This document shows, piece after piece, positions 1 to 64,000 of a stretch of DNA of 64,000 bases (the stretch's first letter is position 1; every line of letters starts with the position of its first letter). The stretch spans positions 62,001 to 126,000 of the forward strand of contig NZ_RRCH01000003.1 in assembly GCF_003862495.1 (NCBI RefSeq), written 5' to 3'. The position numbers and the translations under genes are program-made. Below the pieces are notes generated by a model that was given only the letters and a program-made list of their open reading frames with translations, had not been told where the DNA came from and made no database searches. The stretch comes from Halocatena pleomorpha. GTDB taxonomy: Archaea; Halobacteriota; Halobacteria; Halobacteriales; Haloarculaceae.

Positions 1-85
1 CGGGACGAATTGCGTATTGCTCGATGACGTATCCGCTCATGGATCGGAACATAACACGTTTGCCCTCGGAGGCTATAACCCAGCC

Positions 86-592
86 ATGAAGCGGATCATC
101 GCCCTGCTGTTGCTCATCCCGCTTGCGGACATCGTCCTTCTCGTGGGAGTGGCAGAATTCATCGGGCCGGCTGCGACGGTTTTACTAGTTGTACTGACAG
201 CACTCATCGGGATGTTGCTCGTTCGGGCAGAGGGACGCCACGCCATCCGGCGGATCAACACCAAACTGTCCAGCGGTGAGATACCCGATTCCGAACTCGT
301 CGATGGTGCGTTACTCATCGCTGCAGGGGCCTTCTTCCTCACGCCCGGCCTAGTTACTGATTTGTGTGGGTTGCTTCTCGTCATTCCCCCGACGCGGTAT
401 CCGGTCAGACTATTGTTAAAGAAGTACGTCATTACGCCGTATCTCGACGGCAAAAGCGACGAGTTCATCACCGGAACGGTGTACACCGGCGGCTTTCCGA
501 ACGCCGACACTAACACTAACGAGCAAACCACCACGACGTACAACCTCGGTGAGGACGAGTACAGCATCGACGGCGATAGCAAGAAAGACTGA
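86..592 (+). CDS. fxsA: FxsA family membrane protein
   Basis: 168-residue membrane protein of the FxsA family, named for E. coli FxsA, whose overproduction relieves F-plasmid exclusion of phage T7; its cellular role is otherwise unknown. The N-terminus is hydrophobic (MKRIIALLLLIPLADIVLLV), followed by a second segment near residues 30-47 and the family-like FFLTPGLVTDLCG hairpin near residues 80-110. The tail is polar and acidic. The open frame extends upstream to base 17, but the ATG at 86 begins exactly at the conserved hydrophobic N-terminus, so I start there. The gene stands alone before tRNA-Ile. Confidence 0.85.
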   Translation: MKRIIALLLLIPLADIVLLVGVAEFIGPAATVLLVVLTALIGMLLVRAEGRHAIRRINTKLSSGEIPDSELVDGALLIAAGAFFLTPGLVTDLCGLLLVIPPTRYPVRLLLKKYVITPYLDGKSDEFITGTVYTGGFPNADTNTNEQTTTTYNLGEDEYSIDGDSKKD

Positions 593-715
593 ACGGACGT
601 AGCGGTCGTCCCGTTACCGTTACCTGGGTCGTTTCCGATGAGCAAGCGACCCTCCCCGGAATTTGTTTTGATAAGGTTTAAACCGCACAGGGCAGTACGG
701 TTGAATGCGTTCACG

Positions 716-789
716 GGGCCGATAGCTCAGTTAGGTTGAGCGCTCGGCTGATAACCGGGAGGTCCACGGTTCAAATCCGTGTCGGCCCA
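716..789 (+). tRNA. tRNA-Ile (GAU)
   Basis: 74-nt cloverleaf. The acceptor stem GGGCCGA pairs with TCGGCCC, with discriminator A at 789. The D-arm region contains AGCTCAGTTAGGTTGAGC, the anticodon loop CTGATAA gives GAU, and the T-arm is the GGTTCAAATCC type. No intron and no encoded CCA. Its last 22 bases plus the following 7 are repeated exactly 144 bp downstream. Confidence 0.95.
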
Positions 790-940
790 TGTTTTTACGA
801 CTCATCAGCGTTTGCTTCGCTCCGCTCGTTTTTATGCGCTCATTGTTGGAGCACGCGGATTTGAATGACGGCAGTCGCAGCGCGAACGAATGTGAGTGAC
901 CGTCTGCAGGTGGTTCAAATCCGTGTCGGCCCATGTTTTT
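768..940 (+). repeat. att-like direct repeats of the tRNA-Ile 3' end
   Basis: A 29-bp exact direct repeat at 768-796 and 912-940. The first copy covers the T-arm and acceptor end of tRNA-Ile plus the first bases after the gene. A tRNA 3' end duplicated this way is the usual footprint of tyrosine-integrase integration. Only about 115 bp lie between the copies, with no gene, so this is a scar or a very small unit. The spacer contains an opposite-orientation T-arm-like motif, GCGGATTTGAA at 855-865. From 941 to 1147 I see nothing recognisable. Confidence 0.7.
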
Positions 941-1147
941 GCTAGACAGTTTTCATTTGACGCAGGCCACTACAGCGTACCCAACCATGCAAGCGATGGT
1001 GAGTATGGCTGCTATGGTCCGCTTGACCTGCGTTGACGAGATGCTTCACATCTCATTCACACACCAGAAATCTCTGATTTCTGGGGACGCCTGAACTCGC
1101 AGGTATACGCTCGTAACCTGTATCACCACGAGCACGAACGGTCGCAT

Positions 1148-1366
1148 TTAATCCCCATCAGCTGTTTGACCCGAAAGGATAGCGTCCTTCGCCGCGCAGT
1201 GATATCTGAATGATATGACTCCCAGTATGATATAGAAGCCAATGATAGAAGCAAAAGAGAGGGCAAAATACGTCTTCTGTTGTAAATCAACCCACACAAT
1301 GGTAAGGAACAAACCCACAAGGAGTGTAAGCATCATTGGGTGTCCGGGGTCAAATTCATCAAACAT
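1148..1366 (-). CDS. Small two-TM membrane protein (paralogue A)
   Basis: 72-residue protein of unknown function with two predicted membrane segments, about residues 11-27 and 35-52, ending in a polar tail. It aligns over its length with the divergently encoded protein at 1447-1644. Shared features are MF(D/E)E, Pro residues near positions 8 and 10, GLF near 18-20, IGF near 42-44, and a final RY-x3-A. That similarity is the main evidence that both short frames are real genes. The A/T-rich intergenic region of about 80 bp (1367-1446) must hold both promoters. Composition is more A/T-rich than the surrounding core genes, suggesting acquired DNA. Confidence 0.6.
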   Translation of the reverse strand: MFDEFDPGHPMMLTLLVGLFLTIVWVDLQQKTYFALSFASIIGFYIILGVISFRYHCAAKDAILSGQTADGD

Positions 1367-1446
1367 AATCTGTTTTTGGGTATGGAATATAAAAGTATTC
1401 CGTAACTATCCACAACTATTTATACATCCTATTCATGTTCCTAATC

Positions 1447-1644
1447 ATGTTCGAAGAAGTAAACCCAAGGCTCCCGCTAATGATTACTATCCTCACTGGA
1501 CTATTCATATCCATCACAATTGGAGAACTGGGCGTCAAGAATTTAGGGACGACCAAATGGATTTCGGCGATCGGCTTCCTTGTTGTTTTGACAGTTTTGG
1601 CACATCGGTATTCTCTTCAAGCACGGGAAGAATTGAGAAAATAA
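1447..1644 (+). CDS. Small two-TM membrane protein (paralogue B)
   Basis: 65-residue protein beginning MFEEVNP. An ATG four codons upstream (1435) is possible, but the start at 1447 aligns with the paralogue at 1148-1366. Two hydrophobic segments cover about residues 10-27 and 38-54, followed by a charged end (REELRK). Function unknown. The pair are transcribed away from each other, so they probably arose by inverted duplication or are a conserved divergent pair. They lie between the duplicated tRNA-Ile end (912-940) and a decayed tRNA-Ile-like fragment (1843-1882), which suggests they are cargo of an old integrated element. Confidence 0.6.
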   Translation: MFEEVNPRLPLMITILTGLFISITIGELGVKNLGTTKWISAIGFLVVLTVLAHRYSLQAREELRK

Positions 1645-2337
1645 ATCACTGAACGATTCAACCATAGCATTCCGCTGCCCGTCCTCCAATTGGGTGGCTT
1701 TGACTGTTTTTCAAAATGTATTACTACGTTTACCGGCTTGCGAGATACGCGCTGTTACATGTCTCTCGCCAGCTGCGGTGAGAGGTTTGAGTCCTTCTGC
1801 TGTAGCTCTCCAAAGCGTCCGGATTCGAGGAATAGAGGTTCTAATAACTGGGACGTCCACGATTCAAATCTGGACACGCATGAGCGAACGAAGTGAGCGA
1901 AGAGTGGAACCGGAGCAACCCATACGAACACCAAGCATAGCGGTGTAAACGGCGGGCAGGCTGCCATTTTTGCTTCACGTTCACTCCTCATCGACGATGT
2001 ATATATTCTATGGTTGGGTAGAAACATGGGCGCAGTCAAAGCACTCGTTCTGAAACTGTCGTCCTTAGGATATGCCTCCTTATCCACCAGAACTGATCGT
2101 CAGTAGTATTGGCAGATTATTTTCTGTTCGGTAACTTTTACTCACACATTGCGATGAGAGGCATGAACGCCGCTTGCCACGCGAAAAGTGTTCTGGTGCT
2201 GAGGACACCCGAACGGCAGTGTTCAGCGCAACTCGGTTACGCGAAGGTCGAACACCAGTGGACCCTAACCGCGTCGGACGTTCACCCCCACACGATTGAC
2301 CGAAACCCACAACGACCCTGCGCACCTATCGTTTCGT
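1645..2337. other. Gene-poor stretch before msrB
   Basis: Apart from the tRNA-like fragment at 1843-1882 I find no supportable gene here. Several short open frames exist on both strands (for example near 1694-1948 and 2109-2345), but none has a recognisable domain or a convincing start. The stretch looks like decayed accessory DNA. Confidence 0.5.
1843..1882 (+). repeat. Degenerate tRNA-Ile 3'-half fragment
   Basis: The stretch from the anticodon region to the acceptor end resembles the tRNA-Ile at 716-789: ATAAC, then GGGA, GTCCACG and TTCAAATC are kept in order and spacing, but the acceptor part has diverged. It cannot fold as a whole tRNA. It is best read as a decayed attachment site or tRNA remnant in the same orientation as the real gene, about 1.1 kb away. 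Confidence 0.5.
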
Positions 2338-2751
2338 ATGTCTGAACAGGAGTCCCTTCCCGAGACCGAATCAGAGTGGCAGGATGTTCTCACCGAGGAG
2401 GAGTACCGGATTCTCCGGGAAAGCGGGACAGAGCCCAAGTTCAGCGGGGAGTACATCGACGAGAGCGGCGACGGCACATACCGGTGTGGCGGGTGTGGTG
2501 CGGCGCTGTTCGATTCGGAGACGAAGTTCGGATCAAAGACGGGTTGGCCGAGTTTCTTCGACGCCAACGATGACGCCGTGGAGTTCCACCGCGACACCAG
2601 CCACGGGATGGACCGGACGGAAGTCGTCTGCGCCCGGTGTGGCGGACATCTCGGCCACGTATTCGAGGACGGTCCCGAGCCGACCGGCAAGCGCTACTGC
2701 ATCAACTCCGTCGCGCTCGATTTCGACGCTGAAGACGAATCCGAAGACTAG
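2338..2751 (+). CDS. msrB: Peptide-methionine (R)-S-oxide reductase MsrB
   Basis: 137-residue cytosolic repair enzyme that reduces the R-sulfoxide of methionine in proteins using thioredoxin-type donors. Family landmarks are the N-terminal LTEEEYRILRESGTE, the first zinc pair CGGC, FGSKTGWPSF, the second zinc pair CARCGGHLGHVF, and the catalytic cysteine in RYCINSVAL near the C-terminus. The ATG at 2338 is preferred over 2296 because it precedes the conserved region by a normal short tail. It is convergent with arcS; the two stops overlap by 4 bp. Confidence 0.93.
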   Translation: MSEQESLPETESEWQDVLTEEEYRILRESGTEPKFSGEYIDESGDGTYRCGGCGAALFDSETKFGSKTGWPSFFDANDDAVEFHRDTSHGMDRTEVVCARCGGHLGHVFEDGPEPTGKRYCINSVALDFDAEDESED

Positions 2752-4502
2752 CGTTCCTCGGCGTGTCGGACTTCGACCGCGATACCTCGCGTGCTCGCGT
2801 TCATTTCCGGTCCGCTCATCGCCGCTCGACCGACAGCGAGCGCCTTCGGTCCCTCGATGAACACCTCATCACCCACGCGGATCGATTCGCTCGCTCGTTC
2901 GATACCAGGAGCAAGCACACTGCCCTGCGGGACGAACGGATCGATCTCAACGCGATCGGTCGGAACGTCGCTGTCAGCCCAGCGGCGCGCACCAGCGAGG
3001 GTGAACGCGAGCGTGCCGTACTGGGGGACGATCGTCGCCAACTGCTCGTGGTCGTCGGCTGTGTGGACGCGCAGCGACGGTAGTTGTCCTGCGACCGATA
3101 TCGACCCGAACAGCTCTGAGCCGGCGGTGTGACCGAACTGGTAGTCCGCTATCGCGCGGACAGTGTTGTGTTCGCGTTCCCGTTTGCGATATTTCGATTC
3201 ACCCGACAACGTGTCCCGAAGCGCTGCCAAGGACTCGGCTGTTGTCGGATGATCTTCGACGGTGTACTCGAACTCGACGCCGGTTCTGTCCTCGACCCGT
3301 TCACAGATCGATCGATAGCCACCCGGCGGGAGGTGTGCGATGTGACGCGGATACTCGTTGCGCTCGAGATACCGGGAGAGGACCCGAGCAACGAAATCAA
3401 TCTCCTCTTTTGACCAGCGGCCAGTCACGACGCTGTCGTACTGCTGGGCTGGATAGGTGTACTCCAACTCTTGGGGAACAACCCCAATAGGCGACGTCAT
3501 CGACACCTTGTGCGCACGGTAGTTGATCGCGTCGTGGAACTGTCCGTGACTCTGAGAGGAACTGTAAGGCTTACGGGCAGAACACGGAACGAGTACCAGT
3601 GGCTGCTCGAACCGGTTTCGGTACCGGGAACACACCCGATCCGCAAAGCGCTGGATCTCGACCCGGCGCATGCTGTCCTCGCTCGCCGCGAGCAGCGTGC
3701 TCGATCGGAGGATCGGCGTCCGTTGTTCGAGGTACGCATACTGATCGTCCAGCCGTCGCACCAACGCCGTTAGCCACGCCTCGTGACGGGCTTGGCCTTC
3801 GACGTACGCCCGGAGCCGTCCCGATCGAATGCGCTCGCGGACGCGAGCAATCGCTGTTTCGAGGGCTGCCACGTTGTGTTCGGCACAGTCTTCTCGACCG
3901 AACGCATCCAGTCCCTGCTGACAGGCCGGACACGAACACGGAAGCTCCGCAAGATCTTCGAGGAATCGCTCGCCGTCCGTGGTCTGATAGAATCCCTCCA
4001 GTCCACGGACGTGCGCCCGGTGGCTGTCGAAGAGGTCGACACCCGCGTACGCGAGGGCGGCGACGTTCGCCGGGGTTGCGACCCCCGACAGTAACACTGC
4101 AGTGTCAGCCGGAATCGATTCCCGAACGTCGACGATCGTTTCGACGAACGCCGCCGCGTTCCCGACGACACCGGGTGCTGATGAGAGGACGTACGCGTCG
4201 CTGCCGTGGTTCCGTGCGGTCTCATCCGAGACGACGGCCGCACTCGGATAGTCAACGTCCGGATAGTCGACTTCGAACGCCGTTTGTACCTCGGGTGCGG
4301 TTCCCGCAGGAAACCCCCGGTGGGGAAGAACAGTGAGCGTCGAACTATCACCAGACGGTACCGTCCGTTTCTCAGACCAGAGGCTTCCCGCGTCCTCGAT
4401 CACGTCGTCAACGAGCGCGGGGGTCTGAAGGGGATCGTCGAGGCGAAGCTCTCCCAACCGAGCCGCCCCATCGCGCTCATGTACTTCGAAATACTCGGTC
4501 AT
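2748..4502 (-). CDS. arcS: Archaeosine synthase ArcS (TgtA2)
   Basis: 584-residue enzyme acting on preQ0 at position 15 of tRNA in archaeosine formation; it adds lysine and works with the radical SAM protein RaSEA, encoded here at 20866-21936. The diagnostic motif PC-x3-KPY-x2-S-x2-H is intact near residues 304-317 (PCSARKPYSSSQSH). The N-terminal half resembles a TGT barrel that has lost the transglycosylase active site but keeps a CSCPAC cluster near residue 188. The last 80 or so residues fit a PUA RNA-binding domain. It lies 65 bp downstream of tgtA on the same strand, consistent with an operon. Confidence 0.93.
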   Translation of the reverse strand: MTEYFEVHERDGAARLGELRLDDPLQTPALVDDVIEDAGSLWSEKRTVPSGDSSTLTVLPHRGFPAGTAPEVQTAFEVDYPDVDYPSAAVVSDETARNHGSDAYVLSSAPGVVGNAAAFVETIVDVRESIPADTAVLLSGVATPANVAALAYAGVDLFDSHRAHVRGLEGFYQTTDGERFLEDLAELPCSCPACQQGLDAFGREDCAEHNVAALETAIARVRERIRSGRLRAYVEGQARHEAWLTALVRRLDDQYAYLEQRTPILRSSTLLAASEDSMRRVEIQRFADRVCSRYRNRFEQPLVLVPCSARKPYSSSQSHGQFHDAINYRAHKVSMTSPIGVVPQELEYTYPAQQYDSVVTGRWSKEEIDFVARVLSRYLERNEYPRHIAHLPPGGYRSICERVEDRTGVEFEYTVEDHPTTAESLAALRDTLSGESKYRKREREHNTVRAIADYQFGHTAGSELFGSISVAGQLPSLRVHTADDHEQLATIVPQYGTLAFTLAGARRWADSDVPTDRVEIDPFVPQGSVLAPGIERASESIRVGDEVFIEGPKALAVGRAAMSGPEMNASTRGIAVEVRHAEER

Positions 4503-4567
4503 TGCCCCAAGTGAGTGACCGACGCGGAACTACCTTTCTTGTTCGTGGCCGTGTGTGGACGATCCGC

Positions 4568-6040
4568 TCAGCCCAGTTGCCGCACCGTTACTCGTTCGGG
4601 CAGTCGCTCCAACGCGCTGTCAGGCCAATCGTAGTGTGCCAGCGTAAACGAGGTTTGTGGGTTCGCCGCAGCGACCGTACAAACGCCAGCCGCCGCCGAT
4701 TCGTAGCTCGATCGATCCAACCGCTCCGGCACTTCCACGGTGAGCGGATACGTGTCTGACAGTGCGCGCGGGAACGGCCCGAACGGGGGAACGACGCGCC
4801 ACGTTTCGGTGTACGCCTCGTTCGGGCTGCCCTCAGAAAGCAACACCTCCCCCTCCACTGAGATCCGTTCGAGCCGTTCGTGGTGGCGATACACCTCTGG
4901 TCGACGCGCACATTCGGCTGAAACGTGAAAGACGGCGTCTTTTGAAACTGGATCGGACTGTTCTAACAGCTCAGTGTGATCGAGTAGCGTTCGGTAGCCG
5001 TCTAGCAGTTTCGGGTGACCGCGCGCGCGCATATCCACGAGTTCGAGCAGATTTCCGCTCCGGATGGCCTCTTTCACTCGGCGGAGTTCCGTGAACGTGA
5101 CGTGCAGATTGTGTCGCGCGAGCAGTCGCTCGCGGTCGTCTGCGCCCATCGTCTCAATCTCTTCGGGCGTGTGGTCGGTACACACCGGACACGAACACGG
5201 GAAATACGACAACTCCGAGAGGTGTTCGGTGCCACGAACAGTGAGGTAGCGATCATCGCGCGCGTAAATCGCGTAGGCCGCCGAATCGAACAGATCACAG
5301 CCGAGCGCGACGGCGAGCGCGAACATCATGGGGTGACCAGCGCCGAACAGGTGAACCGGCGCGTCTGTGCCAAGTCCGCGCTTCGTGGCGGCGACGATAT
5401 CAGCCACGTCGGCGTACCGATAGGCGTTCAACAGCGGCACGACCGCCCCGATCGGGAACACGTCCAACCCACTCGTGTCGGCGTGGCGGGCGGCCTCCGT
5501 CCGGAGATCGAGGTGTGTCGATCCCTGAATTGGAGCCGTGACCAGCATCTCCTCGTGCAACTCCTCTTTCACTCGTGTTGCGAGATCGATCCGTTCTTGG
5601 GTCGTTTGAAGCTCCGCACTCGCTCGCTCCCGTCCTACGTCAGGGGGTGTCGGGATGTCGACCGGCGTTCCGATATCGGACCCAATCTCGTGTTGAAAGC
5701 GGAGGATCTCTTCGGTCGTGACATCGATCTCGCCGTATTCGGCCAACTGGAACGAGCCGGAGTCGGTCATGATCGCACCAGGGTAGTCCAACAACGCGTG
5801 TACCCCCTCAGATTGCACCTGCTCCCGAAGATCATCGCTCTGATGGAGGATGTAGCTGTTCGTGATGAGTAACTCTGAGTCGAAGGTGGTGTACAACTCC
5901 GCGGGATCGATCGTTTGGATGTGTGGGTTCACGACGGGCAGCAGGGCTGGCGTCTCGACAGTCACGCCAGCCCGTGGCACGGTCAGCTCCCCGATCCGGC
6001 CGCCTGCGTCGAACGCCCGCGTCTCGAATCGCCCACTCAT
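4568..6040 (-). CDS. tgtA: Archaeal tRNA-guanine(15) transglycosylase
   Basis: 490-residue enzyme that exchanges guanine-15 in the D-arm of tRNAs for preQ0, the first tRNA-level step of archaeosine synthesis. Visible features are the catalytic-site stretch [13 protein letters not shown] (Asp near 93), a GDI-type barrel ([16 protein letters not shown]), and the zinc motif CSCPVC near residue 280. The length fits haloarchaeal TgtA without a long PUA tail. The start [14 protein letters not shown] is the normal N-terminus. It sits between a Nudix gene and arcS on the same strand. Confidence 0.95.
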
Positions 6041-6070
6041 GGTTGTTGCCTCACGTTGCTCAAGCGCACT

Positions 6071-6625
6071 CTAAGCCTCGTCGCTTCCGAAGGCGTCGTG
6101 GTAGAGGACACCGAGCACGGCCCGCCCGTCCTGAATCTCTCCCGATCGGATGGCGTTTCTCAGCGCTTCGAGCGTCGTCGTTTCGACCTGGATCGATTCA
6201 TTGAAATCCAGCTGTTGGCTGTCGGCTTGGACACAACCGCGCGCAACAAAGAAGTGAAGAACCGAATCCGCGATCCCGTTGGCTGGTTCGACGGTACACA
6301 GCTGTTCGATTTGGTCTGCTGTGTACCCCGTCTCCTCGTGGAGCTCCCGGCGAGCGGCAGCGGCGAGATCCTCGTCGGTCGGCTCGACGCTCCCGACGGG
6401 AAGCCCCCGGTTGACACGGTGTACGGCCTGTCGCCACTCCTCGATCACGACCACCTCACCGTCGGTTGTGAACGGGAGTACGACGACCGCTGCCGGTTCG
6501 CTCAGATAATCGAACTCCGTTTCCGTGCCATCGGGCAGCCGCACCGACTCGTTTCTGATCGTAAACCCCGGACACTCATACGCCGTCTGGGAGTCGAGCG
6601 TCTCCCACACGAGATCATCGGTCAT
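6071..6625 (-). CDS. Nudix hydrolase
   Basis: 184-residue Nudix-fold hydrolase that would cleave a nucleoside diphosphate linked to another group, possibly an ADP-ribose-type substrate. The Nudix box is near residues 85-110, ending REL-x-EETGY; the leading Gly is one position further from the first Glu than in the strict consensus. The ATG at 6625 is chosen because the sequence upstream in the same frame is basic and unlike the acidic body. It ends 30 bp before tgtA and probably heads that operon, though no functional link to archaeosine is established. Confidence 0.85.
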   Translation of the reverse strand: MTDDLVWETLDSQTAYECPGFTIRNESVRLPDGTETEFDYLSEPAAVVVLPFTTDGEVVVIEEWRQAVHRVNRGLPVGSVEPTDEDLAAAARRELHEETGYTADQIEQLCTVEPANGIADSVLHFFVARGCVQADSQQLDFNESIQVETTTLEALRNAIRSGEIQDGRAVLGVLYHDAFGSDEA

Positions 6626-6701
6626 ACACCGGGTTGGTCGATGCCGATGAAAAGCGATCGGATTTCCACGGTCGCCGGACGTGACGGTCGTAAGCAATAA
6701 C

Positions 6702-6715
6702 TTAGACGAGTCTAA
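6702..6715. promoter_or_regulatory. Palindromic operator, DtxR/SirR-like
   Basis: TTAGACGAGTCTAA: two 6-bp inverted arms around 2 bp, 13 bp before a short open frame and 86 bp before the GDT1-family gene. Its form resembles sites of DtxR/SirR metal-dependent repressors, which fits a cation transporter downstream. It overlaps the place expected for the TATA element of a leaderless transcript starting near 6728, so a bound protein would block transcription. The assignment to a regulator is inference. Confidence 0.5.
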
Positions 6716-6727
6716 TATTATAGTGAG

Positions 6728-6799
6728 ATGAGTCCGGATTCGGTTGTCGATGAATCACTCGATCTCGCGGCGACTGGCCGAACCCGAGAGGTGACGTAA
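6728..6799 (+). CDS. Possible 23-residue leader peptide
   Basis: An ATG 13 bp after the palindrome opens a 23-codon frame encoding an acidic, non-hydrophobic peptide (beginning MSPDSVVDESLD) that stops one base before the GDT1 start codon. The tight junction (TAA, one base, ATG) suggests translational coupling or a leader peptide. It has no recognisable domain, and its short length makes chance occurrence quite possible. Confidence 0.3.
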   Translation: MSPDSVVDESLDLAATGRTREVT

Positions 6800-6800
6800 C

Positions 6801-7514
6801 ATGACCGGATTTCTGAGCATCATCGTCATTGCTGCAGTTACACAGCTCACAGTTCTGCCCGGCGAGAAGGGTCAGGTCATCATCGCTGGACTCTCAACGC
6901 GGTACAAGCCGCTGGTGGTCGTCGGTGCAGCCGCGACCGCCTTCGGGGTATGGACCGTCTTCGAAATCCTGTTCGGGCAGATGATTCAGGGGCTGTTTCC
7001 AGAGGCTGTTCTCAATGCCATCACAGCAGGGCTGTTTCTGCTGTTCGCTGTCGTGCTGTTTCGCTCAGCTCGGAACGGTTCGGAGCCGTTTGCTGGTCTG
7101 GATTCTGCTGAAGGAACCGAAAGACCGTCAACAGAGTCCTCGCGTCTGTCGTTCGATCTCTTCGGACACACGTTCGATGGCCGATTCGGACAGTTTTGTT
7201 CCATCTTCGCACTGATGGCGGCTGGAGAGTTCGGTGACAAGACGCAACTGATCACAATCGGGCTGGCGGTCCAATACGGAGCGACATCAGCGATCTGGCT
7301 GGGCGAAATGATCGTTATAATCCCTGTGAGTCTAGCGAACGCCTACCTCTTTCACCGGTTTGCCGACCGTTTCGATGTTCGCACTGTTCAGCTTCTCGGG
7401 GCGTTTTTGTTCGCTTTCTTCGGCGCGGACACCGTGCTGGCGATGGCTACCGGGGTGTCGGTTTGGGAGCGGTTCGTCGGAATAATTACCAATATCGTCC
7501 TCACAGCGGTGTGA
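6801..7514 (+). CDS. TMEM165/GDT1 (UPF0016) family cation transporter
   Basis: 237-residue integral membrane protein with about six helices in two homologous halves around a polar loop (residues 90-130). Family members exchange Mn2+ or Ca2+ for protons. The second half keeps the signature E-x-G-D-K-T (GEFGDKTQL, near residues 147-155), but the first half has PGEKGQV in place of the expected ELGDKT, a real departure in a cation-binding motif. The upstream palindrome suggests metal-dependent control, so manganese export is the simplest guess. Confidence 0.85.
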   Translation: MTGFLSIIVIAAVTQLTVLPGEKGQVIIAGLSTRYKPLVVVGAAATAFGVWTVFEILFGQMIQGLFPEAVLNAITAGLFLLFAVVLFRSARNGSEPFAGLDSAEGTERPSTESSRLSFDLFGHTFDGRFGQFCSIFALMAAGEFGDKTQLITIGLAVQYGATSAIWLGEMIVIIPVSLANAYLFHRFADRFDVRTVQLLGAFLFAFFGADTVLAMATGVSVWERFVGIITNIVLTAV

Positions 7515-7630
7515 CGCGGCCACGTTTCGAGACCCCAGTCGGCTGTCCCACTGACCTGCTGACAGCTTTTTGTCCCTCCGGTGTGGACGGCGGGGTATGC
7601 GACGATTGTCGACCAATCGCTACTACATCC

Positions 7631-8236
7631 ATGACACGCGTACTCGTTCCGTATCGCGTCGCTGAACCGAAAACGCGGCTCGCGCCCGTTCTCGACGCCA
7701 ACGAACGCCGGGAACTGTCTCGACACATGCTCGACGACGTTCTCAGTGCCGTGCGCGCGGCAGGGTACGATCCGACAGTGCTCTCGACAGCGCCACTTTC
7801 CGAGAAAGAGTGTCTCGTTGACGACCGACCGTTGACTACGGCTGTGAACGCGCATCTCCGTCCGGAAACAGCAGTCGTGATGGCTGATCTCGCGCTCACG
7901 ACGCCAGCAGTGATCTCTCGGCTGCTCGAAACGCCGGGCGACGTGGTGGTCGCTCCGGGACGAGGCGGTGGGACAAATGCTCTCGTCGCGCGCCACCCCG
8001 ACTTTCGGGTGGATTATCACGGAGCGTCGTACCGCGACCATCTGGATCGCTGTGAAACGATCGGTGCCAGCGTTCGGACGATCGACTCCTACCGGCTTGG
8101 TACGGATATCGACGAACCGGTGGACCTGCCCGAGCTGCTCATCCACGGCACTGGAACCGCTGCCGATTGGGTTGACGACCGGTTTACGGTGTGTACCGAC
8201 ACCGAAACTGGACGGATCGGTGTCGAGCGCGTATGA
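7631..8236 (+). CDS. cofC: 2-phospho-L-lactate guanylyltransferase CofC
   Basis: 201-residue nucleotidyltransferase of coenzyme F420 synthesis, activating a phospho-C3 acid (phospholactate or phosphoenolpyruvate) with GTP. The N-terminus MTRVLVPYRVAEPKTRLAPV holds the Kxx(R)L nucleotide-binding signature of this MobA-like family; GRGGGTNAL near 115 and DIDEPVDLPELL near 160 also match. The ATG at 7631 is chosen because the in-frame upstream extension is unlike the family. cofG follows about 300 bp downstream, with an IS-like scar between. Confidence 0.92.
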   Translation: MTRVLVPYRVAEPKTRLAPVLDANERRELSRHMLDDVLSAVRAAGYDPTVLSTAPLSEKECLVDDRPLTTAVNAHLRPETAVVMADLALTTPAVISRLLETPGDVVVAPGRGGGTNALVARHPDFRVDYHGASYRDHLDRCETIGASVRTIDSYRLGTDIDEPVDLPELLIHGTGTAADWVDDRFTVCTDTETGRIGVERV

Positions 8237-8259
8237 AGCGTTTTGGACCACGTACGTCC

Positions 8260-8310
8260 TATCTTCTTTCAAGCAGAGAATCCCGCCATTCACGGCGGGG
8301 AGGATGTCAC
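8260..8310 (+). mobile_element. Orphan IS200/IS605-type right end (copy 1)
   Basis: A 51-nt segment with a CCCGCC...GGCGGG hairpin (8282-8299) ending GGAGGATGTCAC. It matches the segment at 25455-25505 at 45 of 51 positions, and flanking DNA differs on both sides. The pattern is what follows tnpB (IS1341-type) genes in haloarchaea, where the RNA scaffold used by TnpB ends. No transposase gene is nearby, so this is a solo end or a minimal non-autonomous element. Confidence 0.55.
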
Positions 8311-8375
8311 ATGGGTGTGCTTCGGCGTGTATACAGTCCAGCTGGGTTCGATCACCGGCAGGATAAACGTTATAC

Positions 8376-8394
8376 TGTGCTATGCCATAGCACA
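8376..8394. promoter_or_regulatory. Perfect 9-bp dyad between cofC and cofG
   Basis: TGTGCTATG and its exact complement CATAGCACA flank a single base; beyond one mismatched pair the symmetry continues for three more pairs. It lies about 145 bp upstream of cofG and 65 bp after the IS-like end. It could be an operator, a terminator-like hairpin, or the other end of the element. Nothing in the sequence decides among these. Confidence 0.4.
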
Positions 8395-8537
8395 ATATGC
8401 GGGGGTCGCATGTAGTGTGACTGTTCACCGCAAACGGATGCCAAAGCGAGTCGATCCCGTACAGGGGAAGACGGGACAACGGCTGGCTCTCCGTCAGGAG
8501 TGACAGCCTTTTTTATCATCGGAATGAATCACTGTGC

Positions 8538-9674
8538 GTGACATCACCGAGTACGGACGACGATGCTGGCGGAATCGACGCCGATACGACTGGTGAGGGT
8601 TCAGTATCCGTCTCGGAATCGCTGTCGATCGCACGCGCAGAGATCAACCGACTGGTAGACGTTACCCCCGACGATGTCGAGGCGCCATCAGAGTTGAGTT
8701 TTGCCCGCAACGTGTTCGTACCGCTCACGACGGCGTGTCGGTACACGTGTACGTACTGTACGTACTACGATCCGCCGGGACAGGCGTCGCTTATGCGTCC
8801 GGATGAAATCAGGGACGCTGTCAGGATCGGAGCTGACGCGGGCTGTACGGAAGCCCTGTTCACATTCGGTGACGATCCGGACGATCGATACACACAGATC
8901 CACGAGCAACTCGCTGAGCTGGGTCACGGGTCGATCCACTCGTATCTCCGTGAGGCGTGCGAGATCGCGCTTGAGGAGGGCCTTTTGCCCCATTCGAACC
9001 CCGGAGACCAGACACGCGCGCAAATGGAACAGGTGGCTGACGTGAACGCGAGCATGGGTGTGATGCTGGAGACGACGGCCGACGTGCAAGCCCACGGCGG
9101 TCCCCGGGCAAAATCGGCCGAGCAGCGACTGAACACGATCCGCGTCGCTGGCGAACTCGGTGTTCCGTTCACCACCGGGATCCTCGTCGGGATCGGGGAA
9201 ACGTGGCGTGATCGCGCGGAGAGTCTGCTAGCAATTGCTGCGTTACACGAACGATACGGCCACATACAAGAGGTGCTCGTCCAGAACGTCGTTCCCAACG
9301 AACGATGGCAAGCAGATCCCGTTCCCGTACCGACGATGCGCCGCGCCGTCGCAATGGCTCGGGCCGCCCTGCCGGAGTCGGTGAGCGTCCAAGTGCCCCC
9401 CAATCTATCGCCAGTCCGTGAGCTCGTAGATTGTGGCGTCGACGATCTCGGTGGGGTCTCCCCGATCACCGACGACTACATCAACCCCGATTACGAGTGG
9501 CCTGCATTGGCCGAACTGCGCGACATCGCTGCTATGGCCGGTGTTCCGCTCACCGAACGCCTGCCAGTGTACGATCGATACGTCAACGACGAGTGGCTCT
9601 CGACACGGATCGAACGCGCTATCGAAAGCGAAACCGAAGCCGGACAACGGTTCCGATCAGTGTTGGACGGGTGA
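8538..9674 (+). CDS. cofG: 7,8-didemethyl-8-hydroxy-5-deazariboflavin synthase subunit CofG
   Basis: 378-residue radical SAM enzyme that with CofH makes the deazaflavin chromophore of F420. The CxxxCxxC cluster motif is in CRYTCTYC near residue 70, inside a typical TIM-barrel domain, followed by LPHSNPGD, a METTADVQAHGGPRAKS-type active-site region and the C-terminal PLTERLPVYDRYV. Translation starts at GTG 8538; the N-terminal 30 residues are a low-complexity acidic tail. cofH is not in this window. Confidence 0.95.
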   Translation: MTSPSTDDDAGGIDADTTGEGSVSVSESLSIARAEINRLVDVTPDDVEAPSELSFARNVFVPLTTACRYTCTYCTYYDPPGQASLMRPDEIRDAVRIGADAGCTEALFTFGDDPDDRYTQIHEQLAELGHGSIHSYLREACEIALEEGLLPHSNPGDQTRAQMEQVADVNASMGVMLETTADVQAHGGPRAKSAEQRLNTIRVAGELGVPFTTGILVGIGETWRDRAESLLAIAALHERYGHIQEVLVQNVVPNERWQADPVPVPTMRRAVAMARAALPESVSVQVPPNLSPVRELVDCGVDDLGGVSPITDDYINPDYEWPALAELRDIAAMAGVPLTERLPVYDRYVNDEWLSTRIERAIESETEAGQRFRSVLDG

Positions 9675-9681
9675 AAACATG

Positions 9682-11181
9682 TCATCGCACGTGGAACATT
9701 GGTTCAAGTCGCCGCCGGAGAATGTATAGTCCGGTCAACACCGAGGGAAGGAGAAACACGGCCAGTAACAGGCCTCGCTGAGTGATCGTGATCGTGGAAA
9801 TCCCGACAGGGATGTCGATTGTAGGGACGCCCGCAATGATCATCCATCCGATAATGACGAACGGCCCGGCAACCAACAGGTTCCACGGACCGGGTCGGAT
9901 CTGGTATCCGTAGCTGTACCGGTCGGCCCACGGCGCGGCAGTGAGATGAAGACACATGGCGTACAGACTCCAGAGCAGACAGACACAAACAAGCACACCG
10001 ACGAGGAGGTTGAGCACCACTCCCACGTACACGCCGCTGAGCGTGAGTCGTCCGAACCACGGCGTCGCGGTCATCATTCCCGACTGTTCTAACACCGTTG
10101 GTGTGTCGAACCCCCAGCGGGTAAAAACGAGTAGCGCGATCACGACCGACGGTAGCAGGCTTACAGATCGTGTGAGAGCACCGAGTACGTGATCGACGCC
10201 GGCCGAGTGATTTGATGACAGCGTCGGTCGGACGACATCCGAAAACACGAGCGAGACGACGACAGGCACCAGTACTGTCCCCGTGAATAGGATTCCTCCA
10301 GTAGGCGCACCGCCGATCAGGGCGATCATGATGAGACCGATTCCGAGGAGATTCGTCGCCACGATGGGCCAGAGTCGCTGTACACCGTCCGGATCGTAGC
10401 GCTGCTGCGTCGGTGGTTCGTAGTACGGCGTTGGGAACAGGAGATCGTACCCCGTATAGCTCCCGACCAGGCTCACGATGACGATCACCAAGCCAATCGT
10501 TGGTGACGCTTGGATGTCGAAACCGGCGTAGCTTGCGGCGATAGTCGCTCCGAGTACGAACACGATTGTCGCGCTGATCCGGATCCCCGTCGGTGTCGTT
10601 GCCGCCTCCGTGAGGCGTGCTCGATCGACAGCCAATCGGCGCGGACACCGAACCATCGTCATCACCGTCCGGACGACCCACAACAACATTGCACCCCACT
10701 TCCAGATCGTTGCCACGATCATCGCACGTTGTTCGTCCCACACCAGCCTGTGGGATCGATCGGCTCCGGATGTCCGACTATGAGACGTGCGTCTGCTCCG
10801 CGAGCGACGCTGATCGGATCGATCAGTCCACCGACTCCGTTGGCGGTAGCGGCCCTGTTCGTCGTCACGTCCCCGATGTTGTCGGTCAGTCTGCTCGTCG
10901 GGAGACGATCCATCGTGTGCGCGACGGTGGTCGCTCCTCTCCTCAGAGATGTCGTCAGTCTCCGATTCGGTTGCCGTTCGACGACGGTCGTACTCCGCAC
11001 GCTGTTGGGGATCGGTCAACACCTCGCGCGCCTTCTGGACTTGCAGAAACGTCTCTTCGGCGTCGGCACCCTCGCTCTTGTCGGGATGGACCTGTTTGAC
11101 TGTCTCTCGATAGGCGGTCTCGATCTCCGCACGAGAGGCGTCCGGTTCCACGCCAAGGAGTTCGTAGTACGATTCAGACAT
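9682..11181 (-). CDS. J-domain protein with polytopic membrane C-terminus
   Basis: 499-residue protein with an N-terminal J domain (about residues 4-68, HPD at 32-34) that would stimulate an Hsp70 ATPase, a Ser/Arg/Asp-rich linker (about 69-150), and a C-terminal half of about eight hydrophobic segments ending near the last residues. It lacks the Gly/Phe and zinc-finger regions of classical DnaJ, so it is a membrane-anchored class C-type J-protein. It follows the Hsp70-like gene by 54 bp on the same strand and is its likely partner. Its membrane part matches no transporter family I recognise. Confidence 0.85.
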   Translation of the reverse strand: MSESYYELLGVEPDASRAEIETAYRETVKQVHPDKSEGADAEETFLQVQKAREVLTDPQQRAEYDRRRTATESETDDISEERSDHRRAHDGSSPDEQTDRQHRGRDDEQGRYRQRSRWTDRSDQRRSRSRRTSHSRTSGADRSHRLVWDEQRAMIVATIWKWGAMLLWVVRTVMTMVRCPRRLAVDRARLTEAATTPTGIRISATIVFVLGATIAASYAGFDIQASPTIGLVIVIVSLVGSYTGYDLLFPTPYYEPPTQQRYDPDGVQRLWPIVATNLLGIGLIMIALIGGAPTGGILFTGTVLVPVVVSLVFSDVVRPTLSSNHSAGVDHVLGALTRSVSLLPSVVIALLVFTRWGFDTPTVLEQSGMMTATPWFGRLTLSGVYVGVVLNLLVGVLVCVCLLWSLYAMCLHLTAAPWADRYSYGYQIRPGPWNLLVAGPFVIIGWMIIAGVPTIDIPVGISTITITQRGLLLAVFLLPSVLTGLYILRRRLEPMFHVR

Positions 11182-11235
11182 GCTACGACTCGAATCGGTG
11201 GCGGCTCAGAGAGCCGTTGGAGACTTCAGGATCGG

Positions 11236-12870
11236 TCATCGAACTGTCGGCAGTTCGTGTTTCATCGTCTTGATCTCCGTTTCTGTGTAGCGATAAACAG
11301 CTGTGGTTTCGAGCGTGCCATCCCGTTCGGTGTCGAGATCGGTGGCGTGTGCACGGACGATTCCGTTGGGATCGAACTTGAACGTCACCTCGATCGATGG
11401 GGCTCCGGCGTGACGTGGTCGTAGCGGTCCGATACGAAACGCGTCGAGAAAACGACGAGTCACCTGTTGGCCATCAGCTCGCTCGCTCGTCGTGGCAGTG
11501 TCATCCATGCTTCGATCGGTCGTCGTTCGATCAGTGGTCCGACCCGGTTCAGTTCGGTGGTTCCGTTTCGTATGTAGTGATTTAGTGACATGATCGTAGT
11601 ACACCGGAACGACCAAATACTGTTGTCGGTCGGTCGTCGTCGTAAACGTCGCTGTCGCTCGTCGCGGAAGCGTGTCGTTGTTGGCAACGAGTTGGTCCCC
11701 GGTCTCGGATGTCGGTGCCAGACAGAGCGAGTGGGGCGTCGCGTCGAGAACGACCGTTTCGGCCGGAATGCTCCCCGTTGATGAGGCGCTTATGGGAGTG
11801 GGTGGCGGCTCGTTGACGATCGCCGCCCGCATCGCACCACCCAGCGCCATCGTTTCAGCGGTGGCTCGTCGGTCGTCCGCGTGCTCAAACCGATCGGTAA
11901 TGTGCTCTCGCACGAACGGTAGATCAGTCTCTCCACCAACGAAAAGCAGTCGGTCCAGTTGTCGCTCTCGGAGTCCAGTCGTTTCCAGAAGGGTCTCACA
12001 CACGCCGACCGTCCGTGACACGAGGTCGCGCGTCCGGCGCTCTAACTGGTTTCGGTGCAGTGGCTGCCTGATCTCGTAGCGTTCCCCCTTGTGTTCGAGG
12101 GTGGTAGTGATGGTCGTCGATCGGTGAGAGAGCAACGCGTGTTTTGCCGTTCGGGCTGCTGCGAACAGCCGTTCTGTAGCGAACGGATCGTTTTCGAGAT
12201 CGATGCCGTGTTTTCGTTCGAGATGAAGATCCAACCATTCCACGATCGTTGCATCGAATGCAGCACCACCGAGCCACGGATCGCCGTGTGTTCCAAGGAC
12301 ATCGAACACGCCCTCCGTAACGTCGATGAGCGCCGCGTCGAATCCCCAACCCAAATCGTACACGAGGATCGTCCCATCGGTGTCGGTCCGTATCCCGTGG
12401 GCGAGCGCCGCCGCCGTCGGTCCAGTCATGAGACGCACGACATCGATCCCAGCGATTGCACAGGCCTGACACAACGCCCGACGCTGGCGCGCGGTGAACG
12501 TCGTCGGAACTGTTAGTACGCCACGATCGTGGACGACACCCGCTTTGTCAGTGGTCTGAGCCGTTTGTCGTAGTTTCGTAAGCACCAACGCCGTCAGCTC
12601 TTCTGGCGTGTATTCGCGGGTTTGGCCGTCAACGACGATCGAAACACGTTCGTCAGTTCCGAGGAGTCGCGTAAACGACCGCACGGTGCGGATCGGATCT
12701 CGGATGGCTCGGCTGCGCGCCGACTCTCCGACCACCGCGTGCTCGCCTTCGAACGAAACAACCGTGGGAATGCTCACACACTCCTCACTGGACAGCGTCG
12801 ATCCATCGCTCACTGTCGCTAGCGCGCTGGTTGTCGTTCCGATGTCGATGCCGACGTTCGGTGTCTCCAT
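11236..12870 (-). CDS. Divergent Hsp70/DnaK-like protein without lid
   Basis: 544-residue Hsp70 relative. The nucleotide-binding domain keeps the phosphate-1 loop (IDIGTTTSALATV, residues 8-20), PTAAALAHG near 151-159, and VGGETDLP near 311-318. The phosphate-2 loop is altered: DLGWGFDAAL near 172-181 instead of [11 protein letters not shown] beta-type substrate domain is present (SIEVTFKFDPNGIVRAHATD), but the protein stops about 35 residues later, so the helical lid is missing. The canonical DnaK at 49250-51145 has both intact. The J-protein gene lies directly downstream, suggesting a dedicated chaperone pair. The 242-bp upstream gap is shared with divergent purC. Confidence 0.85.
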   Translation of the reverse strand: METPNVGIDIGTTTSALATVSDGSTLSSEECVSIPTVVSFEGEHAVVGESARSRAIRDPIRTVRSFTRLLGTDERVSIVVDGQTREYTPEELTALVLTKLRQTAQTTDKAGVVHDRGVLTVPTTFTARQRRALCQACAIAGIDVVRLMTGPTAAALAHGIRTDTDGTILVYDLGWGFDAALIDVTEGVFDVLGTHGDPWLGGAAFDATIVEWLDLHLERKHGIDLENDPFATERLFAAARTAKHALLSHRSTTITTTLEHKGERYEIRQPLHRNQLERRTRDLVSRTVGVCETLLETTGLRERQLDRLLFVGGETDLPFVREHITDRFEHADDRRATAETMALGGAMRAAIVNEPPPTPISASSTGSIPAETVVLDATPHSLCLAPTSETGDQLVANNDTLPRRATATFTTTTDRQQYLVVPVYYDHVTKSLHTKRNHRTEPGRTTDRTTTDRSMDDTATTSERADGQQVTRRFLDAFRIGPLRPRHAGAPSIEVTFKFDPNGIVRAHATDLDTERDGTLETTAVYRYTETEIKTMKHELPTVR

Positions 12871-13112
12871 GATCGTCCCGAACTTCCCGTTGAATCGTAT
12901 CTGGTCGACTATTCCATTACTCGATTGACTTTCTTCTATGATAAATCAACTGCTAACTGATTACTGAATAGACTAATTCACGTAATTCACTTGAATCTAT
13001 TCGGGATTTACGTGGGGTGGGACAGGTGTACACGGCGCGAGGAGACCAATAGGACGGGGAAAACGCTCGCGTCGATAGAAATCGATTAGTGCAACCCGAG
13101 GAAGAATGCAGT

Positions 13113-14132
13113 ATGACGAGCGTCAAAGAGATACACGTCGAGAAGGCGCCAACACCGGATCGACTCGGTCGGGGCCGATTTCTCTTTACCGACGATTACT
13201 CGGTGTTCGACTGGGGAAAGATGCCTGATCCGATTCCACAAAAAGGAGCGAGTCTGTGTGCAATGGGTGCTGCAAACTTCGAACTCCTCGAAGACAACGG
13301 TATCGACACCCACTACCAAGGTGTCATAGACAAGGGTGACACGACGAGCATCGACGCTGTGACACTCCCGCCACAGGAGATGATGATCGATCTTACTCGG
13401 ATTCCCGAACTGCCCCACGAGGGCCGGGACTACGACTATGAGGCGTTCCACTCGGCCGCAGAGGATAATTACCTCATTCCGCTCGAAATCGTGTTCCGAA
13501 ATCGCGTTCCCGTGGGATCGAGCCTCCGGTCTCGTGCTGATCCTGAGGATGTCGGACTCGATGCGGACGAATGGCCTGAGGAAGCCGTCGATCTGCCGGA
13601 GCCAGTCATCGAATTCACGAGCAAATACGAGGAGTCGGACCGAGTACTGTCTCGTGAGCAAGCGGATACGATCGCGGGCCGAGCCGACATTGAAGACCTC
13701 GAATCACTCGCCAAGTCAGTCAACGAACTCATCACCCAACGGGCGGACGATGTGGGGTTACGCCACGAGGACGGAAAGATCGAATGCCTCTACTCCGAGG
13801 GCGACATCCGAGTGGCAGACGTGGTCGGTACGTTCGACGAGAACCGATTCTCATACGACGACCAGCAGGTCTCGAAAGAACTACTCAGACAGTACCACAA
13901 ACGGAACCAATCCGATTGGGTTGAAAGTGTCAAGCAAGCCAAACAGGACGCGAGAGAACAGGATATTGCCGATTGGCGGACGCTCTGCGACGTTGATCCA
14001 CAACCGCTCGATCGGGACGTGATCATGGCGGTGTCAGATCTGTACACCGCAGGTGCTAACGCTTACATCGAACAAGACCTGTTCGACGCACCGTCACTCG
14101 ACGACGCCGTCACACGTGTTAAAGATTTGTAA
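13113..14132 (+). CDS. purC: Phosphoribosylaminoimidazolesuccinocarboxamide synthase
   Basis: 339-residue enzyme of the SAICAR synthetase family that joins CAIR and aspartate with ATP in purine synthesis, in the longer archaeal form. Recognisable stretches are GRGRFLFTDDYSVFDWGKMPD (split here as GRGRFLF and DYSVFDWG), LIPLEIVFRNRVPVGSS, and the LREDGKIE-like segment LRHEDGKIE near 230. The ATG at 13113 is preferred to the frame opening at 13089 because conserved sequence begins soon after it. The upstream gap contains a direct repeat TAATTCAC at 12974-12981 and 12983-12990, a possible control site. Confidence 0.9.
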   Translation: MTSVKEIHVEKAPTPDRLGRGRFLFTDDYSVFDWGKMPDPIPQKGASLCAMGAANFELLEDNGIDTHYQGVIDKGDTTSIDAVTLPPQEMMIDLTRIPELPHEGRDYDYEAFHSAAEDNYLIPLEIVFRNRVPVGSSLRSRADPEDVGLDADEWPEEAVDLPEPVIEFTSKYEESDRVLSREQADTIAGRADIEDLESLAKSVNELITQRADDVGLRHEDGKIECLYSEGDIRVADVVGTFDENRFSYDDQQVSKELLRQYHKRNQSDWVESVKQAKQDAREQDIADWRTLCDVDPQPLDRDVIMAVSDLYTAGANAYIEQDLFDAPSLDDAVTRVKDL

Positions 14133-14333
14133 TAATGGCCGGATAGATGACGATGTGTGGGAAACGATAGCAGTGAAGAGTCCTATTACTACGGCTACAT
14201 TACTTTATTCTTGATAGAGAATTGTGATTATTAACTATTAGTATGCAGCCTAGAAAAATTTTATTGCCGGGTTGATCGAAACCTACGAGAGGGTGAACAA
14301 ACCCATACGAGTTCAGTGGCACAAAATGATAAC

Positions 14334-14378
14334 ACGCGGGATATTAAATTACTACGACATTTATGAGTGATCCCGCGT
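14334..14378. other. Long-loop inverted repeat
   Basis: ACGCGGGAT at 14334-14342 and its exact complement at 14370-14378 enclose 27 A/T-rich bases. It lies in the 278-bp gap between the convergent purC and zinc-ribbon genes, so it could act as a terminator or an RNA hairpin. The rest of the gap is A/T-rich and I see no gene in it. Confidence 0.35.
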
Positions 14379-14410
14379 CCTCCTCAGTGATCCCGGTCGT
14401 TGTCAGCGGT

Positions 14411-14923
14411 TCAGTATCCTTCGATGAGAACGGTGGCGATGTGGGGCCGCTGAATTCCTAGTCCTCGGACGGTGTATTTGTCGTATCGGCCTATCTCTCG
14501 GCTGAGGTACTCCTCCGGGGTGTTGCAGTCGTTTCGGTCGAATTCGGTTTCGAACGAGGCGACTTCCTCTCCATCGGCAGTAAACATCTCCTCGTACACC
14601 CATTCGTCGGCAGCCTTGCGATATTGGAGCCATGCTCCTCCCTCGAAAAACAACCGCGCGATCGTTAGCCCGTCACTGTCGTTTTCGATCGTGTGATTGA
14701 CGATCGCCGGTGGTCGCTCAATCTCGCTCTCGTCCGGCGGTCGATACGTGTCCATGTGTTTACACCATGAACACATCATCTCTGCTTCGTTTTCGCTCAC
14801 AACGACAATCTGATGCGCCATCGAGGCGTTGAAACCCCGACTGCAGTTCGTACACGTGTACTCCCAATCTATTGTCAGCGATGTATTCTGTGTTGACGTT
14901 CCCCGTTCGTTCGTTTGCTTCAT
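14411..14923 (-). CDS. Zinc-ribbon hypothetical protein
   Basis: 170-residue protein of unknown function. After a polar N-terminus it has CTNC near residue 24 and CSWC near 52, a probable zinc ribbon. The remainder is acidic and mixed alpha/beta with many aromatics and no signal peptide or membrane segment. It is flanked by A/T-rich gaps (14133-14410 and 14924-15144) and sits beside an XRE regulator, in a stretch of lower GC than the purine genes around it, which suggests later acquisition. Confidence 0.6.
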   Translation of the reverse strand: MKQTNERGTSTQNTSLTIDWEYTCTNCSRGFNASMAHQIVVVSENEAEMMCSWCKHMDTYRPPDESEIERPPAIVNHTIENDSDGLTIARLFFEGGAWLQYRKAADEWVYEEMFTADGEEVASFETEFDRNDCNTPEEYLSREIGRYDKYTVRGLGIQRPHIATVLIEGY

Positions 14924-15144
14924 TTTTTACACCAGCAGCTATCCGTATACGTTAATTCAAACTATTCATCACTTCCTATACTCTATAATTGTCGCCTAGT
15001 AACTCATGTTATCTTCTCATATACGTTGCACAGGCCAAGGGAGCTTATAACCTAGTTGTTATTCACTTCTCATAGTTTTCATTAGGCTGTATTTGAGATA
15101 TACAATCCACTACTGATTATAGCGATCCGGTATTAGGTATAGCT

Positions 15145-16068
15145 ATGCAAAATACGAGTGAGATCAAACTCGAAAGTAAAATCTCTGAGTTACTTGCTCT
15201 TTCAAATGAGACTAATGCAGAAATAGCAGATGAAGTAGGGGTTTCTGGAGCAACATTGTCAGCATACCGACAAGGACAAGCGAGACCGAGTTTCGACTCG
15301 CTCGTCTCGATGGCAGAGGTGTTTGACGTTAGTCTTGATTACCTCGTTTTCGGTGAAAACTCTGACAGCAACGAGATCAATGCTGGGCCTGTGGTTCGAT
15401 ACATGGGCGAGTCATTACAGGATACACAGCTACGACAAGCCCAACGGATTTCTATGGTCTCAAACGTGGGCCATCGAATCTCACAGAAGTTGGACGAGGA
15501 AATTGAAAATTATCTGTCTGACTGTTCGACACAGCAGCTGTTCTCCGGGACACTGAGCAATCCACAAGTGCTGGCATTGGAAGAAAACAGCGTAGACATC
15601 CGTCTGTTTCTCAAATCGTTCCATTATAATCTCCTTGACCAGCAGACCGAAACACCGGGGAAATTCTTCACGACTGTCGTGAAGAATCTGAGCCAGGGCC
15701 ATACGTACCAGTATCTTCTCCCTGCGGATAGTGAGGATTGGGTCCCTGTTGTCGACTCGTTCAGAGATCTTTTGATAGATAATATGCACAGCGAAGCAAC
15801 CGTTCGGAATAATTGCGAATTCCGTGTAACCAATACGCCAACGATCACGGGGTGTGGGCTGTATCGGCTAAACATGGAGGAACTCCGATCAGAACATCCC
15901 GTGATATATGACTTCCTCTTAGAGCACGATTACTGTTCGAATCGGTGGGTCGGATACACGATCGGTCCCGCAGAATCAGCTCAAGGGACGATGGTGATGG
16001 ACACTGATCACCTGTTGGAGTCGATAAATATATTCGAATACTTATGGGAGAAAGCGGAACCGATCTAA
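15145..16068 (+). CDS. XRE-family helix-turn-helix regulator with unknown C-terminal domain
   Basis: 307-residue protein with a Cro/CI-type HTH at about residues 20-70 (TNAEIADEVGVSGATLSAYRQG, quoted in part: EIADEVGVSGATLSAYRQG) and SLDYLVFGE typical of the domain's end. The remaining 230 residues match no family I know and may sense a ligand or mediate oligomerisation. A/T-rich codons set it apart from the neighbouring purine genes. A 25-bp perfect dyad lies inside the coding region at 15663-15687. A TATA-like element (TATTAGGTATAG) precedes the ATG closely. Confidence 0.75.
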   Translation: MQNTSEIKLESKISELLALSNETNAEIADEVGVSGATLSAYRQGQARPSFDSLVSMAEVFDVSLDYLVFGENSDSNEINAGPVVRYMGESLQDTQLRQAQRISMVSNVGHRISQKLDEEIENYLSDCSTQQLFSGTLSNPQVLALEENSVDIRLFLKSFHYNLLDQQTETPGKFFTTVVKNLSQGHTYQYLLPADSEDWVPVVDSFRDLLIDNMHSEATVRNNCEFRVTNTPTITGCGLYRLNMEELRSEHPVIYDFLLEHDYCSNRWVGYTIGPAESAQGTMVMDTDHLLESINIFEYLWEKAEPI

Positions 16069-16166
16069 TGAATCGCGGTTTTCCACGTCGATTAGCCCCA
16101 GCGAGAATGACGATCCCATGGTCGAGATAACAATCCATTTGGTCTCTCAATCCCGAGACGGGACCG

Positions 16167-16418
16167 ATGACCGCGTACACGGCGACAGTGACCATCCGTC
16201 CGAAACGGGGTGTTCTCGATCCGGAGGCAGAGACGACCCAGCAGGCGCTCTCGCGGTTGGGATTCGATGTGAACGCGCTGCGTTCTGCCGATCGGTTCGA
16301 GATCGATTTCGATGCTGAATCGAGCGAAGCCGCCACTGAACGCGCCGAGGAGATGGCCGAACGTCTCCTTGCGAATCCGACTATTCACGACTATGATGTC
16401 GTAGTGACCGATCGATGA
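16167..16418 (+). CDS. purS: Phosphoribosylformylglycinamidine synthase subunit PurS
   Basis: 83-residue small subunit that links PurL and PurQ and channels ammonia in the fourth step of purine synthesis. The start YTATVTIRPKRGVLDPEAET, the LGF motif and the closing NPTIHDYDV are typical. Its stop overlaps the purQ start by 4 bp (ATGA), giving translational coupling. Confidence 0.95.
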   Translation: MTAYTATVTIRPKRGVLDPEAETTQQALSRLGFDVNALRSADRFEIDFDAESSEAATERAEEMAERLLANPTIHDYDVVVTDR

Positions 16419-17104
16419 TCGCAGTCGTGCAGTTCGGCGGGAGCAACTGCGACCGAGACGCCGTCCGTGCGCTCGACCACGTCGGATTTGACGCCCGGCG
16501 TGTCTGGCATGAGGACGGTCTTCCCGCTGAGACTGACGGAATCGTCCTCCCGGGCGGTTTCTCGTACGGTGATTATCTCCGTGCCGGTGCGATGGCTGCC
16601 CGCTCCTCGGTGATGGCAGAAATTCGGCAACAGGTCGAGGACGGGACGCCTGTGTTGGGGGTGTGCAATGGCGCACAGATCGGCTGTGAGGCTCGGCTCA
16701 CGCCGGGTGCATTCACCACGAACCGGAGCGCGCGGTTCCAATGTGAGCACGTTCATCTCCGAGTCGAGAACGCGAATACGCCGTGGACGCACGCCTACGA
16801 AGCGGGTGAAGTTATTTCGCTTCCGATCGCTCACGGTGAAGGGCGGTTCGAGATCGCAGAGGAGACTCTATCGGAGTTGAACGCCGAAAACCGGGTTCTT
16901 TTCCGGTACTGTAATGCCGACGGAGCAGTCACTGATGCGGCCAACCCAAACGGATCGACGGACAACATCGCTGGCGTGATCGGTGAACGTGATACGACGG
17001 CGGTGTTGATGCCCCATCCGGAACGAGCCACCTTTCCAGAACTGGCCGAGAACGGAACGGACGGCCGCGCCATTCTCGAAGGGTTCGCCGTCGCGGATCC
17101 GTAG
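16415..17104 (+). CDS. purQ: Phosphoribosylformylglycinamidine synthase glutaminase PurQ
   Basis: 229-residue class I glutaminase that supplies ammonia to PurL. The nucleophile elbow is GVCNGAQIG (Cys near 88), PGGFSYGDYLRAGA lies near 47-60, and the His/Glu of the triad are in MPHPERA near 199-205. Encoded in an overlapping pair with purS; purL is not in the window. The gene ends 9 bp before the stop of the convergent HTH/TPR gene. Confidence 0.95.
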   Translation: MIAVVQFGGSNCDRDAVRALDHVGFDARRVWHEDGLPAETDGIVLPGGFSYGDYLRAGAMAARSSVMAEIRQQVEDGTPVLGVCNGAQIGCEARLTPGAFTTNRSARFQCEHVHLRVENANTPWTHAYEAGEVISLPIAHGEGRFEIAEETLSELNAENRVLFRYCNADGAVTDAANPNGSTDNIAGVIGERDTTAVLMPHPERATFPELAENGTDGRAILEGFAVADP

Positions 17105-17113
17105 CACGGCGAT

Positions 17114-20100
17114 TTAACCGCTGTTAGTACTATCGGTGGACGTTGGTGGTTTCGATGTCGCTCGATTATCGGGTCGTCGATTCAGCGTTTCGAGATCAAC
17201 ACCCATCTCGCGTGCGAATTCGACGGCCGCTTCGCGGTAGGTAGTCACCGTCTTTCGTTCACCGAGCGCGTCACAGACGGCCATGAGTTCGTGACACGTC
17301 TCGACGGCGTCGGGACGTGCGCCGATGTCGGTGAATGTTGACAGAGCTGATTGCTGTCGTTCTTTTGCTCGCTTGAGATCATTGTGCGCCTCTGCAAGCC
17401 GACCGAGTTCGCGTAGTGTTCGTGCCTCTCCAAGGCGGTGATTGCTCTCTCTCGTCCGTTCAAGACTCCTCTCAAGACAGTCCTTCGCGCGTTCTGTTCG
17501 CCCGGTATCGCAGTAGAGTGCACCGAGCAACCTGAGGGCGGTGGCTTCCCCGCGCACGTCGCCGTGTTGTCGGTAGCGATCGAGACCGCACTTCGTGCGA
17601 TCCATCGCGGTTTCGATCGCGTCTCTCCGCCGGGCGATCCGTCCAAGGCTGATGAGACACGCTGCGATCCCGCGCTGATCCCCGATGTCGCTACGCAGTT
17701 CGTAGCTGCGTTCGTGCCGTCGTTCGGCGGCATCTAGCCTGTTCTGACGGCGGTCCAAGGTAGCACGGTCGTGAAGACAGCGCGCCACCCCGTGTGTGTC
17801 ACTAGCGTTCCGATAACGGTCGAGACTACGCTCATAACACTCGACCGCCCGCTCGAAGTCGCCGCGAATCTGAGCGACAGATCCCAGACTGTGAAGACTG
17901 CCCGCCTGTCCGAGTTCGTCCCCGATATCGCGGTACGTGTCGAACGCTCTGGTGAGACGACGCTCCGCAGCGTTCAGTTCGCCACATTTGCGCTTGAGAA
18001 CGCCGAGGTTGTTGCGGGCGTTCGCCTCCGATCGGCTGTTACCCACTGACCGGTACCGATCGAGACAGACCTGATACTGTTCGGTTGCGGTTTCGGTCTC
18101 GCCCTCCACGTCAAGCACCATCGTCCGGTTGAATCTGGCGTCGGCCGCTGCAACGTGATCGCCTAGTTCCTGGTACTGGTCGAGACTCCATTGAAGCCGC
18201 TCCTTTGCGACAGCAAGTTCACCACGCGACCACGCGACGATCCCGAGGTTGTTGACCACGTCGGCTTCGCCTCGGTTATCACCTGCCGCACGGTAGGCTC
18301 GGCGGCTCCGGTCGTAAAACGACTCCGCGCGGTCGTATTCGCTCCGTCGGAACGCGACCGTTCCTTGGTATTTCAAGCATCTGGCCTCCAAACAGTCGGC
18401 GTCGACCGACGCTGGAGGATCGTCTGCGAGCGCAGCGAGGCGTTCGAACTCCGTCGCCGCCTCATCAGGTGCTCCCGCCTGTAGGGCCATCTGCCCGCAC
18501 CACTCCGTACGGCGAATCTCCATTTCAGCCGAACACGCCTTGGGCAGTTCGATCCATGAGTTCGTGCTCGTTTCGAATAACGGAACAAGCGAGGAATGAG
18601 CGAGACCAAGGGTGAACAGTCGTTCTATAGTCTCGTCGGCCCACGCTTGTGGATCTGCGGAGATCTCTTTGATTACAGTCGGAGAGCCGGTGCTCTGCCA
18701 ATCGATACAAGCACGTTTCGTCTCGTCGTCGGCTAACGACAACAGGGCTGTGGCGATCCGTCCAAACCGGCGTTGTGCGTCTCGCAGCTCTTGGACGCCG
18801 CTCGCCCGTTCGTGGAGCTGTCTGAGAAACAACACGGACCACGATTTATGAACCGATCGGTAGGCGGGTTTTCCGTCGTTCTCGTCGTCGCCGCCGGAGC
18901 GGTCGAAGATGACACGTCCTTCGAGCAGCGTTAGGGCTTCCTCGATCGCTTCGGTCGTCTCCGATGTGAGTGCGTAAACGAGTTCGGGATACACACCGAT
19001 GTCGGCAGCGTTGAGCAGCGAAACGAACACACCGACATCGAGTGCCCGCTCACCGACCGCTCGCAGATCGTCGAAGGTCCGTCGAACGTCCTCCGTGAGC
19101 GTCGTCGGAGGCGTGTCCTGAACCGAGGCGAGCGGGTCGGTCGACAACACGAGCCGGTGGAGCACGACGAGTAGCGTGGCGGGATCGCTGTCCTGCCCGG
19201 GAGAATCGAGCAGATCGGAGGCTTCGAGAGCGAACTGCCGTCCGTGCATCACTTCAAAATGGCGAACGAGCCGTTCACACTCGGTGATATCTAGCGCCGG
19301 CATCCGAACGTGTTCGATCGCTTCGGTTCGGTAGCTGTCGAGACGGGGTGCCAGACCGGAAGACGACGCCGACGGATCGGTCCACGCGTGTTCACGCGAT
19401 TCGACGAGAAACGTCACTGTTGGATCGTCGCGGTAATCGACCATCACTCGAAACACGGCCTTGGCTTCGGGGGAGAGGATGTCTTCGACGACGACCAAAG
19501 TGTGTTCCTCACATTCGCGTAGTCGCGCGCGAAGCGCTGCCGTGCTGGTGAACGTCCGGCCAGCACCTCCTTCTCGGTAAAACACGCTTCCGCGCCCGGT
19601 CTCGTGCCAACGATAAGCGACCATCTTACAAACCGTGCTCTTTCCTGATCCCGGCAATCCCACCAGCGCGTGATCGCTTCCCGAACTCAGTCCATCGAGA
19701 AGCTCCCCAACAAGCGATGTCCGTCCGCTGGTGGCAGCCTCCTCCACGCTGATCAGATGATCCTCTTTTGAATTCGTCACGCTCGCGGTATGGTCGCTAT
19801 CATACGTGCGTTCGATTGCGTGCCCCGCGGCGATCTCAGCGAAGTCGATTCCGGTGCGCCAGCTCGTCGTCGGTTCGCCCGGCTCGCGCGAGTCGATGTA
19901 CGCGTCGGTCAACTCGATGAACCCTTCCCGTTCGAGCACACTTTGAGACTGGTTGTTGGCTCTCTCGGGCGGCGACCGTTGATGGGGAACCAACGTGTGG
20001 TGTTGTCGCCCCATCGTAGCCTCTGTGTCGGTGATCTCCGTCGCTGTCTCGATGATATCGGTGATGTACGCCTTTGCGGCCTCGAACCCGTCTTGGCGGC

Positions 20101-20809
20101 GGTTCCGAAACATTGCGGACTGTACACCATCTTCATAAACGATGATGAGTCCCTCGTTCTGTCCTGACGCCCGTTCGAGGAGGAACATGGGATGGGGTGG
20201 TGGGCGGGCCGCGCGCAACAACCGTTGTCCGTGGTGAGACAACACTGAAAGCGTATCCGGGGACCGTTCGTGGAGCGCATCGTAGAGATTCGGTCCGACG
20301 ATCAGTGTGAGATCCAAGGACCCTTCTACCGCTTGCGATTGGCAGAATTCGAGTATGATCGGGTCGGAGATGACCGGCATCAGTGCTGTGAGCGAATGGG
20401 CTGATTCGATCGCTTCCTGTAACTCTGATGGAATCTCATACGGTGTGTGATCGTCGATCGGTACGGGGTCGATTCCCCACACGGTCGCCATGGGAACGGG
20501 ATGCTCCCGATCGAGCGTTTCTAGCAACGGTGTAGCAGTGTGCACGTCCGACACCATTTCGGTGAATTCCGTGTACGTGGTGGCGGCGAGACGACCGGCG
20601 AGTGTGGTCATGTACCCTTCTGTTCCCCGCTTGAGCAGACCGGCCTGTTGGAGTTCTCGGACGGCTCGGTCGACGGTTGACCGCGACCATTCGAGCTGAT
20701 CCACTATCTCGGGCTTTCGTCGGGGTGATGATTCGAGACACCGGAGGAACTCTATCCGACGGTGTAGTAAACGAATAAAGACATCATCCGTTCCGACGGG
20801 GGTAACCAT
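17114..20809 (-). CDS. HTH - FilR1-like - P-loop NTPase - TPR signalling protein
   Basis: 1231-residue multidomain protein. Residues 10-70 form a winged HTH like those of haloarchaeal regulators. Residues about 110-270 resemble the FilR1/DUF1724 domain that normally follows such an HTH, ending in the DGFEAAKAYI helix. After a variable linker comes a P-loop domain with Walker A GLPGSGKST (384-392) and a Walker B-like VVVEDI (about 436). From about 815 to 1195 there are roughly nine TPRs of about 40 residues (for example ANARNNLGVLKRKCGELNAA). This is a STAND-like layout: DNA-binding effector, ATPase switch, TPR sensor. What it senses is unknown; no partner gene is obvious. Confidence 0.8.
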   Translation of the reverse strand: MVTPVGTDDVFIRLLHRRIEFLRCLESSPRRKPEIVDQLEWSRSTVDRAVRELQQAGLLKRGTEGYMTTLAGRLAATTYTEFTEMVSDVHTATPLLETLDREHPVPMATVWGIDPVPIDDHTPYEIPSELQEAIESAHSLTALMPVISDPIILEFCQSQAVEGSLDLTLIVGPNLYDALHERSPDTLSVLSHHGQRLLRAARPPPHPMFLLERASGQNEGLIIVYEDGVQSAMFRNRRQDGFEAAKAYITDIIETATEITDTEATMGRQHHTLVPHQRSPPERANNQSQSVLEREGFIELTDAYIDSREPGEPTTSWRTGIDFAEIAAGHAIERTYDSDHTASVTNSKEDHLISVEEAATSGRTSLVGELLDGLSSGSDHALVGLPGSGKSTVCKMVAYRWHETGRGSVFYREGGAGRTFTSTAALRARLRECEEHTLVVVEDILSPEAKAVFRVMVDYRDDPTVTFLVESREHAWTDPSASSSGLAPRLDSYRTEAIEHVRMPALDITECERLVRHFEVMHGRQFALEASDLLDSPGQDSDPATLLVVLHRLVLSTDPLASVQDTPPTTLTEDVRRTFDDLRAVGERALDVGVFVSLLNAADIGVYPELVYALTSETTEAIEEALTLLEGRVIFDRSGGDDENDGKPAYRSVHKSWSVLFLRQLHERASGVQELRDAQRRFGRIATALLSLADDETKRACIDWQSTGSPTVIKEISADPQAWADETIERLFTLGLAHSSLVPLFETSTNSWIELPKACSAEMEIRRTEWCGQMALQAGAPDEAATEFERLAALADDPPASVDADCLEARCLKYQGTVAFRRSEYDRAESFYDRSRRAYRAAGDNRGEADVVNNLGIVAWSRGELAVAKERLQWSLDQYQELGDHVAAADARFNRTMVLDVEGETETATEQYQVCLDRYRSVGNSRSEANARNNLGVLKRKCGELNAAERRLTRAFDTYRDIGDELGQAGSLHSLGSVAQIRGDFERAVECYERSLDRYRNASDTHGVARCLHDRATLDRRQNRLDAAERRHERSYELRSDIGDQRGIAACLISLGRIARRRDAIETAMDRTKCGLDRYRQHGDVRGEATALRLLGALYCDTGRTERAKDCLERSLERTRESNHRLGEARTLRELGRLAEAHNDLKRAKERQQSALSTFTDIGARPDAVETCHELMAVCDALGERKTVTTYREAAVEFAREMGVDLETLNRRPDNRATSKPPTSTDSTNSG

Positions 20810-20865
20810 CTTACGAAAGGATTCTTGCGAGAAACCTTAAACCCGAACGTTCTCCCGTACGAATA

Positions 20866-21936
20866 TCAATGAAGTAACGGTTGCCCGTACCCCGTCTCCC
20901 GTTCTACCACCGCGTTCCACGTTATCTTACAGTCGCATGATACTTGGTCGAATACGGATGGGTCCTGCCGGAGGTCGAAATCCTTGATGGCGGTCTGGAC
21001 TCGGTCATCACACTCGCCGCAGTTGTGTGGGCCCCGATCGCTGCCGTGACCGACGGGATCGGAGACGACGATGGCGTCCACGTCGGCCGTCTCTCGGAGC
21101 ACATCGGTGACCGACCAGAGCCACGGTGGTCGGTAGCCGCCATCGTGGTACAGTTCTTCGACCATCGTGTGTCGCTGGACGTTCGTCGGGTTCATCGAAA
21201 CGGTGTGGGCGTGTTCGGCACACCGACGGATCGATCGTTTCATGTCGGTAATTGCCTCGGATTCGCTGAGAAACGGCGGTTTCATCAGCAGATACGCCTT
21301 GATCCCCGCTCCGACGGCGCTCGCGGTCTCGCTCGCTCGTTCGAAGTCCTCGAAATCGAAATACTTGTTGACGCAGTCGTGTCGAACGCGGTCGGTCGCC
21401 GTTTCGAGACCGACCGCAACGTCCACGTCGAGACCGACCTCGGTAAAGTCCTGCAGTTTTTCTCTGTCGACGAAATCGGGCAGACTTTCGACGACGATGC
21501 GCTCGCGGTCCGCGAACGTCGACGCGATGGCGCGGCGTGTTTTGGCTGGTATTTCCCGCTCATCGAGAAAGGAGCCAGACGTGTAGATCTTGATGAGATC
21601 AGCGGGTGTGTCGGCGTGCTCGCGTTCGTGTTCAAGACACGCTTCGATCTGGTCGACCAGTGCGGCGTGGGGGACGGTGCCGCCGTCGACCGATTCGGCA
21701 ACGTAGCCACACATCGTACAGCCACCGGCGCGCGCCCACCGACAGCCGCCGGTGTTGAGAATGATCGTCAGTGACTGGTAGACGCCGGAGGGCGTATTGT
21801 CCTCATCAAGCCAGACGCGCGTCGGCTCGTGGGGATCGTACGTTTGCTGGTTACGCGCGCGAACGTCGCGCATCACCTGGTTGTGCGCGTCCATCCCACG
21901 GCCTTGCTCGTACACGTCGGGATCGGGGGTGCTCAT
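20866..21936 (-). CDS. raSEA: Archaeosine synthase radical SAM subunit RaSEA
   Basis: 356-residue radical SAM protein that cleaves the lysine adduct made by ArcS to give archaeosine-15 in tRNA. The cluster cysteines are in GGCRWARAGGCTMCGYV (C-x7-C-x2-C), near residues 63-78. LLMKPPFLSE near 215 and MNPTNVQRHTMVEELY near 245 fit the family. The ATG at 21936 gives the usual MSTPDPDVYEQGRG start; an in-frame upstream ATG (21978) would add an atypical 14 residues. It is unlinked to tgtA/arcS, 15 kb away, and lies between the TPR protein and NhaC genes. Confidence 0.9.
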   Translation of the reverse strand: MSTPDPDVYEQGRGMDAHNQVMRDVRARNQQTYDPHEPTRVWLDEDNTPSGVYQSLTIILNTGGCRWARAGGCTMCGYVAESVDGGTVPHAALVDQIEACLEHEREHADTPADLIKIYTSGSFLDEREIPAKTRRAIASTFADRERIVVESLPDFVDREKLQDFTEVGLDVDVAVGLETATDRVRHDCVNKYFDFEDFERASETASAVGAGIKAYLLMKPPFLSESEAITDMKRSIRRCAEHAHTVSMNPTNVQRHTMVEELYHDGGYRPPWLWSVTDVLRETADVDAIVVSDPVGHGSDRGPHNCGECDDRVQTAIKDFDLRQDPSVFDQVSCDCKITWNAVVERETGYGQPLLH

Positions 21937-22002
21937 TACCAACGGTATCCGATTCGTGCGTAAAACCATCGCGGTCACTCCCCGAGAAGCACAGCGTGGC
22001 GT

Positions 22003-23676
22003 TCAGTACGGAAGGATCCTGAACCCTTGTGGGACGAGAACGCCACAGACGACGAACAGTACTGCTGTGATCCCCGCCGTCAGGAGTGCGTAAGGAATCT
22101 GGGTCCGGACATGGACCATGTGGTCGCTGCCGCTCGTGCTCGAAGAGAGCACGGTCGTGTCGCTGATTGGCGAGCAGTGATCACCGAAAATACCACCGCT
22201 GAACACCGCACCCATGACGAGCGGCAGGTTCGCCCCCGTCGTGAACGCGATGGGCATGGCGATCGGGAACATGATACCGTACGTTGCCCACGAACTCCCA
22301 TCGGAGAAGCTGATGAAGGCGGTCACGATGAAGAGCGCAACGGGGATGATCGCGGCTGGGACACCCACGAACCAGTTCGTGACGAACGATGAGATACCGA
22401 GCGTGGTGACGCTGTTCTGGATCGAACTCGCCAGCGTAAGGATGGCGGCAGCGAGGAGAATACCTTTGAAACCGTGAACCGTGGCGTCCGTTGCGTCCGC
22501 GTTCGTCGGAATGTCGCCCCGCAGTCGGTACAACAGGAACGCCACGACCAGTCCACCGGTGGCAGCCAGTCCGAGCCTGACGCCACCGATGTTGAACGAC
22601 CATTGCCCGCCGCCGGGAACGATCAACGAGTATCCACCGATAGAAAACAGCGTCGACATCTCAGCGGCCTGTATCACCGGTGACGCGCGCCAGAACATTG
22701 CCGCGAACGCGAGGAGAATCATCGCCCCGATCGGAATGGCGAAGTTACGCCAGTCGGGGGTTGCCGCGTCGGCCATCTCGTATCGATCCATCTCTTCGGA
22801 GATCATCGGACTGGCGTCCGGGCCGACGACGCCATCACCGTTGCGTGCGCGTTCTTCTTCGCGTTTCATCGGTCCGAAGTTCGGCACCACCTGCCACGCG
22901 ACCAGTGCCGCGAGAAGCAACGCGATCCACGAGTAAAAGCCGAACAGCAGGCTGTTGAAAAACAACGGCCACAGTTCTGCGGTGGCCGCGCTGGCCTCTT
23001 GCCCGGTGCCCGAAACGAGATTTCCCATTCCCGACGGCAGTGACCCCCCCTGTTGTGCCTGAACGAGTCCCTGTCCGATGAACCCGATGAGTGCGACACC
23101 CCACGTCGAGTAGAACGCCAGTCGAGCCGCTGGACTCCCGGCGCTGTCGACGTAGTAAGCGAGTTTTGCCCGCGAGACATCGTACCGATCCGTGAGCGGG
23201 CGCATCATCGAACCGACTACCAAACAGTTGAAATAATCGTCGATGTGGATGATCATCCCGGCCAAAAACGACGCCCGTTCGGCGTCAGCCGGGGAATCGA
23301 CGCGCGCGGCAAGCGCTTCGAGAACGCCTTGGATCGCTCCTGAACGGATCATGAGCCCGATCATGCCACCGATCATGAACAGGGCGATCAGCACGTTCTC
23401 AACGTACCACGGGTCGTTGAACAGCGGCGCTGTGGCGATCAGCGTCGGCACCGCCGTCAGTCCCATCACTCCACCAAGAACGACGCCGGAAAGCCCGCCA
23501 GCGAGTCCCTCCGGGACACCCACGGCGACTGGTGTGTGCGCCCCGTACACGACCCCCGCCCCGACGATGCCAGCGAACAACCCGATGAGTGCGTCACGGA
23601 TATACCACGCCAATCCGATCGCAAGCAGGGGCGGGATGAGCGTCCAGACACCCGCGTTAATGGTTTCGAGCGACAT
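22003..23676 (-). CDS. nhaC: NhaC-family Na+/H+ antiporter
   Basis: 557-residue polytopic membrane protein (about 11-12 helices) that should exchange sodium for protons across the cell membrane, a role of weight in a halophile. Family features include IGLMIRSGAIQGVLEAL near 107-123, the HIDDYFNCLVVGSMMRPLTDR stretch near 148-168, and FSDGSSWATYGIMFPIAMP near 458-476 with GDHCSPISDTTVLSS near 500-514. It is 59 bp downstream of a sensor kinase on the same strand, which may or may not control it. Confidence 0.92.
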   Translation of the reverse strand: MSLETINAGVWTLIPPLLAIGLAWYIRDALIGLFAGIVGAGVVYGAHTPVAVGVPEGLAGGLSGVVLGGVMGLTAVPTLIATAPLFNDPWYVENVLIALFMIGGMIGLMIRSGAIQGVLEALAARVDSPADAERASFLAGMIIHIDDYFNCLVVGSMMRPLTDRYDVSRAKLAYYVDSAGSPAARLAFYSTWGVALIGFIGQGLVQAQQGGSLPSGMGNLVSGTGQEASAATAELWPLFFNSLLFGFYSWIALLLAALVAWQVVPNFGPMKREEERARNGDGVVGPDASPMISEEMDRYEMADAATPDWRNFAIPIGAMILLAFAAMFWRASPVIQAAEMSTLFSIGGYSLIVPGGGQWSFNIGGVRLGLAATGGLVVAFLLYRLRGDIPTNADATDATVHGFKGILLAAAILTLASSIQNSVTTLGISSFVTNWFVGVPAAIIPVALFIVTAFISFSDGSSWATYGIMFPIAMPIAFTTGANLPLVMGAVFSGGIFGDHCSPISDTTVLSSSTSGSDHMVHVRTQIPYALLTAGITAVLFVVCGVLVPQGFRILPY

Positions 23677-23735
23677 AACTGCCCCAACGTCCGTTTCTGG
23701 CTATAAAAACTCCCCGTCTCAGTACGCGCCCGTGC

Positions 23736-25253
23736 TCACCCTTCAGAGGCGTTCATCGAGTTGGCTGTCGGTGTCTGCTGGTTGAGTTTGGCGCTCGGCA
23801 GGTGAATGGTAACGATGCTTCCGCGCGGCTCGTTGTCATCAAATGTCACGTTCCCGCCGGAATCAACGACGATCCAGTTAACAAACCAGAGTCCCAATCC
23901 CAACGAGTGGTGGTGCTGTGATTCCGATCCTTGTTCGATGACGTTCCGCTCGCGCTTTGGAAGCCCAGGACCGTTGTCAGCTATTTCGACCGAAACGAAA
24001 TCAGAGACTTCATCCGAGACGGTGATCGAAACGACCGGTGTCTCCGTGTCGTTGTGTTCGATGGCGTTTTCGATCACGTTTTCGAGCGCGATATTGATCC
24101 GATCGTTTGCGATGACCGGAACCTGTCCACGCACGCAGCGATCGAGGCGAACGTCAGCGTCGGGATAATCGTCGTTTGCCTGGTCGATACACGAGGTGAG
24201 CACCTCACGCAGTGCGATCGGGCCGTTCGTCCGTTGGTCACAGTCCAGGGCGGTTTCTATTTCTCCGACCGTCTCGCTCAGATCGACGAGATCGAACGCC
24301 GTTTCACGGACGGTTTCGACCTCGTCTGGCTCTGAGAGCCGATCCCTGAGCAGATCAGTGCTTCCGATGATGATGCCCGCGGCGTTACGGAGGTCGTGTC
24401 GCAACACGCGATTGAGAACTTCGAGTCTACGTACGTGCTGATTTCGATCGGTGATGTCGGTAGCAATGATGTGGCCGGTCTGTTCGGTGGCTATCTGGGG
24501 CGGGATGACGAGCAATCGGAAATCCCGGATTCCTACCGCCGTCTTGAGTCGAACCTCGTGTTGTACCACGCTGTCAGCGTGAAGCGTGGCATCGAGATCG
24601 ATCGCTGACTGTTCGAGGTTGGACAGAACGATGTGCTCTCCGACAGGGGAGCCGTGGGCGACAGTGCCATCGACATCAAACAATCGCTCGAACGCTGGAT
24701 TAACGACCCGGATGATCGCTGTACCCTCCGTGAAATTGTACTGAACGACTGGGTCAGGAAGGTTATCAAACAGCGCGACGAACCGATCACGTTCTCGTTC
24801 TAACCGGCGTTGGTACCGATCCAACTGCGCGGCCTGATGCTTGATCCGGACTGCATACAGTCCGAACGCGAACCCGATGGCTGTTCCACCGGTGCTCACA
24901 TCAATGAGAACGAACAGCGGTTCGCTCAGCACACTCCCCATCGACTGCTGGTATCCGATCATCAGCCCGCCAGAAATGCTAAACACGCCACCACCGACGA
25001 TGCTCCAACCGGCAATTCTGAGCGTGTATGGTGCTGAGAGGCTGCTCCGACCGGTCCACCATCCTCCAGCGACCAACCCGACTGACAGACAAATCGGGAG
25101 AACGATGCTGTACGCGATCGTCGGAAACGAATCCGGATTCGCCGTAACGAAATGCAGCCCGTTGATTGCGCCCGTGACGACGCCGCATCCCCCGATAATC
25201 ACGGCACTCACCAAGCGCCACAACCGGTCCTTGTTGTCCAACTGATTCGTCAT
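23736..25253 (-). CDS. Membrane sensor histidine kinase with PAS domain
   Basis: 505-residue archaeal sensor kinase. Five or six hydrophobic segments fill residues 10-145; a short coiled linker leads to a PAS domain (about 165-280). The phospho-accepting His is in RVLRHDLRN near residue 283. The HATPase domain has the N box NVIENAIEHND near 385, DNGPGLPKRE near 425 and GLGLWFVNWIV near 450. No response regulator is adjacent, as is common in haloarchaea. The N-terminal region resembles the membrane input part common in such kinases, but the signal cannot be told. Confidence 0.9.
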   Translation of the reverse strand: MTNQLDNKDRLWRLVSAVIIGGCGVVTGAINGLHFVTANPDSFPTIAYSIVLPICLSVGLVAGGWWTGRSSLSAPYTLRIAGWSIVGGGVFSISGGLMIGYQQSMGSVLSEPLFVLIDVSTGGTAIGFAFGLYAVRIKHQAAQLDRYQRRLERERDRFVALFDNLPDPVVQYNFTEGTAIIRVVNPAFERLFDVDGTVAHGSPVGEHIVLSNLEQSAIDLDATLHADSVVQHEVRLKTAVGIRDFRLLVIPPQIATEQTGHIIATDITDRNQHVRRLEVLNRVLRHDLRNAAGIIIGSTDLLRDRLSEPDEVETVRETAFDLVDLSETVGEIETALDCDQRTNGPIALREVLTSCIDQANDDYPDADVRLDRCVRGQVPVIANDRINIALENVIENAIEHNDTETPVVSITVSDEVSDFVSVEIADNGPGLPKRERNVIEQGSESQHHHSLGLGLWFVNWIVVDSGGNVTFDDNEPRGSIVTIHLPSAKLNQQTPTANSMNASEG

Positions 25254-25454
25254 GTCCGTCCCTGACTCGTCCGGACAGACGGTTTCGGACTGTTACTCAC
25301 GGTCATTTCCTGTTCAACATGCCCGTAGCTGCCTCGCTGATCTTACCGGCATTTTCGATGTCTGTTCTCGGTGCGCGGTCAGCCGGTGGGTCATCTTCGG
25401 TCAGTGTCTCTATCCGTGTTCATCTCAGCGGTGGGTAATAACTATTCACCTGCC

Positions 25455-25505
25455 TATCTTCCTTCAAGGAGAGACTCCCGCCGTTTACGGCGAGGAGGAT
25501 GTCAC
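25455..25505 (+). mobile_element. Orphan IS200/IS605-type right end (copy 2)
   Basis: Second copy of the 51-nt element found at 8260-8310 (45 of 51 identical), in the same window orientation. The stem is slightly less perfect (CTCCCGCCG against CGGCGAGGAG). Flanking sequence is unrelated to copy 1. It lies in the 327-bp gap (25254-25580) between the kinase and CDF genes, where I see no gene. No tnpA or tnpB is nearby. Confidence 0.55.
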
Positions 25506-25580
25506 CGGTTGCTGGGAACAGTACACATTGCGACGTTCCATTCACGCACCGTCGCGCGACGTTCCTACACTGGTAGAACG

Positions 25581-26522
25581 TCAGACCTCCGGTTCGATGT
25601 ACACTCTTTTGATCTGATCCTCGTGGTGGATGAGCGTCGTTTCAATCGTAGCGGCCCGCTCGTCGATCAATTCAGTGTCAAGCGTCTTTTCGAAGCTGAC
25701 GTTTGCGGCGACGAGGAGTTGTTCGGGACCGAAAAACACCGTTCGGAGGTCATCAACGTGGTGAACACCGTCAACAGAGGTGATCAGTTCTCTCAGCGGA
25801 CGCTCATCCTCGGGTGGAAGACTTTCTCCGAGCAAGAGCCGTTTGTTTTCCCACGCGAGCGCCAACGAAAATCCCATAAGCAGGATCCCGATACCGATCG
25901 AGGCCGCAGCGTCGTATCGGGGATTACCCGTAACGCGCGTGAGATAGACGCCCGCTAGGGCGATCCCGGCGCCAGCGATAGCGATTGTGTCCTCCGTGAA
26001 CGCGGTCAGGGTCGTCACGTCGCTCGTTTTCCTGAACGCCTCAGCGATGGTTTCCCAATCGTGCTCTTGCATCTGCTGGGTGAGTCCGGCGTAGGCTGTT
26101 TTGAGCGCGTAACTCTCGAAGGCGATCGCACCGAGGAGCACGCCGTAGTTGACCCAGTGGGACGGAAACCGGTATCCGAACAGCGTTTCTGTAGAGGGTT
26201 GCACGGGGGCAGGATGAGTGAACACGTGGATCCCGTGGGAGAGGCTCTCCCAGCCGGCGATCCCGAACAGGAACACAGCGACCAGAAATGAGTAGAAAAA
26301 TTGGGCTTTTCCGTAGCCGAACGGGTGTTTCTGAGTGGGTTCCCGCTCGCTGTAGCGGATTCCAAACAGGAGAAACACTTGATTGCCTGTATCGGAGATC
26401 GAATGATATACCTCTGAAAGCATTGCTGCGCTGCCGGTCAGCAGAAAACCGAGGAATTTCAACACTGCGATCACTGCGTTTGCGATGAAGGCCGCGATGA
26501 CGACGGATTTGCTGCTCGCCAT
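25581..26522 (-). CDS. Cation diffusion facilitator (CDF) family transporter
   Basis: 313-residue divalent metal/proton antiporter, likely exporting Zn2+, Mn2+ or a similar ion. Six membrane helices fill residues 5-215. The helix II metal site is HSISDTGNQ near residue 45 and the helix V site is DAAASIGIGI near 190 (the usual HxxxD of helix II appears as HSISD). A cytoplasmic C-terminal domain follows (about 220-313). The ATG at 26522 begins MASSKSVVIAAF, right at the first helix. It is divergent from the phosphodiesterase gene at 26599, sharing a 76-bp promoter region. Confidence 0.9.
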   Translation of the reverse strand: MASSKSVVIAAFIANAVIAVLKFLGFLLTGSAAMLSEVYHSISDTGNQVFLLFGIRYSEREPTQKHPFGYGKAQFFYSFLVAVFLFGIAGWESLSHGIHVFTHPAPVQPSTETLFGYRFPSHWVNYGVLLGAIAFESYALKTAYAGLTQQMQEHDWETIAEAFRKTSDVTTLTAFTEDTIAIAGAGIALAGVYLTRVTGNPRYDAAASIGIGILLMGFSLALAWENKRLLLGESLPPEDERPLRELITSVDGVHHVDDLRTVFFGPEQLLVAANVSFEKTLDTELIDERAATIETTLIHHEDQIKRVYIEPEV

Positions 26523-26598
26523 TACTCTTTGCACCGATTGTCGACCGAAATATCTACCGCCCATGGCTGCCTCTGTGGAACTGAACCCCGATTCACGC

Positions 26599-27108
26599 AT
26601 GATTACTGTCGTTTCTGACACCCATGGACAGAGCACTCATCGACTGTCGGATCAGTCACTCACCGCCGTCCGAACGGCGGATCTCGTTGTTCACGCCGGT
26701 GATTTCATCACCGAGTCCGTCCTGACGGCGTTCGAGTCCGAAAGCACACGCTTCGTCGGCGTCGCTGGTAACAGTGATACGTTTCCCATCCAAAAACGAC
26801 TCCCAGCGACGCGCACCGTTGAACACGACGGAATCCGAATCGCGATCGCTCACGGCCATAACCACACCAAAACGTCCCGCTCACTGTTCGCTCGTCAACA
26901 GCACGCCGACCTGCTCGTCGTCGGTCACTCACACACTCCAATGGTTCGTTCGACCGATGAATATACGCTTCTCAATCCCGGCAGTCACGCCGAACCGCGC
27001 GGCAACCGACCGGCGTACGCGACGCTTGAGGCAACTGACGACGGATGCGTTGGCCGGCTCTGTGAACTCGACGGAACCGTCTTCAAAACGTTCACAGTTT
27101 CGACGTGA
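26599..27108 (+). CDS. YfcE/MJ0936-type metallophosphoesterase
   Basis: 169-residue calcineurin-like phosphoesterase, probably a small-molecule or cyclic-nucleotide phosphodiesterase. Metal ligands follow the family order: SDTHG (residues 6-10), HAGDF near 34, GNSD near 56, AHGH near 80, and GHSHTPMV near 111. An in-frame ATG at 26563 is possible, but the conserved fold begins directly after 26599. Divergent from the CDF transporter. Confidence 0.85.
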   Translation: MITVVSDTHGQSTHRLSDQSLTAVRTADLVVHAGDFITESVLTAFESESTRFVGVAGNSDTFPIQKRLPATRTVEHDGIRIAIAHGHNHTKTSRSLFARQQHADLLVVGHSHTPMVRSTDEYTLLNPGSHAEPRGNRPAYATLEATDDGCVGRLCELDGTVFKTFTVST

Positions 27109-27170
27109 CCGTTGACCGCTAACCCCAGAACGGACGAAATGGTTTTAATGACAGCGTCGTGAGTGGGGGT

Positions 27171-27305
27171 ATGCCGTTCGATCTCAATGATCCACTCCTC
27201 ATCATCGTGCTTGCCGTCGTCGTACTGTTCCTTTTTGCGTTGTACCTGCTGTTTCGACGAACTGCACTCGCCTTTCGGGAGGGGATGGACGGTAAGAACC
27301 GATAA
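27171..27305 (+). CDS. Single-TM small membrane protein
   Basis: 44-residue protein with one strong transmembrane helix at about residues 9-28, a short acidic N-terminus (MPFDLNDP) and a basic cytoplasmic tail (RRTALAFREGMDGKNR). A TATA-like GGTTTTAATG lies about 27 bp before the ATG, which fits leaderless transcription. Function unknown; similar tiny anchors are conserved in haloarchaea, but I cannot name the family with certainty. It is convergent with ltaE. Confidence 0.6.
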   Translation: MPFDLNDPLLIIVLAVVVLFLFALYLLFRRTALAFREGMDGKNR

Positions 27306-27378
27306 TCGATGCGCTTCGTACAAGTGTGCTTTTCCGGATGCAACTATGTGAACCAATCTGGGTGTCGAATTAGCGGCC

Positions 27379-28386
27379 TCAACAGACGGTAGCGATCCGG
27401 TCGACTGCCGTTTCGATGTCGTCTCTGTCGACATCCCAGTGGGTGGTAAAGCGCACAAGGTGGTCGTCGAACGCGACGCCGCCGACGCCGACATCCGAGC
27501 ACCGATCGAGAAACGCCTCTGCGGTGCGTTCAGTTTCGACGAGCACGATGTTCGTTTCGGGTTCCTGAACTGATAAACCAGACAACTCGGACAACGAGTC
27601 TGCTAGTAGGCTGGCGTTCTCGTGATCTGCCACGAGACGATCGACGTTCTCCAACGCGCGCAGTCCGGGAGCTGCGATGATGCCTGCCTGTCTCAGGCCG
27701 CCGCCGAGCAGCTTTCGGACCCGACGGGCGCGATCGATGAACGCCTCCGATCCCGCGAGTACGGATCCGACTGGCGCGCCCAGTCCTTTCGAGAGACACA
27801 GCATCACGGAGTCGACCTCCCGCGTCATCCGAGAGAGTGGAACGTCCTGAGCGACAGCAGCGTTGCCGAGCCGCGCGCCATCGAGGTGGACGGGAACACC
27901 GTGATCGTGGGCCGCTTGTGCTGTGGCGTCGATGACACCAGGGGCGAGTGCAGTGCCCCCGGCGGCGTTGTGGGTGTTTTCGAGCGCGAGCAGCCCCGTT
28001 CCGGGACGGTGGCCGTCAGCCGAGACGACGCCATCACGAACGGTCTCGGGTGTCAGCACCCCCCGGTCGGTTCCATCGAGCGGACGCGTCTGGAGCGCTC
28101 CGTGCTGAGCGAGACCAGCTAGCTCCCACCGATAGATGTGGCTGTTTCGTTCAAGGAGGATCTCTTGGCCGCGCTCGGTGTGGGTCCGTGCAGCAACCTG
28201 ATTACCCATTGTTCCTGACGGAACGAACAGCGCTGCCGCCATTCCGAGCCGCTCAGCTGCGCGGCGTTCGAGTTCGTTGACAGTTGGATCTTCCCGATAC
28301 ACGTCGTCTCCGACCGTTGCGTCCCGTGCGCTCTCGCGCATCGCATCGCTGGGTCGGGTCACAGTGTCGCTTCGTAGATCGATCAT
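27379..28386 (-). CDS. ltaE: Low-specificity L-threonine aldolase
   Basis: 335-residue PLP enzyme that splits L-threonine (or allo-threonine) into glycine and acetaldehyde. The start MIDLRSDTVTRP is diagnostic; VGDDVYREDPTV, VPSGTMGNQVA, ALENTHNAAGG, VPVHLDGARLGNAA and the PLP-lysine site LSKGLGAPVGSVLAG follow in order. The in-frame upstream extension to 28521 is basic and runs through repeat DNA, so ATG 28386 is used. Its promoter must lie in or beside the inverted-repeat unit that begins 5 bp upstream. Confidence 0.93.
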   Translation of the reverse strand: MIDLRSDTVTRPSDAMRESARDATVGDDVYREDPTVNELERRAAERLGMAAALFVPSGTMGNQVAARTHTERGQEILLERNSHIYRWELAGLAQHGALQTRPLDGTDRGVLTPETVRDGVVSADGHRPGTGLLALENTHNAAGGTALAPGVIDATAQAAHDHGVPVHLDGARLGNAAVAQDVPLSRMTREVDSVMLCLSKGLGAPVGSVLAGSEAFIDRARRVRKLLGGGLRQAGIIAAPGLRALENVDRLVADHENASLLADSLSELSGLSVQEPETNIVLVETERTAEAFLDRCSDVGVGGVAFDDHLVRFTTHWDVDRDDIETAVDRIATVC

Positions 28387-28390
28387 GCAT

Positions 28391-29146
28391 ACCACCTTTT
28401 TTCCGCTCGGGTGGCCTTCGGCCACCGCTCGCCTAGCGAGACGGTCGCTCACTTCGTTCGCGCTGCGACTCGCTGGTTCCCACTCGCTGGCGCTCGTGGG
28501 AACGCAAAAAATCTGGACCAAAAAAAGCCGCTCGCTTCGCTCGCGGTTGGGTACTCTGTTACCGCACCGTTCCGCTACCGCTGCCGCCGCGAGCGTCCCG
28601 GTGCACAGCCTTCGAAGTAGTCATCGAATGACAGTAATGTGCACGGATTATGATTCCACACGTTCGAGACTCAATAATGGCGTTTGATCGCAACGTTGGT
28701 GGAATCGATCGAATCGTTCGTGGTGTGCTTGGAACTTGGTTACTCTTAGTCACCATCGGAGCCATGCTCAACGGCCAGCGAACGAAAGCACTCGCTGCGG
28801 GCATCGCAAGCGTCGGGTTGTTGTTTAACGCCGCCGTTGGCTGGTGTGGATTAAATGCGGTGCTCAGCGTCGATAGGTGTCAACGATGGGAAAGTAATTC
28901 GTAACAGCGGTAGCGGAGCGGTTGCAGTACGGAAGTGGGGAAGACGCAGTACCGCGAGCGAAGCGAGCGGCCTTTTTTGGTCTTCTCGCGAGCGCAGCGA
29001 GTGAGAGCCTGCAAGAGCGAAGTGGTTCGAAAGAGCTTCGCTCTTTCGTCATGCCAAAAGACGCGGAGCGTCTTTTGTAGCACTCTTGCAATGCAGATTT
29101 TTTGCGTTCGGGTGGCCTTTGGCCACCCTCACGCAAAAAAGGTGGT
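28391..29146. repeat. 756-bp unit with terminal inverted repeats and nested hairpins
   Basis: The ends are inverted: ACCACCTTTTTTCCG at 28391-28405 and its complement with one mismatch at 29132-29146. Next inside each end is a GGTGGCC/GGCCACC hairpin, then GAACGCAAAAAATCTG (left, and its complement on the right), then the motif CGCTCGCTTCGCTCGCG in opposite orientations near 28534 and 28955. Three clean hairpins stack at 29028-29048, 29056-29076 and 29098-29140. Between the arms lies one DUF2892-type gene. No target duplication is clear. It may be a small mobile cassette or an insulated gene between two bidirectional terminators. Confidence 0.5.
28677..28904 (+). CDS. DUF2892 (YgaP-type) membrane protein
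   Basis: 75-residue protein with two membrane helices, typical of DUF2892: an N-terminal F-x-RNVGGIDRIVRGVLG signature, a first helix WLLLVTIGAML, a polar KALAAG turn and a second helix ending near the GWCGLNAV motif. In bacteria the same domain forms the membrane part of rhodanese YgaP. No rhodanese is linked here. The start at 28677 removes a non-conserved 9-residue extension. The gene lies alone inside the inverted-repeat unit at 28391-29146. Confidence 0.85.
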   Translation: MAFDRNVGGIDRIVRGVLGTWLLLVTIGAMLNGQRTKALAAGIASVGLLFNAAVGWCGLNAVLSVDRCQRWESNS

Positions 29147-29183
29147 TCGAAAGTTGTTTTTCCGGCAAAAACAGTCACCGGGT

Positions 29184-30278
29184 ATGGACGCACGAATCCG
29201 TCGACACGCGTCGATTATCGTGAATCACTCTGTAGATCTCCAGCCGGGCGACAACGTGGTCGTCTCTGCCCCCTCTGACGCAGAAGACCTCGCTGTCGCG
29301 CTCCACGAAGCGATCGGTGACATCGGCGCGACGCCAGTGTTTCTCGACGACAGCAGCCGAGCCAAGCGGGCGTACCTCCGGGCAGTGGACGCGGACGAGA
29401 TCGAAACGCCAGCCCACGAGTTGGCGTTGTATGAAGCCGCGGACGCGCTCATCCGGGTGCGCGGCGGTGTGAACGCGACAGAGAAAAGTGACGTGTCCCC
29501 AGAAACGATGGCAGCGAACCAACGGAGCTACAAGCCCGTCCAAGAGACGGCGCTGTCCCAGCGGTGGTGTCTCACCCAGTTCCCGAGCACGAGCTACGCC
29601 CAACTCGCTGAGATGAGCACCGAAGCCTACGAGAACTTCGTGTGGGACGCCATCGACAAAGACTGGGCGGCCCAGCGCGAACACCAGCGCCAACTCGTCG
29701 AGCAACTGGATCCAGCCAGCGAGGTCCGAATCGTCAGCGGGGACACGACTGATGTAACGATGTCCGTAGACGGCATGGTTACCGAAAACGACGACGCCGA
29801 GAACAACCTTCCTGGCGGAGAGGTGTTCACCGCCCCCGTTCCTGACTCCGTCGACGGCGAAGTGTTGTTCGACATGCCGCTGTACCACCAAGGCCGGGAG
29901 GTCACGGGTGCACATCTCGTTTTCGAGGACGGTCGGGTCGTCGAGCACAGCGCCGACACGAACGAGGACGTGCTAACCGGCGTGCTCGAAACCGATGACG
30001 GAGCCAGACGGCTGGGAGAGTTGGGTATCGGGATGAACCGCGACATCGATCAGTTCACGTACAACATGCTGTTTGACGAGAAAATGGGCGACACCGTCCA
30101 CATGGCGCTCGGCAAGGCCTACAACGGCACCGTTGGCCCGAACCGCGAGCGAAACGACAGCGCCGTTCACGTCGATATGATCGTCGACATGAGCGAGGAG
30201 TCGTTCATCGAACTCGACGGCGAAGTCGTCCAACGGAACGGGCGGTTCGTCTTCGAAGACGGCTTCGAAGCGGCGTAG
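29184..30278 (+). CDS. M29-family aminopeptidase
   Basis: 364-residue cocatalytic metallo-aminopeptidase of the thermophilic aminopeptidase T/AmpS group. Matching stretches are LQPGDNVVVSAPSDAEDLAVAL near 21-42, NLPGGEVFTAP near 213-223 (a metal-binding Glu), LGELGIGMNRDIDQF near 279-293, MALGKAYNGTVGPN near 310-323 and AVHVDMIVDM near 330-339. The ATG at 29184 starts the conserved domain; the open frame extending to 28935 runs through hairpin repeats and is not coding. Three hairpins lie immediately upstream. Confidence 0.92.
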   Translation: MDARIRRHASIIVNHSVDLQPGDNVVVSAPSDAEDLAVALHEAIGDIGATPVFLDDSSRAKRAYLRAVDADEIETPAHELALYEAADALIRVRGGVNATEKSDVSPETMAANQRSYKPVQETALSQRWCLTQFPSTSYAQLAEMSTEAYENFVWDAIDKDWAAQREHQRQLVEQLDPASEVRIVSGDTTDVTMSVDGMVTENDDAENNLPGGEVFTAPVPDSVDGEVLFDMPLYHQGREVTGAHLVFEDGRVVEHSADTNEDVLTGVLETDDGARRLGELGIGMNRDIDQFTYNMLFDEKMGDTVHMALGKAYNGTVGPNRERNDSAVHVDMIVDMSEESFIELDGEVVQRNGRFVFEDGFEAA

Positions 30279-30286
30279 AATCCGTT

Positions 30287-30691
30287 TTATAGTGTTTTCG
30301 TGTCTCTCAGCAAGTCACAGAGGACGTGCGTGTAGACGACGAGCGCAGTAAGTCCGGCGAGAAACGGCGCGACGAGGAATGAGCCGACCGTGAGTACCCC
30401 GCCGATGATTGTATGGCTCAACAGTCGTTCCACCCGCATCGTAATGTCACTGAACAACCATTCGGGAGATGTCAACGCTCGCTTTGGGGTTGTGAGGGCT
30501 TCGAGTAGCGCGTCCCAATCACCTGTGTAGTATCTGGCGAGCACGAAGTGATCGAGATCGATGAAGACGCTCAGGAACAGTCCGTAACCCCAGAGCACCA
30601 CCTTCCACGGACGGGAGAGGTGATTTCCAATCGCGCGGACACCGAGTGCACTGATAACAGCGCCGATGACCGCATGCTCCGTCGATTTCAT
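30287..30691 (-). CDS. Small polytopic membrane protein, YdjM/DUF457-like
   Basis: 134-residue protein with an N-terminal TEHAVIGAVISALGVR helix, a second segment around FLSVFIDLDHFVLA, and two more hydrophobic segments near residues 90-125. The His-x-x-x-G and D-x-D-H pattern recalls the DUF457 (YdjM-like) membrane-bound metal-dependent hydrolases, although it is shorter than many. It is convergent with the aminopeptidase gene, whose stop is 9 bp away. Confidence 0.6.
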   Translation of the reverse strand: MKSTEHAVIGAVISALGVRAIGNHLSRPWKVVLWGYGLFLSVFIDLDHFVLARYYTGDWDALLEALTTPKRALTSPEWLFSDITMRVERLLSHTIIGGVLTVGSFLVAPFLAGLTALVVYTHVLCDLLRDTKTL

Positions 30692-30783
30692 CGGAAGAAC
30701 GTTTGATGGGAAGGGGTATTAGCCTACCGACACGCGACGAACGCGGTTCGGAGTTTCACAAAAATATAATATGAACGTCGATG

Positions 30784-30917
30784 CCGAGCACGGTGGGATT
30801 TGAACCGAATGGAGACGATCAGCCTCATTCTGCTCGGGTGCTGTGACTCCCTGAGTTCAAATTCCGCGTAGGGATTGGTTCGTAGTAGAGGACACCGAGC
30901 ACGGTGGGATTTGAACC
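30784..30917 (-). repeat. att-like direct repeats of the tRNA-Arg 3' end
   Basis: A 23-bp exact direct repeat at 30784-30806 and 30895-30917, the second being the T-arm and acceptor end of tRNA-Arg. The copies are 111 bp apart with no gene between them. As at tRNA-Ile (768-940), the spacer holds an opposite-orientation T-arm-like motif (TTCAAATTCCGCG at 30856-30868). Likely an integration scar. Confidence 0.65.
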
Positions 30918-30971
30918 CACGGCCGTCGGATTAGAAGTCCGACGCTCTAATCCTAGCTGAGCTACGTGCCC
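30896..30971 (-). tRNA. tRNA-Arg (UCU)
   Basis: 76-nt cloverleaf on the minus strand. The acceptor GGGCACG pairs with CGTGCTC (one G-T pair), with discriminator G at 30896. The anticodon loop CTTCTAA on a TCGGA/TCCGA stem gives UCU. The T-arm is GTGGGTTCAAATCCCAC. No intron is seen and CCA is not encoded. Confidence 0.93.
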
Positions 30972-31069
30972 TCATTCGAACCAATTTACGCCAACCATCA
31001 AAAACGGTTGGATTCGTCTTCGTAGACTGAACGTAGCCGTTAAGGATACATCAGCCCGAATTCCGGGCG

Positions 31070-31609
31070 ATGGGAATCATTGGAACCGTCGGGCTTCCGG
31101 GCAGCGGGAAAGGCGAGGCTGCCACCGTCGCGCGCGAACTCGGTATTCCGGTTGTGACGATGGGCGACATCATCCGGGAAGAGTGCCGTGCACGCGGACT
31201 CGATCCCGCTGACCACCACGGTGCGGTTGCGGTTGCTCTGCGGGAGGAAGACGGGCCGACAGCAATCGCGGACCGTTCGGTCGAACACATTCACGAAGCG
31301 TACGCCGACACAGACACCGTTCTCGTTGACGGCATTCGGTCGAACGACGAGGTAGAGCGTTTCGAAGAGGCGTTCGGGGAGCAGTTTCGACTGGTCGCCA
31401 TCAAAGCTCCCTTCGACGTTCGGAAAGAACGGATCGATGACAGGGATCGGGACAGCGCCACCGAGAGCCTCGAAGACCGAGATCGTCGAGAACTCGCCTT
31501 TGGAATGGGCGCGGCGATCGAGAACGCCGACATTACGATCGAAAACACGGACAGTATCGAAACGTACCACAAACAGATCCGAAATATACTCAAAGAAGAT
31601 GATATATAG
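31070..31609 (+). CDS. UPF0200 nucleotide kinase-like protein
   Basis: 179-residue P-loop protein of the archaeal UPF0200 family, related to dephospho-CoA and adenylate kinases. The start MGIIGTVGLPGSGKGEAA contains Walker A; TMGDIIREE near 34-42, VDGIRSNDEVERF near 85-97 and the ERIDDRDRDS lid region near 121-130 are characteristic. Substrate unknown. It overlaps the UPF0201 gene by 11 bp, the usual archaeal pairing of these two families. Confidence 0.93.
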   Translation: MGIIGTVGLPGSGKGEAATVARELGIPVVTMGDIIREECRARGLDPADHHGAVAVALREEDGPTAIADRSVEHIHEAYADTDTVLVDGIRSNDEVERFEEAFGEQFRLVAIKAPFDVRKERIDDRDRDSATESLEDRDRRELAFGMGAAIENADITIENTDSIETYHKQIRNILKEDDI

Positions 31610-32051
31610 CATCGACGTGACTATCAAAGTTCCGGTACAACCGACGGAGGTGACCGATCGCGTGGTTGCCGTCGTCACGAACCTCTTTCCCGACGCTACG
31701 ATGGAGGAACGGCCAACACCAGCCGACACGGCCGATGGACAGCCTGCCGGCGAGATCGTCGCTACGACCCACTCTCTCGAACACCTTTCGGAATTGTTTC
31801 ACGAACAGACAATTCTCGATACGGCGCGCGCAGCCATGTTAGACGGACTCGAACCGGAGACGAACACGTTCGAGTTTCGGCTGAAAAAGCAGGCCGCCTT
31901 CGAGGGAGTCGTGAACTTCGCAGTCGGAAATCCGGATGAACTCGGTGACGTTCGTGTCACTGTGGCAGTCGAAGAGCCAGACCCAGAGACGTACATTCGG
32001 TATCTCGCACCACCGACAGAGGACGGTGTACCGGTCGACGACGATCAGTGA
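31599..32051 (+). CDS. UPF0201 family RNA-binding-like protein
   Basis: 150-residue archaeal protein of the UPF0201 family (a fold related to ribosomal protein L5), presumed to bind RNA. It begins MIYSIDVTIKVPVQPTEV; the RKQAAFEG-type segment is present as KKQAAFEGVVNF near 103-114 and the C-terminal domain ends at ETYIRYLAPPT. Translation begins within the end of the UPF0200 gene, so the two are co-translated. Partner RNA unknown. Confidence 0.92.
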   Translation: MIYSIDVTIKVPVQPTEVTDRVVAVVTNLFPDATMEERPTPADTADGQPAGEIVATTHSLEHLSELFHEQTILDTARAAMLDGLEPETNTFEFRLKKQAAFEGVVNFAVGNPDELGDVRVTVAVEEPDPETYIRYLAPPTEDGVPVDDDQ

Positions 32052-32121
32052 TCAGACACCTGATCGTGTGACCGTATCGACCGCGTGAAAACGTAGACCG
32101 TTCCTCCCAGCCGCTCACCGG

Positions 32122-32307
32122 CTACGACGACTCGTGCGGTACCCACCCACACACCGAGCACTCCGTTGCGGGTGGATCATGGAGACCGCCACACTCGGGA
32201 CACTGTTTTTTCCTGTGATCCTGCTTCCACCCGACGCTGTCGGGTTCCGTTCGGTGACCACGCTGTGACAGAAACGCGTCGAACATGTCGTCGTTCCCAA
32301 GCGCCAT
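32122..32307 (-). CDS. HVO_0416-type small zinc-finger protein
   Basis: 61-residue protein with a C-terminal zinc finger CPECGGLH-x7-CSVCGWVP (two CxxC pairs) preceded by a short helix MFDAFLSQRGH. This matches the haloarchaeal HVO_0416 family of micro zinc fingers; function unknown. The frame stays open upstream to 32409, but the ATG at 32307 gives the family's length. Divergent from the PrsW gene. Confidence 0.75.
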   Translation of the reverse strand: MALGNDDMFDAFLSQRGHRTEPDSVGWKQDHRKKQCPECGGLHDPPATECSVCGWVPHESS

Positions 32308-32422
32308 ACGTGATTGCCATGGTATCTCATCACAATAAACGTATCGACGAGTTACGTATCGTTGACACGCGCCCGTCGCCGGGTAACAAAGCTGCTTATA
32401 TTCTCCCACGGGATGACATGGT

Positions 32423-33442
32423 ATGGCGGATCGGGATCCATTAGAGCGATTAGGGAATCAGTCGCGCGATCTGTACGACGTAGCGACGTGGGAGCCTCGA
32501 ACAGCCCTCGACCGGTTGGCGAGCAAGCTGTATCGGTGGGGAATCGTCGGTGTGCGGTGGGGAACAGTACTCATCGCGCTGTTGCTCACGCTTGGGATAC
32601 TGTACGCCTCGTTCAGGGATTTGCGGACGAAATCGGTTCCTGTCATCGGGGTACTGACAGTGCTCTCCGCGTTGCCGGCGCTGGCGATCGTAGTGTACGT
32701 GTACGCGTCGGACGTTACAGCGTCAGAACCGGTCGATGTCGTCGCGTCCACGTTCGTTCTCGGCGTGTTGTTTGCGGGGTTGGCTGCTCTCATCGAAGCC
32801 CCGTTTTCGGCCGTGCTTGGCGGACCGATCGGAACAATCCTCATGTACTATCTGATCGTCGGGCCCGTCGAGGAATTCGTTAAGCTTTGTGCCGTGTGGC
32901 TGTTCGCCTACCGACAGCCGAGTTTCGACGCCGTTATCGACGGCGCGGTGTACGGTGCCGTGGCAGGACTCGGGTTTGCAACAATCGAAAACGCCCTCTA
33001 CATCGGCGTCGACCTCGCTCGGATCCCGGCGGAGACGATGCTCCAAACGGTCACTGCCAGATCAGACATCACCGCAACGCGGGCGCTCGCAGGACCGGGA
33101 CACGTCATCTACTCGGCGTTCGCTGGGTACTATCTGGGGTTGGCGAGATTCAACCTAGACGACGCCGGTCCCATCGTCGTGAAGGGGCTGCTCATCGCGG
33201 TGTTCATCCACGCCACCTACAATACGCTCTCGACCCTGTTCATCGGAACGGTCACCGCCGCGTTCCCGACTGTTCCGACGCTCATCCCGTTTTTCGTCTT
33301 CGTCCTCGTCTACTTGGGGTTTTTCGGCTATCTCCTGTTTCGGAAGCTCGACCGATATCGACGGCTGTACGCGAAGTTCGCGGACGAAACCGATGAGAAC
33401 GGATCGTCGCTCACCGTCGCTCGAACGGAGTTCGACGAATAA
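32423..33442 (+). CDS. PrsW-family intramembrane metalloprotease
   Basis: 339-residue polytopic membrane protein with about eight helices. Catalytic motifs of the PrsW/CPBP-like clan are visible: EEFVKL near 152-157, E-N-A-L-Y near 190, H near 231 in GPGHVIYSAFAGY, and HATYNTL near 264-270. Family members cleave membrane proteins such as anti-sigma factors in bacteria; the archaeal substrate is unknown. The TATA-like CTTATATT is about 25 bp before the start. Confidence 0.88.
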   Translation: MADRDPLERLGNQSRDLYDVATWEPRTALDRLASKLYRWGIVGVRWGTVLIALLLTLGILYASFRDLRTKSVPVIGVLTVLSALPALAIVVYVYASDVTASEPVDVVASTFVLGVLFAGLAALIEAPFSAVLGGPIGTILMYYLIVGPVEEFVKLCAVWLFAYRQPSFDAVIDGAVYGAVAGLGFATIENALYIGVDLARIPAETMLQTVTARSDITATRALAGPGHVIYSAFAGYYLGLARFNLDDAGPIVVKGLLIAVFIHATYNTLSTLFIGTVTAAFPTVPTLIPFFVFVLVYLGFFGYLLFRKLDRYRRLYAKFADETDENGSSLTVARTEFDE

Positions 33443-33448
33443 GGCATC

Positions 33449-34105
33449 TCACGGCGGGATGGGGCTGTGCTCGATCGACTCATCGGACTCCGAGGTTGGA
33501 TCGTCGTGAGCAAGCAGCCGTTCGGTGTATTTTGCGAGTACGTCGGCTTCGATGTGGACCGGATCGCCAACGTCCTTTTCTGCGAGCGTCGTCAGGTCGT
33601 ACGTTGTCGGAATGATCGCGGTGGTAAACGTCGCATCAGCGGTATCCCCGGTGGACTCGTGAGCGGCAACTGTGAGCGAGATCCCATCAACAGCGACCGA
33701 TCCCTTTTCGACAACGTACTGTTCGAGACCGTCGGGAATCGAGAATTCGAACGTCCAGTCGTCGCCAACGGATTCGATGGCCGTGACCGTCGCTGTGGCG
33801 TCGACATGGCCTTGCACGATGTGGCCGTCGAACCGGTCGGTCGCGGCCAACGCGCGTTCAAGGTTCACGCGATCGCCGCGATTGATCTCCCCAAAGTAGG
33901 TGCGGTCGATCGTCTCCGCAGAGAGAAACAGCTCGAAGCTGTCAGCGTCGTGGTCCTCGACCGTGAGACAACAGCCGTTGACAGCGATGCTCTGGCCAGC
34001 TTCGAGTTCATCAGCGAACGACCCTTCGACGCGAAGCCGCCGGCCCTCGTCAGTGGAGTCGATCGCAACGACGGTTCCGGTTTCCTCGACGATCCCTGTG
34101 AACAT
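33449..34105 (-). CDS. ribE: Riboflavin synthase
   Basis: 218-residue lumazine-synthase partner that dismutates two 6,7-dimethyl-8-ribityllumazines into riboflavin. MFTGIVEETGTV is the diagnostic start; two tandem lumazine-binding repeats follow, with SIAVNGCCLTV near 40-50 and the corresponding SVAVDGISLTV near 137-147, plus GHIVQGHVDATATV near 94-107. This is the bacterial-type enzyme used by haloarchaea. It is convergent with prsW, 6 bp apart. Confidence 0.94.
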   Translation of the reverse strand: MFTGIVEETGTVVAIDSTDEGRRLRVEGSFADELEAGQSIAVNGCCLTVEDHDADSFELFLSAETIDRTYFGEINRGDRVNLERALAATDRFDGHIVQGHVDATATVTAIESVGDDWTFEFSIPDGLEQYVVEKGSVAVDGISLTVAAHESTGDTADATFTTAIIPTTYDLTTLAEKDVGDPVHIEADVLAKYTERLLAHDDPTSESDESIEHSPIPP

Positions 34106-34214
34106 ACGCCGTTCTACCCGGCTGTGCTACGAAAACGTTCCGTTGTTCTGATGCCGATCCATCGCGCTCAGTCTGGATCGCGGTCTTTTCGGTGCCCGCG
34201 GTTTCAGAGACGGT

Positions 34215-34586
34215 ATGCACTTCGACCAACGGACACAAGCCGCGCTCCGTGCGGTGGGGCTGTCGATGGACGAGATCCAAACAGCATCTGAACACGCTGT
34301 CACCGCTACGCGCGAGACGGCAGCGGAGATAACGGCGTTTTTCGAGGCGGACACCGTGTACTCAGAGATGGATCGCGCCCACAGCAGCGGGGGCATCCAA
34401 GAGCATTCGGTTGAGTACGTCGACTGTTACACCCACGCGGCCGACATCCGTGGGTATCTCCGGTTCGATTCGTGGGGCGTGCCGATCGAAGGCGGCCGCG
34501 TGCTCGATGACGGATCGGTCGAACTCGCGCTCGGCCCGACGGTGCACGACCGCGTTCGATTCGTCGACGATCCCGAGCAACTATGA
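34215..34586 (+). CDS. Conserved haloarchaeal protein of unknown function
   Basis: 123-residue acidic soluble protein, with an N-terminal helical part (residues 1-50) and a C-terminal beta-rich part (YVDCYTHAADIRGYLRFDSWG, partly quoted as GYLRFDSWG). I cannot assign a function. Its last 4 bp overlap the start of the FAU-1 gene (ATGA), so the two are translated together; this suggests a role in RNA metabolism beside FAU-1, by context only. Confidence 0.7.
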   Translation: MHFDQRTQAALRAVGLSMDEIQTASEHAVTATRETAAEITAFFEADTVYSEMDRAHSSGGIQEHSVEYVDCYTHAADIRGYLRFDSWGVPIEGGRVLDDGSVELALGPTVHDRVRFVDDPEQL

Positions 34587-35959
34587 CCACCGTTCGTGTC
34601 CGAGGGATCTACACGACGGCGTTGACGCGACTGCTGGCGGAGACGGATGGATACGAGATCGTCCAGCCCTCGGAGTCGATCGACACACGTTTCGAATCGT
34701 CGTTTGCCGACACGCCAGCCACCGTCACGATCGAGACGACCGACGACCGGCTGGGAGTGTGTGTCAACGGCGTCGGAGAATCCGGACAGGCTGTCACGAA
34801 CGCCGTTACCGACAGCGGGATCGACGCGTTGTCGTGGAGCGACCCGGTTCCGACGGAAGCGGTGTTCGACGGCCGTGTGACGGACACAGTCGAGAACGGC
34901 GCGATTGTCGATCTCGGTGAGGGTGAGGGGTACCTGCCGTTTCCCAACACGAACGGTCACGTTACGCCCGGTGATCAGCTCCGTGTGCAGGTGGCAACGG
35001 CCGTGCCGCCGTGGACCGACGACCGGCCTGTTCTCCGGTGTGACACCGCCGTGGCGAACGGGTTCGCGCGCCTCCGTTACGGTAGCTCCACCAATTCCTC
35101 GACCGGAATCGATGTTACGGAGCTGCTCTCAACGGATCCCCGTGAAGGGTGGGCAGTTCGGTGGAGCGATCGCGCGAGTGACGCGAGTTTCGACGCGCTA
35201 ACCGAGGCGCTCGACGATCTCAACGAGCGCGCCGAGCGGATCGAGCGCGTGCTCGGTGCCGATCTTGGTGCTCCACAGCGGCGGGCCACGACGCAGACGA
35301 CGACATGGGTGTGGTTCGGACGGGAAACCCGCTTTGCCCTCGACGATCACCGCCGGTCGGTGACAACCACTATGGACGGCCACCACCGGATCAAAGCCGG
35401 AGCTGCCGCTGCCAGTGCGGCTGTCGACTTCACTGAAGCGGTTTGCGAGCCGGCGGACTCGTTTCCGTTCGACGTGACAACCCGTCAGTTCGGCCCCCAC
35501 GTCGGTGATCGGATCGCGTTGCGCCATGGCAAGCCTGACGGCCGGTGTTTCGATCTCGGTTCGGGAGAGGTCACGGATCACACTGACGAGACGATCACGA
35601 TCGAACGCCGGATGTCGCCCGGCGGAACGTACGACGCGCTCGGCGTCGAGCGGCGGGCGGGTGACACGGCCGTCACAAAGCTCACGGAAGGACGGTGGTG
35701 GTATCCGACCGTCTACCGCAGCGCGGAGGGTAAGCGACGAGGCACGTACGTCAACGTTTGTACGCCTGTGGAGCTGTTCCCCGAATCGGCACGCTACGTC
35801 GATCTTCATGTGGATGTCGTCAAACACGCTGATGGCACCGTCGAACGCGTCGATGACGACGAACTCGACGCGGCTTGTGAACAAGGAAACGTTCCCGAAC
35901 CCCTCGCAGAGCGTGCCCGAACGGTGGCGACCTCAATCGAGCGGGCGCTCTCGGAGTGA
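34583..35959 (+). CDS. FAU-1 family RNA-binding protein / ribonuclease
   Basis: 458-residue archaeal FAU-1 protein, related to RNase E/G and thought to act in rRNA maturation or AU-rich RNA binding. An S1-like segment is visible near residues 92-150 (VFDGRVTDTVENGAIVDLG), the central RNase E/G-like region contains HHRIKAGAAAASAAVDF near 266-282, and a C-terminal DUF402-type domain contains GRWWYPTVYRSAEGKRRGTYVN near 371-392. It overlaps the preceding gene by 4 bp. Confidence 0.88.
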   Translation: MTTVRVRGIYTTALTRLLAETDGYEIVQPSESIDTRFESSFADTPATVTIETTDDRLGVCVNGVGESGQAVTNAVTDSGIDALSWSDPVPTEAVFDGRVTDTVENGAIVDLGEGEGYLPFPNTNGHVTPGDQLRVQVATAVPPWTDDRPVLRCDTAVANGFARLRYGSSTNSSTGIDVTELLSTDPREGWAVRWSDRASDASFDALTEALDDLNERAERIERVLGADLGAPQRRATTQTTTWVWFGRETRFALDDHRRSVTTTMDGHHRIKAGAAAASAAVDFTEAVCEPADSFPFDVTTRQFGPHVGDRIALRHGKPDGRCFDLGSGEVTDHTDETITIERRMSPGGTYDALGVERRAGDTAVTKLTEGRWWYPTVYRSAEGKRRGTYVNVCTPVELFPESARYVDLHVDVVKHADGTVERVDDDELDAACEQGNVPEPLAERARTVATSIERALSE

Positions 35960-36008
35960 CCTGCGAACCGAGGACAGGTATATTGGTGGTTGGATGTTAC
36001 CACACGGC

Positions 36009-36428
36009 ATGGAAGAACACGAGCCGAACGAGTTGAGCGACACCGAATGTCAGGCACTCCACGAGATGGAACTCGGCGCGGAGTGGGTACACCGCGCTCA
36101 CGGCACGCTCATCGAGTTCCACCACGACATCGGCCACGGGATGGACCATTTCGCGCGGGCGGAGACGCTGCTTCGTGACGCTGGCAGGACGGAGTTAGCC
36201 GACGCGCTCCGAGACGAGCAGCTCCCTCGTGGGATCGATGAACACGACCGCTGGAGCTACGAGATCATCGAAGAATTCCGCAACAGCTTTTTGAGCGAGA
36301 TCACTGCGTTCGAGAACGCGGCCCATCAACGCGTTGCGAACGGGAAACGCCACGTCACCGAACGGGCACAGAAAGAAGAGTGGAGCGACCGAGCACGCAC
36401 CGCTCCGGACGATTCAACCGGCGAGTAG
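36009..36428 (+). CDS. Conserved haloarchaeal His-rich helical protein
   Basis: 139-residue soluble protein, mostly helical, with a dense His/Asp patch HAHGTLIEFHHDIGHGMDHF near residues 25-45, a possible metal site, and a coiled, charged C-terminal half. Function unknown. An ATG at 35994 is in frame, but a TATA-like TATATT at 35979 favours the ATG at 36009 for a leaderless transcript. Convergent with the HAD gene. Confidence 0.65.
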   Translation: MEEHEPNELSDTECQALHEMELGAEWVHRAHGTLIEFHHDIGHGMDHFARAETLLRDAGRTELADALRDEQLPRGIDEHDRWSYEIIEEFRNSFLSEITAFENAAHQRVANGKRHVTERAQKEEWSDRARTAPDDSTGE

Positions 36429-36437
36429 TTCAGCGAT

Positions 36438-37124
36438 TCAGCTGCTGATGAGCGGCCTGATCTCGGTGAGATCCGAAATCTCATACGTTGGCGTGGCCGT
36501 CAGCACAGCGTCGCGGCGGTGGGATCGGCGGACGAATGCCGAATCCACACCTGTCCGCTCGGCGGCAACGATATCCGTCTCACTATCACCGATGTACAGC
36601 GTCGCGTCCTTTTCCGCTCCCAGTTCTGAGAGTGCGCGTTCGAGGTAGTGCGGGTTTGGTTTCTTCAACGCGAGGCTTTCGATCGTTTTCGGCCGACCGT
36701 AGTACGTGTCGAACGCCGACTGCAGCCCGAAAAATTCCAGTACGAATTCGATCGTGCTGTGATGGTTGTTGCTCACCACGCCACAGCACTGAGAGAGTTC
36801 CGAGACAACAGCAACGTCGTCGTAACACGATCGATCTCCCGCCCTGAACGCCTCGAACTGCGAGCGTTCGTCGTGGCGCTCACGAACCGCCCAGAACGTG
36901 GTTGGCTCCAGATCGTAGTCGGCACACAGCGCAGTCAATCGGTCGCTCGTCACACCATCTACGATGTCGACGAGATGCTCATGGGCAACGTCTTCGACAC
37001 CCACCGCACGGAACGCGGCCCGAGCGGCCCCAAGCTGAGTTTCACGCGCAGGCGGCTCGACCAGCACGCCGTCGCTGTCGAACACCACTGTATCGTAGCT
37101 CACATCGCCCGTACTCGGCCTCAT
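36438..37124 (-). CDS. HAD-superfamily hydrolase
   Basis: 228-residue phosphatase-like protein of HAD subfamily IA. Motif I is VVFDSDGVLVEPP (residues 13-25), where the second Asp that acts as acid/base is present; motif II is VVSNNHHST near 117; motif III is the lysine in ALKKPNPHY near 152; motif IV is YIGDSETDIVAA near 176. Substrate unknown; phosphoglycolate is possible for this group. It ends the ABC-transporter gene run, 31 bp after the permease stop. Confidence 0.85.
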   Translation of the reverse strand: MRPSTGDVSYDTVVFDSDGVLVEPPARETQLGAARAAFRAVGVEDVAHEHLVDIVDGVTSDRLTALCADYDLEPTTFWAVRERHDERSQFEAFRAGDRSCYDDVAVVSELSQCCGVVSNNHHSTIEFVLEFFGLQSAFDTYYGRPKTIESLALKKPNPHYLERALSELGAEKDATLYIGDSETDIVAAERTGVDSAFVRRSHRRDAVLTATPTYEISDLTEIRPLISS

Positions 37125-37155
37125 ATTATGTTTCTATCGTGAAACCGCTGATCGC

Positions 37156-37941
37156 TCACAGATCACGCCGTTCGAACAGCCAGCCCCCGATCGTTGCGGG
37201 AACGAGCGCCCAGCACACGAGAACGAGGATCCCGAACCACGTGGTCGTATGAACACTGGACTCATACACCAGCGTCTGCGTCGGGTGCAGAGTCTGGACG
37301 AGGTGAACAAACGCGTGCATAGGATTCAGCGCTACGAACACGTCGACCCACCCCGGCTGGGGCGGTTGCGGCGTCGAAAACCCGTTGAGTACGTAGCGGA
37401 TCCCCTGCAAAAGCAGGTTCCACCCACCGAAAAACAGCAACACAAACGTAAACGAGGCGATCGCAGCGCGGTTCACGGTTCGAGACGCCGCGGAGACGCC
37501 GACAGCCAGCACTGTCAGGCTGACACCGAACAGCACGGCAGCGAACCAGACGATCGCGACGGATAGGAGACTGTCAGCTCCGAGCGTGACCAGTGAGATC
37601 GCACCGGCCACGAGATAGCCGACCGAGATGATCCCGACGACGTAGAGACTCCGTCCCACCGCTGTACCGACCACGACATCCCGGCGAGAATTGGGATAGG
37701 AGAGCACCACTCGGAGGCTCCCGGTCTGGTGTGGCTCCGCGATCGTCCGGTAGCTGCTGGCGATCGCCAACAGTGAGACGAACAACGCGCCCAAACTGCG
37801 GAGCATCGAGACCAAGCCAGGCCTCGTCGCCATGTGGACGCCGCCACCGAACAGCAATACGGTTACGGCGAGCACCACCCACAGATACCGCGATCGGTAG
37901 GGATCGAGCAGCCGCCGCTTGGCGACGACCTGCCAACTCAT
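37156..37941 (-). CDS. ABC-2 type transporter permease
   Basis: 261-residue membrane protein with six helices (about 20-40, 55-75, 100-125, 135-160, 170-190, 235-255) and the conserved short loop HQTGSLRVVLSYPNSRRDVV near residues 70-90 of the NosY/ABC-2 permease family. It pairs with the ATPase encoded just upstream; the genes overlap by 4 bp. Substrate unknown; such pairs export drugs, lipids or copper-enzyme cofactors. Confidence 0.87.
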   Translation of the reverse strand: MSWQVVAKRRLLDPYRSRYLWVVLAVTVLLFGGGVHMATRPGLVSMLRSLGALFVSLLAIASSYRTIAEPHQTGSLRVVLSYPNSRRDVVVGTAVGRSLYVVGIISVGYLVAGAISLVTLGADSLLSVAIVWFAAVLFGVSLTVLAVGVSAASRTVNRAAIASFTFVLLFFGGWNLLLQGIRYVLNGFSTPQPPQPGWVDVFVALNPMHAFVHLVQTLHPTQTLVYESSVHTTTWFGILVLVCWALVPATIGGWLFERRDL

Positions 37942-38843
37942 CCGTCCGCTCCGGTGTAGGTGGCGAACAGCTCATCAAGCGATACTTCTCTCGTTTCGAT
38001 GTCGAGCACCGTCGCGTTCTGCCGGAGCGTATCGATGACAGCAACCTTCTGACGCGCTGGACACGACACGGAGACGACGCCGTCGGAAACCGAGACGTTT
38101 CTCACGTCGGGAAGCTGTCTGACCGATTCGATCGTCTCACCCGGCTGGCTGTCGAGTGTTATCCGAAGCGTTTCTGCGGTTCCGACGGTCTCCTGCAGTC
38201 CTCCGATGCTGTCTACTGCGACAACCGTTCCGTCCACGAGGATCCCAACGCGATCACACACTGCTTGAACCTGACCGAGGATGTGACTGGAGAAAAACAC
38301 CGTCGCGCCGCGGTCACACTCCTCGTGGATGATCGTCCGCATTCTGCGCGCGCCGTTGGGATCCAATCCGGTTGAGGGCTCATCCAAGATGAGCAGTTCC
38401 GGCTCACCGACCAACGCCAACGCCAGCGCCAGCCGCTGTTCCATCCCTTTCGAGAACCCCCGCACGAGTCGATCGGTGACTGAACCGAGTCCGACGCGAT
38501 CCAGTAGGGCGTCCGAATCGTCGTCTGCGTCCATCGATTCAATAGCGAATTCGACATGGGTGCGGGCGCTCAGGTGGCCATCAAGGTGATACGCGTCGGG
38601 AAGCACACCGACCCGACGATGCACCGCTTTCGTCTGCTGCTGTGCGTCTAACCCGAACACGGTCGCCGTTCCGGCAGTGGGACGGACGTAGTCAAGCACC
38701 ACGTCGATCATCGTCGATTTTCCAGCACCGTTCGGCCCAAGGAGACCGAACACCTCGCCCGACTGAACGGTAAGATCAACATCTCGAAGCGCCACGATGT
38801 CATCAAATTGCTTACGAAGAGAATCTAATTCGATTGCAGTCAT
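37938..38843 (-). CDS. ABC-2 transporter ATP-binding protein
   Basis: 301-residue ABC ATPase. Walker A GLLGPNGAGKSTMI is near 36-49, the Q-loop region follows near 85, the ABC signature here reads GFSKGMEQRLALA near 135-147, and Walker B is LLILDEPSTGLDPNG near 155-169. A C-terminal DUF4162-like tail follows. The frame upstream to 38978 is open, but the ATG at 38843 begins MTAIELDSLRKQF as expected for the family. It drives the permease that overlaps its 3' end. Confidence 0.92.
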   Translation of the reverse strand: MTAIELDSLRKQFDDIVALRDVDLTVQSGEVFGLLGPNGAGKSTMIDVVLDYVRPTAGTATVFGLDAQQQTKAVHRRVGVLPDAYHLDGHLSARTHVEFAIESMDADDDSDALLDRVGLGSVTDRLVRGFSKGMEQRLALALALVGEPELLILDEPSTGLDPNGARRMRTIIHEECDRGATVFFSSHILGQVQAVCDRVGILVDGTVVAVDSIGGLQETVGTAETLRITLDSQPGETIESVRQLPDVRNVSVSDGVVSVSCPARQKVAVIDTLRQNATVLDIETREVSLDELFATYTGADG

Positions 38844-38913
38844 TGATCGAACGCTCACACCACACGGGGTATATGTTTTGTGTCCCTCAAGTCGGGCACG
38901 GACGTTCGGTGGC

Positions 38914-39441
38914 TCACCCGCAGTACTCCGCAGCAAGGAGTCCGTAGCGGAGCACATCGACATGCTCGCCCTCGACAAACGCCTCCTCGCGGAACCGGCC
39001 TTCTTGGGTGAACCCCACCTTCTCTAACACCCGTTGTGATCCCGGATTCGTGACATAGCAGTCTGCACGCACCTTGTTGAGCCGGCGTTCGTCGAACGCG
39101 TAGCCACAGATCGCCTCCACCGCGTCAGTGGCGTAGCCGTTGTTCCACTGCTCGGGTGCGATCATGTAGCCGAGTTCAGCCACGCCATCCACTTCATTCG
39201 GGGACTTGAGACTGATGCTGCCGACGGAGTTGTTATCGACACACACCGATAGATGCGTTCCCGCACGCTCATCGAGCGACTCGATCCACTCCCGTTCCGC
39301 TGCGTGGTTCATTGCCCTAACAGAACCGATCGGGATTCGGACGCGCGGATTGTTGACCAACTGCTGGAAGAACTCGGAATCATCTTCCTCGATCGTCCGA
39401 AGGCTCACGTCCGTACCTTCCAGAAACACTGGTCCTGACAT
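38914..39441 (-). CDS. GNAT-family N-acetyltransferase (RimJ/RimL-like)
   Basis: 175-residue acetyl-CoA-dependent acetyltransferase of the RimJ/RimL group, acting on protein N-termini or small amines. The N-terminal LRTIEEDDSEFFQQL, the VGSISL beta strand, the acetyl-CoA loop region ELGYMIAPEQWNNGYATDAV near 90-109 and the C-terminal NPGSQRVLEKVGFTQEG near 135-151 are all in place. It is divergent from an SDR gene; a nearly perfect inverted repeat lies between them. Confidence 0.9.
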   Translation of the reverse strand: MSGPVFLEGTDVSLRTIEEDDSEFFQQLVNNPRVRIPIGSVRAMNHAAEREWIESLDERAGTHLSVCVDNNSVGSISLKSPNEVDGVAELGYMIAPEQWNNGYATDAVEAICGYAFDERRLNKVRADCYVTNPGSQRVLEKVGFTQEGRFREEAFVEGEHVDVLRYGLLAAEYCG

Positions 39442-39482
39442 ACACAGTTGATAGAAAGCGACCATCTTGAATCGATTTGATG

Positions 39483-39509
39483 TGTGATATCGTACTACGC
39501 GGTATCACA
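39483..39509. promoter_or_regulatory. Inverted repeat between divergent GNAT and SDR genes
   Basis: TGTGATATCG and CGGTATCACA are inverted 10-bp arms (9 of 10 matched) around a 7-bp spacer, within the 111-bp region between the two start codons. The position and symmetry fit an operator for a dimeric regulator that could serve both promoters; no regulator is encoded alongside. Confidence 0.4.
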
Positions 39510-39552
39510 ACCGCAACCGACGATTCTACTGTCTCCCCGTCTATGTTACTGT

Positions 39553-40290
39553 ATGAAGCGACCGGATCTCACCGGGCGGACGGCACTCATAACGGGGAGC
39601 GCGACAGGCATCGGTCGCGGGTTTGTCGAGGCGATCGCTGAGTGTGGCGCGGCTGTCGCCGTCCACTACCACACGAGCGCCGACGCGGCCCAGGAAACGG
39701 CAGAAACCGCCCGCGAACGGTATGGGGTGCAGACGACGACTGTTCAGGGTGATGTCACCGATCCCGACGTTGTCGATACAGTGTTCGACGCGATCGAAGC
39801 CGAACTCGGGAGTGTCGATCTCCTTATAAACAACGTTGGGGACTTCGCACCGACACACTGGGAGGACATCGACTGGAAGACGTGGAATCGGGTGTTGGAT
39901 ACGAACTTCAACGCCACATACCTCTGCTCGAAACGCGCCCTGTCCCCGATGCGCGACGCCGAATACGGGCGGATCGTCAACATCGGCTACGCTAGTGCTG
40001 AGAACGGGCTGGTCAGCCCGACGAACTTCCCGTATTTCGTGGCGAAAGCCGGCGTACTCATGTTCACCCGGATGCTCGCTGCCGACACCCAGAGGGATGG
40101 CATCACCGTCAACGCCGTGTCACCGTACGTCGTCGAAACGTCCGACGCGTTTCCCGAGGACCTCCCGCGTGACCGTCCTGCCACACTATCGGACGTGATC
40201 GATCCCGTCCTGTTCTTTCTGGGTGGGCCGGAGTACATCAGTGGACAGAACATCGCGGTCGATGGCGGGTGGCTGCCGGAAACAGTGTAG
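39553..40290 (+). CDS. Short-chain dehydrogenase/reductase
   Basis: 245-residue NAD(P)-dependent oxidoreductase. The cofactor loop is TGSATGIGRG near 15-24, NNVGDF near 93-98 matches the NNAG motif, and the catalytic Ser, Tyr and Lys are visible in GYASAENG near 142 and the YFVAKAG segment (YxxxK) near 161; the C-terminal SGQNIAVDGGW is typical. Substrate unknown. The start is placed at MKRPDLTGRTALITG; the longer frame is not conserved. Confidence 0.9.
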   Translation: MKRPDLTGRTALITGSATGIGRGFVEAIAECGAAVAVHYHTSADAAQETAETARERYGVQTTTVQGDVTDPDVVDTVFDAIEAELGSVDLLINNVGDFAPTHWEDIDWKTWNRVLDTNFNATYLCSKRALSPMRDAEYGRIVNIGYASAENGLVSPTNFPYFVAKAGVLMFTRMLAADTQRDGITVNAVSPYVVETSDAFPEDLPRDRPATLSDVIDPVLFFLGGPEYISGQNIAVDGGWLPETV

Positions 40291-40293
40291 CAA

Positions 40294-40911
40294 TCAGAAA
40301 AACCCGAGGAGATCGTCTCGGTTGGCCTCATGAAGGTGGTGTCTGACTGCCTCGGTGAGCGGGGTGATCTGGCCGCGCTTTGCGCTGATCGGGGCGATCG
40401 TCTCGTGCCACTGCTGCCACGGCGGAACGAGTCCAAGCCGGTCACAGAGCGCATCAAGGCGGTCGTCGCGGTCTTCGACTTTATCCATCTTGTTGACAGC
40501 CACAACCGGCGGGATCCCCACGTCCCGAAGGAAATGAAACAGTTCGACATCGTGAGGTACCGCTCCGCGCTCGGAATGGCGGTCGATGATATCGACAGCG
40601 CTCTTGCCGTCAACGACGACTATCCCGGTGAGGATCGCCTCAGCGTGGGTTTCCACGTACTGGACGACATCAGTTTTGATCGCTTCGCGCCGTTCTTCGG
40701 GCACGCCCTCCATGAATCCGAACCCAGGCAGATCCGTGAGCACGAAGTCCTCCGCAACCCAATCATAGTGGTTTGGCGAGCGGGTTACGCCGGGTTTCGA
40801 GCCTGTTGTCACCGTGTGTCCAGTCAACTCGCGCATCAGCGTTGATTTCCCCACGTTCGATCGACCGACGAGCACGACTTCAGCTGATCGATCTGGACGG
40901 CTGTCGAACAT
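40294..40911 (-). CDS. engB: EngB-type (YihA) ribosome-biogenesis GTPase
   Basis: 205-residue GTPase of the TrmE-Era-EngA-EngB group. G1 is [12 protein letters not shown] near 15-26, the switch segment [13 protein letters not shown] lies near 39, G3 is TDLPGFGFM near 58-66, G4 NKMDK near 141, and the G5 region follows near ISAKRG. In bacteria it helps the large subunit mature. It starts 3 bp after the stop of the NOG1 gene on the same strand, so two ribosome-assembly GTPases form one operon. Confidence 0.92.
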
Positions 40912-40914
40912 GGT

Positions 40915-41886
40915 CTATTCTGTCGGTTCGTACGGCAGCTCGATCGTGTGGTCGATCCGGTCGATCGCCGCTTCGAGGAGTTCGTCGACGCCTTCCTCCT
41001 CGGGAACGCTGAGATATAGGTCGGCGTCTAGCTCCCGCGATTGGTCGGCCTTGGCACAGACGGTCACTACTGGCACCCCGTCGAACCGGGATTTGAGCTC
41101 GTCCCTGAGCGTGAGCTGTACGTCGACTGGATAGCCACACGACGCGCTGGCGTCGATGAACACGAGGATGCAGTCGGCAAGATGGGTGAGCGCGCTCACG
41201 GCTTGGGATTCGATATCGTTGCGATCCGCCGCTGGCCGGTCTAACAGTCCTGGCGTGTCGATGAGCTGATACCGGATGTGGTTGCGATCGATGTGACCGA
41301 CCTGCACTCGTTTGGTGGTGAACGGATACGACGCGATCTCGTTGCGGGCGTTAGTCACGTGGTTTACGAACGTTGATTTGCCGACGTTCGGGTAGCCAGC
41401 GATGACGATCGCCGGCTCGTCGGGACGGATGTCGGGGAGTTGCTTGAGCTGGTCGCGCGCCTCATTGAGCGCTTCGAGATCTCCGGACACCTCGCGCGTG
41501 ACATCAGCGAGCCGAGCGAACGCCTGCTTTCGGAGCAACTGCGCGGTTTCGGTGTCTCCCCGGAGCCGAGACTGATACTCCGAGCGGATCTCGGCAGTCT
41601 TCTCGCTAGCCCACATCACTTCCGAGAGGTGTTGTTTGAGCGTATCAACGCCGCCGTCAGCAACGGCGTCGGCCAACTCGTGATAAAACGGATCGAGCGC
41701 GTCGAAATCCGGCCACGTCGTCGAGACGTTCTGTAAGTTATCGGAAATGATATTCGAGGCTGTGACCAGCATCGACTGTTGTGCCTCGATGCCGGATTTC
41801 GCTCGTCCCGCTCGGGCGGCCCGAGAAAACGCCGTATCGATGAGTTCCTCCGACCGAGGGACGGTCGGTAAATCCTCGAACGTCAT
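40915..41886 (-). CDS. NOG1-family GTPase
   Basis: 323-residue GTPase of the Nog1/Obg-like group acting in large-subunit assembly. A helical N-terminal domain (about 1-160, MTFEDLPTVPRSEELIDTAF partly quoted) precedes the G domain: G1 AGYPNVGKSTFVNHV near 164-178, G2/switch EIASYPFTTKRVQVGHI near 185-201, G3 DTPGLLDRP near 210-218, G4 CAKADQ near 285. It is shorter than eukaryotic Nog1, as usual in archaea. Operon with EngB. Confidence 0.92.
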   Translation of the reverse strand: MTFEDLPTVPRSEELIDTAFSRAARAGRAKSGIEAQQSMLVTASNIISDNLQNVSTTWPDFDALDPFYHELADAVADGGVDTLKQHLSEVMWASEKTAEIRSEYQSRLRGDTETAQLLRKQAFARLADVTREVSGDLEALNEARDQLKQLPDIRPDEPAIVIAGYPNVGKSTFVNHVTNARNEIASYPFTTKRVQVGHIDRNHIRYQLIDTPGLLDRPAADRNDIESQAVSALTHLADCILVFIDASASCGYPVDVQLTLRDELKSRFDGVPVVTVCAKADQSRELDADLYLSVPEEEGVDELLEAAIDRIDHTIELPYEPTE

Positions 41887-41982
41887 AGGAGGACTACTAG
41901 TCCGGCAGGTAAAAGCACATTCGTTGAACCGGTGGCCACTCGGTGGACGAAAGGATTTAACAGAGAACGCACTATACTGAAT

Positions 41983-42342
41983 ATGACCAATTGGCGCGCT
42001 GTCGTCATCGGTTTTCTAGTCGAACTGGTGCTCGGACTGATCGGTTTTGCCATTCCGGTGTTGGGCCACGCTGCCGCCGGCCTTCTGGGTGGGTTCGTCG
42101 CTGGCTATCTCGCGGGGGGCGGACTGGGCCGTGGTGCGTGGCACGGACTACTCGCGGGGGCGTTGGGCGGCATCCTGCTGGGTGTCGTCGTCCTCGTCGG
42201 CGGGACGATCGTCGGCGGGATCGCTGCCGGTCCGATCGGGCTACTCGGCGGTGTCGGTGTCGGTGTGGTCGCAATTCTGGTAGCGCTCATGATGGCCGTT
42301 CCGAGCGCAATCACCGGCGCACTCGGCGGTGCTGTCGCGTGA
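41983..42342 (+). CDS. DUF5518-type glycine-rich membrane protein
   Basis: 119-residue integral membrane protein with four hydrophobic, Gly/Ala-rich helices (MTNWRAVVIGFLVEL at the start, then AGLLGGFVAGYLAGGGLGRG and similar). The pattern matches DUF5518, common in haloarchaea, with unknown function. The ATG at 41983 is favoured by the family's length and by a TATA-like AGGATTTAACA about 30 bp upstream. Convergent with hisE, 2 bp apart. Confidence 0.75.
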   Translation: MTNWRAVVIGFLVELVLGLIGFAIPVLGHAAAGLLGGFVAGYLAGGGLGRGAWHGLLAGALGGILLGVVVLVGGTIVGGIAAGPIGLLGGVGVGVVAILVALMMAVPSAITGALGGAVA

Positions 42343-42344
42343 GT

Positions 42345-42629
42345 TCACCGCCGACGTTCTAGTTCTTCAAGAAGATCCTCCAACTGCATGTCGTACATCG
42401 AGAGCAACACGAGCAGGTGATAGACGATATCGGCGCTTTCGTGGGCGATCTCCTCGTGGTCGTCGTCCTTCGCCGCCAAAACGAGTTCCGTGCTTTCCTC
42501 TCCGAGCTTTTCAAGCACGGCGTTCTCGCCTTTCTCGTGGGTGAACAGCGTGGTTGTGTACGATCCCGCAGGCAATGTTTCCTTTCGGTCTTCGATCACA
42601 TCGAACAGCTCCGCAAGCACCTCACTCAT
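42345..42629 (-). CDS. hisE: Phosphoribosyl-ATP pyrophosphatase HisE
   Basis: 94-residue all-alpha MazG-like enzyme that hydrolyses PR-ATP to PR-AMP in histidine synthesis. The chain LGEESTELVLAAKDDDHEEIAHESADIVYHLLVLL holds the conserved Glu/Asp ligands (quoted in part: EESTELVLAAK and ESADIVYHLLVLL). It is translationally coupled to the DUF151 gene (8-bp overlap), at the end of a run secG-pdxT-DUF151-hisE. Confidence 0.94.
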   Translation of the reverse strand: MSEVLAELFDVIEDRKETLPAGSYTTTLFTHEKGENAVLEKLGEESTELVLAAKDDDHEEIAHESADIVYHLLVLLSMYDMQLEDLLEELERRR

Positions 42630-43119
42630 CGAATTCCTCCTCCGTGGACGGCCACACGTCCGGACTCGAGCCGTCGATTACCTCACGAATGTCGTGGAGT
42701 TGGAGATACTGCTCAGGATCGTCACCGCCTCCATCGAACACCTCCGGCGCGATCTCGATCGGGGCGTTCGTCCGGGCAGCGAGTGCGAGCGCGTCGCTCG
42801 GACGGGAATCGATCACAACGGACTCCCGTGGGGTGTCGAGGTGGAGATCAGCGAAGTACGTGCCGTCCTCGACCGCCGTGATGGCAACGCGGTCGACGCG
42901 GCCGCCGAGCTCTTCGATCCCATCGAGCAACAGATCGTGTGTGAGCGGTCGGCCAATGGTGTCGGCATCGAGCCCCCGGACGATGCTCGTCGCCTCCGAG
43001 AAGCCGATGAAGATCGGCAGGAGATCCGTTTCGTCCTCGTCGTCGGACGCGAGCGTGACGACGGGAACGGCACCCTGCTGTGTGCCCGCTACTCGGACGC
43101 CTTCGATGGACGCGTTCAT
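42622..43119 (-). CDS. DUF151 bifunctional nuclease family protein
   Basis: 165-residue protein of the DUF151 bifunctional nuclease family. Family features are LPIFIGFSEATSIVRGLDA near 40-58, RPLTHDLL near 61-68 and the DSRPSDALALAARTNAPI stretch near 110-127. Physiological role unknown. The ATG at 43119 (MNASIEGVRV) fits the family; the open frame runs 9 codons further. Located between pdxT and hisE. Confidence 0.88.
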   Translation of the reverse strand: MNASIEGVRVAGTQQGAVPVVTLASDDEDETDLLPIFIGFSEATSIVRGLDADTIGRPLTHDLLLDGIEELGGRVDRVAITAVEDGTYFADLHLDTPRESVVIDSRPSDALALAARTNAPIEIAPEVFDGGGDDPEQYLQLHDIREVIDGSSPDVWPSTEEEFDE

Positions 43120-43164
43120 ACGAGTACTGTAGAGCGCGGACGGCAAAACCCCTCGGGAACGTCA

Positions 43165-43758
43165 CTACGAACGATCGGTATCGAACAGCGCAAGACCGTG
43201 CAGTCGCGTGTCAGAGGTGAGTTCTGGATGGAACGACGTTCCAACAACCGGTCCCTCTTGGACGGCAACCGGGCTCCCGTCGTACTCCGCGAGCACCTCC
43301 ACGTCCGAGCCAACTGTGTCGATGAGTGGAGCACGGATGAACACGGACGGAAACGGTGCCTCTAACCCGTCAACTCGGAGTTGCGTCTCGAAGCTGTCCC
43401 GTTGCCGGCCGAACGCGTTCCGATCGATCGAAATGTCGAGAAGGTCCAACGATCGAACGCGGTCGTCTTTCGGATTCCGGCTGGCGACGATCAACCCGGC
43501 GCACGTCGCAAACAACGGATTGCCTGCTTCAACGTGGCTCCTGATCTCCGCATCGATCCCCTGTTTCTGGAGCAGTCGAGAGATCGTCGTTGACTCGCCA
43601 CCGGGCATGAGCAGCACGTCACAGTCAGGCACCTCTCCTGTTGTTCGGATCTCGCGGACGGTCGGATCCACATCGTGATTGTGGGCAGCGCGGCGAATCG
43701 CCGCTTCGTGTTCCGAGACGTCACCCTGAACGGCGATGACGCCGACAGTGAGAGTCAT
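43165..43758 (-). CDS. pdxT: Pyridoxal 5'-phosphate synthase glutaminase PdxT
   Basis: 197-residue class I glutaminase feeding ammonia to PdxS for vitamin B6 synthesis. It starts MTLTVGVIAVQGDVSEH; PGGESTTISRLL lies near 53-64, the nucleophile is in FATCAGLIV near 83-91 and the His/Glu are in SFHPELTSD near 176-184. pdxS is not in the window. It lies second in a run headed by secG. Confidence 0.94.
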   Translation of the reverse strand: MTLTVGVIAVQGDVSEHEAAIRRAAHNHDVDPTVREIRTTGEVPDCDVLLMPGGESTTISRLLQKQGIDAEIRSHVEAGNPLFATCAGLIVASRNPKDDRVRSLDLLDISIDRNAFGRQRDSFETQLRVDGLEAPFPSVFIRAPLIDTVGSDVEVLAEYDGSPVAVQEGPVVGTSFHPELTSDTRLHGLALFDTDRS

Positions 43759-43797
43759 CTGCTGGTATATTTGATGGGCAATCGGAAAAGCACCGCG

Positions 43798-43956
43798 CTA
43801 CAGCGCGTTGAGGACGATGATGAGAACGCCGAACAGAACACCGAACGCGACGACAGTGCGTGGGTCGATCCGGGGGGCGTTCCGATCATCGGAGTCGAAA
43901 TACCGGACCAAACCGGCACTCGACATCAGCCCGCCTGAACTTTGTCCTTTACTCAT
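43798..43956 (-). CDS. secG: Preprotein translocase Sec61-beta/SecG subunit
   Basis: 52-residue tail-anchored subunit of the SecYE-beta translocon. A Gly/Ser-rich cytoplasmic start ([20 protein letters not shown]) is followed by an [15 protein letters not shown] segment and one membrane helix running to the C-terminus, the classic archaeal Sec61-beta layout. It lies 39 bp upstream of pdxT on the same strand. Confidence 0.9.
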
Positions 43957-44057
43957 ACGAATACATTCGAACCATCGTTTGTAGGCGTTTCGGCGTGGGA
44001 CGGTACAGCAGGTAGTGAAAACCCTTATTCCGACGGCTTGGTTAGCTTTGGTGTACG

Positions 44058-44327
44058 ATGACCATCACGCTGAAGGACTTCTACGCGGACTGGTGTGGCC
44101 CGTGTAAGACCCAAGACCCGATCCTCGAAGAGCTACACGAAGACTGGGACGATCGGTTCGAGGTCGAAAAAGTGAACGTCGACGAACAGCAGGACATCGC
44201 CAACGAATACCAAGTGCGATCGTTGCCGACACTCATCATCGAAAACGAGGAAGGCGTCGTTGAACGCTTTGTCGGCGTCACGCAGCGCGACGACCTCGAA
44301 ACCGCACTGGAAAAGGCGGGAGCATAA
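44058..44327 (+). CDS. Thioredoxin-family protein
   Basis: 89-residue minimal thioredoxin with the CGPC redox site at residues 13-16 in [16 protein letters not shown], the cis-proline in RSLPTLII near 54-61 and a closing helix [12 protein letters not shown]. It could donate electrons to MsrB or other reductases. It is leaderless in layout and convergent with the HTH gene at 44357. Confidence 0.92.
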
Positions 44328-44356
44328 CCCGTAGACGAGAAGAGCTGTAACGGATA

Positions 44357-44629
44357 TTAATCGTTGCAGACGGCTGCTTCCGTGTTTTCTGCGCCGATAT
44401 CATCGGTGATTTCATACAGGTTCTGACGAGCGTCAGCAAAGTAAACGTCTTCGTCAACTGCGTCGATTCCTTCGAGTCGTTCGAGTGCGTACCGCACCGT
44501 CCGCGCAGACAGCATCGATTCTTCAACGATCCCTTTCTGGGTCAACGGACCGTTGTACTCTAGGACTTTGTAGACGAGTTTCGCGCTCGGAGGGAGATCA
44601 ACAAGACCCTCTGTGGTCGTATCACTCAT
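44357..44629 (-). CDS. Small MarR/TrmB-like helix-turn-helix protein
   Basis: 90-residue DNA-binding protein that is almost entirely a winged helix: SAKLVYKVLEYNGPLTQKGI leads into SMLSARTVRYALERLEGI, the recognition region. Such stand-alone HTH proteins are abundant in haloarchaea; the target is unknown. The ATG at 44629 avoids a non-conserved 19-residue N-terminal extension. The upstream gap (44687-44844) is A/T-rich with no gene. Confidence 0.82.
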   Translation of the reverse strand: MSDTTTEGLVDLPPSAKLVYKVLEYNGPLTQKGIVEESMLSARTVRYALERLEGIDAVDEDVYFADARQNLYEITDDIGAENTEAAVCND

Positions 44630-44844
44630 TTTCTCGATACTCACACGTTCAGGGCGTATAAAGATTGAGGCGAATCGTGCTGACAAATCTTTAGTAGTAA
44701 TATAATTTATATTTCATTTTGTGAGGAAGTGCTGTTTGTGACTACAGAAGGCGAGGCGGAACGTAACACCGTTCTGACACCACCGATACGGAGCGGAGAG
44801 AGATAATCGAACGGTTTTTGCGGCCAGCCAGCCGACGTAGTGGC

Positions 44845-45162
44845 ATGGCAACCGACACGACTGATGCCCACAGCGACTATCTACGCGGGGTAACAGTCAC
44901 GGCGTTGTCCGCCGTTCTCGGGATCATCGCGGCCTACGGCTCACTCGTCGTCGCCGGTAACATGGCCCCAACAGAGGTCGCGACGAGTTCCACCGCGGTG
45001 TACGCGCTTGCGGCGGCCATCGCGGTGCAGTTCCCGGTGCTCAAGCTGAGTGGGCTCAAGGAGGAACTCTCTGGGAAGGACATCCTTTACGTTTCGTTCA
45101 TGACGTTTGCGTTCTGGTTCGTCAGCCTAACGATCCTTCTCACCGCGGGAGTGAGCGTCTGA
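44845..45162 (+). CDS. EMC6-like small membrane protein
   Basis: 105-residue protein with three hydrophobic segments (about 14-38, 50-63, 80-103), a polar DxxY-type start MATDTTDAHSDYLRGV and the KDILYVSFMTFAFWFVSL stretch. It matches the haloarchaeal EMC6-like family, related to a subunit of the eukaryotic ER membrane-insertion complex. Its stop overlaps the start of the rli gene by 1 bp (TGATG), indicating co-translation with a ribosome-recycling factor. Confidence 0.78.
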   Translation: MATDTTDAHSDYLRGVTVTALSAVLGIIAAYGSLVVAGNMAPTEVATSSTAVYALAAAIAVQFPVLKLSGLKEELSGKDILYVSFMTFAFWFVSLTILLTAGVSV

Positions 45163-46985
45163 TGGCCGACGACAGCATCGCCGTCGTGGACCTTGACCGA
45201 TGTCAACCTGACCGGTGTAACTACGAGTGTGCGAACTACTGCCCTCCAAACCGGACAGGAAAAGAGTGCATCACCAAACGCGGCGAGGAGACCGTTCAGG
45301 GAACGCCGGATCAAGTACGGATCTCCGAAGAGATCTGTCTCGGTGAATCGTGTGGGATCTGCGTCGCAAAATGTCCGTTCGATGCCATCGAGATCATCAA
45401 TCTCCCCCAAGAGCTGGACCAGACACCAATTCACCGCTACGGTGAGAACTCCTTCGCCCTCTACGGACTGCCCGTTCCACAGGAGGGATCGGTAACCGGG
45501 ATTCTCGGTCCCAATGGCATCGGAAAGACGACAGCGGTTCGGATTCTCGCTGACGAGATCACGCCGAATCTCGGTGAGTACGACGCTGCTCCTGACTGGG
45601 AAACCGTGATCGACGAGTATCGAGGCACCGAACTCCAGACCTACTTAGAGAAGTTACAAACCGGCAGCGTCACGGTCGCCCGAAAGCCCCAGTACGTCGA
45701 TAAGATCCCGAATCAGTTCGATGGCAACACCCGCGAGCTACTCACCGGGACGGATGAGCGGGGCGTCGTCGACGACCTTATCGAACGGCTGTCGATCGGT
45801 CCCGTCGTCGATCAGCCGATCGATACGCTTTCTGGCGGGGAGCTACAGCGCGTCGCGCTCGCGGCAACGCTGGCCCGTGACGCGGACTTTTATTTCCTCG
45901 ATGAAATCACACCGTACCTGGACATCGGACAACGGGTGACTGCAGCGCGACTCATCCGAGAACTCGCAGCTGAGGGCGATCGGTCGATGCTCGTGGTTGA
46001 GCACGATCTGGCGGTGCTCGATCTGCTCGCAGACACGATTCACGTCGCGTACGGTGAACCCGGTGCGTTCGGTGTCATCACCCCACCCAAGTCGACACGC
46101 CAAGGGATCAACGAGTATCTCTCGGGCTATCTGGAGTCTGAGAACATGCGCATCCGGCCCGAGGCGATCGAGTTCGAGCAACACGCGCCCCGAACGGCAT
46201 CGACGGGCGACATCCTCGTCGAATATCCGGATCTCGTCAAATCCTACGGAGAGAACGAGTTCTCGTTGACGGTCGAATCGGGCGTGATCCGGGAGAAGGA
46301 AGTGCTCGGTGCGGTCGGTCCCAACGGTATCGGCAAATCCACCTTCGCGAAGCTTCTCACCGGGGCGATCGAACCGACAGAGGGATCGGTCGACACCCAA
46401 CTCGACATCGCGTACAAACCACAGTACATCGAGATCGACGAACCGATGCGAGTTGATGCCTTCCTCTCTTCGATCACCGATCAGTTCGGTTCTTCCTACT
46501 GGGAAACCGAGATCGCTCAGCCGCTCCAACTCGAACGGATCATGGAACAGACGCTGACGGACCTGTCTGGCGGAGAACGCCAGCGGGTCGCTATCGCCGC
46601 GTGTCTGTCTGAAGACGCCGATCTCTACCTCTTAGACGAACCGTCCGCACACCTCGATGTCGAACAGCGCGTGCTCGCCACCCGCGCAATCCGTCGCTAC
46701 ACCGAAAGCCACGACGCCACCGCGCTGGTCATCGACCACGACACCTACATGATCGATCTCCTTGCGGATCGGCTGCTCGTCTTTGAGGGGTCGCCAGCGA
46801 CCAGCGGTCACGCCTCACCGCCCGTCGATATGCGGAACGGGATGAATCAGTTCCTCAGCGACCTCGAAATCACGTTCCGACGCGATCAGCGGACGACACG
46901 GCCGCGCATCAACAAACCCGACAGCCAACTCGACCGCGAACAGAAAGCTGCCGGCGAGTACTACTACGCCCCTCAAGAAGAGTGA
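45162..46985 (+). CDS. rli: Ribosome-recycling ATPase RLI/ABCE1
   Basis: 607-residue essential factor that splits ribosomal subunits after termination. The N-terminal Fe-S domain has the clusters CQPDRCNYECANYC near 13-26 and CLGESCGICVAKCPFDAI near 61-78. Two ABC domains follow: Walker A LGPNGIGKTTAV near 116-127 and VGPNGIGKSTFA near 385-396, signatures LSGGELQRVALAA near 223-235 and LSGGERQRVAIAA near 467-479, with a hinge between. Confidence 0.96.
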   Translation: MADDSIAVVDLDRCQPDRCNYECANYCPPNRTGKECITKRGEETVQGTPDQVRISEEICLGESCGICVAKCPFDAIEIINLPQELDQTPIHRYGENSFALYGLPVPQEGSVTGILGPNGIGKTTAVRILADEITPNLGEYDAAPDWETVIDEYRGTELQTYLEKLQTGSVTVARKPQYVDKIPNQFDGNTRELLTGTDERGVVDDLIERLSIGPVVDQPIDTLSGGELQRVALAATLARDADFYFLDEITPYLDIGQRVTAARLIRELAAEGDRSMLVVEHDLAVLDLLADTIHVAYGEPGAFGVITPPKSTRQGINEYLSGYLESENMRIRPEAIEFEQHAPRTASTGDILVEYPDLVKSYGENEFSLTVESGVIREKEVLGAVGPNGIGKSTFAKLLTGAIEPTEGSVDTQLDIAYKPQYIEIDEPMRVDAFLSSITDQFGSSYWETEIAQPLQLERIMEQTLTDLSGGERQRVAIAACLSEDADLYLLDEPSAHLDVEQRVLATRAIRRYTESHDATALVIDHDTYMIDLLADRLLVFEGSPATSGHASPPVDMRNGMNQFLSDLEITFRRDQRTTRPRINKPDSQLDREQKAAGEYYYAPQEE

Positions 46986-47029
46986 CTCACAGGCCGCGGC
47001 GAGAGGGATCGTGATCGAACGTCACTCGC

Positions 47030-47215
47030 TTATGTTCTTGACCGATGCCACACACCGATCACCACGATCGCCACCACCAGACTGATTGGGAGTGCGATGT
47101 GGAATTCTACCGGGTGCGGCAGTGGATCGTACAGAGAGACGACTCCGACGAGAAACGCGATCAACACGAGTGCGGCTCCACCCCGAACCGTGACATCCCT
47201 CCTCATGTCCATCAT
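47030..47215 (-). CDS. Small two-TM membrane protein
   Basis: 61-residue protein from MMDMRRDV, with two hydrophobic segments (about 11-26 and 38-54) joined by the polar loop DPLPHPVEFH. Function unknown. Other ATGs lie at 47260, 47212 and 47206; the choice is uncertain. The opposite-strand frame in this place is not a membrane protein and has no support. Confidence 0.5.
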   Translation of the reverse strand: MMDMRRDVTVRGGAALVLIAFLVGVVSLYDPLPHPVEFHIALPISLVVAIVVIGVWHRSRT

Positions 47216-47362
47216 ATCGACTATTATGTTGCGTGCGATACAAATCTTTCGCTTGTACACTATGATATATTATTGAGTCTATTAAGTGATACAATACCTA
47301 TGTCGGCAGCGGCCGATACCCACAGCGTTCCAGCGGCAGTGTGAGAAACGCGATGGCTCTGT

Positions 47363-47884
47363 TCAGTGAACAAATCTGCTGCAACTACCGCAGAGGAACT
47401 GTTCTTTTACGTCGACTTCCCGAACGGTCGGTGAAAAGTTCATCACACATCGTTTGTTGTCACAGTGTTCGAGTCCGAGTGTGTGTCCAATTTCGTGAAT
47501 CACTTCCTTTCTGATCCGGTCTGAAAACACTTCCCTGCCGGAGTTGGTGGCGAGTCCACCGTCGGTGGTCGTCTGGAGTCGGTACGTAGAGACGACGCTG
47601 CCGTTGCCATCGAGGTAGGCGAGACCGAAGACGTAGTTTCGGCGGCGATAAAAGAGATCTTTTGCGGTAAGCGCGATGTTTTTGCTACCGGAACCGATAC
47701 GACTGGCGAGTTCGATGAACTCCTCAGCACGGTACTGGTTTCGGTTTGAATCGTACGCGCCGTCGGGGATCGGCTGTTCGTCATGGACAGTGACATCACA
47801 CTCGTACACGGAACGGAGGCCAGAGGAAGCCTCACGTTTTACAGCCGCAGGAACATCACCGACCGGCACGATGTCAACATGCAT
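47363..47884 (-). CDS. amzA: Archaemetzincin family metalloprotease
   Basis: 173-residue zinc protease. The active site is EVIHEIGHTLGLEHC near 132-146 (HExxHxxGxxHC), followed by CVMNFSP near 151-157, with two closing cysteines in FLCGSC, all typical of archaemetzincins. Substrate unknown. A TATA-like element (TTTATA at 47907-47914, minus strand) lies about 25 bp before its ATG, which fits a leaderless transcript. Its start region overlaps the divergent UPF0146 gene's possible start. Confidence 0.92.
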   Translation of the reverse strand: MHVDIVPVGDVPAAVKREASSGLRSVYECDVTVHDEQPIPDGAYDSNRNQYRAEEFIELASRIGSGSKNIALTAKDLFYRRRNYVFGLAYLDGNGSVVSTYRLQTTTDGGLATNSGREVFSDRIRKEVIHEIGHTLGLEHCDNKRCVMNFSPTVREVDVKEQFLCGSCSRFVH

Positions 47885-47923
47885 AGAAAGGAATTAGAAC
47901 GGACCGGCTATAAATATCCCGAC

Positions 47924-48331
47924 GTGACGACATCCCGAACGCGCGAGGCGTTGGTCGACCGTCTCGCTAGTTACGAGACGGTCATCGAGATTGGCATCGG
48001 TGCTCGGACCGACGTTGCAACCGCACTCGCCAACCGCACAGAAGTCATCGCGGTCGATGTACAGGAGTGTTCAGTCCCACCGGGCGTTACGTTCGTTCGT
48101 GATGATATCACTGCGCCGCAGTCAGCGGTGTACACGAGAGGTGATGCGGTTTACGCGCTGAACTGTCCGCCGGAGTTGCAACGGCCGCTTTGGTCTATCG
48201 CTCGAAACGCAAACGCAGACTGTCTGTTTACGACGCTCGGGAACGATCCGGCACTGCCCAACGTCGAGTCCGAAACGCTGCCGGGTGAGACGCTGTTTCG
48301 GGTTCACACCGAGCGGGGTGAGCCGGTGTGA
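47924..48331 (+). CDS. UPF0146 family protein
   Basis: 135-residue protein of the archaeal UPF0146 family, a truncated Rossmann-like methyltransferase fold of unknown function. Recognisable: TVIEIGIGARTDVATALA and the VIAVDVQ strand. Two starts are possible: GTG 47924, which gives the family's normal N-terminus MTTSRTREALVDRL, or ATG 47879, which would overlap the archaemetzincin start on the palindrome ATGCAT. It overlaps the next gene by 4 bp. Confidence 0.82.
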   Translation: MTTSRTREALVDRLASYETVIEIGIGARTDVATALANRTEVIAVDVQECSVPPGVTFVRDDITAPQSAVYTRGDAVYALNCPPELQRPLWSIARNANADCLFTTLGNDPALPNVESETLPGETLFRVHTERGEPV

Positions 48332-49200
48332 AGGTCGATGCCGTCGTGCTCGACATCGATGGCGTGCTCGTCGATGTTGCCGACTCCTATCGGCGGGCCA
48401 TCGTGGAATCTGTATTGTGTGTGTATGGGGACACGATTCCGAAACGTGATGTCCAACTGTTCAAGAACGCTGGCGGGTTCAACAACGATTGGGAACTCAC
48501 ACACGCGACAGCGTTGTACATTCTTGCGCGCAACGAAGGATTGGCCTACGATCTCGCGTCGTTCACTGACGCAATCGAGGCGAGCGGCGGGGGACTCGCC
48601 GGCGCACGGACGGTCATCGCCAACGCGGTCGATCCTGACGTCCGAGAACGGATTTACGCGGAGTGGGATCGCGAGCGCCTCACCACCGTGTTCCAGCAGC
48701 TGTATCTCGGGAATGAGCTGTACCGGAAGCTCCACGACCGTGAGCCGGACTTGGACGCCGATGGGTTCATTCACGACGAACCGGTGCTCGTCACGCCAGA
48801 CACCGTCGCGTGGCTGGCCGATCAACCGCTCGGGATCGTTACTGGACGGCCCGCAGCCGAGGCCGCGATCGCGCTTGATCGAACCGGGATCGATGTGTTA
48901 GACGAGCGGCTGTTCACGATGGACAGCGATACACCCGGAAAGCCGGCACCAGACGCACTGATCAGTCTCACAGAACGATTCGACGGCGAAGCGAACCGAG
49001 TTGCGTTCGCGGGCGACACGCTTGACGACATCAAAACGGTTCACAACGCCGCTGACGCCGACCCAGAACGCGAATACTACGCTATCGGGGTCCAATCCGG
49101 TGGGCTGTCGGGAGAGCGTGGGCGGCAGGCGTTCGAAAACGCGGGAGCCGACGAGATCATCGAAACCGTCAACGAACTCCCAACGATACTGGGCAGTTGA
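48328..49200 (+). CDS. HAD-superfamily hydrolase, TIGR01548-like
   Basis: 290-residue HAD phosphatase of the haloarchaeal TIGR01548 type. Motif I is VLDIDGVLVDVADSY near 7-21, with both aspartates; TGRPAAEA near 172 is motif II; KPAPDAL near 210 carries the lysine; FAGDTLDDIKTVHNA near 228 is motif IV. Substrate unknown. It starts at GTG 48328, overlapping the UPF0146 stop (GTGA), so the two are translated together. Confidence 0.86.
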   Translation: MKVDAVVLDIDGVLVDVADSYRRAIVESVLCVYGDTIPKRDVQLFKNAGGFNNDWELTHATALYILARNEGLAYDLASFTDAIEASGGGLAGARTVIANAVDPDVRERIYAEWDRERLTTVFQQLYLGNELYRKLHDREPDLDADGFIHDEPVLVTPDTVAWLADQPLGIVTGRPAAEAAIALDRTGIDVLDERLFTMDSDTPGKPAPDALISLTERFDGEANRVAFAGDTLDDIKTVHNAADADPEREYYAIGVQSGGLSGERGRQAFENAGADEIIETVNELPTILGS

Positions 49201-49249
49201 TCACCAGCTGTAGCCGTCGTAACCGGAATATCAGACGATAACTCGGTGA

Positions 49250-51145
49250 TTACGTCGAGGATTCGTCTTCGACATCGTCGAAGTCGGCGTCGACGTACTC
49301 CTGATCGTCGCCAGCACCTGCAGCACCAGCACCTGCAGCACCAGCGCCAGCTGCACCTGCTCCGGGACCGGCACCGCCGGGACCTGCGGCGGCATCACCG
49401 GCCTGTTGCTGGTACATGTGTTTGCCGATTTCCTGTAGCTCTTCGGAGAGTTCTTCCGTCGCGTCGGTGAGTTCGTCGGTCGTGGTGTCCTCGTCCGAAA
49501 GCGTTTCTTCGAGCGATTCCTTCGCGTCCTCGATATCCTCACGGATATCGTCGGTAATCTCGTCTTCGTTCTCTTCGAGGAGCGTCTCAGCCTGTTGGAC
49601 GGTCGATTCTGCGGTGTTGCGCGCTTCGACCCGCTCGCGGCGTTTTTGATCCTCCTCGGCGTGGGCCTCGGCGTCCTCTTTCATCTGCTCGATCTCCTCA
49701 TCGGAGAGCCCAGTGCCGCCTTCGATGGTGATCGATTCGGCGTTGCCACCTTGTTCCTCCTCGGCTTCGACGTTGACGATGCCGTTCTCGTCGATGTTGA
49801 ACGTCACTTCGATCTGTGGCGTGCCGGCGGGCGCGGGTGGGATGCCGTCGAGTTGGAACGCACCCAGAAGCTCGTTTTCGCTTGCGACTTCCCGCTCGCC
49901 CTGGAAGACGCGTACCTGAACGCTCTGTTGGTTGTCCGCGGCCGTGGTGAAGATCTTCGACTCTTTGGTCGGAATAGTGGTGTTCTTCTCGATGAGCCGC
50001 TCGAACAGGCCGCCTTTGACCTCGATGCCGAGCGAGAGCGGCGTCACGTCGAGCAACACGATGTCGTCGACTTCGCCGCCGAGAACGCCACCCTGAATGG
50101 CCGCTCCGAGCGCGACGGCCTCGTCAGGATTGACGTTTTTCTTCGGCTCTTGTCCGGTGAGCTTCTCGACCTGCTCTTGGATCATCGGCATCCGGGTCGA
50201 TCCCCCAACGAGGATCACGTCGTCGATGTCGTTTTTGGAGTAGCCGGCGTCGGCCAGCGCCTGCTCCGTCGGTTCGATCGTCCGCTTGACAAGATCTTCG
50301 GTGAGTGCCTCGAATTTCGCCCGCGTGAGTTTCGTTTCGAGCGTGAGCGGTCCCGAGTCAGTCGTTGCGATGAACGGGAGGTTGATGCTCGTTTCCTTAC
50401 GACTCGAAAGTTCGATCTTTGCGTCTTCTGCGGCGTCTTTCAGGCGCTGGAGCGCTTGGCGCTCCTCGCGGAGATCAATGCCGTGTTCCTCCTCGAAGTC
50501 GTCGGCCAGCGAGTCAATGATCGCTTGGTCCCAGTCGTCACCACCCAACTCATTGTCACCGTTGGTGGCAACGACCTCATACACACCGCCGCCGAGATCG
50601 AGAAGAGAAACGTCGAACGTCCCACCGCCAAGATCGAACACGAGCACGGTCTGGTCAGTGTCGTCGTCGAGCCCGTACGCCATCGACGCGGCTGTCGGCT
50701 CGTTGACGATACGCTCAACGTCGAAACCAGCGATCTCACCGGCGTCTTTTGTGGCCTGTCGCTGGCTGTCTGAGAAGTACGCGGGCACCGTGATCACGGC
50801 CCGTTCGATCTCCTCACCGAGGTACTCCTCGGCGTCGCGTTTGATCTTCTGGAGGATCATCGCGGAGATCTGCTCGGGCGTGTACTCCTCGCCGTCGATG
50901 TCGACCGTGTACCCGTCCTCACCGATGTGTCGTTTGATCGATTCGATCGTTCGCTTGGGGTTCTGGACAGCCTGATTTTTCGCCGGGCCACCAATGAGCC
51001 GTTCCTCGTCGGTGAACGCGACGACTGAGGGCGTCGTCCGGTCGCCTTCGGCGTTGACGATCAGTTCAGGATCGCCCCCTTCCATCACCGCAAACGCACT
51101 GTTTGTCGTCCCGAGATCGATACCAAGAATCTTGTTACTCGCCAT
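49250..51145 (-). CDS. dnaK: Chaperone DnaK (Hsp70)
   Basis: 631-residue canonical Hsp70. The nucleotide-binding domain has [18 protein letters not shown] near 6-23, [21 protein letters not shown] and [13 protein letters not shown] near 310; the substrate-binding domain has [18 protein letters not shown], followed by a complete helical lid and a Gly/Ala/Pro-rich tail. The ATG at 51145 gives [12 protein letters not shown]; the longer frame is not conserved. dnaJ and grpE are not beside it. The divergent Hsp70 at 11236-12870 is a separate paralogue. Confidence 0.97.
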
Positions 51146-51303
51146 GTTACTCGTCCCTATTGCTGTCGTACCGTTAAACCTTGCTGAACACAGCGTCTCA
51201 CACAGCGGTTCTATGCGGTTGTGGATGTGATGTTTCGGAAACAAACGATGCGTTTCCTAAAAGACGAGAAAGCCTTTACTGTCGAATGGACTAGGATGGA
51301 GCA

Positions 51304-52680
51304 ATGGTACTCGACAATCTCGGTAGCTCGCTCCGCGGGACGCTTTCTACGCTTCAAGGCAAGTCCCGACTGAGCGAGGAAGACGTAGCGGAAGTCGTAA
51401 AAGAGATCCAACGCTCGCTGTTGCAGGCCGACGTTGATGTCAGTTTGGTAATGGAACTCTCCGATTCGATCGAGCAGCGTGCGCTCGATGAGGACCCTCC
51501 AGCAGGGACGAGCGCTCGGGATCACGTGCTCCGGATCGTATACGAGGAGATGGTGTCACTCATCGGGGAGAGTACTGAGATTCCCCTTGAATCACAAACC
51601 ATCCTCCTTGCCGGGCTTCAAGGGTCGGGGAAAACGACATCGGCGGCGAAGATGGCGTGGTGGTTCTCGAAGAAGGGGCTTCGTCCTGCAGTGATCCAAA
51701 CCGATACGTTCCGACCCGGAGCGTACGATCAGGCAAAGCAGATGTGTGAACGCGCGGAAGTCGAGTTCTACGGCGATCCCGACGCCGACGATCCCGTCCA
51801 AATCGCCCGCGATGGATTGGCGGCGACAGACGACTGCGATGTCCACATCGTGGATACGGCGGGCCGACACGCGCTCGAAGCGGAGTTGATCGACGAAATC
51901 GAAGAGATCGACAGACTCGTCGATCCGGACATCAGTCTGCTGGTGCTTGACGCGGCGATCGGGCAAGGAGCCAGCGATCAAGCCAAGGAGTTCGAACGAG
52001 CCATCGGTATCGACGGCGTCGCCATCACCAAACTCGACGGAACAGCCAAAGGTGGCGGTGCGCTCGCGGCCGTGAACGAGACCGATTCGACGATCGCCTT
52101 CCTCGGAACTGGTGAGACGGTGCAGGATGTCGAACGGTTCGAGCCGAGCGGGTTCATCTCACGGCTGCTGGGCATGGGTGATCTCAAACAGCTCTCCGAG
52201 CGCGTCGAGCGCGCGATGGAGGAAACCCAAGCCCAAGAGGAAGACTGGGAGCCTGAAGACCTCATGAAGGGCCAGTTCACCCTCAACGACATGCGAAAGC
52301 AGATGCAGGCGATGAACCGGATGGGACCGCTCGACCAAGTGATCGACATGATTCCGGGATTCGGCGGCAACATCCGCGATCAGCTCCCTGACGACGCGAT
52401 GGACATCACACAGGATCGGCTTCGGGATTTCGATGTCATCATGGATTCGATGACCGACGAGGAACTCGAACAGCCCCGCTCGGTCGGTGCGGACCGCGTC
52501 AGACGCATCGCACGCGGCTCTGGACAGTCCCAAGAGCGCGTCCGGGAACTGCTTGAACAACACCGGATGATGGAACAGATGCTCAAACAGTTCCAAGGGA
52601 TGGGCGATAGCGATATGCAACGAATGATGAAAAAGATGGACAACAAAGGCGGCGGACTCGGTGGGATGGGTCCGTTCTGA
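51304..52680 (+). CDS. srp54: Signal recognition particle protein Srp54
   Basis: 458-residue SRP GTPase that binds signal sequences and 7S RNA. The N domain precedes the G domain: [19 protein letters not shown] near 101-119, DTAGRHALE near 185-193, [15 protein letters not shown] near 240-254. The Met-rich M domain runs from about 300 to the Gly-rich end. The 7S RNA gene is not in the window. Divergent from dnaK, about 158 bp apart. Confidence 0.96.
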
Positions 52681-52754
52681 ACGCTGTGACGGTCGCCGCG
52701 GACCGGAATCACACCACACAGATATCTAATTTCTAATATAGAACAGTAGCGAAG

Positions 52755-52785
52755 GATATTAGTCTAGAGAACGATAGCACGAACC
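52755..52785 (+). promoter_or_regulatory. Promoter of the CTAG methylase with an internal CTAG
   Basis: A TATA-like GATATTA at 52755-52761 is 25-31 bp before the methylase ATG, fitting a leaderless transcript. CTAG at 52764-52767 lies between this element and the start. If the methylase modifies CTAG, its own promoter carries a target site. The TATA call is by pattern only. Confidence 0.4.
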
Positions 52786-53925
52786 ATGAAAACGTCACAC
52801 CAGGTTCAGATCACGGACGCACGAGAGATGTCACTCGATGACAACTCGGTTGAGTTGGTGGTAACGTCGCCGCCGTATCCGATGATCGAGATGTGGGACG
52901 AACTGTTTTCGGAGCTGTCTCCGGACATACGCGGGGCACTCGCAGAGGACAACGGCACGACGGCGTTCGAACTGATGCACGAGGAACTCGACGCGGTGTG
53001 GGAGGAACTCAGCCGCGTTCTCGTCGATGGGGGCATCGCGTGCATCAACGTGGGCGACGCAACTCGGAAAGTCGGAGAGGGGTTCCGCGTTTATCAGAAC
53101 CACGTCCGGATCAGCGAAGCGATGAAAGAGCACGGATTCGAACCGCTGCCGGACGTGCTCTGGCGTAAGCCGACGAATTCGGGGACGAAGTTCATGGGCA
53201 GCGGCATGGTTCCACCGAACGCGTACGTCACTCTCGAACACGAGTACATCCTCGTGTTCCGAAACGGAACCCAACGGCGTCGTTTCGCGGTCGGATCGGA
53301 CCACCGTTATCAGTCAGCGTACTTCTGGGAGGAACGCAATCAGTGGTTTACGGACGTATGGACCGACATCACCGGCACAGCCCAGCTCCTCGAACCGGAA
53401 CAGGAGCAGGCGACGGAAACCGAACTGCAGGACGTTCGAGACCGATCCGGGGCGTTTCCGCTCGACATCCCCTATCGACTGATCAACATGTATTCTGTCT
53501 ACAACGACACTGTTCTCGATCCGTTTTGGGGCATCGGAACGTCGACCCTCGCCGCAATGGTCGCGGGTCGCAACTCGATCGGCTACGAGATTGAACCCGC
53601 GTTCGCTGATATCTTCGAGCAACGGATCACGGATCTTGACGCGCTGTCGGCGGAGATCATCGAGAACCGTCTCGACGATCACCGGGCGTTTATCGAACAG
53701 CGCCTCTCTGAGGAGGATGAGGGGTATGAGGCGACCCACTACGATTTCGATGTAATGACGAAACAAGAAACGGACGTTCAGTTTTATTCGGCCTCAGACG
53801 TGACCAGTGCTTCGATCGACACCGGGACCGAGTACGTGGTGTCACACGATCCGGTCGCTACCTCTCAGCCAGGCATCATCGACAGCCTCGAACAGGCAAA
53901 GATCGATTCATTATCCGATTTGTGA
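52786..53925 (+). CDS. zim: Orphan DNA methyltransferase, Zim (CTAG) type
   Basis: 379-residue beta-class DNA methyltransferase: motif IV TSPPYPMIEMWD comes first (residues 27-38), a target-recognition region follows, and motif I, TVLDPFWGIGTSTLA, comes late (near 242-256). SPPY fits N4-cytosine methylation. The sequence resembles the haloarchaeal CTAG methylase Zim, an orphan enzyme without a restriction partner; no nuclease gene is adjacent here either. The C-terminal 100 residues are less conserved. Confidence 0.82.
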   Translation: MKTSHQVQITDAREMSLDDNSVELVVTSPPYPMIEMWDELFSELSPDIRGALAEDNGTTAFELMHEELDAVWEELSRVLVDGGIACINVGDATRKVGEGFRVYQNHVRISEAMKEHGFEPLPDVLWRKPTNSGTKFMGSGMVPPNAYVTLEHEYILVFRNGTQRRRFAVGSDHRYQSAYFWEERNQWFTDVWTDITGTAQLLEPEQEQATETELQDVRDRSGAFPLDIPYRLINMYSVYNDTVLDPFWGIGTSTLAAMVAGRNSIGYEIEPAFADIFEQRITDLDALSAEIIENRLDDHRAFIEQRLSEEDEGYEATHYDFDVMTKQETDVQFYSASDVTSASIDTGTEYVVSHDPVATSQPGIIDSLEQAKIDSLSDL

Positions 53926-53969
53926 ACCGAATCGACCGCCTTTTTGTGATCAGCGATCCCCCGTAGCAT

Positions 53970-54536
53970 ATGGGTGTCCGATCAGTCGCCATCAAGGCGT
54001 ACCGCGAGGGTGTGGGTGCACTCAGCGCGAGTACGGTCGGAAGCCTTCTCGCTGGGATCGTTCTGAGCGGGCTGAAGACGGAGTTTCGGCTGCTTCCTGG
54101 GTTACTTGTGCTCGTTCCTGCGCTGCTCGCCACGCGGGGAAACGTGTACGGCTCGCTCGGTGCTCGCATCGCCACCGCGCTCCATCAAGGACTTCTCACC
54201 CCGTCGCTGTCCTCTCGGGATAAGCGACTCGAATCGGCGGTGGTTGCCGCACTCACAAACGGGGTGCTCACGAGCGCGTTCGCTGCCATCGCGGCGTTCG
54301 TCTTCCTCTGGGTGCTCTCCGAGCCGGCCGTGTTAGGCGCTCTCCTCGCCGTTGCAGTGTTGGCCGGTCTGCTTTCGGGGCTTGCACTATCGATCACCGT
54401 CGTTGTTGTCGTGTTTGCTGGCTATCGTCGAGGGTACAACCCAGACACGCTGGTCGGCCCGATCGTAACGACCACTGGCGACATCTTCGGGGTCTTCTTT
54501 CTGTATCTCGCGGTCAAGGTGGTGCTCGCACTGTGA
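53970..54536 (+). CDS. MgtE-type magnesium transporter, membrane half 1
   Basis: 188-residue membrane protein equal to one MgtE/SLC41 membrane domain (PF01769-like): LLVLVPALLATRGNVYGSLGARIATALHQG near 50-79 (quoted in part: ATRGNVYGSLGARI) and the closing helix region GDIFGVFFLYLAV near 170-182. The cytoplasmic N and CBS domains of MgtE are absent. It overlaps the following homologous gene by 4 bp, so the two are likely the halves of a heterodimeric channel. Confidence 0.85.
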   Translation: MGVRSVAIKAYREGVGALSASTVGSLLAGIVLSGLKTEFRLLPGLLVLVPALLATRGNVYGSLGARIATALHQGLLTPSLSSRDKRLESAVVAALTNGVLTSAFAAIAAFVFLWVLSEPAVLGALLAVAVLAGLLSGLALSITVVVVVFAGYRRGYNPDTLVGPIVTTTGDIFGVFFLYLAVKVVLAL

Positions 54537-55087
54537 CGACCGACTGGACCGTCCGGGCCATTATGCGCGCGACGATCCCTGTGCTGTTCGCGTTGACGAT
54601 CCTTGAGATCGGGAGCGGACTCGTCCTCAACGAGTTCGAAGCGACGTTGTTGCAGTATCCCACACTGTTGGTGCTCGTTCCGGTCGTCATCGGCACAGCC
54701 GGTAATCTCGGTAGTATACTCGCCTCACGGCTCTCGACGGCGCTTCATCTCGGAACGTTGTCGTTCGGCACGGACGCGCTGCTGGTTGGCAACGCCCTCG
54801 CTACAGTTGCGCTCGCGTTCACCGTGTTTCCGGGCGTCGGAATCGGTGCGTGGCTGCTCACCACGCTCCTCGGAACGGCACAGCTCCCGATCATGACGAT
54901 CCTCCTCGTTGCAGTGGGTAGCGGTGGGGCCTTGGCCGTGATCGCGGTGCTCGTTACAGTCGTCGCAACCTACACCGCCTACCGACTCCAACTCGATCCC
55001 GACGACGTGGTGATCCCAGTCGTCACGAACGTCTGTGACGTTTTCGGCGTCCTCGTGTTGTTCGCCGTAGTAGAGCTGATTGTGTAA
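54533..55087 (+). CDS. MgtE-type magnesium transporter, membrane half 2
   Basis: 184-residue membrane protein homologous to the preceding gene product: LVPVVIGTAGNLGSILASRL near 45-64 and the closing NVCDVFGVLVLFAVVELIV are the counterparts. Starts at GTG 54533 (GTGA overlap). Together the two match the two-domain SLC41 arrangement, split into separate chains. Magnesium is the expected substrate, inferred from the family. Confidence 0.85.
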   Translation: MTTDWTVRAIMRATIPVLFALTILEIGSGLVLNEFEATLLQYPTLLVLVPVVIGTAGNLGSILASRLSTALHLGTLSFGTDALLVGNALATVALAFTVFPGVGIGAWLLTTLLGTAQLPIMTILLVAVGSGGALAVIAVLVTVVATYTAYRLQLDPDDVVIPVVTNVCDVFGVLVLFAVVELIV

Positions 55088-55111
55088 CTGGACAGCGGCT
55101 CGAAACAAATA

Positions 55112-56068
55112 CTATCCGAGAAGGTTCTTTCGCTCGGCTTCGGACAGTTCGGTAGCGACGGTGTTCATCGAACAGTGTTCACACTCCATCGCCGGATTCA
55201 TGCTTTTGCCGTACACCTTGATCGGACGGCCAAAGAGGAACCACGCGTCCAACTGGTGGCGTTCGATGACCGCGTCGGCGGCTGCCCCGCAGTTTTGACA
55301 CCATTGCTCCTCCGTCGCGGGAACCTGATAGGTGACTTTCGATCGTCCGAATCCGGCAGCGTCAAACGCCTCATCCTTCGTGGTTTCGATGAGATCCTCG
55401 ACTGGATACGGATCGTCAATGATCTCATTGTCAAAACCGGTGGTGGTCTGGTTGCCGACCGACAGTCGAGGTCCGACTTGGACGGTGTTTTCGTACCCGA
55501 GTATCACGACGTTGACAGCGGCGTCACGCCCCGTGATCGTCACTTCATGGCCGTATCCGACGACGTACACGTCGATATCGTTCACCGCCTGATCGATGTC
55601 GACAGTGTGGTGTGCACCAGTGACGTATGCGCCTGTGTCGGGATCCTCGACAGCGTCCGATTGTCGCCACCCAGTCGTGGTGCTATCGTACGCCTGTCCA
55701 TCAGTGGGAACATCGATATCCGACGCAGAATAGGCGTTTTCCGCACCACCGATCGAAAACGTTCCCGTTGCGTGTGCCGGAACGAACACGTCCTCGGCGT
55801 CAGTAACGACGAGATCGCCAGCAACCCCACCGTTTTGCACGTACCCGTCTTCGAGATCACCACGAACAGTCGTTTCCACATCGACCTCGGGGGTTGTTTC
55901 CCCGATGGGATGGTGTGTAAACACGTTTTCCGGATTGCTCGCTATTAGATCGCCATCGACGCCGTCTATCTGGATGAACACGTCATCAGGGTTGCGGATC
56001 TCGATCGGTGCGTCCAACGAACCGGTGAGCGTTACGTCGCCGCTGTAGGTCGTTGCGGAATCACTCAT
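55112..56068 (-). CDS. Beta-repeat protein with C-terminal zinc ribbon
   Basis: 318-residue protein of unknown function, last in a four-gene operon. The first 120 residues contain an internal repeat: DVFIQIDGVDGDLIASNPENVF and DGYVQNGGVAGDLVVTDAEDVF share the frame D-x-(F/Y)-(I/V)-Q-x2-GV-x-GDL. A central part (IDVYVVGYGHEVTITGRD) recalls DUF3060-like beta-helix repeats. The C-terminus has CQNC near 257 and CEHC near 294, a split zinc ribbon, followed by a helix. No signal peptide. It starts 26 bp after the DUF2617-like gene. Confidence 0.75.
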   Translation of the reverse strand: MSDSATTYSGDVTLTGSLDAPIEIRNPDDVFIQIDGVDGDLIASNPENVFTHHPIGETTPEVDVETTVRGDLEDGYVQNGGVAGDLVVTDAEDVFVPAHATGTFSIGGAENAYSASDIDVPTDGQAYDSTTTGWRQSDAVEDPDTGAYVTGAHHTVDIDQAVNDIDVYVVGYGHEVTITGRDAAVNVVILGYENTVQVGPRLSVGNQTTTGFDNEIIDDPYPVEDLIETTKDEAFDAAGFGRSKVTYQVPATEEQWCQNCGAAADAVIERHQLDAWFLFGRPIKVYGKSMNPAMECEHCSMNTVATELSEAERKNLLG

Positions 56069-56094
56069 ACGTACCAGTTTAATGTCTGTTTATA

Positions 56095-56625
56095 TCAATC
56101 TGTTTGGATACGACAATCCGTTGTGCGTGGTGGCTCGGTGTCCGACGAGTCGTCGTCTGTGACCGCCGTGAGACGCGTCTGACTGTACAGCGTGCAGTCG
56201 TATTCGGGATACGTGTGGTACGTCTCATAGCCTTCGGTTGTGAGGCGAATCATCGTCCATGCGTCAGGACCGAACCGGTATGCGATATCGGCGCGGGCCG
56301 CTGCTGGACGGTCTGAGAGCGGCCGCGTTTCGAGCGTCGTCGACGCCGACAGGTGGTCGTTCTCGAACGTGAACGATCGGTCGACCGACTCCAGCAGAGA
56401 CACGCTGGCCATCGACTCGGCGTGAAGCGGGCGACACGAACAGAGTTCGTGAAAACCCAGCCGTCGACTGGCGATGTAATGTGATGAACCGATGATGGTG
56501 AGCGTGGCGGATGTTCCGAACAGTTCGGCTGAAACCGTCCGCTTCACATCGAACTGGTCGAGCGACAGTGGCGTCCGCGTGTACGTGAAATACAACTGTT
56601 CGGAAACGATACTACTGTCTGTCAT
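56095..56625 (-). CDS. DUF2617-like protein
   Basis: 176-residue soluble protein. The N-terminal SAELFGTSATLTIIGSSHYI and the C-terminal YETYHTYPEYDCTLYSQTRL resemble DUF2617, whose members keep a GASH-like strand and an HTYP-type turn near the end. DUF2617 genes in bacteria often neighbour membrane aminopropyltransferase genes, as here: the upstream gene stops 13 bp away. The start at 56625 is fixed by the frame and the neighbour's stop. Function unknown. Confidence 0.65.
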   Translation of the reverse strand: MTDSSIVSEQLYFTYTRTPLSLDQFDVKRTVSAELFGTSATLTIIGSSHYIASRRLGFHELCSCRPLHAESMASVSLLESVDRSFTFENDHLSASTTLETRPLSDRPAAARADIAYRFGPDAWTMIRLTTEGYETYHTYPEYDCTLYSQTRLTAVTDDDSSDTEPPRTTDCRIQTD

Positions 56626-56638
56626 ACAATGTGTGCGC

Positions 56639-58381
56639 TCATCTATCGACAATGATGTCGTAGTTCGGATGGAAGATCGAGTTGCTCCGGACGCCGGCGT
56701 ACCGCGGAACCGGCTCCCACTGGGTCGTTTCATAGCGCTCTGCGTACCGGCGGACGTACGCTGTTCGACCGGTATCGATCGGCCCGCGCGCCGTCGGTGC
56801 GAGCAGAGAGAATCGTTCGACACGCTCGGTCCGGCCGTCGCTGTCAGTATCCTCCCACGCCGAATACGGTAGCTGCTGTGTAAAGCCCGCCTCGCGGAGG
56901 GTGTTGGTGTACGCCTTGTGGTGCTGGGGATGCGTGTTCGGGGAGTAAAGCCACGTGCCGACCAACCCGCCGTCTGTGAGATGGGTTCGAAGGAGTCGGT
57001 AGAACTCCGTGGAGTACAGTTTGAGGAGGTCGTCGTCGGACGCGCCTGGGACATCGAGCAGGATGAGATCGTACTGTTTGTCCGTCCGCTGGAGATGCGT
57101 GTAGCCGTCTTCGACGGTTGTGTTGAGCCGTGAATACGTGTACGAATCGTTGTGCCACTCGCGGAAGAACGGCGTTCGCTTGGTGTGATTCATGAACTGG
57201 GCGTCGAGATCTACCTGATCAACGCTGACGTTGTACGATCGAAGGTGGTCGATGGCGATCCAATCACCGCCACCGATTACGAGCACTTCGGTGTCGGGTG
57301 TGTGTTCGTACATCGACATCGGTACGTCCACGAGTCCGTTGTGATAGGAGTCCGCCCAACTCTCACACAACTGTACGTCCATTCCGAGCCGAAGACACTG
57401 CTCGGCCCGACCGGTGAAGTAGGGGTTCGAACTCGATGCCGTCCACGTCCGGCGGTAGCGAACGAGGTGCTGGTATTTCGTCGTCTTCTGGTTGAGGACT
57501 TCCGTTTTCATGGTTCCCGGCGCGTATTCGGCTTCCATTTTCTGTTCAAGATACATCTCTGTCACCTGGTTGTCAAGCCGCTTGTGGTGAGTAAGCGCCC
57601 CAGCGTGGCCGGCGGTGAGGAGTAAACACACGACCAACAACACCCGGGGTTCGGTGGCAAACGAAAGCCCAGTTCCACCACCACCAACGCCCCACCGCTC
57701 ACTGAACCGAACGAGAAATACCAGTGCCGTGACTGCGTTGATCAACGACAGCACCACGGTCGTCGTCACAAGCCCGAGTCGCGGATAGAGGAGTCGAGCG
57801 TAGACGACCGCACCGGCAAGCCCCCCGATGTAATCCAGCGCGAGCACGACCGACAGTCCGCTTCGTGTCTCTCCTGACGAATGCGTATGCCAGAACAGTT
57901 CCAGTCCGCGCCGTCCGAGAGTTGAGACACGTCCGGTGACCCCTCCGATCGAAGAAGGGTCCTCATCAGTTTCCTGAACCATTCTCGTCAGTAAGGGTAG
58001 TTCGAATCCCGAGAGCACGCCCACAGCGATCACTGGGAGCCGTGCGAGTACCCACACGACAGCGGCGGGGATCCATGATGGGAGTGTGACGCTGTTCAGC
58101 GCGACGACGAGCAAGAACCCGGCGGGGGCAACCGTCGCGAGATACACCTCGGTTCGGAAGAAGTTCGCGGGACGGTCGGCTCCAAGATCGTCTGACAGCC
58201 CAGCACCGATGCCGAGACTGAAAAAATACAGCCCGACGGTGATGACGTACTGGGTGACTGTCCCCCCATACATCACGGTGAGCAACTCCGAGTAGACGAA
58301 TTCATACGCAAAGCTACAGAACGATACGACAAACGTCACCGATAGCAGTACGAACCGCCGAGAACGTAATGAACGTTTCAT
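56639..58381 (-). CDS. Membrane-fused aminopropyltransferase (spermidine synthase)-like protein
   Basis: 580-residue protein with about seven or eight membrane helices (residues 8-265), then a soluble Rossmann domain resembling spermidine synthase. The cofactor loop is VIGGGDWIAIDHLRSY near 366-381, where GGGDG of true enzymes is GGGDW; VDQVDLD near 385 fits the ligand-binding acidic strand; the active-site segment reads LLDVPGASDD instead of DSTDP. Such fusions are known in bacteria, with unproven function. The altered active site leaves aminopropyl transfer doubtful. Operon with the lipoprotein upstream (45 bp) and the DUF2617-like gene downstream (13 bp). Confidence 0.85.
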   Translation of the reverse strand: MKRSLRSRRFVLLSVTFVVSFCSFAYEFVYSELLTVMYGGTVTQYVITVGLYFFSLGIGAGLSDDLGADRPANFFRTEVYLATVAPAGFLLVVALNSVTLPSWIPAAVVWVLARLPVIAVGVLSGFELPLLTRMVQETDEDPSSIGGVTGRVSTLGRRGLELFWHTHSSGETRSGLSVVLALDYIGGLAGAVVYARLLYPRLGLVTTTVVLSLINAVTALVFLVRFSERWGVGGGGTGLSFATEPRVLLVVCLLLTAGHAGALTHHKRLDNQVTEMYLEQKMEAEYAPGTMKTEVLNQKTTKYQHLVRYRRTWTASSSNPYFTGRAEQCLRLGMDVQLCESWADSYHNGLVDVPMSMYEHTPDTEVLVIGGGDWIAIDHLRSYNVSVDQVDLDAQFMNHTKRTPFFREWHNDSYTYSRLNTTVEDGYTHLQRTDKQYDLILLDVPGASDDDLLKLYSTEFYRLLRTHLTDGGLVGTWLYSPNTHPQHHKAYTNTLREAGFTQQLPYSAWEDTDSDGRTERVERFSLLAPTARGPIDTGRTAYVRRYAERYETTQWEPVPRYAGVRSNSIFHPNYDIIVDR

Positions 58382-58426
58382 ATGCGCCTACGTATTTCCG
58401 ATCAGTACAGCCCTCTGTGATTCCGA

Positions 58427-59092
58427 TCAGATCCGGGGCGACACCTTCCACTCGTTTTGTATGGCGTAGGACTGTCCAACAGAACTGACTTTGAAGTCGA
58501 CACACTCCCACTGGAAGTCGTGATCGACTTTCTTGCCAACGATGTGCGCTCCGACACGGTACCAGCCTGGTTTTCGGAGCGGGTGGTCGATTCGGTCTTT
58601 GGGGGACCGGTAGGTCCAATCCCAATCGACCGGTCCAGCACCGGGGCGGTCCTTTTTGAACACGGCGTCGGAACCGAACGAACGCACCCCGACCTTCTCG
58701 ATTCGAACCGAATACCGGCTCGTTTCGTCTTCGTGGTCGTCATACCAGTCATCGGCGTAATCACCACCGTGCCACCACGCCCAGCCGTGATTAGTTCTAG
58801 GAGCGTTCACGTGTCCGCCCCCTGCTCGACCCGTTGCGCCTCGGACACTACCACCGCCACCGCCTTTTGCAGCCGCGACGCCAACCGGAGCATCGATCGA
58901 CGACCGAGGGGGCGTGTACCGCGATAAGACCCACACTCGGTCCGCGAGATCGATACGAATCATCCCGTCGTTGGTCTCAAGCTGCTCAACAACACTGGAT
59001 TTGCGCGGAGGAGGAGTCTCATCCGACGAACAGCCGGCGAGGACTGGCAGGGCAGTAGCACCGATAACTCTAAGAAAGCGACGACGATGCAT
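58427..59092 (-). CDS. Tat-secreted lipoprotein
   Basis: 221-residue lipoprotein. The twin-arginine MHRRRFLRVIG and lipobox LAGC (Cys 21) predict Tat export and lipid anchoring on the outer face. The mature protein has a Gly-rich loop near residues 75-95 (GGGGGSVRGATGRAGGGH) and a Trp/Asp/Tyr-rich patch HGWAWWHGGDYADDWYDDHED near 102-122. No known domain. First gene of the operon. In bacteria, membrane aminopropyltransferase clusters often include a secreted lipoprotein too, so the role is likely shared, by context. Confidence 0.75.
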   Translation of the reverse strand: MHRRRFLRVIGATALPVLAGCSSDETPPPRKSSVVEQLETNDGMIRIDLADRVWVLSRYTPPRSSIDAPVGVAAAKGGGGGSVRGATGRAGGGHVNAPRTNHGWAWWHGGDYADDWYDDHEDETSRYSVRIEKVGVRSFGSDAVFKKDRPGAGPVDWDWTYRSPKDRIDHPLRKPGWYRVGAHIVGKKVDHDFQWECVDFKVSSVGQSYAIQNEWKVSPRI

Positions 59093-59178
59093 ACTATGCT
59101 ACTCATTCCCACCAGACGACGATAAGTCTTTCTTATTGAGAGAAACGACGCCGTAGATGGATGATCTCAGTCGGGTGA

Positions 59179-59733
59179 TTACACCAACGTATCAGGGCGA
59201 TTACTAAGGTAATCGAACACTGAGCCGAGACCGAAGCCGTACACCCAGTGGGCCACCAACGTGGTAATGAGGTAGACGTACAGCGCCGCTCCCGTCTGTC
59301 CGGTGTAAAACGCGATCACGAATCCGGTCCAGAGCACCGTTCCGAATGGAACCCCGCGCTGGCGAATCGTTTTTCCGGGGAGATACTGCTCGACAGAAGC
59401 GAACAACAGCGGCCACGTCGTCATTCCGCCGCCGAGAAAGATGAAGTAGCCGGCTGGAATCGCGGGCGCGATCGTATTGAGCCTAGTAAGCTCAGCGAGA
59501 GCAGCGAAGCTCGATAAGTCGAACCCGCCGAGGGCGTTCCCGACGAGCAGAACGACTGTCATGAGTGCAGTGCCGACCAATCCGCCGGCAGCACCCACGA
59601 CACCATCCCTGATGATCGCTGCTAACTCCTCCGTTGTCGTTCCGACTTCAGATACTGATGTCTTTTCGGTGTCAGCCATCGTCGTTGTTCCACCCTCGGA
59701 AGTCGTTGTCCGCTCGTTCTCATCGACTGCCAT
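59179..59733 (-). CDS. DUF6789-like membrane protein
   Basis: 184-residue protein: a Thr/Ser/Glu-rich cytoplasmic N-terminus (about 1-45), then four or so membrane segments including RDGVVGAAGGLVGTALMTVVLL, a GGGMTTWPLLF loop and ALYVYLITTLVAHWVYGFGLG. The pattern fits DUF6789-type haloarchaeal membrane proteins, unknown function. The ATG at 59733 is preferred over 59754 because an A/T-rich TATA-like stretch (59755-59765) then lies 22-32 bp upstream. It precedes the lipoprotein operon on the same strand. Confidence 0.65.
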   Translation of the reverse strand: MAVDENERTTTSEGGTTTMADTEKTSVSEVGTTTEELAAIIRDGVVGAAGGLVGTALMTVVLLVGNALGGFDLSSFAALAELTRLNTIAPAIPAGYFIFLGGGMTTWPLLFASVEQYLPGKTIRQRGVPFGTVLWTGFVIAFYTGQTGAALYVYLITTLVAHWVYGFGLGSVFDYLSNRPDTLV

Positions 59734-59865
59734 ATGTACGGTAACACCACCCACAAATAAAAATCTGAATATAATAATAGATACATTTGCATTGGATGGT
59801 AGTTGTCACTGTAATCTAGTAGATCGGCCAGAAGCCTATTTAGGAAGGGGGTCGAGCGTAGAGAT

Positions 59866-60207
59866 ATGAGCCAGTACGGCTCCCGGAATCGGGCTCGATC
59901 ACCGATCACCCGAATCGTTCCGGACCTTCGGATCACCAACTACGATCTGATGGAGCGTGAGGTGAGCGTGACGATCACCGACGAGACGAACGAAGCGGTC
60001 GTAACAGCCGACCGAACTGTCGTCCGTGGGGGAGATATCACATGGCGTGGCGTCTTTCAGCGGCCTGGGACCTACGACGTAACCGTCTCGTTGCACTACG
60101 GTGAGTCTGTTGCCGCGACGTACTCTGTGCAACCGGGTCGAACAGGGATCGGTTTGGACATCCATCCCGACAGTATCGAAATCTATCGTGTCCCAGCAAG
60201 TGAGTGA
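59866..60207 (+). CDS. Hypothetical beta-sandwich protein
   Basis: 113-residue protein of unknown function. Alternating strands (REVSVTITDETNEAVVTADRT and GTYDVTVSLHYGES) suggest a small Ig-like or CARDB-like beta sandwich. No signal peptide or membrane segment. A TATA-like CCTATTTAGG lies about 25 bp before the ATG. The next gene starts 35 bp after its stop, so they may share a transcript. Confidence 0.6.
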   Translation: MSQYGSRNRARSPITRIVPDLRITNYDLMEREVSVTITDETNEAVVTADRTVVRGGDITWRGVFQRPGTYDVTVSLHYGESVAATYSVQPGRTGIGLDIHPDSIEIYRVPASE

Positions 60208-60242
60208 AGGATATTTTACGATCGCGCTGAAACAAGTCGAGT

Positions 60243-61076
60243 ATGACTCACAGCGACTGGGGTGATTGGTTACTCCGGGAAATCGAGGCAACAGTGCCGG
60301 AATCGCTATCCGTGTGGTACCTCGGGTGCAACGGATTCGTCGTGAAAGCCAACGACGGCACGACGATCTTCATCGATCCGTATCTCGGGACAGGCGATCC
60401 GCCACGGACGGTTCGGATGATTCCGGTCCCGTTCGATCCAGCGGACGTGCAGGTTGCTGACGCCGTGGTGGCGACCCACGAACACACTGACCACGTCCAC
60501 GGGCCGAGTCAGGGACCGATCCTCGAAGCGACGGACGCCCGCTTTTATGCTCCTGACGACAGCCTGGCCGTCACCGAACGCGAAGGTTGGCGAGAAACGT
60601 ACGATCTCACCGACGCCACGTTCGAACAGGTGAGCGAGGGTGAGACGATCGAGATCGGTGCGGTGACCGTTCACATCGAGCCGGCGAACGATCCCGACGC
60701 GACACACCCGGTGTCGTATCTCATCGAACACGACGAACGGACGTTCTTCCACGGTGGGGACGCCAGACCGAGCGACGCGTTCGAATCGATCGGTTCGGCC
60801 TACGACATCGATCTCGGTGCGCTGGCGTTCGGCACTGTCGGAATGATTCCTGATAAAGAGACGGGCGAGCCGGTTCGCACCCGGTGGTACAACGACGAAA
60901 ATCAGATCATCAAGGCGGCGGAACAGCTCCAACTCGATCGGCTCATCCCTACCCACTGGGACATGTGGCGCGGACTCACCGCCGATCCGACGACGCTCGA
61001 ACACCATCGGTACACGATGTCACACCCCCGGCGTCTCGAAATCTGTCGGATCGGTGACCGTGTTCAGATTAGCTGA
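60243..61076 (+). CDS. UlaG-like MBL-fold metal-dependent hydrolase
   Basis: 277-residue metallo-beta-lactamase-fold enzyme. The metal ligand motif is THEHTDHVHG near 79-88 (HxHxDH), ILYL-type leading strands start LGCNGFVVKANDGTTIFIDP, a second His comes in EPANDPDATHPVSYLIE and the HGGDA segment near 173 holds the bridging Asp; PTHWDMW near 238 gives the last His. The nearest relatives are UlaG-type lactonases and general hydrolases; the substrate is unknown. Confidence 0.88.
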   Translation: MTHSDWGDWLLREIEATVPESLSVWYLGCNGFVVKANDGTTIFIDPYLGTGDPPRTVRMIPVPFDPADVQVADAVVATHEHTDHVHGPSQGPILEATDARFYAPDDSLAVTEREGWRETYDLTDATFEQVSEGETIEIGAVTVHIEPANDPDATHPVSYLIEHDERTFFHGGDARPSDAFESIGSAYDIDLGALAFGTVGMIPDKETGEPVRTRWYNDENQIIKAAEQLQLDRLIPTHWDMWRGLTADPTTLEHHRYTMSHPRRLEICRIGDRVQIS

Positions 61077-61170
61077 ACCTGTCTATCTCTGAGATAGTCA
61101 GAGAATCCTATATTCCCAGGATCGGAAACGGACTAGATTTATGCGCCGTGAGCTGTAGCGTTAGAGTAAC

Positions 61171-62334
61171 ATGCGTACAGCAGAGTCAGAGGCTGTCATC
61201 GCCGAAGCGGCCGGCGTGACAGTAGAAAAACGCTTCGAACCAGATGAGTTTCCGGTGCCGGCTATCGCTTTTACCATCAGCTCGAAGCGTGACGATCCCA
61301 TCACGCTCCGCATGCACGATACGCTGCCCGATGAAGTCAACTCCGATCACATCGGGCTTCATCCGGAGTACGGGGGCGAATACTGGTCTGTCGAAGAAAA
61401 CAGCGCCGTCTTCAAACGGTCGTTCGATCCCAACGAGGAATACGTCACTGTGTACGGGCTCCGCCACATCTACGTAGACACTGCGGATCAGTTCCTTGTT
61501 GAGCCGGAGATCGAGATCCTCGATCCCGCGACGGACATTCTCGGAGAGAACAGTGGGCAACACGTCCGTGAGGTCATCGCGGGCGAGAGCGACGACGTTC
61601 GGAGTCCCGAGCCGAATGCCGGAAGCACTCGCGGCGGTACGAGCGTTCGGCCCGGGGGCCGATCCGGAGAGCAACCCCAACCGAGTGCGCCGACCATGGA
61701 CTCCATCGGGGAGGCGTTGGCTGAGGAGATCAGAAACGGTACGATCGACGATCAGGCGCTCGAAACGCTGCAGGAGAACCTCACGATTGAACCCCGACAG
61801 CCCAGCCGGTCCCACCGCCAACGGGGCGGGGGAACAAAAGGTGACAGCAGCATGGACGCCCGCATCCGCCGTCTTCAGGCTGATGTGGGTGACCTTCGGG
61901 CCTACACCGATGCTCTCGAAGGCTTTCTCGATGAGAACGGAGAAGCGCAGGTTATGCTCTCTGATTTCAGACAAGAGCTCGACGATCTTAATCCTCGTGT
62001 CAACTCACTCGAAACCCAAACCAACGAAATGTCCGGCGAACTGTCGAACGCCATCGATGATTTCTCAAACGACATCGGTGCCCTTTCCTCGGATATCGAT
62101 TCTCTCACGACCGAAATCGATTCTCTCAACGACTACGCTGATTCTCTGTCTGATGATCTCAGTACACTCGAATCGGATCTCGAATCGATCTCTTCTGACG
62201 TGTCCCGGTTGCAGTCGCGGGTCAGACGGCTCGACAACAGCACCGCCACTGAAGAAGATCTCGAACAGATCCAGTCAGAGCTCGACAGCCTTGCGACGTT
62301 CCGCCAACGAATGCAGTCGGTGTTTGATGGGTGA
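61171..62334 (+). CDS. Coiled-coil protein with conserved N-terminal domain
   Basis: 387-residue protein in three parts. Residues 1-135 form a beta-rich domain (FPVPAIAFTISSKRDDP, IGLHPEYGGEYWSV, YVTVYGLRHIYVD). Residues about 135-230 are a disordered Pro/Gly/Ser linker. Residues about 230-387 are a long coiled coil with Ser/Asp-rich heptads (DDFSNDIGALSSDIDSL type). No membrane segment or signal. The architecture suggests a scaffold or a tether; I do not recognise a named family. Confidence 0.7.
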   Translation: MRTAESEAVIAEAAGVTVEKRFEPDEFPVPAIAFTISSKRDDPITLRMHDTLPDEVNSDHIGLHPEYGGEYWSVEENSAVFKRSFDPNEEYVTVYGLRHIYVDTADQFLVEPEIEILDPATDILGENSGQHVREVIAGESDDVRSPEPNAGSTRGGTSVRPGGRSGEQPQPSAPTMDSIGEALAEEIRNGTIDDQALETLQENLTIEPRQPSRSHRQRGGGTKGDSSMDARIRRLQADVGDLRAYTDALEGFLDENGEAQVMLSDFRQELDDLNPRVNSLETQTNEMSGELSNAIDDFSNDIGALSSDIDSLTTEIDSLNDYADSLSDDLSTLESDLESISSDVSRLQSRVRRLDNSTATEEDLEQIQSELDSLATFRQRMQSVFDG

Positions 62335-62748
62335 CCGTGGACGGACTGAACACATCCTTTCTGATCCGTTCATAGCTCGACCTTGTCTGTTGCTGGAGTG
62401 GACGCCTTTGAGAGTCGTTGTGCCGCTTGCTGACTTCTTCCACTCGGGTGGGAGGGACGCATGGTCGAGATGAATCCGACATATTAAAGATTTCATCACG
62501 CATTGATGTCTTTGTGCACGGGTTTCTGACAGTTACTTCGGTGTCTGCCCCAGCGGACACCGAAATCGAACGCGCGAAGCGGCCGTGCCAGCCGCTGCAA
62601 ACCGACGGAGCTCTCCGTCCTCCAATCGGGGTATCACCAAACCGGGAAACGTTCTGGTTCCAACTGACCGGAACTGTCTCATCAATCTACCGACAGGAGA
62701 CTCGCGCGTATCGGTGCAGGACCTCACGCTGCAACACAGGACCCAGTG
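62335..62748. other. Non-coding gap with hairpins before the PQQ lipoprotein gene
   Basis: No supportable gene in 414 bp. One 9-bp hairpin is clear: TTCGGTGTC at 62537-62545 and its complement at 62556-62564, with a 10-base loop. A bulged dyad AAAGA...TCTTT with CATCA/TGATG inside lies near 62487-62514. They could belong to a structured 5' leader or a small RNA; I cannot tell. Confidence 0.35.
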
Positions 62749-63957
62749 ATGCTTGACATCGAGCAGTGCACTCGACGTCGAGCCTTAGCAACGGTCGGAA
62801 GCTGTCTCGGCAGCGTGCTTGCAGGATGCATCGGAGCCTCCAGTCCGAGCAGCGATGAGACCGTTTCCGGCGGAACGGACACTGACTGGTCCACCATCGG
62901 TCACAATCCCGCGAACACGAGACACGCCGAATGGGCAACGGTGGATTCGAAACCGACAGTTGCGTGGCGGTTCCCGATCGGTTCACCGATCGATCAACCT
63001 GTCGTCGCGGCGGGACAAGTGTACATCTCCGATAGCACCGCGCTTCACGTCCATGACGCAGCGACAGGATCACAGCAGTGGACAGTCGCCACTGACACCG
63101 CTCAGCTGTATACGGCTCCCACGGTTCGAGATGGTGTCGTCTATCTGGGAGTGAGGAACGGGCCAGAAAGCGTCGTGGCGTTGGATGCAGCCAGTGGTGA
63201 ACAACTGTGGGCGTTCGAGGCCCACCAAGCCGGTGCCGTGTCAGGCACGCCGACGCTCAACAACAACGGTGATACGCTGTACATCGGAACGGACACGGAA
63301 CGAGTGTACGCGCTTGATTCTGCTACCGGTGAGCCGCGCTGGCAGCAATCGGTGTTTGGATCAGTCACGACGAGTCCGGCAGTCGATTCACCACTTGTCG
63401 TCGTCACTACCCGTTCGGGAGAGGTGTACGCCTTCGATGAGAGCGGCACCACCCTGTGGCGGCAACGACTCCAAGCGGGCAGTGAGACGCCACCGGTGAT
63501 CTCCGATCGGACGGTGTTCGTCGGCGGGACGGATAACACTATTTGTAGCCTTGATCCGGTTTCAGGTCAGTATCGGTGGACCACGTACGTCAGCTCACTG
63601 TATCCGAGCGGGTTTGCCGTACGGAATTCGTCGGTGTATGCCGTCTCCGGCCGTCACGTCGTTGTTCTCGGAGGTGACGAAGGAAAGAAAGGAGTAACAA
63701 TCGATCTCGGGGCGTTCGTCAGGTGCGCGCCGATACTCCTCGATGATACGTTGTACGTCGGCGGTCGACGCCTGTTTGCACTCGATCCGTCAGGCGGCAT
63801 CGGAGTCGCGTCTATCCAGTTCGGGGGAAAGCACTGGTCTATGAATCTGGGACGACACGTCGGTCCAGGTGTCGCAGCGACGACCGAACGGTTGTTCACC
63901 CCTGTGAAACGCGACGACGGCGCTTACAAACTGGTCGCACTCGAAGTCGACGCGTGA
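62749..63957 (+). CDS. PQQ-propeller (BamB-like) Tat lipoprotein
   Basis: 402-residue secreted lipoprotein. The start CTRRRALATVGSCLG is a twin-arginine signal ending in lipobox VLAGC near residue 25. The mature protein is a beta-propeller made of PQQ-type blades: repeats of the form (V/L)ALDAASGEQLWAFEAHQ, YALDSATGEPRWQQSVFG and CSLDPVSGQYRWTTY. Such proteins bind pyrroloquinoline quinone in dehydrogenases or, as in BamB, serve as scaffolds; no PQQ-binding evidence exists here. A GTG at 62746 precedes the ATG; I use the ATG. Confidence 0.85.
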   Translation: MLDIEQCTRRRALATVGSCLGSVLAGCIGASSPSSDETVSGGTDTDWSTIGHNPANTRHAEWATVDSKPTVAWRFPIGSPIDQPVVAAGQVYISDSTALHVHDAATGSQQWTVATDTAQLYTAPTVRDGVVYLGVRNGPESVVALDAASGEQLWAFEAHQAGAVSGTPTLNNNGDTLYIGTDTERVYALDSATGEPRWQQSVFGSVTTSPAVDSPLVVVTTRSGEVYAFDESGTTLWRQRLQAGSETPPVISDRTVFVGGTDNTICSLDPVSGQYRWTTYVSSLYPSGFAVRNSSVYAVSGRHVVVLGGDEGKKGVTIDLGAFVRCAPILLDDTLYVGGRRLFALDPSGGIGVASIQFGGKHWSMNLGRHVGPGVAATTERLFTPVKRDDGAYKLVALEVDA

Positions 63958-63970
63958 CCAGCGTCTGGTG

Positions 63971-64000
63971 TTAATCGTCAGGACAATTCGGACACGACGG
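63971..64000 (-). CDS. C-terminal end of a gene with a CxxC motif (partial)
   Basis: On the minus strand the last bases of the window read into a stop with the final residues PSCPNCPDD. The CxxC pair close to the C-terminus suggests a small zinc-finger protein whose body lies outside. Only nine codons are visible. Confidence 0.3.
   Translation of the reverse strand, partial: PSCPNCPDD

What the first reader, a model, noticed from the sequence alone, without database searches (positions are those of the whole stretch)
6702..7514. Palindromic operator, 23-residue frame and GDT1 transporter as a metal-response unit
TTAGACGAGTCTAA resembles DtxR/SirR-type repressor sites. It overlaps the place expected for the TATA element of a leaderless message. 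A 23-codon frame fills the space and stops one base before the transporter. The transporter's first signature reads EKGQ while the second is intact (GEFGDKT). In several bacteria GDT1-type Mn exporters are metal-regulated, so a similar circuit with a leader peptide is possible.
Basis: partly seen in the sequence, partly recalled or inferred. Interest (0 to 1): 0.6.

Follow-up and report, generated by a model that had tools for sequence, protein, structure and literature searches.

The report
Metal-repressor operator with fossil leader frame
In salt-loving archaea a metal-sensing repressor site is kept in front of a manganese-type membrane transporter, and the tiny reading frame between them looks like the stump of the repressor gene that once sat there.

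Summary
The palindrome (6702-6715), the 23-codon frame (6728-6799) and the GDT1 transporter (6801-7514) are real. Of 85 distinct haloarchaeal GDT1 loci, 81 carry the site (10 or more of 12 specified bases); only 4 such sites occur elsewhere in the same loci. In 38 of 85 a SirR/MntR-type regulator gene lies between operator and GDT1, starts 4-15 nt after the operator, and in 32 of 38 its stop overlaps the GDT1 start. In the 43 regulator-less loci that keep the operator, a short frame of unrelated sequence takes its place: 37 have an ATG within 22 nt of the operator, and 33 of those 37 end at the GDT1 start. The window's frame still resembles the start of the Halorubrum-type regulator. I read it as the scar of a deleted sirR, kept open so that ribosomes pass to GDT1 by termination-reinitiation, not as a sensing peptide. 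The SirR gene now lies elsewhere, so control would be in trans. Metal and sign of the response are unproven; a repressor-type site is odd for an exporter. DtxR-type control of haloarchaeal GDT1 was probably predicted before; the scar architecture seems new.

The parts
6695..6700 (+). Weak TATA-like stretch (CAATAA) in the place where relatives have their TATA box, directly 5' of the operator
   Evidence: Position-wise consensus of 81 promoters, A/T-rich at -7 to -3 from the operator; window sequence
6702..6715 (.). Operator TTAGACGAGTCTAA, predicted binding site of a SirR/MntR-type (DtxR family) repressor
   Evidence: 81 of 85 GDT1 loci; same element at sirR promoters and ArsP_2 promoters; unique exact copy in genome
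6716..6723 (+). Alternative TATA-like stretch TATTATAG, shared with the nearest relative L037; if used, transcription would start near 6743 and skip the leader start
   Evidence: Sequence; differs from the consensus of the other loci
6728..6799 (+). 23-codon leader frame, read as the in-frame scar of a deleted sirR gene, coupled to GDT1 (stop TAA, 1-nt gap)
   Evidence: Position and coupling statistics; similarity to SirR N-terminus, peptide p=0.0033, DNA p=0.0004 by codon shuffling
6788..6794 (+). Shine-Dalgarno-like GAGGTGA, 6 nt before the GDT1 start
   Evidence: Sequence; SD-like motif in 19 of 43 unlinked and 23 of 38 linked loci against 5% of 20-nt blocks
6801..7514 (+). GDT1 (UPF0016, PF01169) cation transporter, 237 aa; first motif EKGQ, second GEFGDKT
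   Evidence: Pfam 91.7 bits; motif counts

Best explanation
The locus is what remains of an autoregulated haloarchaeal operon, operator - sirR - GDT1. In this lineage sirR was lost from the site by in-frame deletion, leaving a 23-codon stump that starts where sirR started and ends where sirR ended, next to the GDT1 start. The regulator is now supplied in trans by the SirR/MntR-type protein encoded on another contig (L035). Proposed working: metal-loaded SirR binds the palindrome just downstream of the TATA box and blocks initiation. When it is off, a nearly leaderless mRNA is made, a ribosome starts on the stump, and termination next to the GDT1 start codon, helped by a Shine-Dalgarno motif, passes it on to GDT1. 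Shown here: the sequence elements, their conservation, the regulator gene in the same place in relatives, and the positional constraint on the short frames. Inferred: SirR binding, manganese as the metal, repression, and termination-reinitiation. The sign of the metal response is not known.
For: (1) Operator in 81 of 85 distinct GDT1 loci, 4 such sites elsewhere in 457,640 positions. (2) 38 of 85 loci have a SirR homologue between operator and GDT1; its ATG is 4-15 nt after the operator and its stop ends at +4 of the GDT1 start in 32, +7 in 5, -96 in 1. (3) Of 43 regulator-less loci with the operator, 37 have an ATG within 22 nt (shuffles: mean 14.0, max 28 in 2000). In 33 of those 37 the stop falls at -12..+20 of the GDT1 start (frame-randomised null mean 9.0, max 17; frame-kept null mean 18.2, max 26; 1000 rounds each). 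One locus per group: 22 of 26. (4) The window stump resembles SirR N-termini (p=0.0033), most of all the Halorubrum-type L006 (21 of 33 nt). Those linked loci fall in the same starred 16-row clade as the window on the GDT1 tree. (5) 26 of 50 unlinked sirR genes keep the operator in their own promoter. (6) The genome has two PF02742 proteins. L035 has all three SirR domains including FeoA and Asp where IdeR has Met10 and Cys102 (alignment; the roles of those residues are recalled). (7) The other near-exact site in the genome fronts an ArsP_2 10TM heavy-metal exporter, and 28 of 30 loci of that family have the site too. (8) Overlapping gene pairs were strictly coupled in 13 of 14 tested cases, 9 of them from Haloferax volcanii (PMC6728339, abstract), and coupling needs overlaps or very short gaps (PMC10666635, abstract).
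Against: Only 5 of 33 leader peptides resemble SirR at p<0.05, so the stump origin is not shown for most lineages. Two of 1359 window ATGs match SirR starts at least as well as the leader does (the leader itself is among the ATGs scanned). L035's own promoter has no operator. The window gap is +1, not the usual ATGA overlap. A second TATA-like stretch could start the message downstream of 6728. Four of 85 loci lack the site at 10/12 (L055 has a 9/12 copy in place). Coupled short frames also occur before some ArsP_2 genes (my reading of L138, L139), so they need not all come from sirR. A repressor site on an exporter is paradoxical for a metal-corepressed regulator.
Confidence: 0.68

Rival explanations
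1. Plain trans-acting SirR operon without any role for the frame: the operator controls GDT1, the mRNA starts near 6743 from the second TATA-like stretch, and GDT1 is translated from its own Shine-Dalgarno motif. The 23-codon frame is an untranslated relic.
For: TATTATAG at 6716-6723 is shared with L037; GAGGTGA lies 6 nt before the GDT1 ATG; sequence of the leaders is not conserved.
Against: Across 43 loci the short frames start and stop at fixed places far more often than chance; in L037 the frame is still open to the GDT1 start although a 110-bp inverted-repeat element lies inside it.
Confidence: 0.22
2. Functional leader peptide: the 23-residue peptide or its translation senses metal, or the peptide acts by itself.
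For: The frame is present and its place is conserved.
Against: Peptides of 5-83 residues with no shared sequence; no terminator in the leader, no riboswitch, ordinary fold (z -0.83).
Confidence: 0.05
3. Iron rather than manganese circuit: the site is bound by the second DtxR-family protein (L036) or by both.
For: TTAGGC...GCCTAA sites of the same genome front genes that by eye are iron or siderophore genes, and the two motifs differ at one base per arm.
Against: In relatives the TTAGAC form fronts sirR itself; SirR has an MntR-like acidic pair.
Confidence: 0.12

Closest known systems
DtxR-family regulons of Archaea (Leyn and Rodionov 2015, J Bacteriol 197:451; paper not held, recalled; cited in PMC7380456 where four halobacterial UPF0016 members are mentioned)
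   Same: Palindromic DtxR-type sites and predicted links to metal transporters in Archaea; probably includes haloarchaeal GDT1
   Different: As far as I recall it does not describe the loss of the regulator, the leader frames or their coupling; I could not read it
Halobacterium SirR (passages in PMC3600143)
   Same: DtxR family, manganese-linked, described there as Mn(II)-dependent autorepressor
   Different: Targets named there are uptake genes (zurM, zurA, ycdH); here the target is a GDT1-type transporter
Bacterial GDT1/MneA genes under the yybP-ykoY Mn riboswitch (passages in PMC7380456)
   Same: Metal-controlled GDT1 family transporter
   Different: DNA operator in place of a riboswitch (no Rfam hit above gathering); first motif EK[VGA]Q instead of E-x-G-D-(K/R)-(S/T)
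B. subtilis MntR at mneP (abstract of PMC11275975)
   Same: MntR-type protein at a manganese exporter promoter
   Different: There four upstream sites and activation; here one site downstream of TATA, a repressor position
Termination-reinitiation at overlapping genes in Haloferax volcanii (abstracts of PMC6728339, PMC10666635)
   Same: Stop-start overlap or very short gap couples translation
   Different: Known pairs are two real genes; here the upstream partner is a short, unconserved frame

Membership tests
SirR/MntR-type (DtxR family) operator | TTAG...CTAA inverted repeat in promoters of the regulator and of metal genes | tested here: met
   81 of 85 GDT1 loci, 26 of 50 unlinked sirR promoters, 28 of 30 ArsP_2 loci
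SirR/MntR-type (DtxR family) operator | Bound by the regulator in a metal-dependent way | not testable with these tools
   Needs gel shift or ChIP
SirR (DtxR family with FeoA domain) | PF01325 + PF02742 + PF04023 in one protein of this genome | tested here: met
   L035: 71.7, 99.6 and 57.8 bits, all over cut-off
MntR equivalog (NCBIfam) | Score over the curated cut-off of NF047407 | tested here: not met
   228.5 bits against a cut-off of 350; so MntR-like, not a named equivalog
GDT1 / UPF0016 | PF01169 and one or two E-x-G-D-(R/K)-(S/T) motifs | tested here: met
   91.7 bits; second motif GEFGDKT in 83 of 84, first motif EK[VGA]Q in 84 of 84
GDT1 / UPF0016 | Mn or Ca transport | not testable with these tools
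   No transport data; no solved structure found
Attenuator / sensing leader peptide | Conserved peptide or alternative terminator structure | tested here: not met
   Unconserved peptides, no terminator in the leader, fold z -0.83
Translationally coupled gene pair | Stop and start overlap or lie a few nt apart | tested here: met
   +1 nt in window; 33 of 37 loci near the start; coupling itself not tested

The most novel reading that the evidence does not exclude
Repeated loss of an autoregulatory metal repressor from its operon leaves a leaderless mini-frame without coding function, whose only conserved properties are where it starts and where it stops: a natural leaderless bicistron that loads ribosomes onto the transporter, while the same operator goes on working with the regulator in trans.
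Probability: 0.5. Interest if true: 0.65.

Novelty: new variant of a known kind. Interest (0 to 1): 0.5.

Why it matters
It links a one-genome sequence oddity to an order-wide haloarchaeal circuit and says what to test: which metal SirR senses, why a repressor-type site sits on GDT1 and ArsP_2 exporters, and whether a short frame can be selected only as a ribosome landing pad. It also explains a class of small upstream frames that would otherwise be annotated as leader peptides or small proteins.

Tried and rejected
Bacterial promoter and terminator scan: nothing in the leader. Rfam: only RF01152 at 16 bits against a gathering score of 45, E 0.21, taken as chance. RNA fold of 6726-6815: z -0.83. 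Genome-wide count of the site with up to 2 mismatches: 34 places against 66 for the reversed pattern, so near-matches carry no signal by themselves. Halorussus and Halovenus MLSE/MLSD peptides looked like SirR starts by eye, but L028 and L030 do not pass the shuffle test (p=0.63, 0.53) and L029 is weak (p=0.09); L070 was not scored. One search treated minus-strand loci as plus strand; it was superseded and is not used for counts.

Papers: Leyn and Rodionov 2015, the 2006 Halobacterium metal-stress paper and the 2017 NAR iron-network paper are not held; what I say of them is recalled or taken from citing papers. No paper on the leader frames or sirR loss turned up in the searches (search listings seen); the library lacks most subscription journals.

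Full report
What was claimed and what is there. The window is haloarchaeal, on contig C23 of a 3.65-Mb, 61-contig assembly. The exact motif TTAGACNNGTCTAA occurs once in the genome where composition predicts 0.09. Allowing two mismatches there are 34 places, fewer than for the reversed pattern (66), so near-matches mean nothing by themselves.

Conservation. I collected GDT1 relatives from 195 genomes of the order (136 with a match; 30 loci kept) and from the genome collection (67 loci). After dropping 12 duplicates of 97 loci, 85 remained. Of these, 81 have a site with 10 or more of the 12 specified bases of TTAGRCNNGYCTAA within 1200 bases upstream of GDT1; in all of the same loci together only 4 further such sites occur in 457,640 positions. 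L023, L024, L055 and L081 fall short; L055 has a 9/12 copy in the right place. The column consensus is TTAGAC-GC-GTCTAA with an A/T-rich box at -7 to -3, so the operator lies just downstream of a TATA-like box. In the window that box is weak, and a second TATA-like stretch follows the operator.

The missing gene. In 38 of 85 loci the space between operator and GDT1 holds a SirR homologue. Its ATG lies 4-15 nt after the operator, and its stop ends at +4 of the GDT1 start in 32 of 38 loci, at +7 in 5 and at -96 in 1. In the 43 unlinked loci that keep the operator, 37 have an ATG within 22 nt of it (shuffled: mean 14.0, maximum 28 in 2000). In 33 of those 37 the first ATG frame stops at -12 to +20 of the GDT1 start, against a mean of 9.0 (maximum 17) when frame and order are randomised and 18.2 (maximum 26) when only the order is; in 21 of 37 the stop overlaps the start codon. 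With one locus per group it is 22 of 26. The 33 frames are 5-83 residues long and share no sequence. The four that fail are L026, L046, L049 and L070; L026 and L070 have a later ATG whose frame does end at +4.

Is the window's frame a sirR stump? Against a profile of linked SirR N-termini it is the best of 33 leaders (p=0.0033 by residue shuffling); L084, L039, L017 and L037 also have p<0.05, the other 28 do not. At the DNA level it matches the start of the Halorubrum-type sirR of L006 in 21 of 33 bases, p=0.0004 by codon shuffling; 2 of 1359 ATGs in the window reach that value. On the GDT1 tree linked and unlinked states need six changes (starred branches force two), and the window sits in a starred 16-row clade that includes those Halorubrum/Halonotius linked loci. 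The nearest relative, L037 (74% identical), has a longer open frame that contains a 110-bp stretch bounded by a perfect 15-base inverted repeat.

The regulator. The genome has two PF02742 proteins. L035 is a full SirR with HTH, metal-binding and FeoA domains, closest in NCBIfam to an MntR model but below that equivalog's cut-off. Aligned to IdeR it has Asp where IdeR has Met10 and Cys102 (the meaning of these positions is recalled). Its own promoter lacks the operator. Of 50 sirR genes taken as not next to GDT1 (L035, plus 49 that I chose by hand from the listing, a few of them from genomes without a GDT1 match), 26 have the operator within 80 nt upstream and 24, this genome's included, do not.

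A regulon. The second-best site of the genome precedes an ArsP_2 / NF037962 permease, 'putative, 10TM heavy-metal exporter'. Of 30 loci of that family, this genome's included, 28 have the site within 400 nt, 20 of them within 100 nt. In contrast, TTAGGC-type sites of the same genome precede what by eye are iron uptake and siderophore genes (not run through family libraries). This suggests two DtxR-type codes in one genome, TTAGGC for iron and TTAGAC for the SirR set.

How it most likely works. SirR in trans binds between TATA and start and represses. When free, the promoter gives a nearly leaderless mRNA, as 72% of H. volcanii coding transcripts are (PMC4983044, passages). The ribosome starts on the stump and is handed to GDT1 by termination-reinitiation (PMC6728339 and PMC10666635, abstracts). 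Binding, metal, sign and coupling are inferred. The sign is the weak point: a metal-corepressed repressor on an exporter would shut it off when it is needed. Either GDT1 of haloarchaea, with its EK[VGA]Q first motif (84 of 84), imports or carries something else, or SirR works inversely here.

Comparison with what is known. A review (PMC7380456, passages) mentions four halobacterial UPF0016 members as metal-controlled and cites the archaeal DtxR regulon paper there, so the operator-GDT1 link was probably predicted in 2015; I could not read that paper. The loss of the regulator from the operon and the retained coupled stump I did not find in print (searches listed under Tried and rejected).

Noticed in passing
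L138 and L139, upstream of the ArsP_2 gene: Here the operator lies about 170 nt upstream, apparently 5' of the TATA box (activator geometry), and a short frame starting ATGAACGACGAT ends in an ATGA overlap with the gene start, so coupled leader frames are not confined to GDT1.
   Followed up: partly
L037:2829-2938: A 110-bp stretch with perfect 15-base inverted ends (ATAGGGACTGTTGTG) lies inside the leader frame of the nearest relative; it looks like a small mobile element that kept the frame open.
   Followed up: partly
L147, L149, L153, L160, L187-L191: Several unlinked sirR genes are followed by a LysE-like exporter gene (named by eye from the N-terminal sequence).
   Followed up: no
L203-L205, L207-L212: More distant GDT1 genes (about 30% identity) also sit directly behind sirR; seven of these nine fetched loci show an operator-like site, L208 and L209 do not.
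   Followed up: partly
window 8268-8330: Sequence AATCCCGCCATTCACGGCGGGGAGGATGTCACA resembles the right end of IS200/IS605-type elements (recalled, not tested); no transposase was looked for.
   Followed up: no
L200:1457, 1492, 2178: Three TTAG...CTAA sites lie within 740 bp at what looks like a siderophore gene cluster of the same genome.
   Followed up: no

Follow-up and report, generated by a model that had tools for sequence, protein, structure and literature searches.

A conserved haloarchaeal gene module pairs a membrane spermidine-synthase-like protein with a DUF2617 protein, a candidate AdoMet decarboxylase

Introduction

AdoMet decarboxylase (AdoMetDC) has not been found in halophiles, and the source of decarboxylated AdoMet (dcAdoMet) in these organisms is an open question (Prunetti 2016, PMC5178350). 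A compact gene group in Halocatena pleomorpha, a close relative of Halocatena marina in the same genus, raises this question in concrete form by setting a membrane protein with a spermidine-synthase-like (SpeE-like) domain beside a protein of the DUF2617 family: what donor would the membrane enzyme use, where would it come from, and what would be modified? An earlier note, made from the sequence of a 64,000-nucleotide stretch (the window), had described the group as an operon built around an aminopropyltransferase-like protein with an altered active site. Here we follow up that description by profile, structure and neighbourhood comparisons.

The locus and its genes

Four minus-strand ORFs lie at positions 55112-59092 of the window, with intergenic gaps of 45, 13 and 26 bp, and re-reading of the sequence bore out the place, strand and spacing of all four as first described. 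From the upstream end they are:

58427..59092, minus strand: P0001, a Tat lipoprotein of 221 aa, rich in Gly, Trp, Asp and Tyr and predicted to lie outside the cell
56639..58381, minus strand: P0002, a membrane spermidine-synthase-like protein of 580 aa (Pfam PF01564, Spermine_synth, 64 bits against a cut-off of 22.9)
56095..56625, minus strand: P0003, a DUF2617 protein of 176 aa and candidate single-chain AdoMet decarboxylase (Pfam, profile comparison, AF2)
55112..56068, minus strand: P0004, a DUF3060-like beta-repeat protein of 318 aa with a C-terminal zinc ribbon (AF2 pLDDT 90)

Composition is even over the whole region. The Pfam scores uphold both family relations that had been proposed, P0002 to spermidine synthase and P0003 to DUF2617 (PF10936; 25.4 bits against a cut-off of 22.3, with 35 of 35 and 44 of 44 homologues matching in two separate alignments). 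The lipoprotein and zinc-ribbon assignments likewise stand, on these elements:

59030..59092, minus strand: Tat signal RRRFLR and lipobox LAGC, residues 1-21 of P0001, with the RR pair near-invariant and G20 and C21 invariant in 37 homologues
55172..55300, minus strand: zinc-ribbon region of P0004, Cys257/Cys260 and Cys296/Cys299, all four invariant

Pfam shows no family for P0001 apart from the Tat signal, and no relation to DUF4247. The DUF3060-like region was found in 34 of 35 members of the P0004 family (best E 6.8e-7); neither a signal peptide nor a transmembrane (TM) segment was seen in P0004, and a Foldseek search with its model gave no usable match.

Just upstream of the four genes on the same strand lies a DUF6789 membrane protein gene (P0005, 59179-59754, minus strand), which we considered as a further member and rejected, as its homologue stands beside the module in Halocatena loci only. 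On the other side, two adjacent and overlapping half-size genes for MgtE-family divalent cation transporters (53970-54536 and 54533-55087, plus strand; Pfam MgtE each) converge on the module, at the spot where relatives often carry the channel gene described below. Next to these, right after an SRP54-like gene, is a stand-alone N4/N6 DNA methyltransferase gene (PF01555; 52786-53925, plus strand).

Conservation of the module

P0002 and P0003 were searched for in 146 genomes of the family, counting strong matches, and the genome sets for SpeE and DUF2617 were identical, comprising the same 39 of the 146. Loci from this search (window included) were pooled with those from a scan of named genomes to give 80 haloarchaeal loci, which share species between the two sets and are not 80 independent cases; at all of them (80/80) the genes for lipoprotein, SpeE and DUF2617 follow one another in this fixed order on one strand. 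The fourth gene, of the P0004 type, is nearby in all but three of the 80, in varying orientation, and the median overlap between SpeE and DUF2617 is 4 bp. Given the constant order and strand together with the identical genome sets, the grouping is not due to chance, and the neighbourhood search suggested in the earlier note thus confirms joint conservation of the four genes. Megaplasmid copies of the module occur as well, in Haloferax, Halorussus, Haloarcula and others, and the labels given to its genes there are 'spermidine synthase' and 'DUF2617 family protein'.

As a list of members, the four genes proved incomplete. Clustering of neighbouring ORFs revealed a fifth gene at 69 of the 80 loci, encoding a protein of about 700-800 aa that combines pentapeptide repeats with an Ion_trans_2 domain and ends in a C-terminal two-TM pore with a T-x-G-Y/F-G filter (examples are L032:3180-5303, minus strand, and L056:6960-9143, plus strand, with 67 other loci). 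In Haloarcula hispanica all five genes are contiguous. This channel gene is absent from the locus in the window, which is why it escaped the first reading, and elsewhere in the genome only channel-domain matches were found.

Two DUF2617 genes were excluded from the alignments, one in a Halocatena relative (L055:6590-6883, minus strand) because its reading frame looks broken, and one (L066:6757-7245, plus strand) because it reads partly as N. An anti-phage role for the module was also considered and found no support, PADLOC returning just a weak mad2 match of the SpeE domain.

The membrane SpeE-like protein

P0002 is the sole PF01564 protein that a whole-genome search found in the source genome. 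Its main elements are as follows:

57593..58351, minus strand: polytopic N-terminal part with about 7 TM segments, judged from the mean hydropathy and the loop charges of 32 homologues
57365..57397, minus strand: Cys329/Cys339 pair of the catalytic domain, which is invariant among haloarchaea but missing in four bacterial membrane homologues
57260..57274, minus strand: donor-binding loop GGGDW, with Asp373 as the Asp/Glu of GGG(D/E)G
57041..57055, minus strand: active-site motif D443-V-P-G446-A, with the base Asp kept and Gly in place of the second DxPDP Asp

The loop GGGDW and the segment LLDVPGASDD read exactly as had been noted. They had been described as altered, but both motifs are conserved, GGGD in 32 of 32 homologues and DxPG[A/V] likewise in 32 of 32. 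According to PMC11107197 the Asp/Glu of the GGG(D/E)G loop in aminopropyltransferases contributes to dcAdoMet binding; in human spermidine synthase putrescine is activated by Asp173, the first Asp of the active-site motif, acting as a base (PMC12812037). P0002 has both the donor loop and the base Asp, D443 being invariant, whereas the second Asp of DxxDP/DxPDP is Gly in all 32 homologues and the polyamine aminopropyltransferase equivalog NF002956 is not reached (228.7 bits against 472). P0002 is thus not a spermidine synthase in the strict sense. The idea of an altered active site holds for the acceptor side, where DxPGA departs from the DLPDP/DFPDP of bacterial membrane homologues, and not for the donor side, where GGGD is preserved, as is the catalytic-base Asp. 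From the invariance of GGGD and D443, and from Gly in place of the second motif Asp, we infer that the enzyme keeps its donor and has changed its acceptor. SpeE homologues of halophiles, including those of Haloferax volcanii, have been described as lacking the putrescine-binding residues; in Hfx. volcanii no polyamine product requiring dcAdoMet was found, and deletion of one SpeE homologue gave no phenotype in the conditions tested (Prunetti 2016, PMC5178350). The candidate orthologues in that species are HVO_0255 and HVO_B0357.

From the positive-inside pattern of loop charges, the N-terminus is predicted to be inside and the catalytic domain outside the cell. The invariant Cys pair of the haloarchaeal proteins, predicted to lie on a beta-hairpin, is compatible with an external catalytic domain.

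DUF2617 and the AdoMet decarboxylase superfamily

No function for the DUF2617 family was found in the literature searched. Our starting lead was a sub-threshold AdoMet_dc match of P0003, centred on HTYPE, which at 12.7 bits falls well below the cut-off of 25. One DUF2617 member, the best of the alignment, matches PF02675 at E 8e-4, and the best sequence match of DUF2617 in the PDB is to the SpeD entry 2iii (E 0.22-0.64). When the DUF2617 profile was compared with that of 33 archaeal SpeD proteins, P was 2.7e-5 (three unrelated alignments gave 0.28-0.68), and the score of 35.5 was reached by none of 150 column shuffles (12.0±2.5). The strong signal consists of 38 columns in the C half of DUF2617, which alone scored 34.6 (shuffles 10.2±2.1); the N half alone gave a weak 20.3 (shuffles 10.8±2.3, reached by 2 of 150), and a repeat between the two halves was not detectable by profile. 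At the level of sequence profiles, then, the C half of DUF2617 is remotely related to SpeD.

The residues of interest in P0003 are these:

56479..56490, minus strand: G46-S47-S48-H49, candidate self-cleavage site with a pyruvoyl-forming Ser48; S48 and H49 invariant
56434..56436, minus strand: invariant Cys64, by alignment the proposed counterpart of SpeD Cys83 and human Cys82
56203..56274, minus strand: F118...T124...H137-x3-E141, invariant in the alignment, the proposed counterparts of human F223, S229, H243 and E247

Ser-His is found in 62 of 62 distinct DUF2617 homologues, preceded by S in 37 and by E in 16, so that some, for example in Haloferax, have the E|S-H form. Processing and catalysis in Thermotoga maritima SpeD depend on S63, H68 and C83 (PMC10407285), for which the invariant candidate counterparts in DUF2617 are S48, H137 and C64; on alignment grounds, S48 and C64 of the N half would be structurally equivalent to the SpeD residues. 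For the human enzyme residues were read from PDB sequences, and for DUF2617 conservation covers archaeal homologues. Human AdoMetDC divides its residues between the halves of one chain (S68 and C82, then F223, S229, H243 and E247), and DUF2617 divides its own likewise, with identical Phe-6-Ser/Thr and His-4-Glu spacings. In the human protein C82 and H243 are catalytic and S229 holds AdoMet. The AdoMet contacts of Phe223 and Glu247 are documented in PMC3686867. We had also considered a C-half Glu-Gly as a dead SpeD cleavage site and dropped it, the N-half Ser-His being invariant and the pattern fitting the single-chain eukaryotic enzyme.

The AF2 model of P0003 (pLDDT 91, pTM 0.82) has twelve strands, six per half, and almost no helix. 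Foldseek against the PDB and BFVD gave no significant match, and TM-scores were low (0.2-0.3). Among the matches listed AdoMetDC entries recur near the top and have the highest probabilities (0.63 for PDB 1vr7_B, 0.95 in BFVD), none of them significant. With no significant match and low TM-scores, identity with the AdoMetDC fold is not established. DUF2617 is nonetheless a strong candidate for an AdoMet decarboxylase, and would in that case be an enzyme of the SpeD superfamily instead of the mere partner without known function for which it had been taken. No such link was found in the passages on DUF2617 that were consulted.

SpeD and DUF2617 across genomes

Canonical SpeD was detected in 3 of the 146 family genomes, only one of which belongs to the 39 that carry the module. 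In that lone genome (G094, contig C26, 37006-38433) its neighbour is a second SpeE-like match, and the module lies elsewhere. DUF2617 was detected in just two of 14 control genomes, Corynebacterium glutamicum and H. volcanii, both of which have PF01564 and lack PF02675. SpeD and DUF2617 are thus complementary in the genomes searched. In bacteria SpeD lies within 6 kb of membrane SpeE at 3 of 4 loci, namely Novosphingobium sp. ES2-1 (NZ_CP063446), with speD inside the membrane-SpeE operon, and two of three further loci; DUF2617 was found within 6 kb at none of the four. A search for actinobacterial DUF2617 among plasmid records yielded none.

Two family genomes in which the module is absent have SpeD proteins (L114 and L115) that keep ESH and HTWPE and lack the Cys of the FTC motif; these homologues possibly decarboxylate another substrate.

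Proposed mechanism and alternatives

We favour a two-enzyme aminopropylation module made up of a DUF2617 decarboxylase and a membrane SpeE-like transferase, a reading to which we give a probability of roughly 0.55. In this scheme DUF2617 would belong to the AdoMet-decarboxylase superfamily as an all-beta protein of reduced length and a single chain. Ser48 would process itself to a pyruvoyl group, catalysis would depend on Cys64 and His137, and AdoMet would be held by Phe118, Thr124 and Glu141, on the pattern of the single-chain eukaryotic enzyme. The dcAdoMet that DUF2617 would yield may then be used by P0002, with its intact donor Asp373 and base Asp443, for transfer of the aminopropyl group to an acceptor that is presumably not putrescine and is probably linked to the membrane or surface. 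The lipoprotein outside the cell, the DUF3060/zinc-ribbon protein inside and, at most loci, the channel may serve as accessory, sensing or effector parts, and these accessory genes would be connected with the envelope. Surface modification or envelope stress, as first proposed, is a reasonable guess for the role of the module. An awkward point against the scheme is that the predicted external catalytic domain sits badly with a cytosolic donor.

In a more ambitious version, unlikely to hold in full, AdoMet decarboxylases would gain a third and minimal class in DUF2617, a single-chain pseudo-dimer of about 150 residues in haloarchaea and actinobacteria, feeding dcAdoMet to a membrane enzyme with an external catalytic domain (7 TM, N-in, invariant Cys pair) so that a cell-surface or membrane component is aminopropylated. 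The external position of the domain would then imply that the TM part passes donor or acceptor across the membrane.

DUF2617 might instead descend from SpeD and be a non-catalytic subunit that binds AdoMet or dcAdoMet and regulates or assists the membrane enzyme, in the manner of the trypanosome prozyme. Dead AdoMetDC paralogues that regulate their partners are known (PMC5201418), and the coupling of the SpeE and DUF2617 genes would fit a complex. A dead subunit, however, would be expected to lose some of the candidate Ser, His and Cys residues and the counterparts of the AdoMet-binding Phe and Glu, all of which are invariant, and in 38 of the 39 module genomes no active SpeD to be regulated was detectable; we regard this alternative as improbable.

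Slightly less probable is the suggestion that DUF2617 is unrelated to SpeD, its HTYPE likeness coincidental, and that AdoMet itself is the donor of the SpeE-like domain, which would be a methyl- or aminocarboxypropyl-transferase. The lack of a significant structural match would agree with this, as would the description of DUF2617 by Ravi et al. as a beta-sandwich enzyme, with SpeD not named in the consulted part of that paper (PMC11237479), and the lack of a known dcAdoMet-dependent product in Hfx. volcanii (PMC5178350). Such a coincidence is hard to square with the column-shuffle test, with active-site residues that correspond in each half, with the way SpeD and DUF2617 complement each other over genomes, and with the invariance of the GGGD Asp and base Asp typical of dcAdoMet enzymes. 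Least probable of all is a pyruvoyl decarboxylase for another substrate (arginine or ornithine, as in SpeDA/SpeDC) whose product the SpeE-like enzyme uses, for while such neofunctionalisation of SpeD is widespread (PMC10407285), Hfx. volcanii already has the arginine decarboxylase HVO_1958 (PMC5178350), the counterparts of the AdoMet-binding Phe223 and Glu247 are kept, and the tight pairing with an enzyme having an intact dcAdoMet site favours AdoMet.

If the two-enzyme reading is right, the gene next to SpeE encodes a candidate for the AdoMet decarboxylase reported missing in halophiles (PMC5178350), and the archaeal dcAdoMet question becomes testable with one purified protein. As DUF2617 also occurs in Corynebacterium, an unexplained actinobacterial family would be named as well, and a prokaryotic single-chain form would be added to the origin story of the eukaryotic AdoMet decarboxylase. 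With its changed acceptor site, the membrane enzyme would then suggest that an aminopropylated product, perhaps of the envelope, awaits description.

Comparison with known systems

P0002 shares a Rossmann-type domain, the GGGD loop and the catalytic Asp with soluble spermidine synthases and polyamine aminopropyltransferases, and differs from them in its TM domain, in Gly for the second Asp and in its score below the NF002956 cut-off. DUF2617 resembles class 1b SpeD of archaea and bacteria in its (E)SH and HT(W/Y)PE elements and the significant 38-column profile match; in SpeD, however, Ser, His and Cys lie in one motif, whereas DUF2617 spreads them over two halves and stays below the AdoMet_dc cut-off. 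Like eukaryotic class 2 AdoMet decarboxylase it is a single chain whose N half holds Ser and Cys and whose C half holds Phe, Ser/Thr, His and Glu at near-identical spacing, but it is about half as long, with almost no predicted helix and a low structural score. In a survey of SpeD homologues published in 2023, no fused SpeD was reported from extant archaea (PMC10407285).

Bacterial operons described by Ravi et al. (2024, PMC11237479) join DUF2617 with the lipoprotein DUF4247, DUF350 and polyamine-metabolism genes, with no established function. That paper links such operons to membrane stress and predicts DUF2617, which occurs in operon variants with DUF4247, to be an enzyme of beta-sandwich fold whose conserved residues include two His, one Asp and one Glu. 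This agrees with what the earlier note said of bacterial DUF2617 operons, and the haloarchaeal DUF2617 (PF10936) belongs to the same family with no family-level difference. The further idea that the lipoprotein and the beta-repeat protein replace bacterial partners is plausible by position (the DUF3060-like protein for DUF4178, and the lipoprotein for its counterpart), but homology to those partners was not found, and among the four window proteins no Pfam match above cut-off was obtained to DUF350, DUF4178, DUF4247 or SpeD.

The bacterial PSP-linked membrane-SpeE module (SPFH, DUF4178, DUF350 and speD, as in Novosphingobium sp. ES2-1 and in groups described by Ravi et al.) has the same fusion of an N-terminal TM domain to a spermidine-synthase domain, in a compact operon with beta-rich or membrane DUFs, polyamine genes and often a lipoprotein. 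Where the bacterial loci have canonical SpeD nearby and DLPDP/DFPDP in the active site, the haloarchaea have DUF2617 and DxPGA instead, and unlike the bacterial module theirs includes the DUF3060-like/zinc-ribbon protein and often the pentapeptide-repeat channel.
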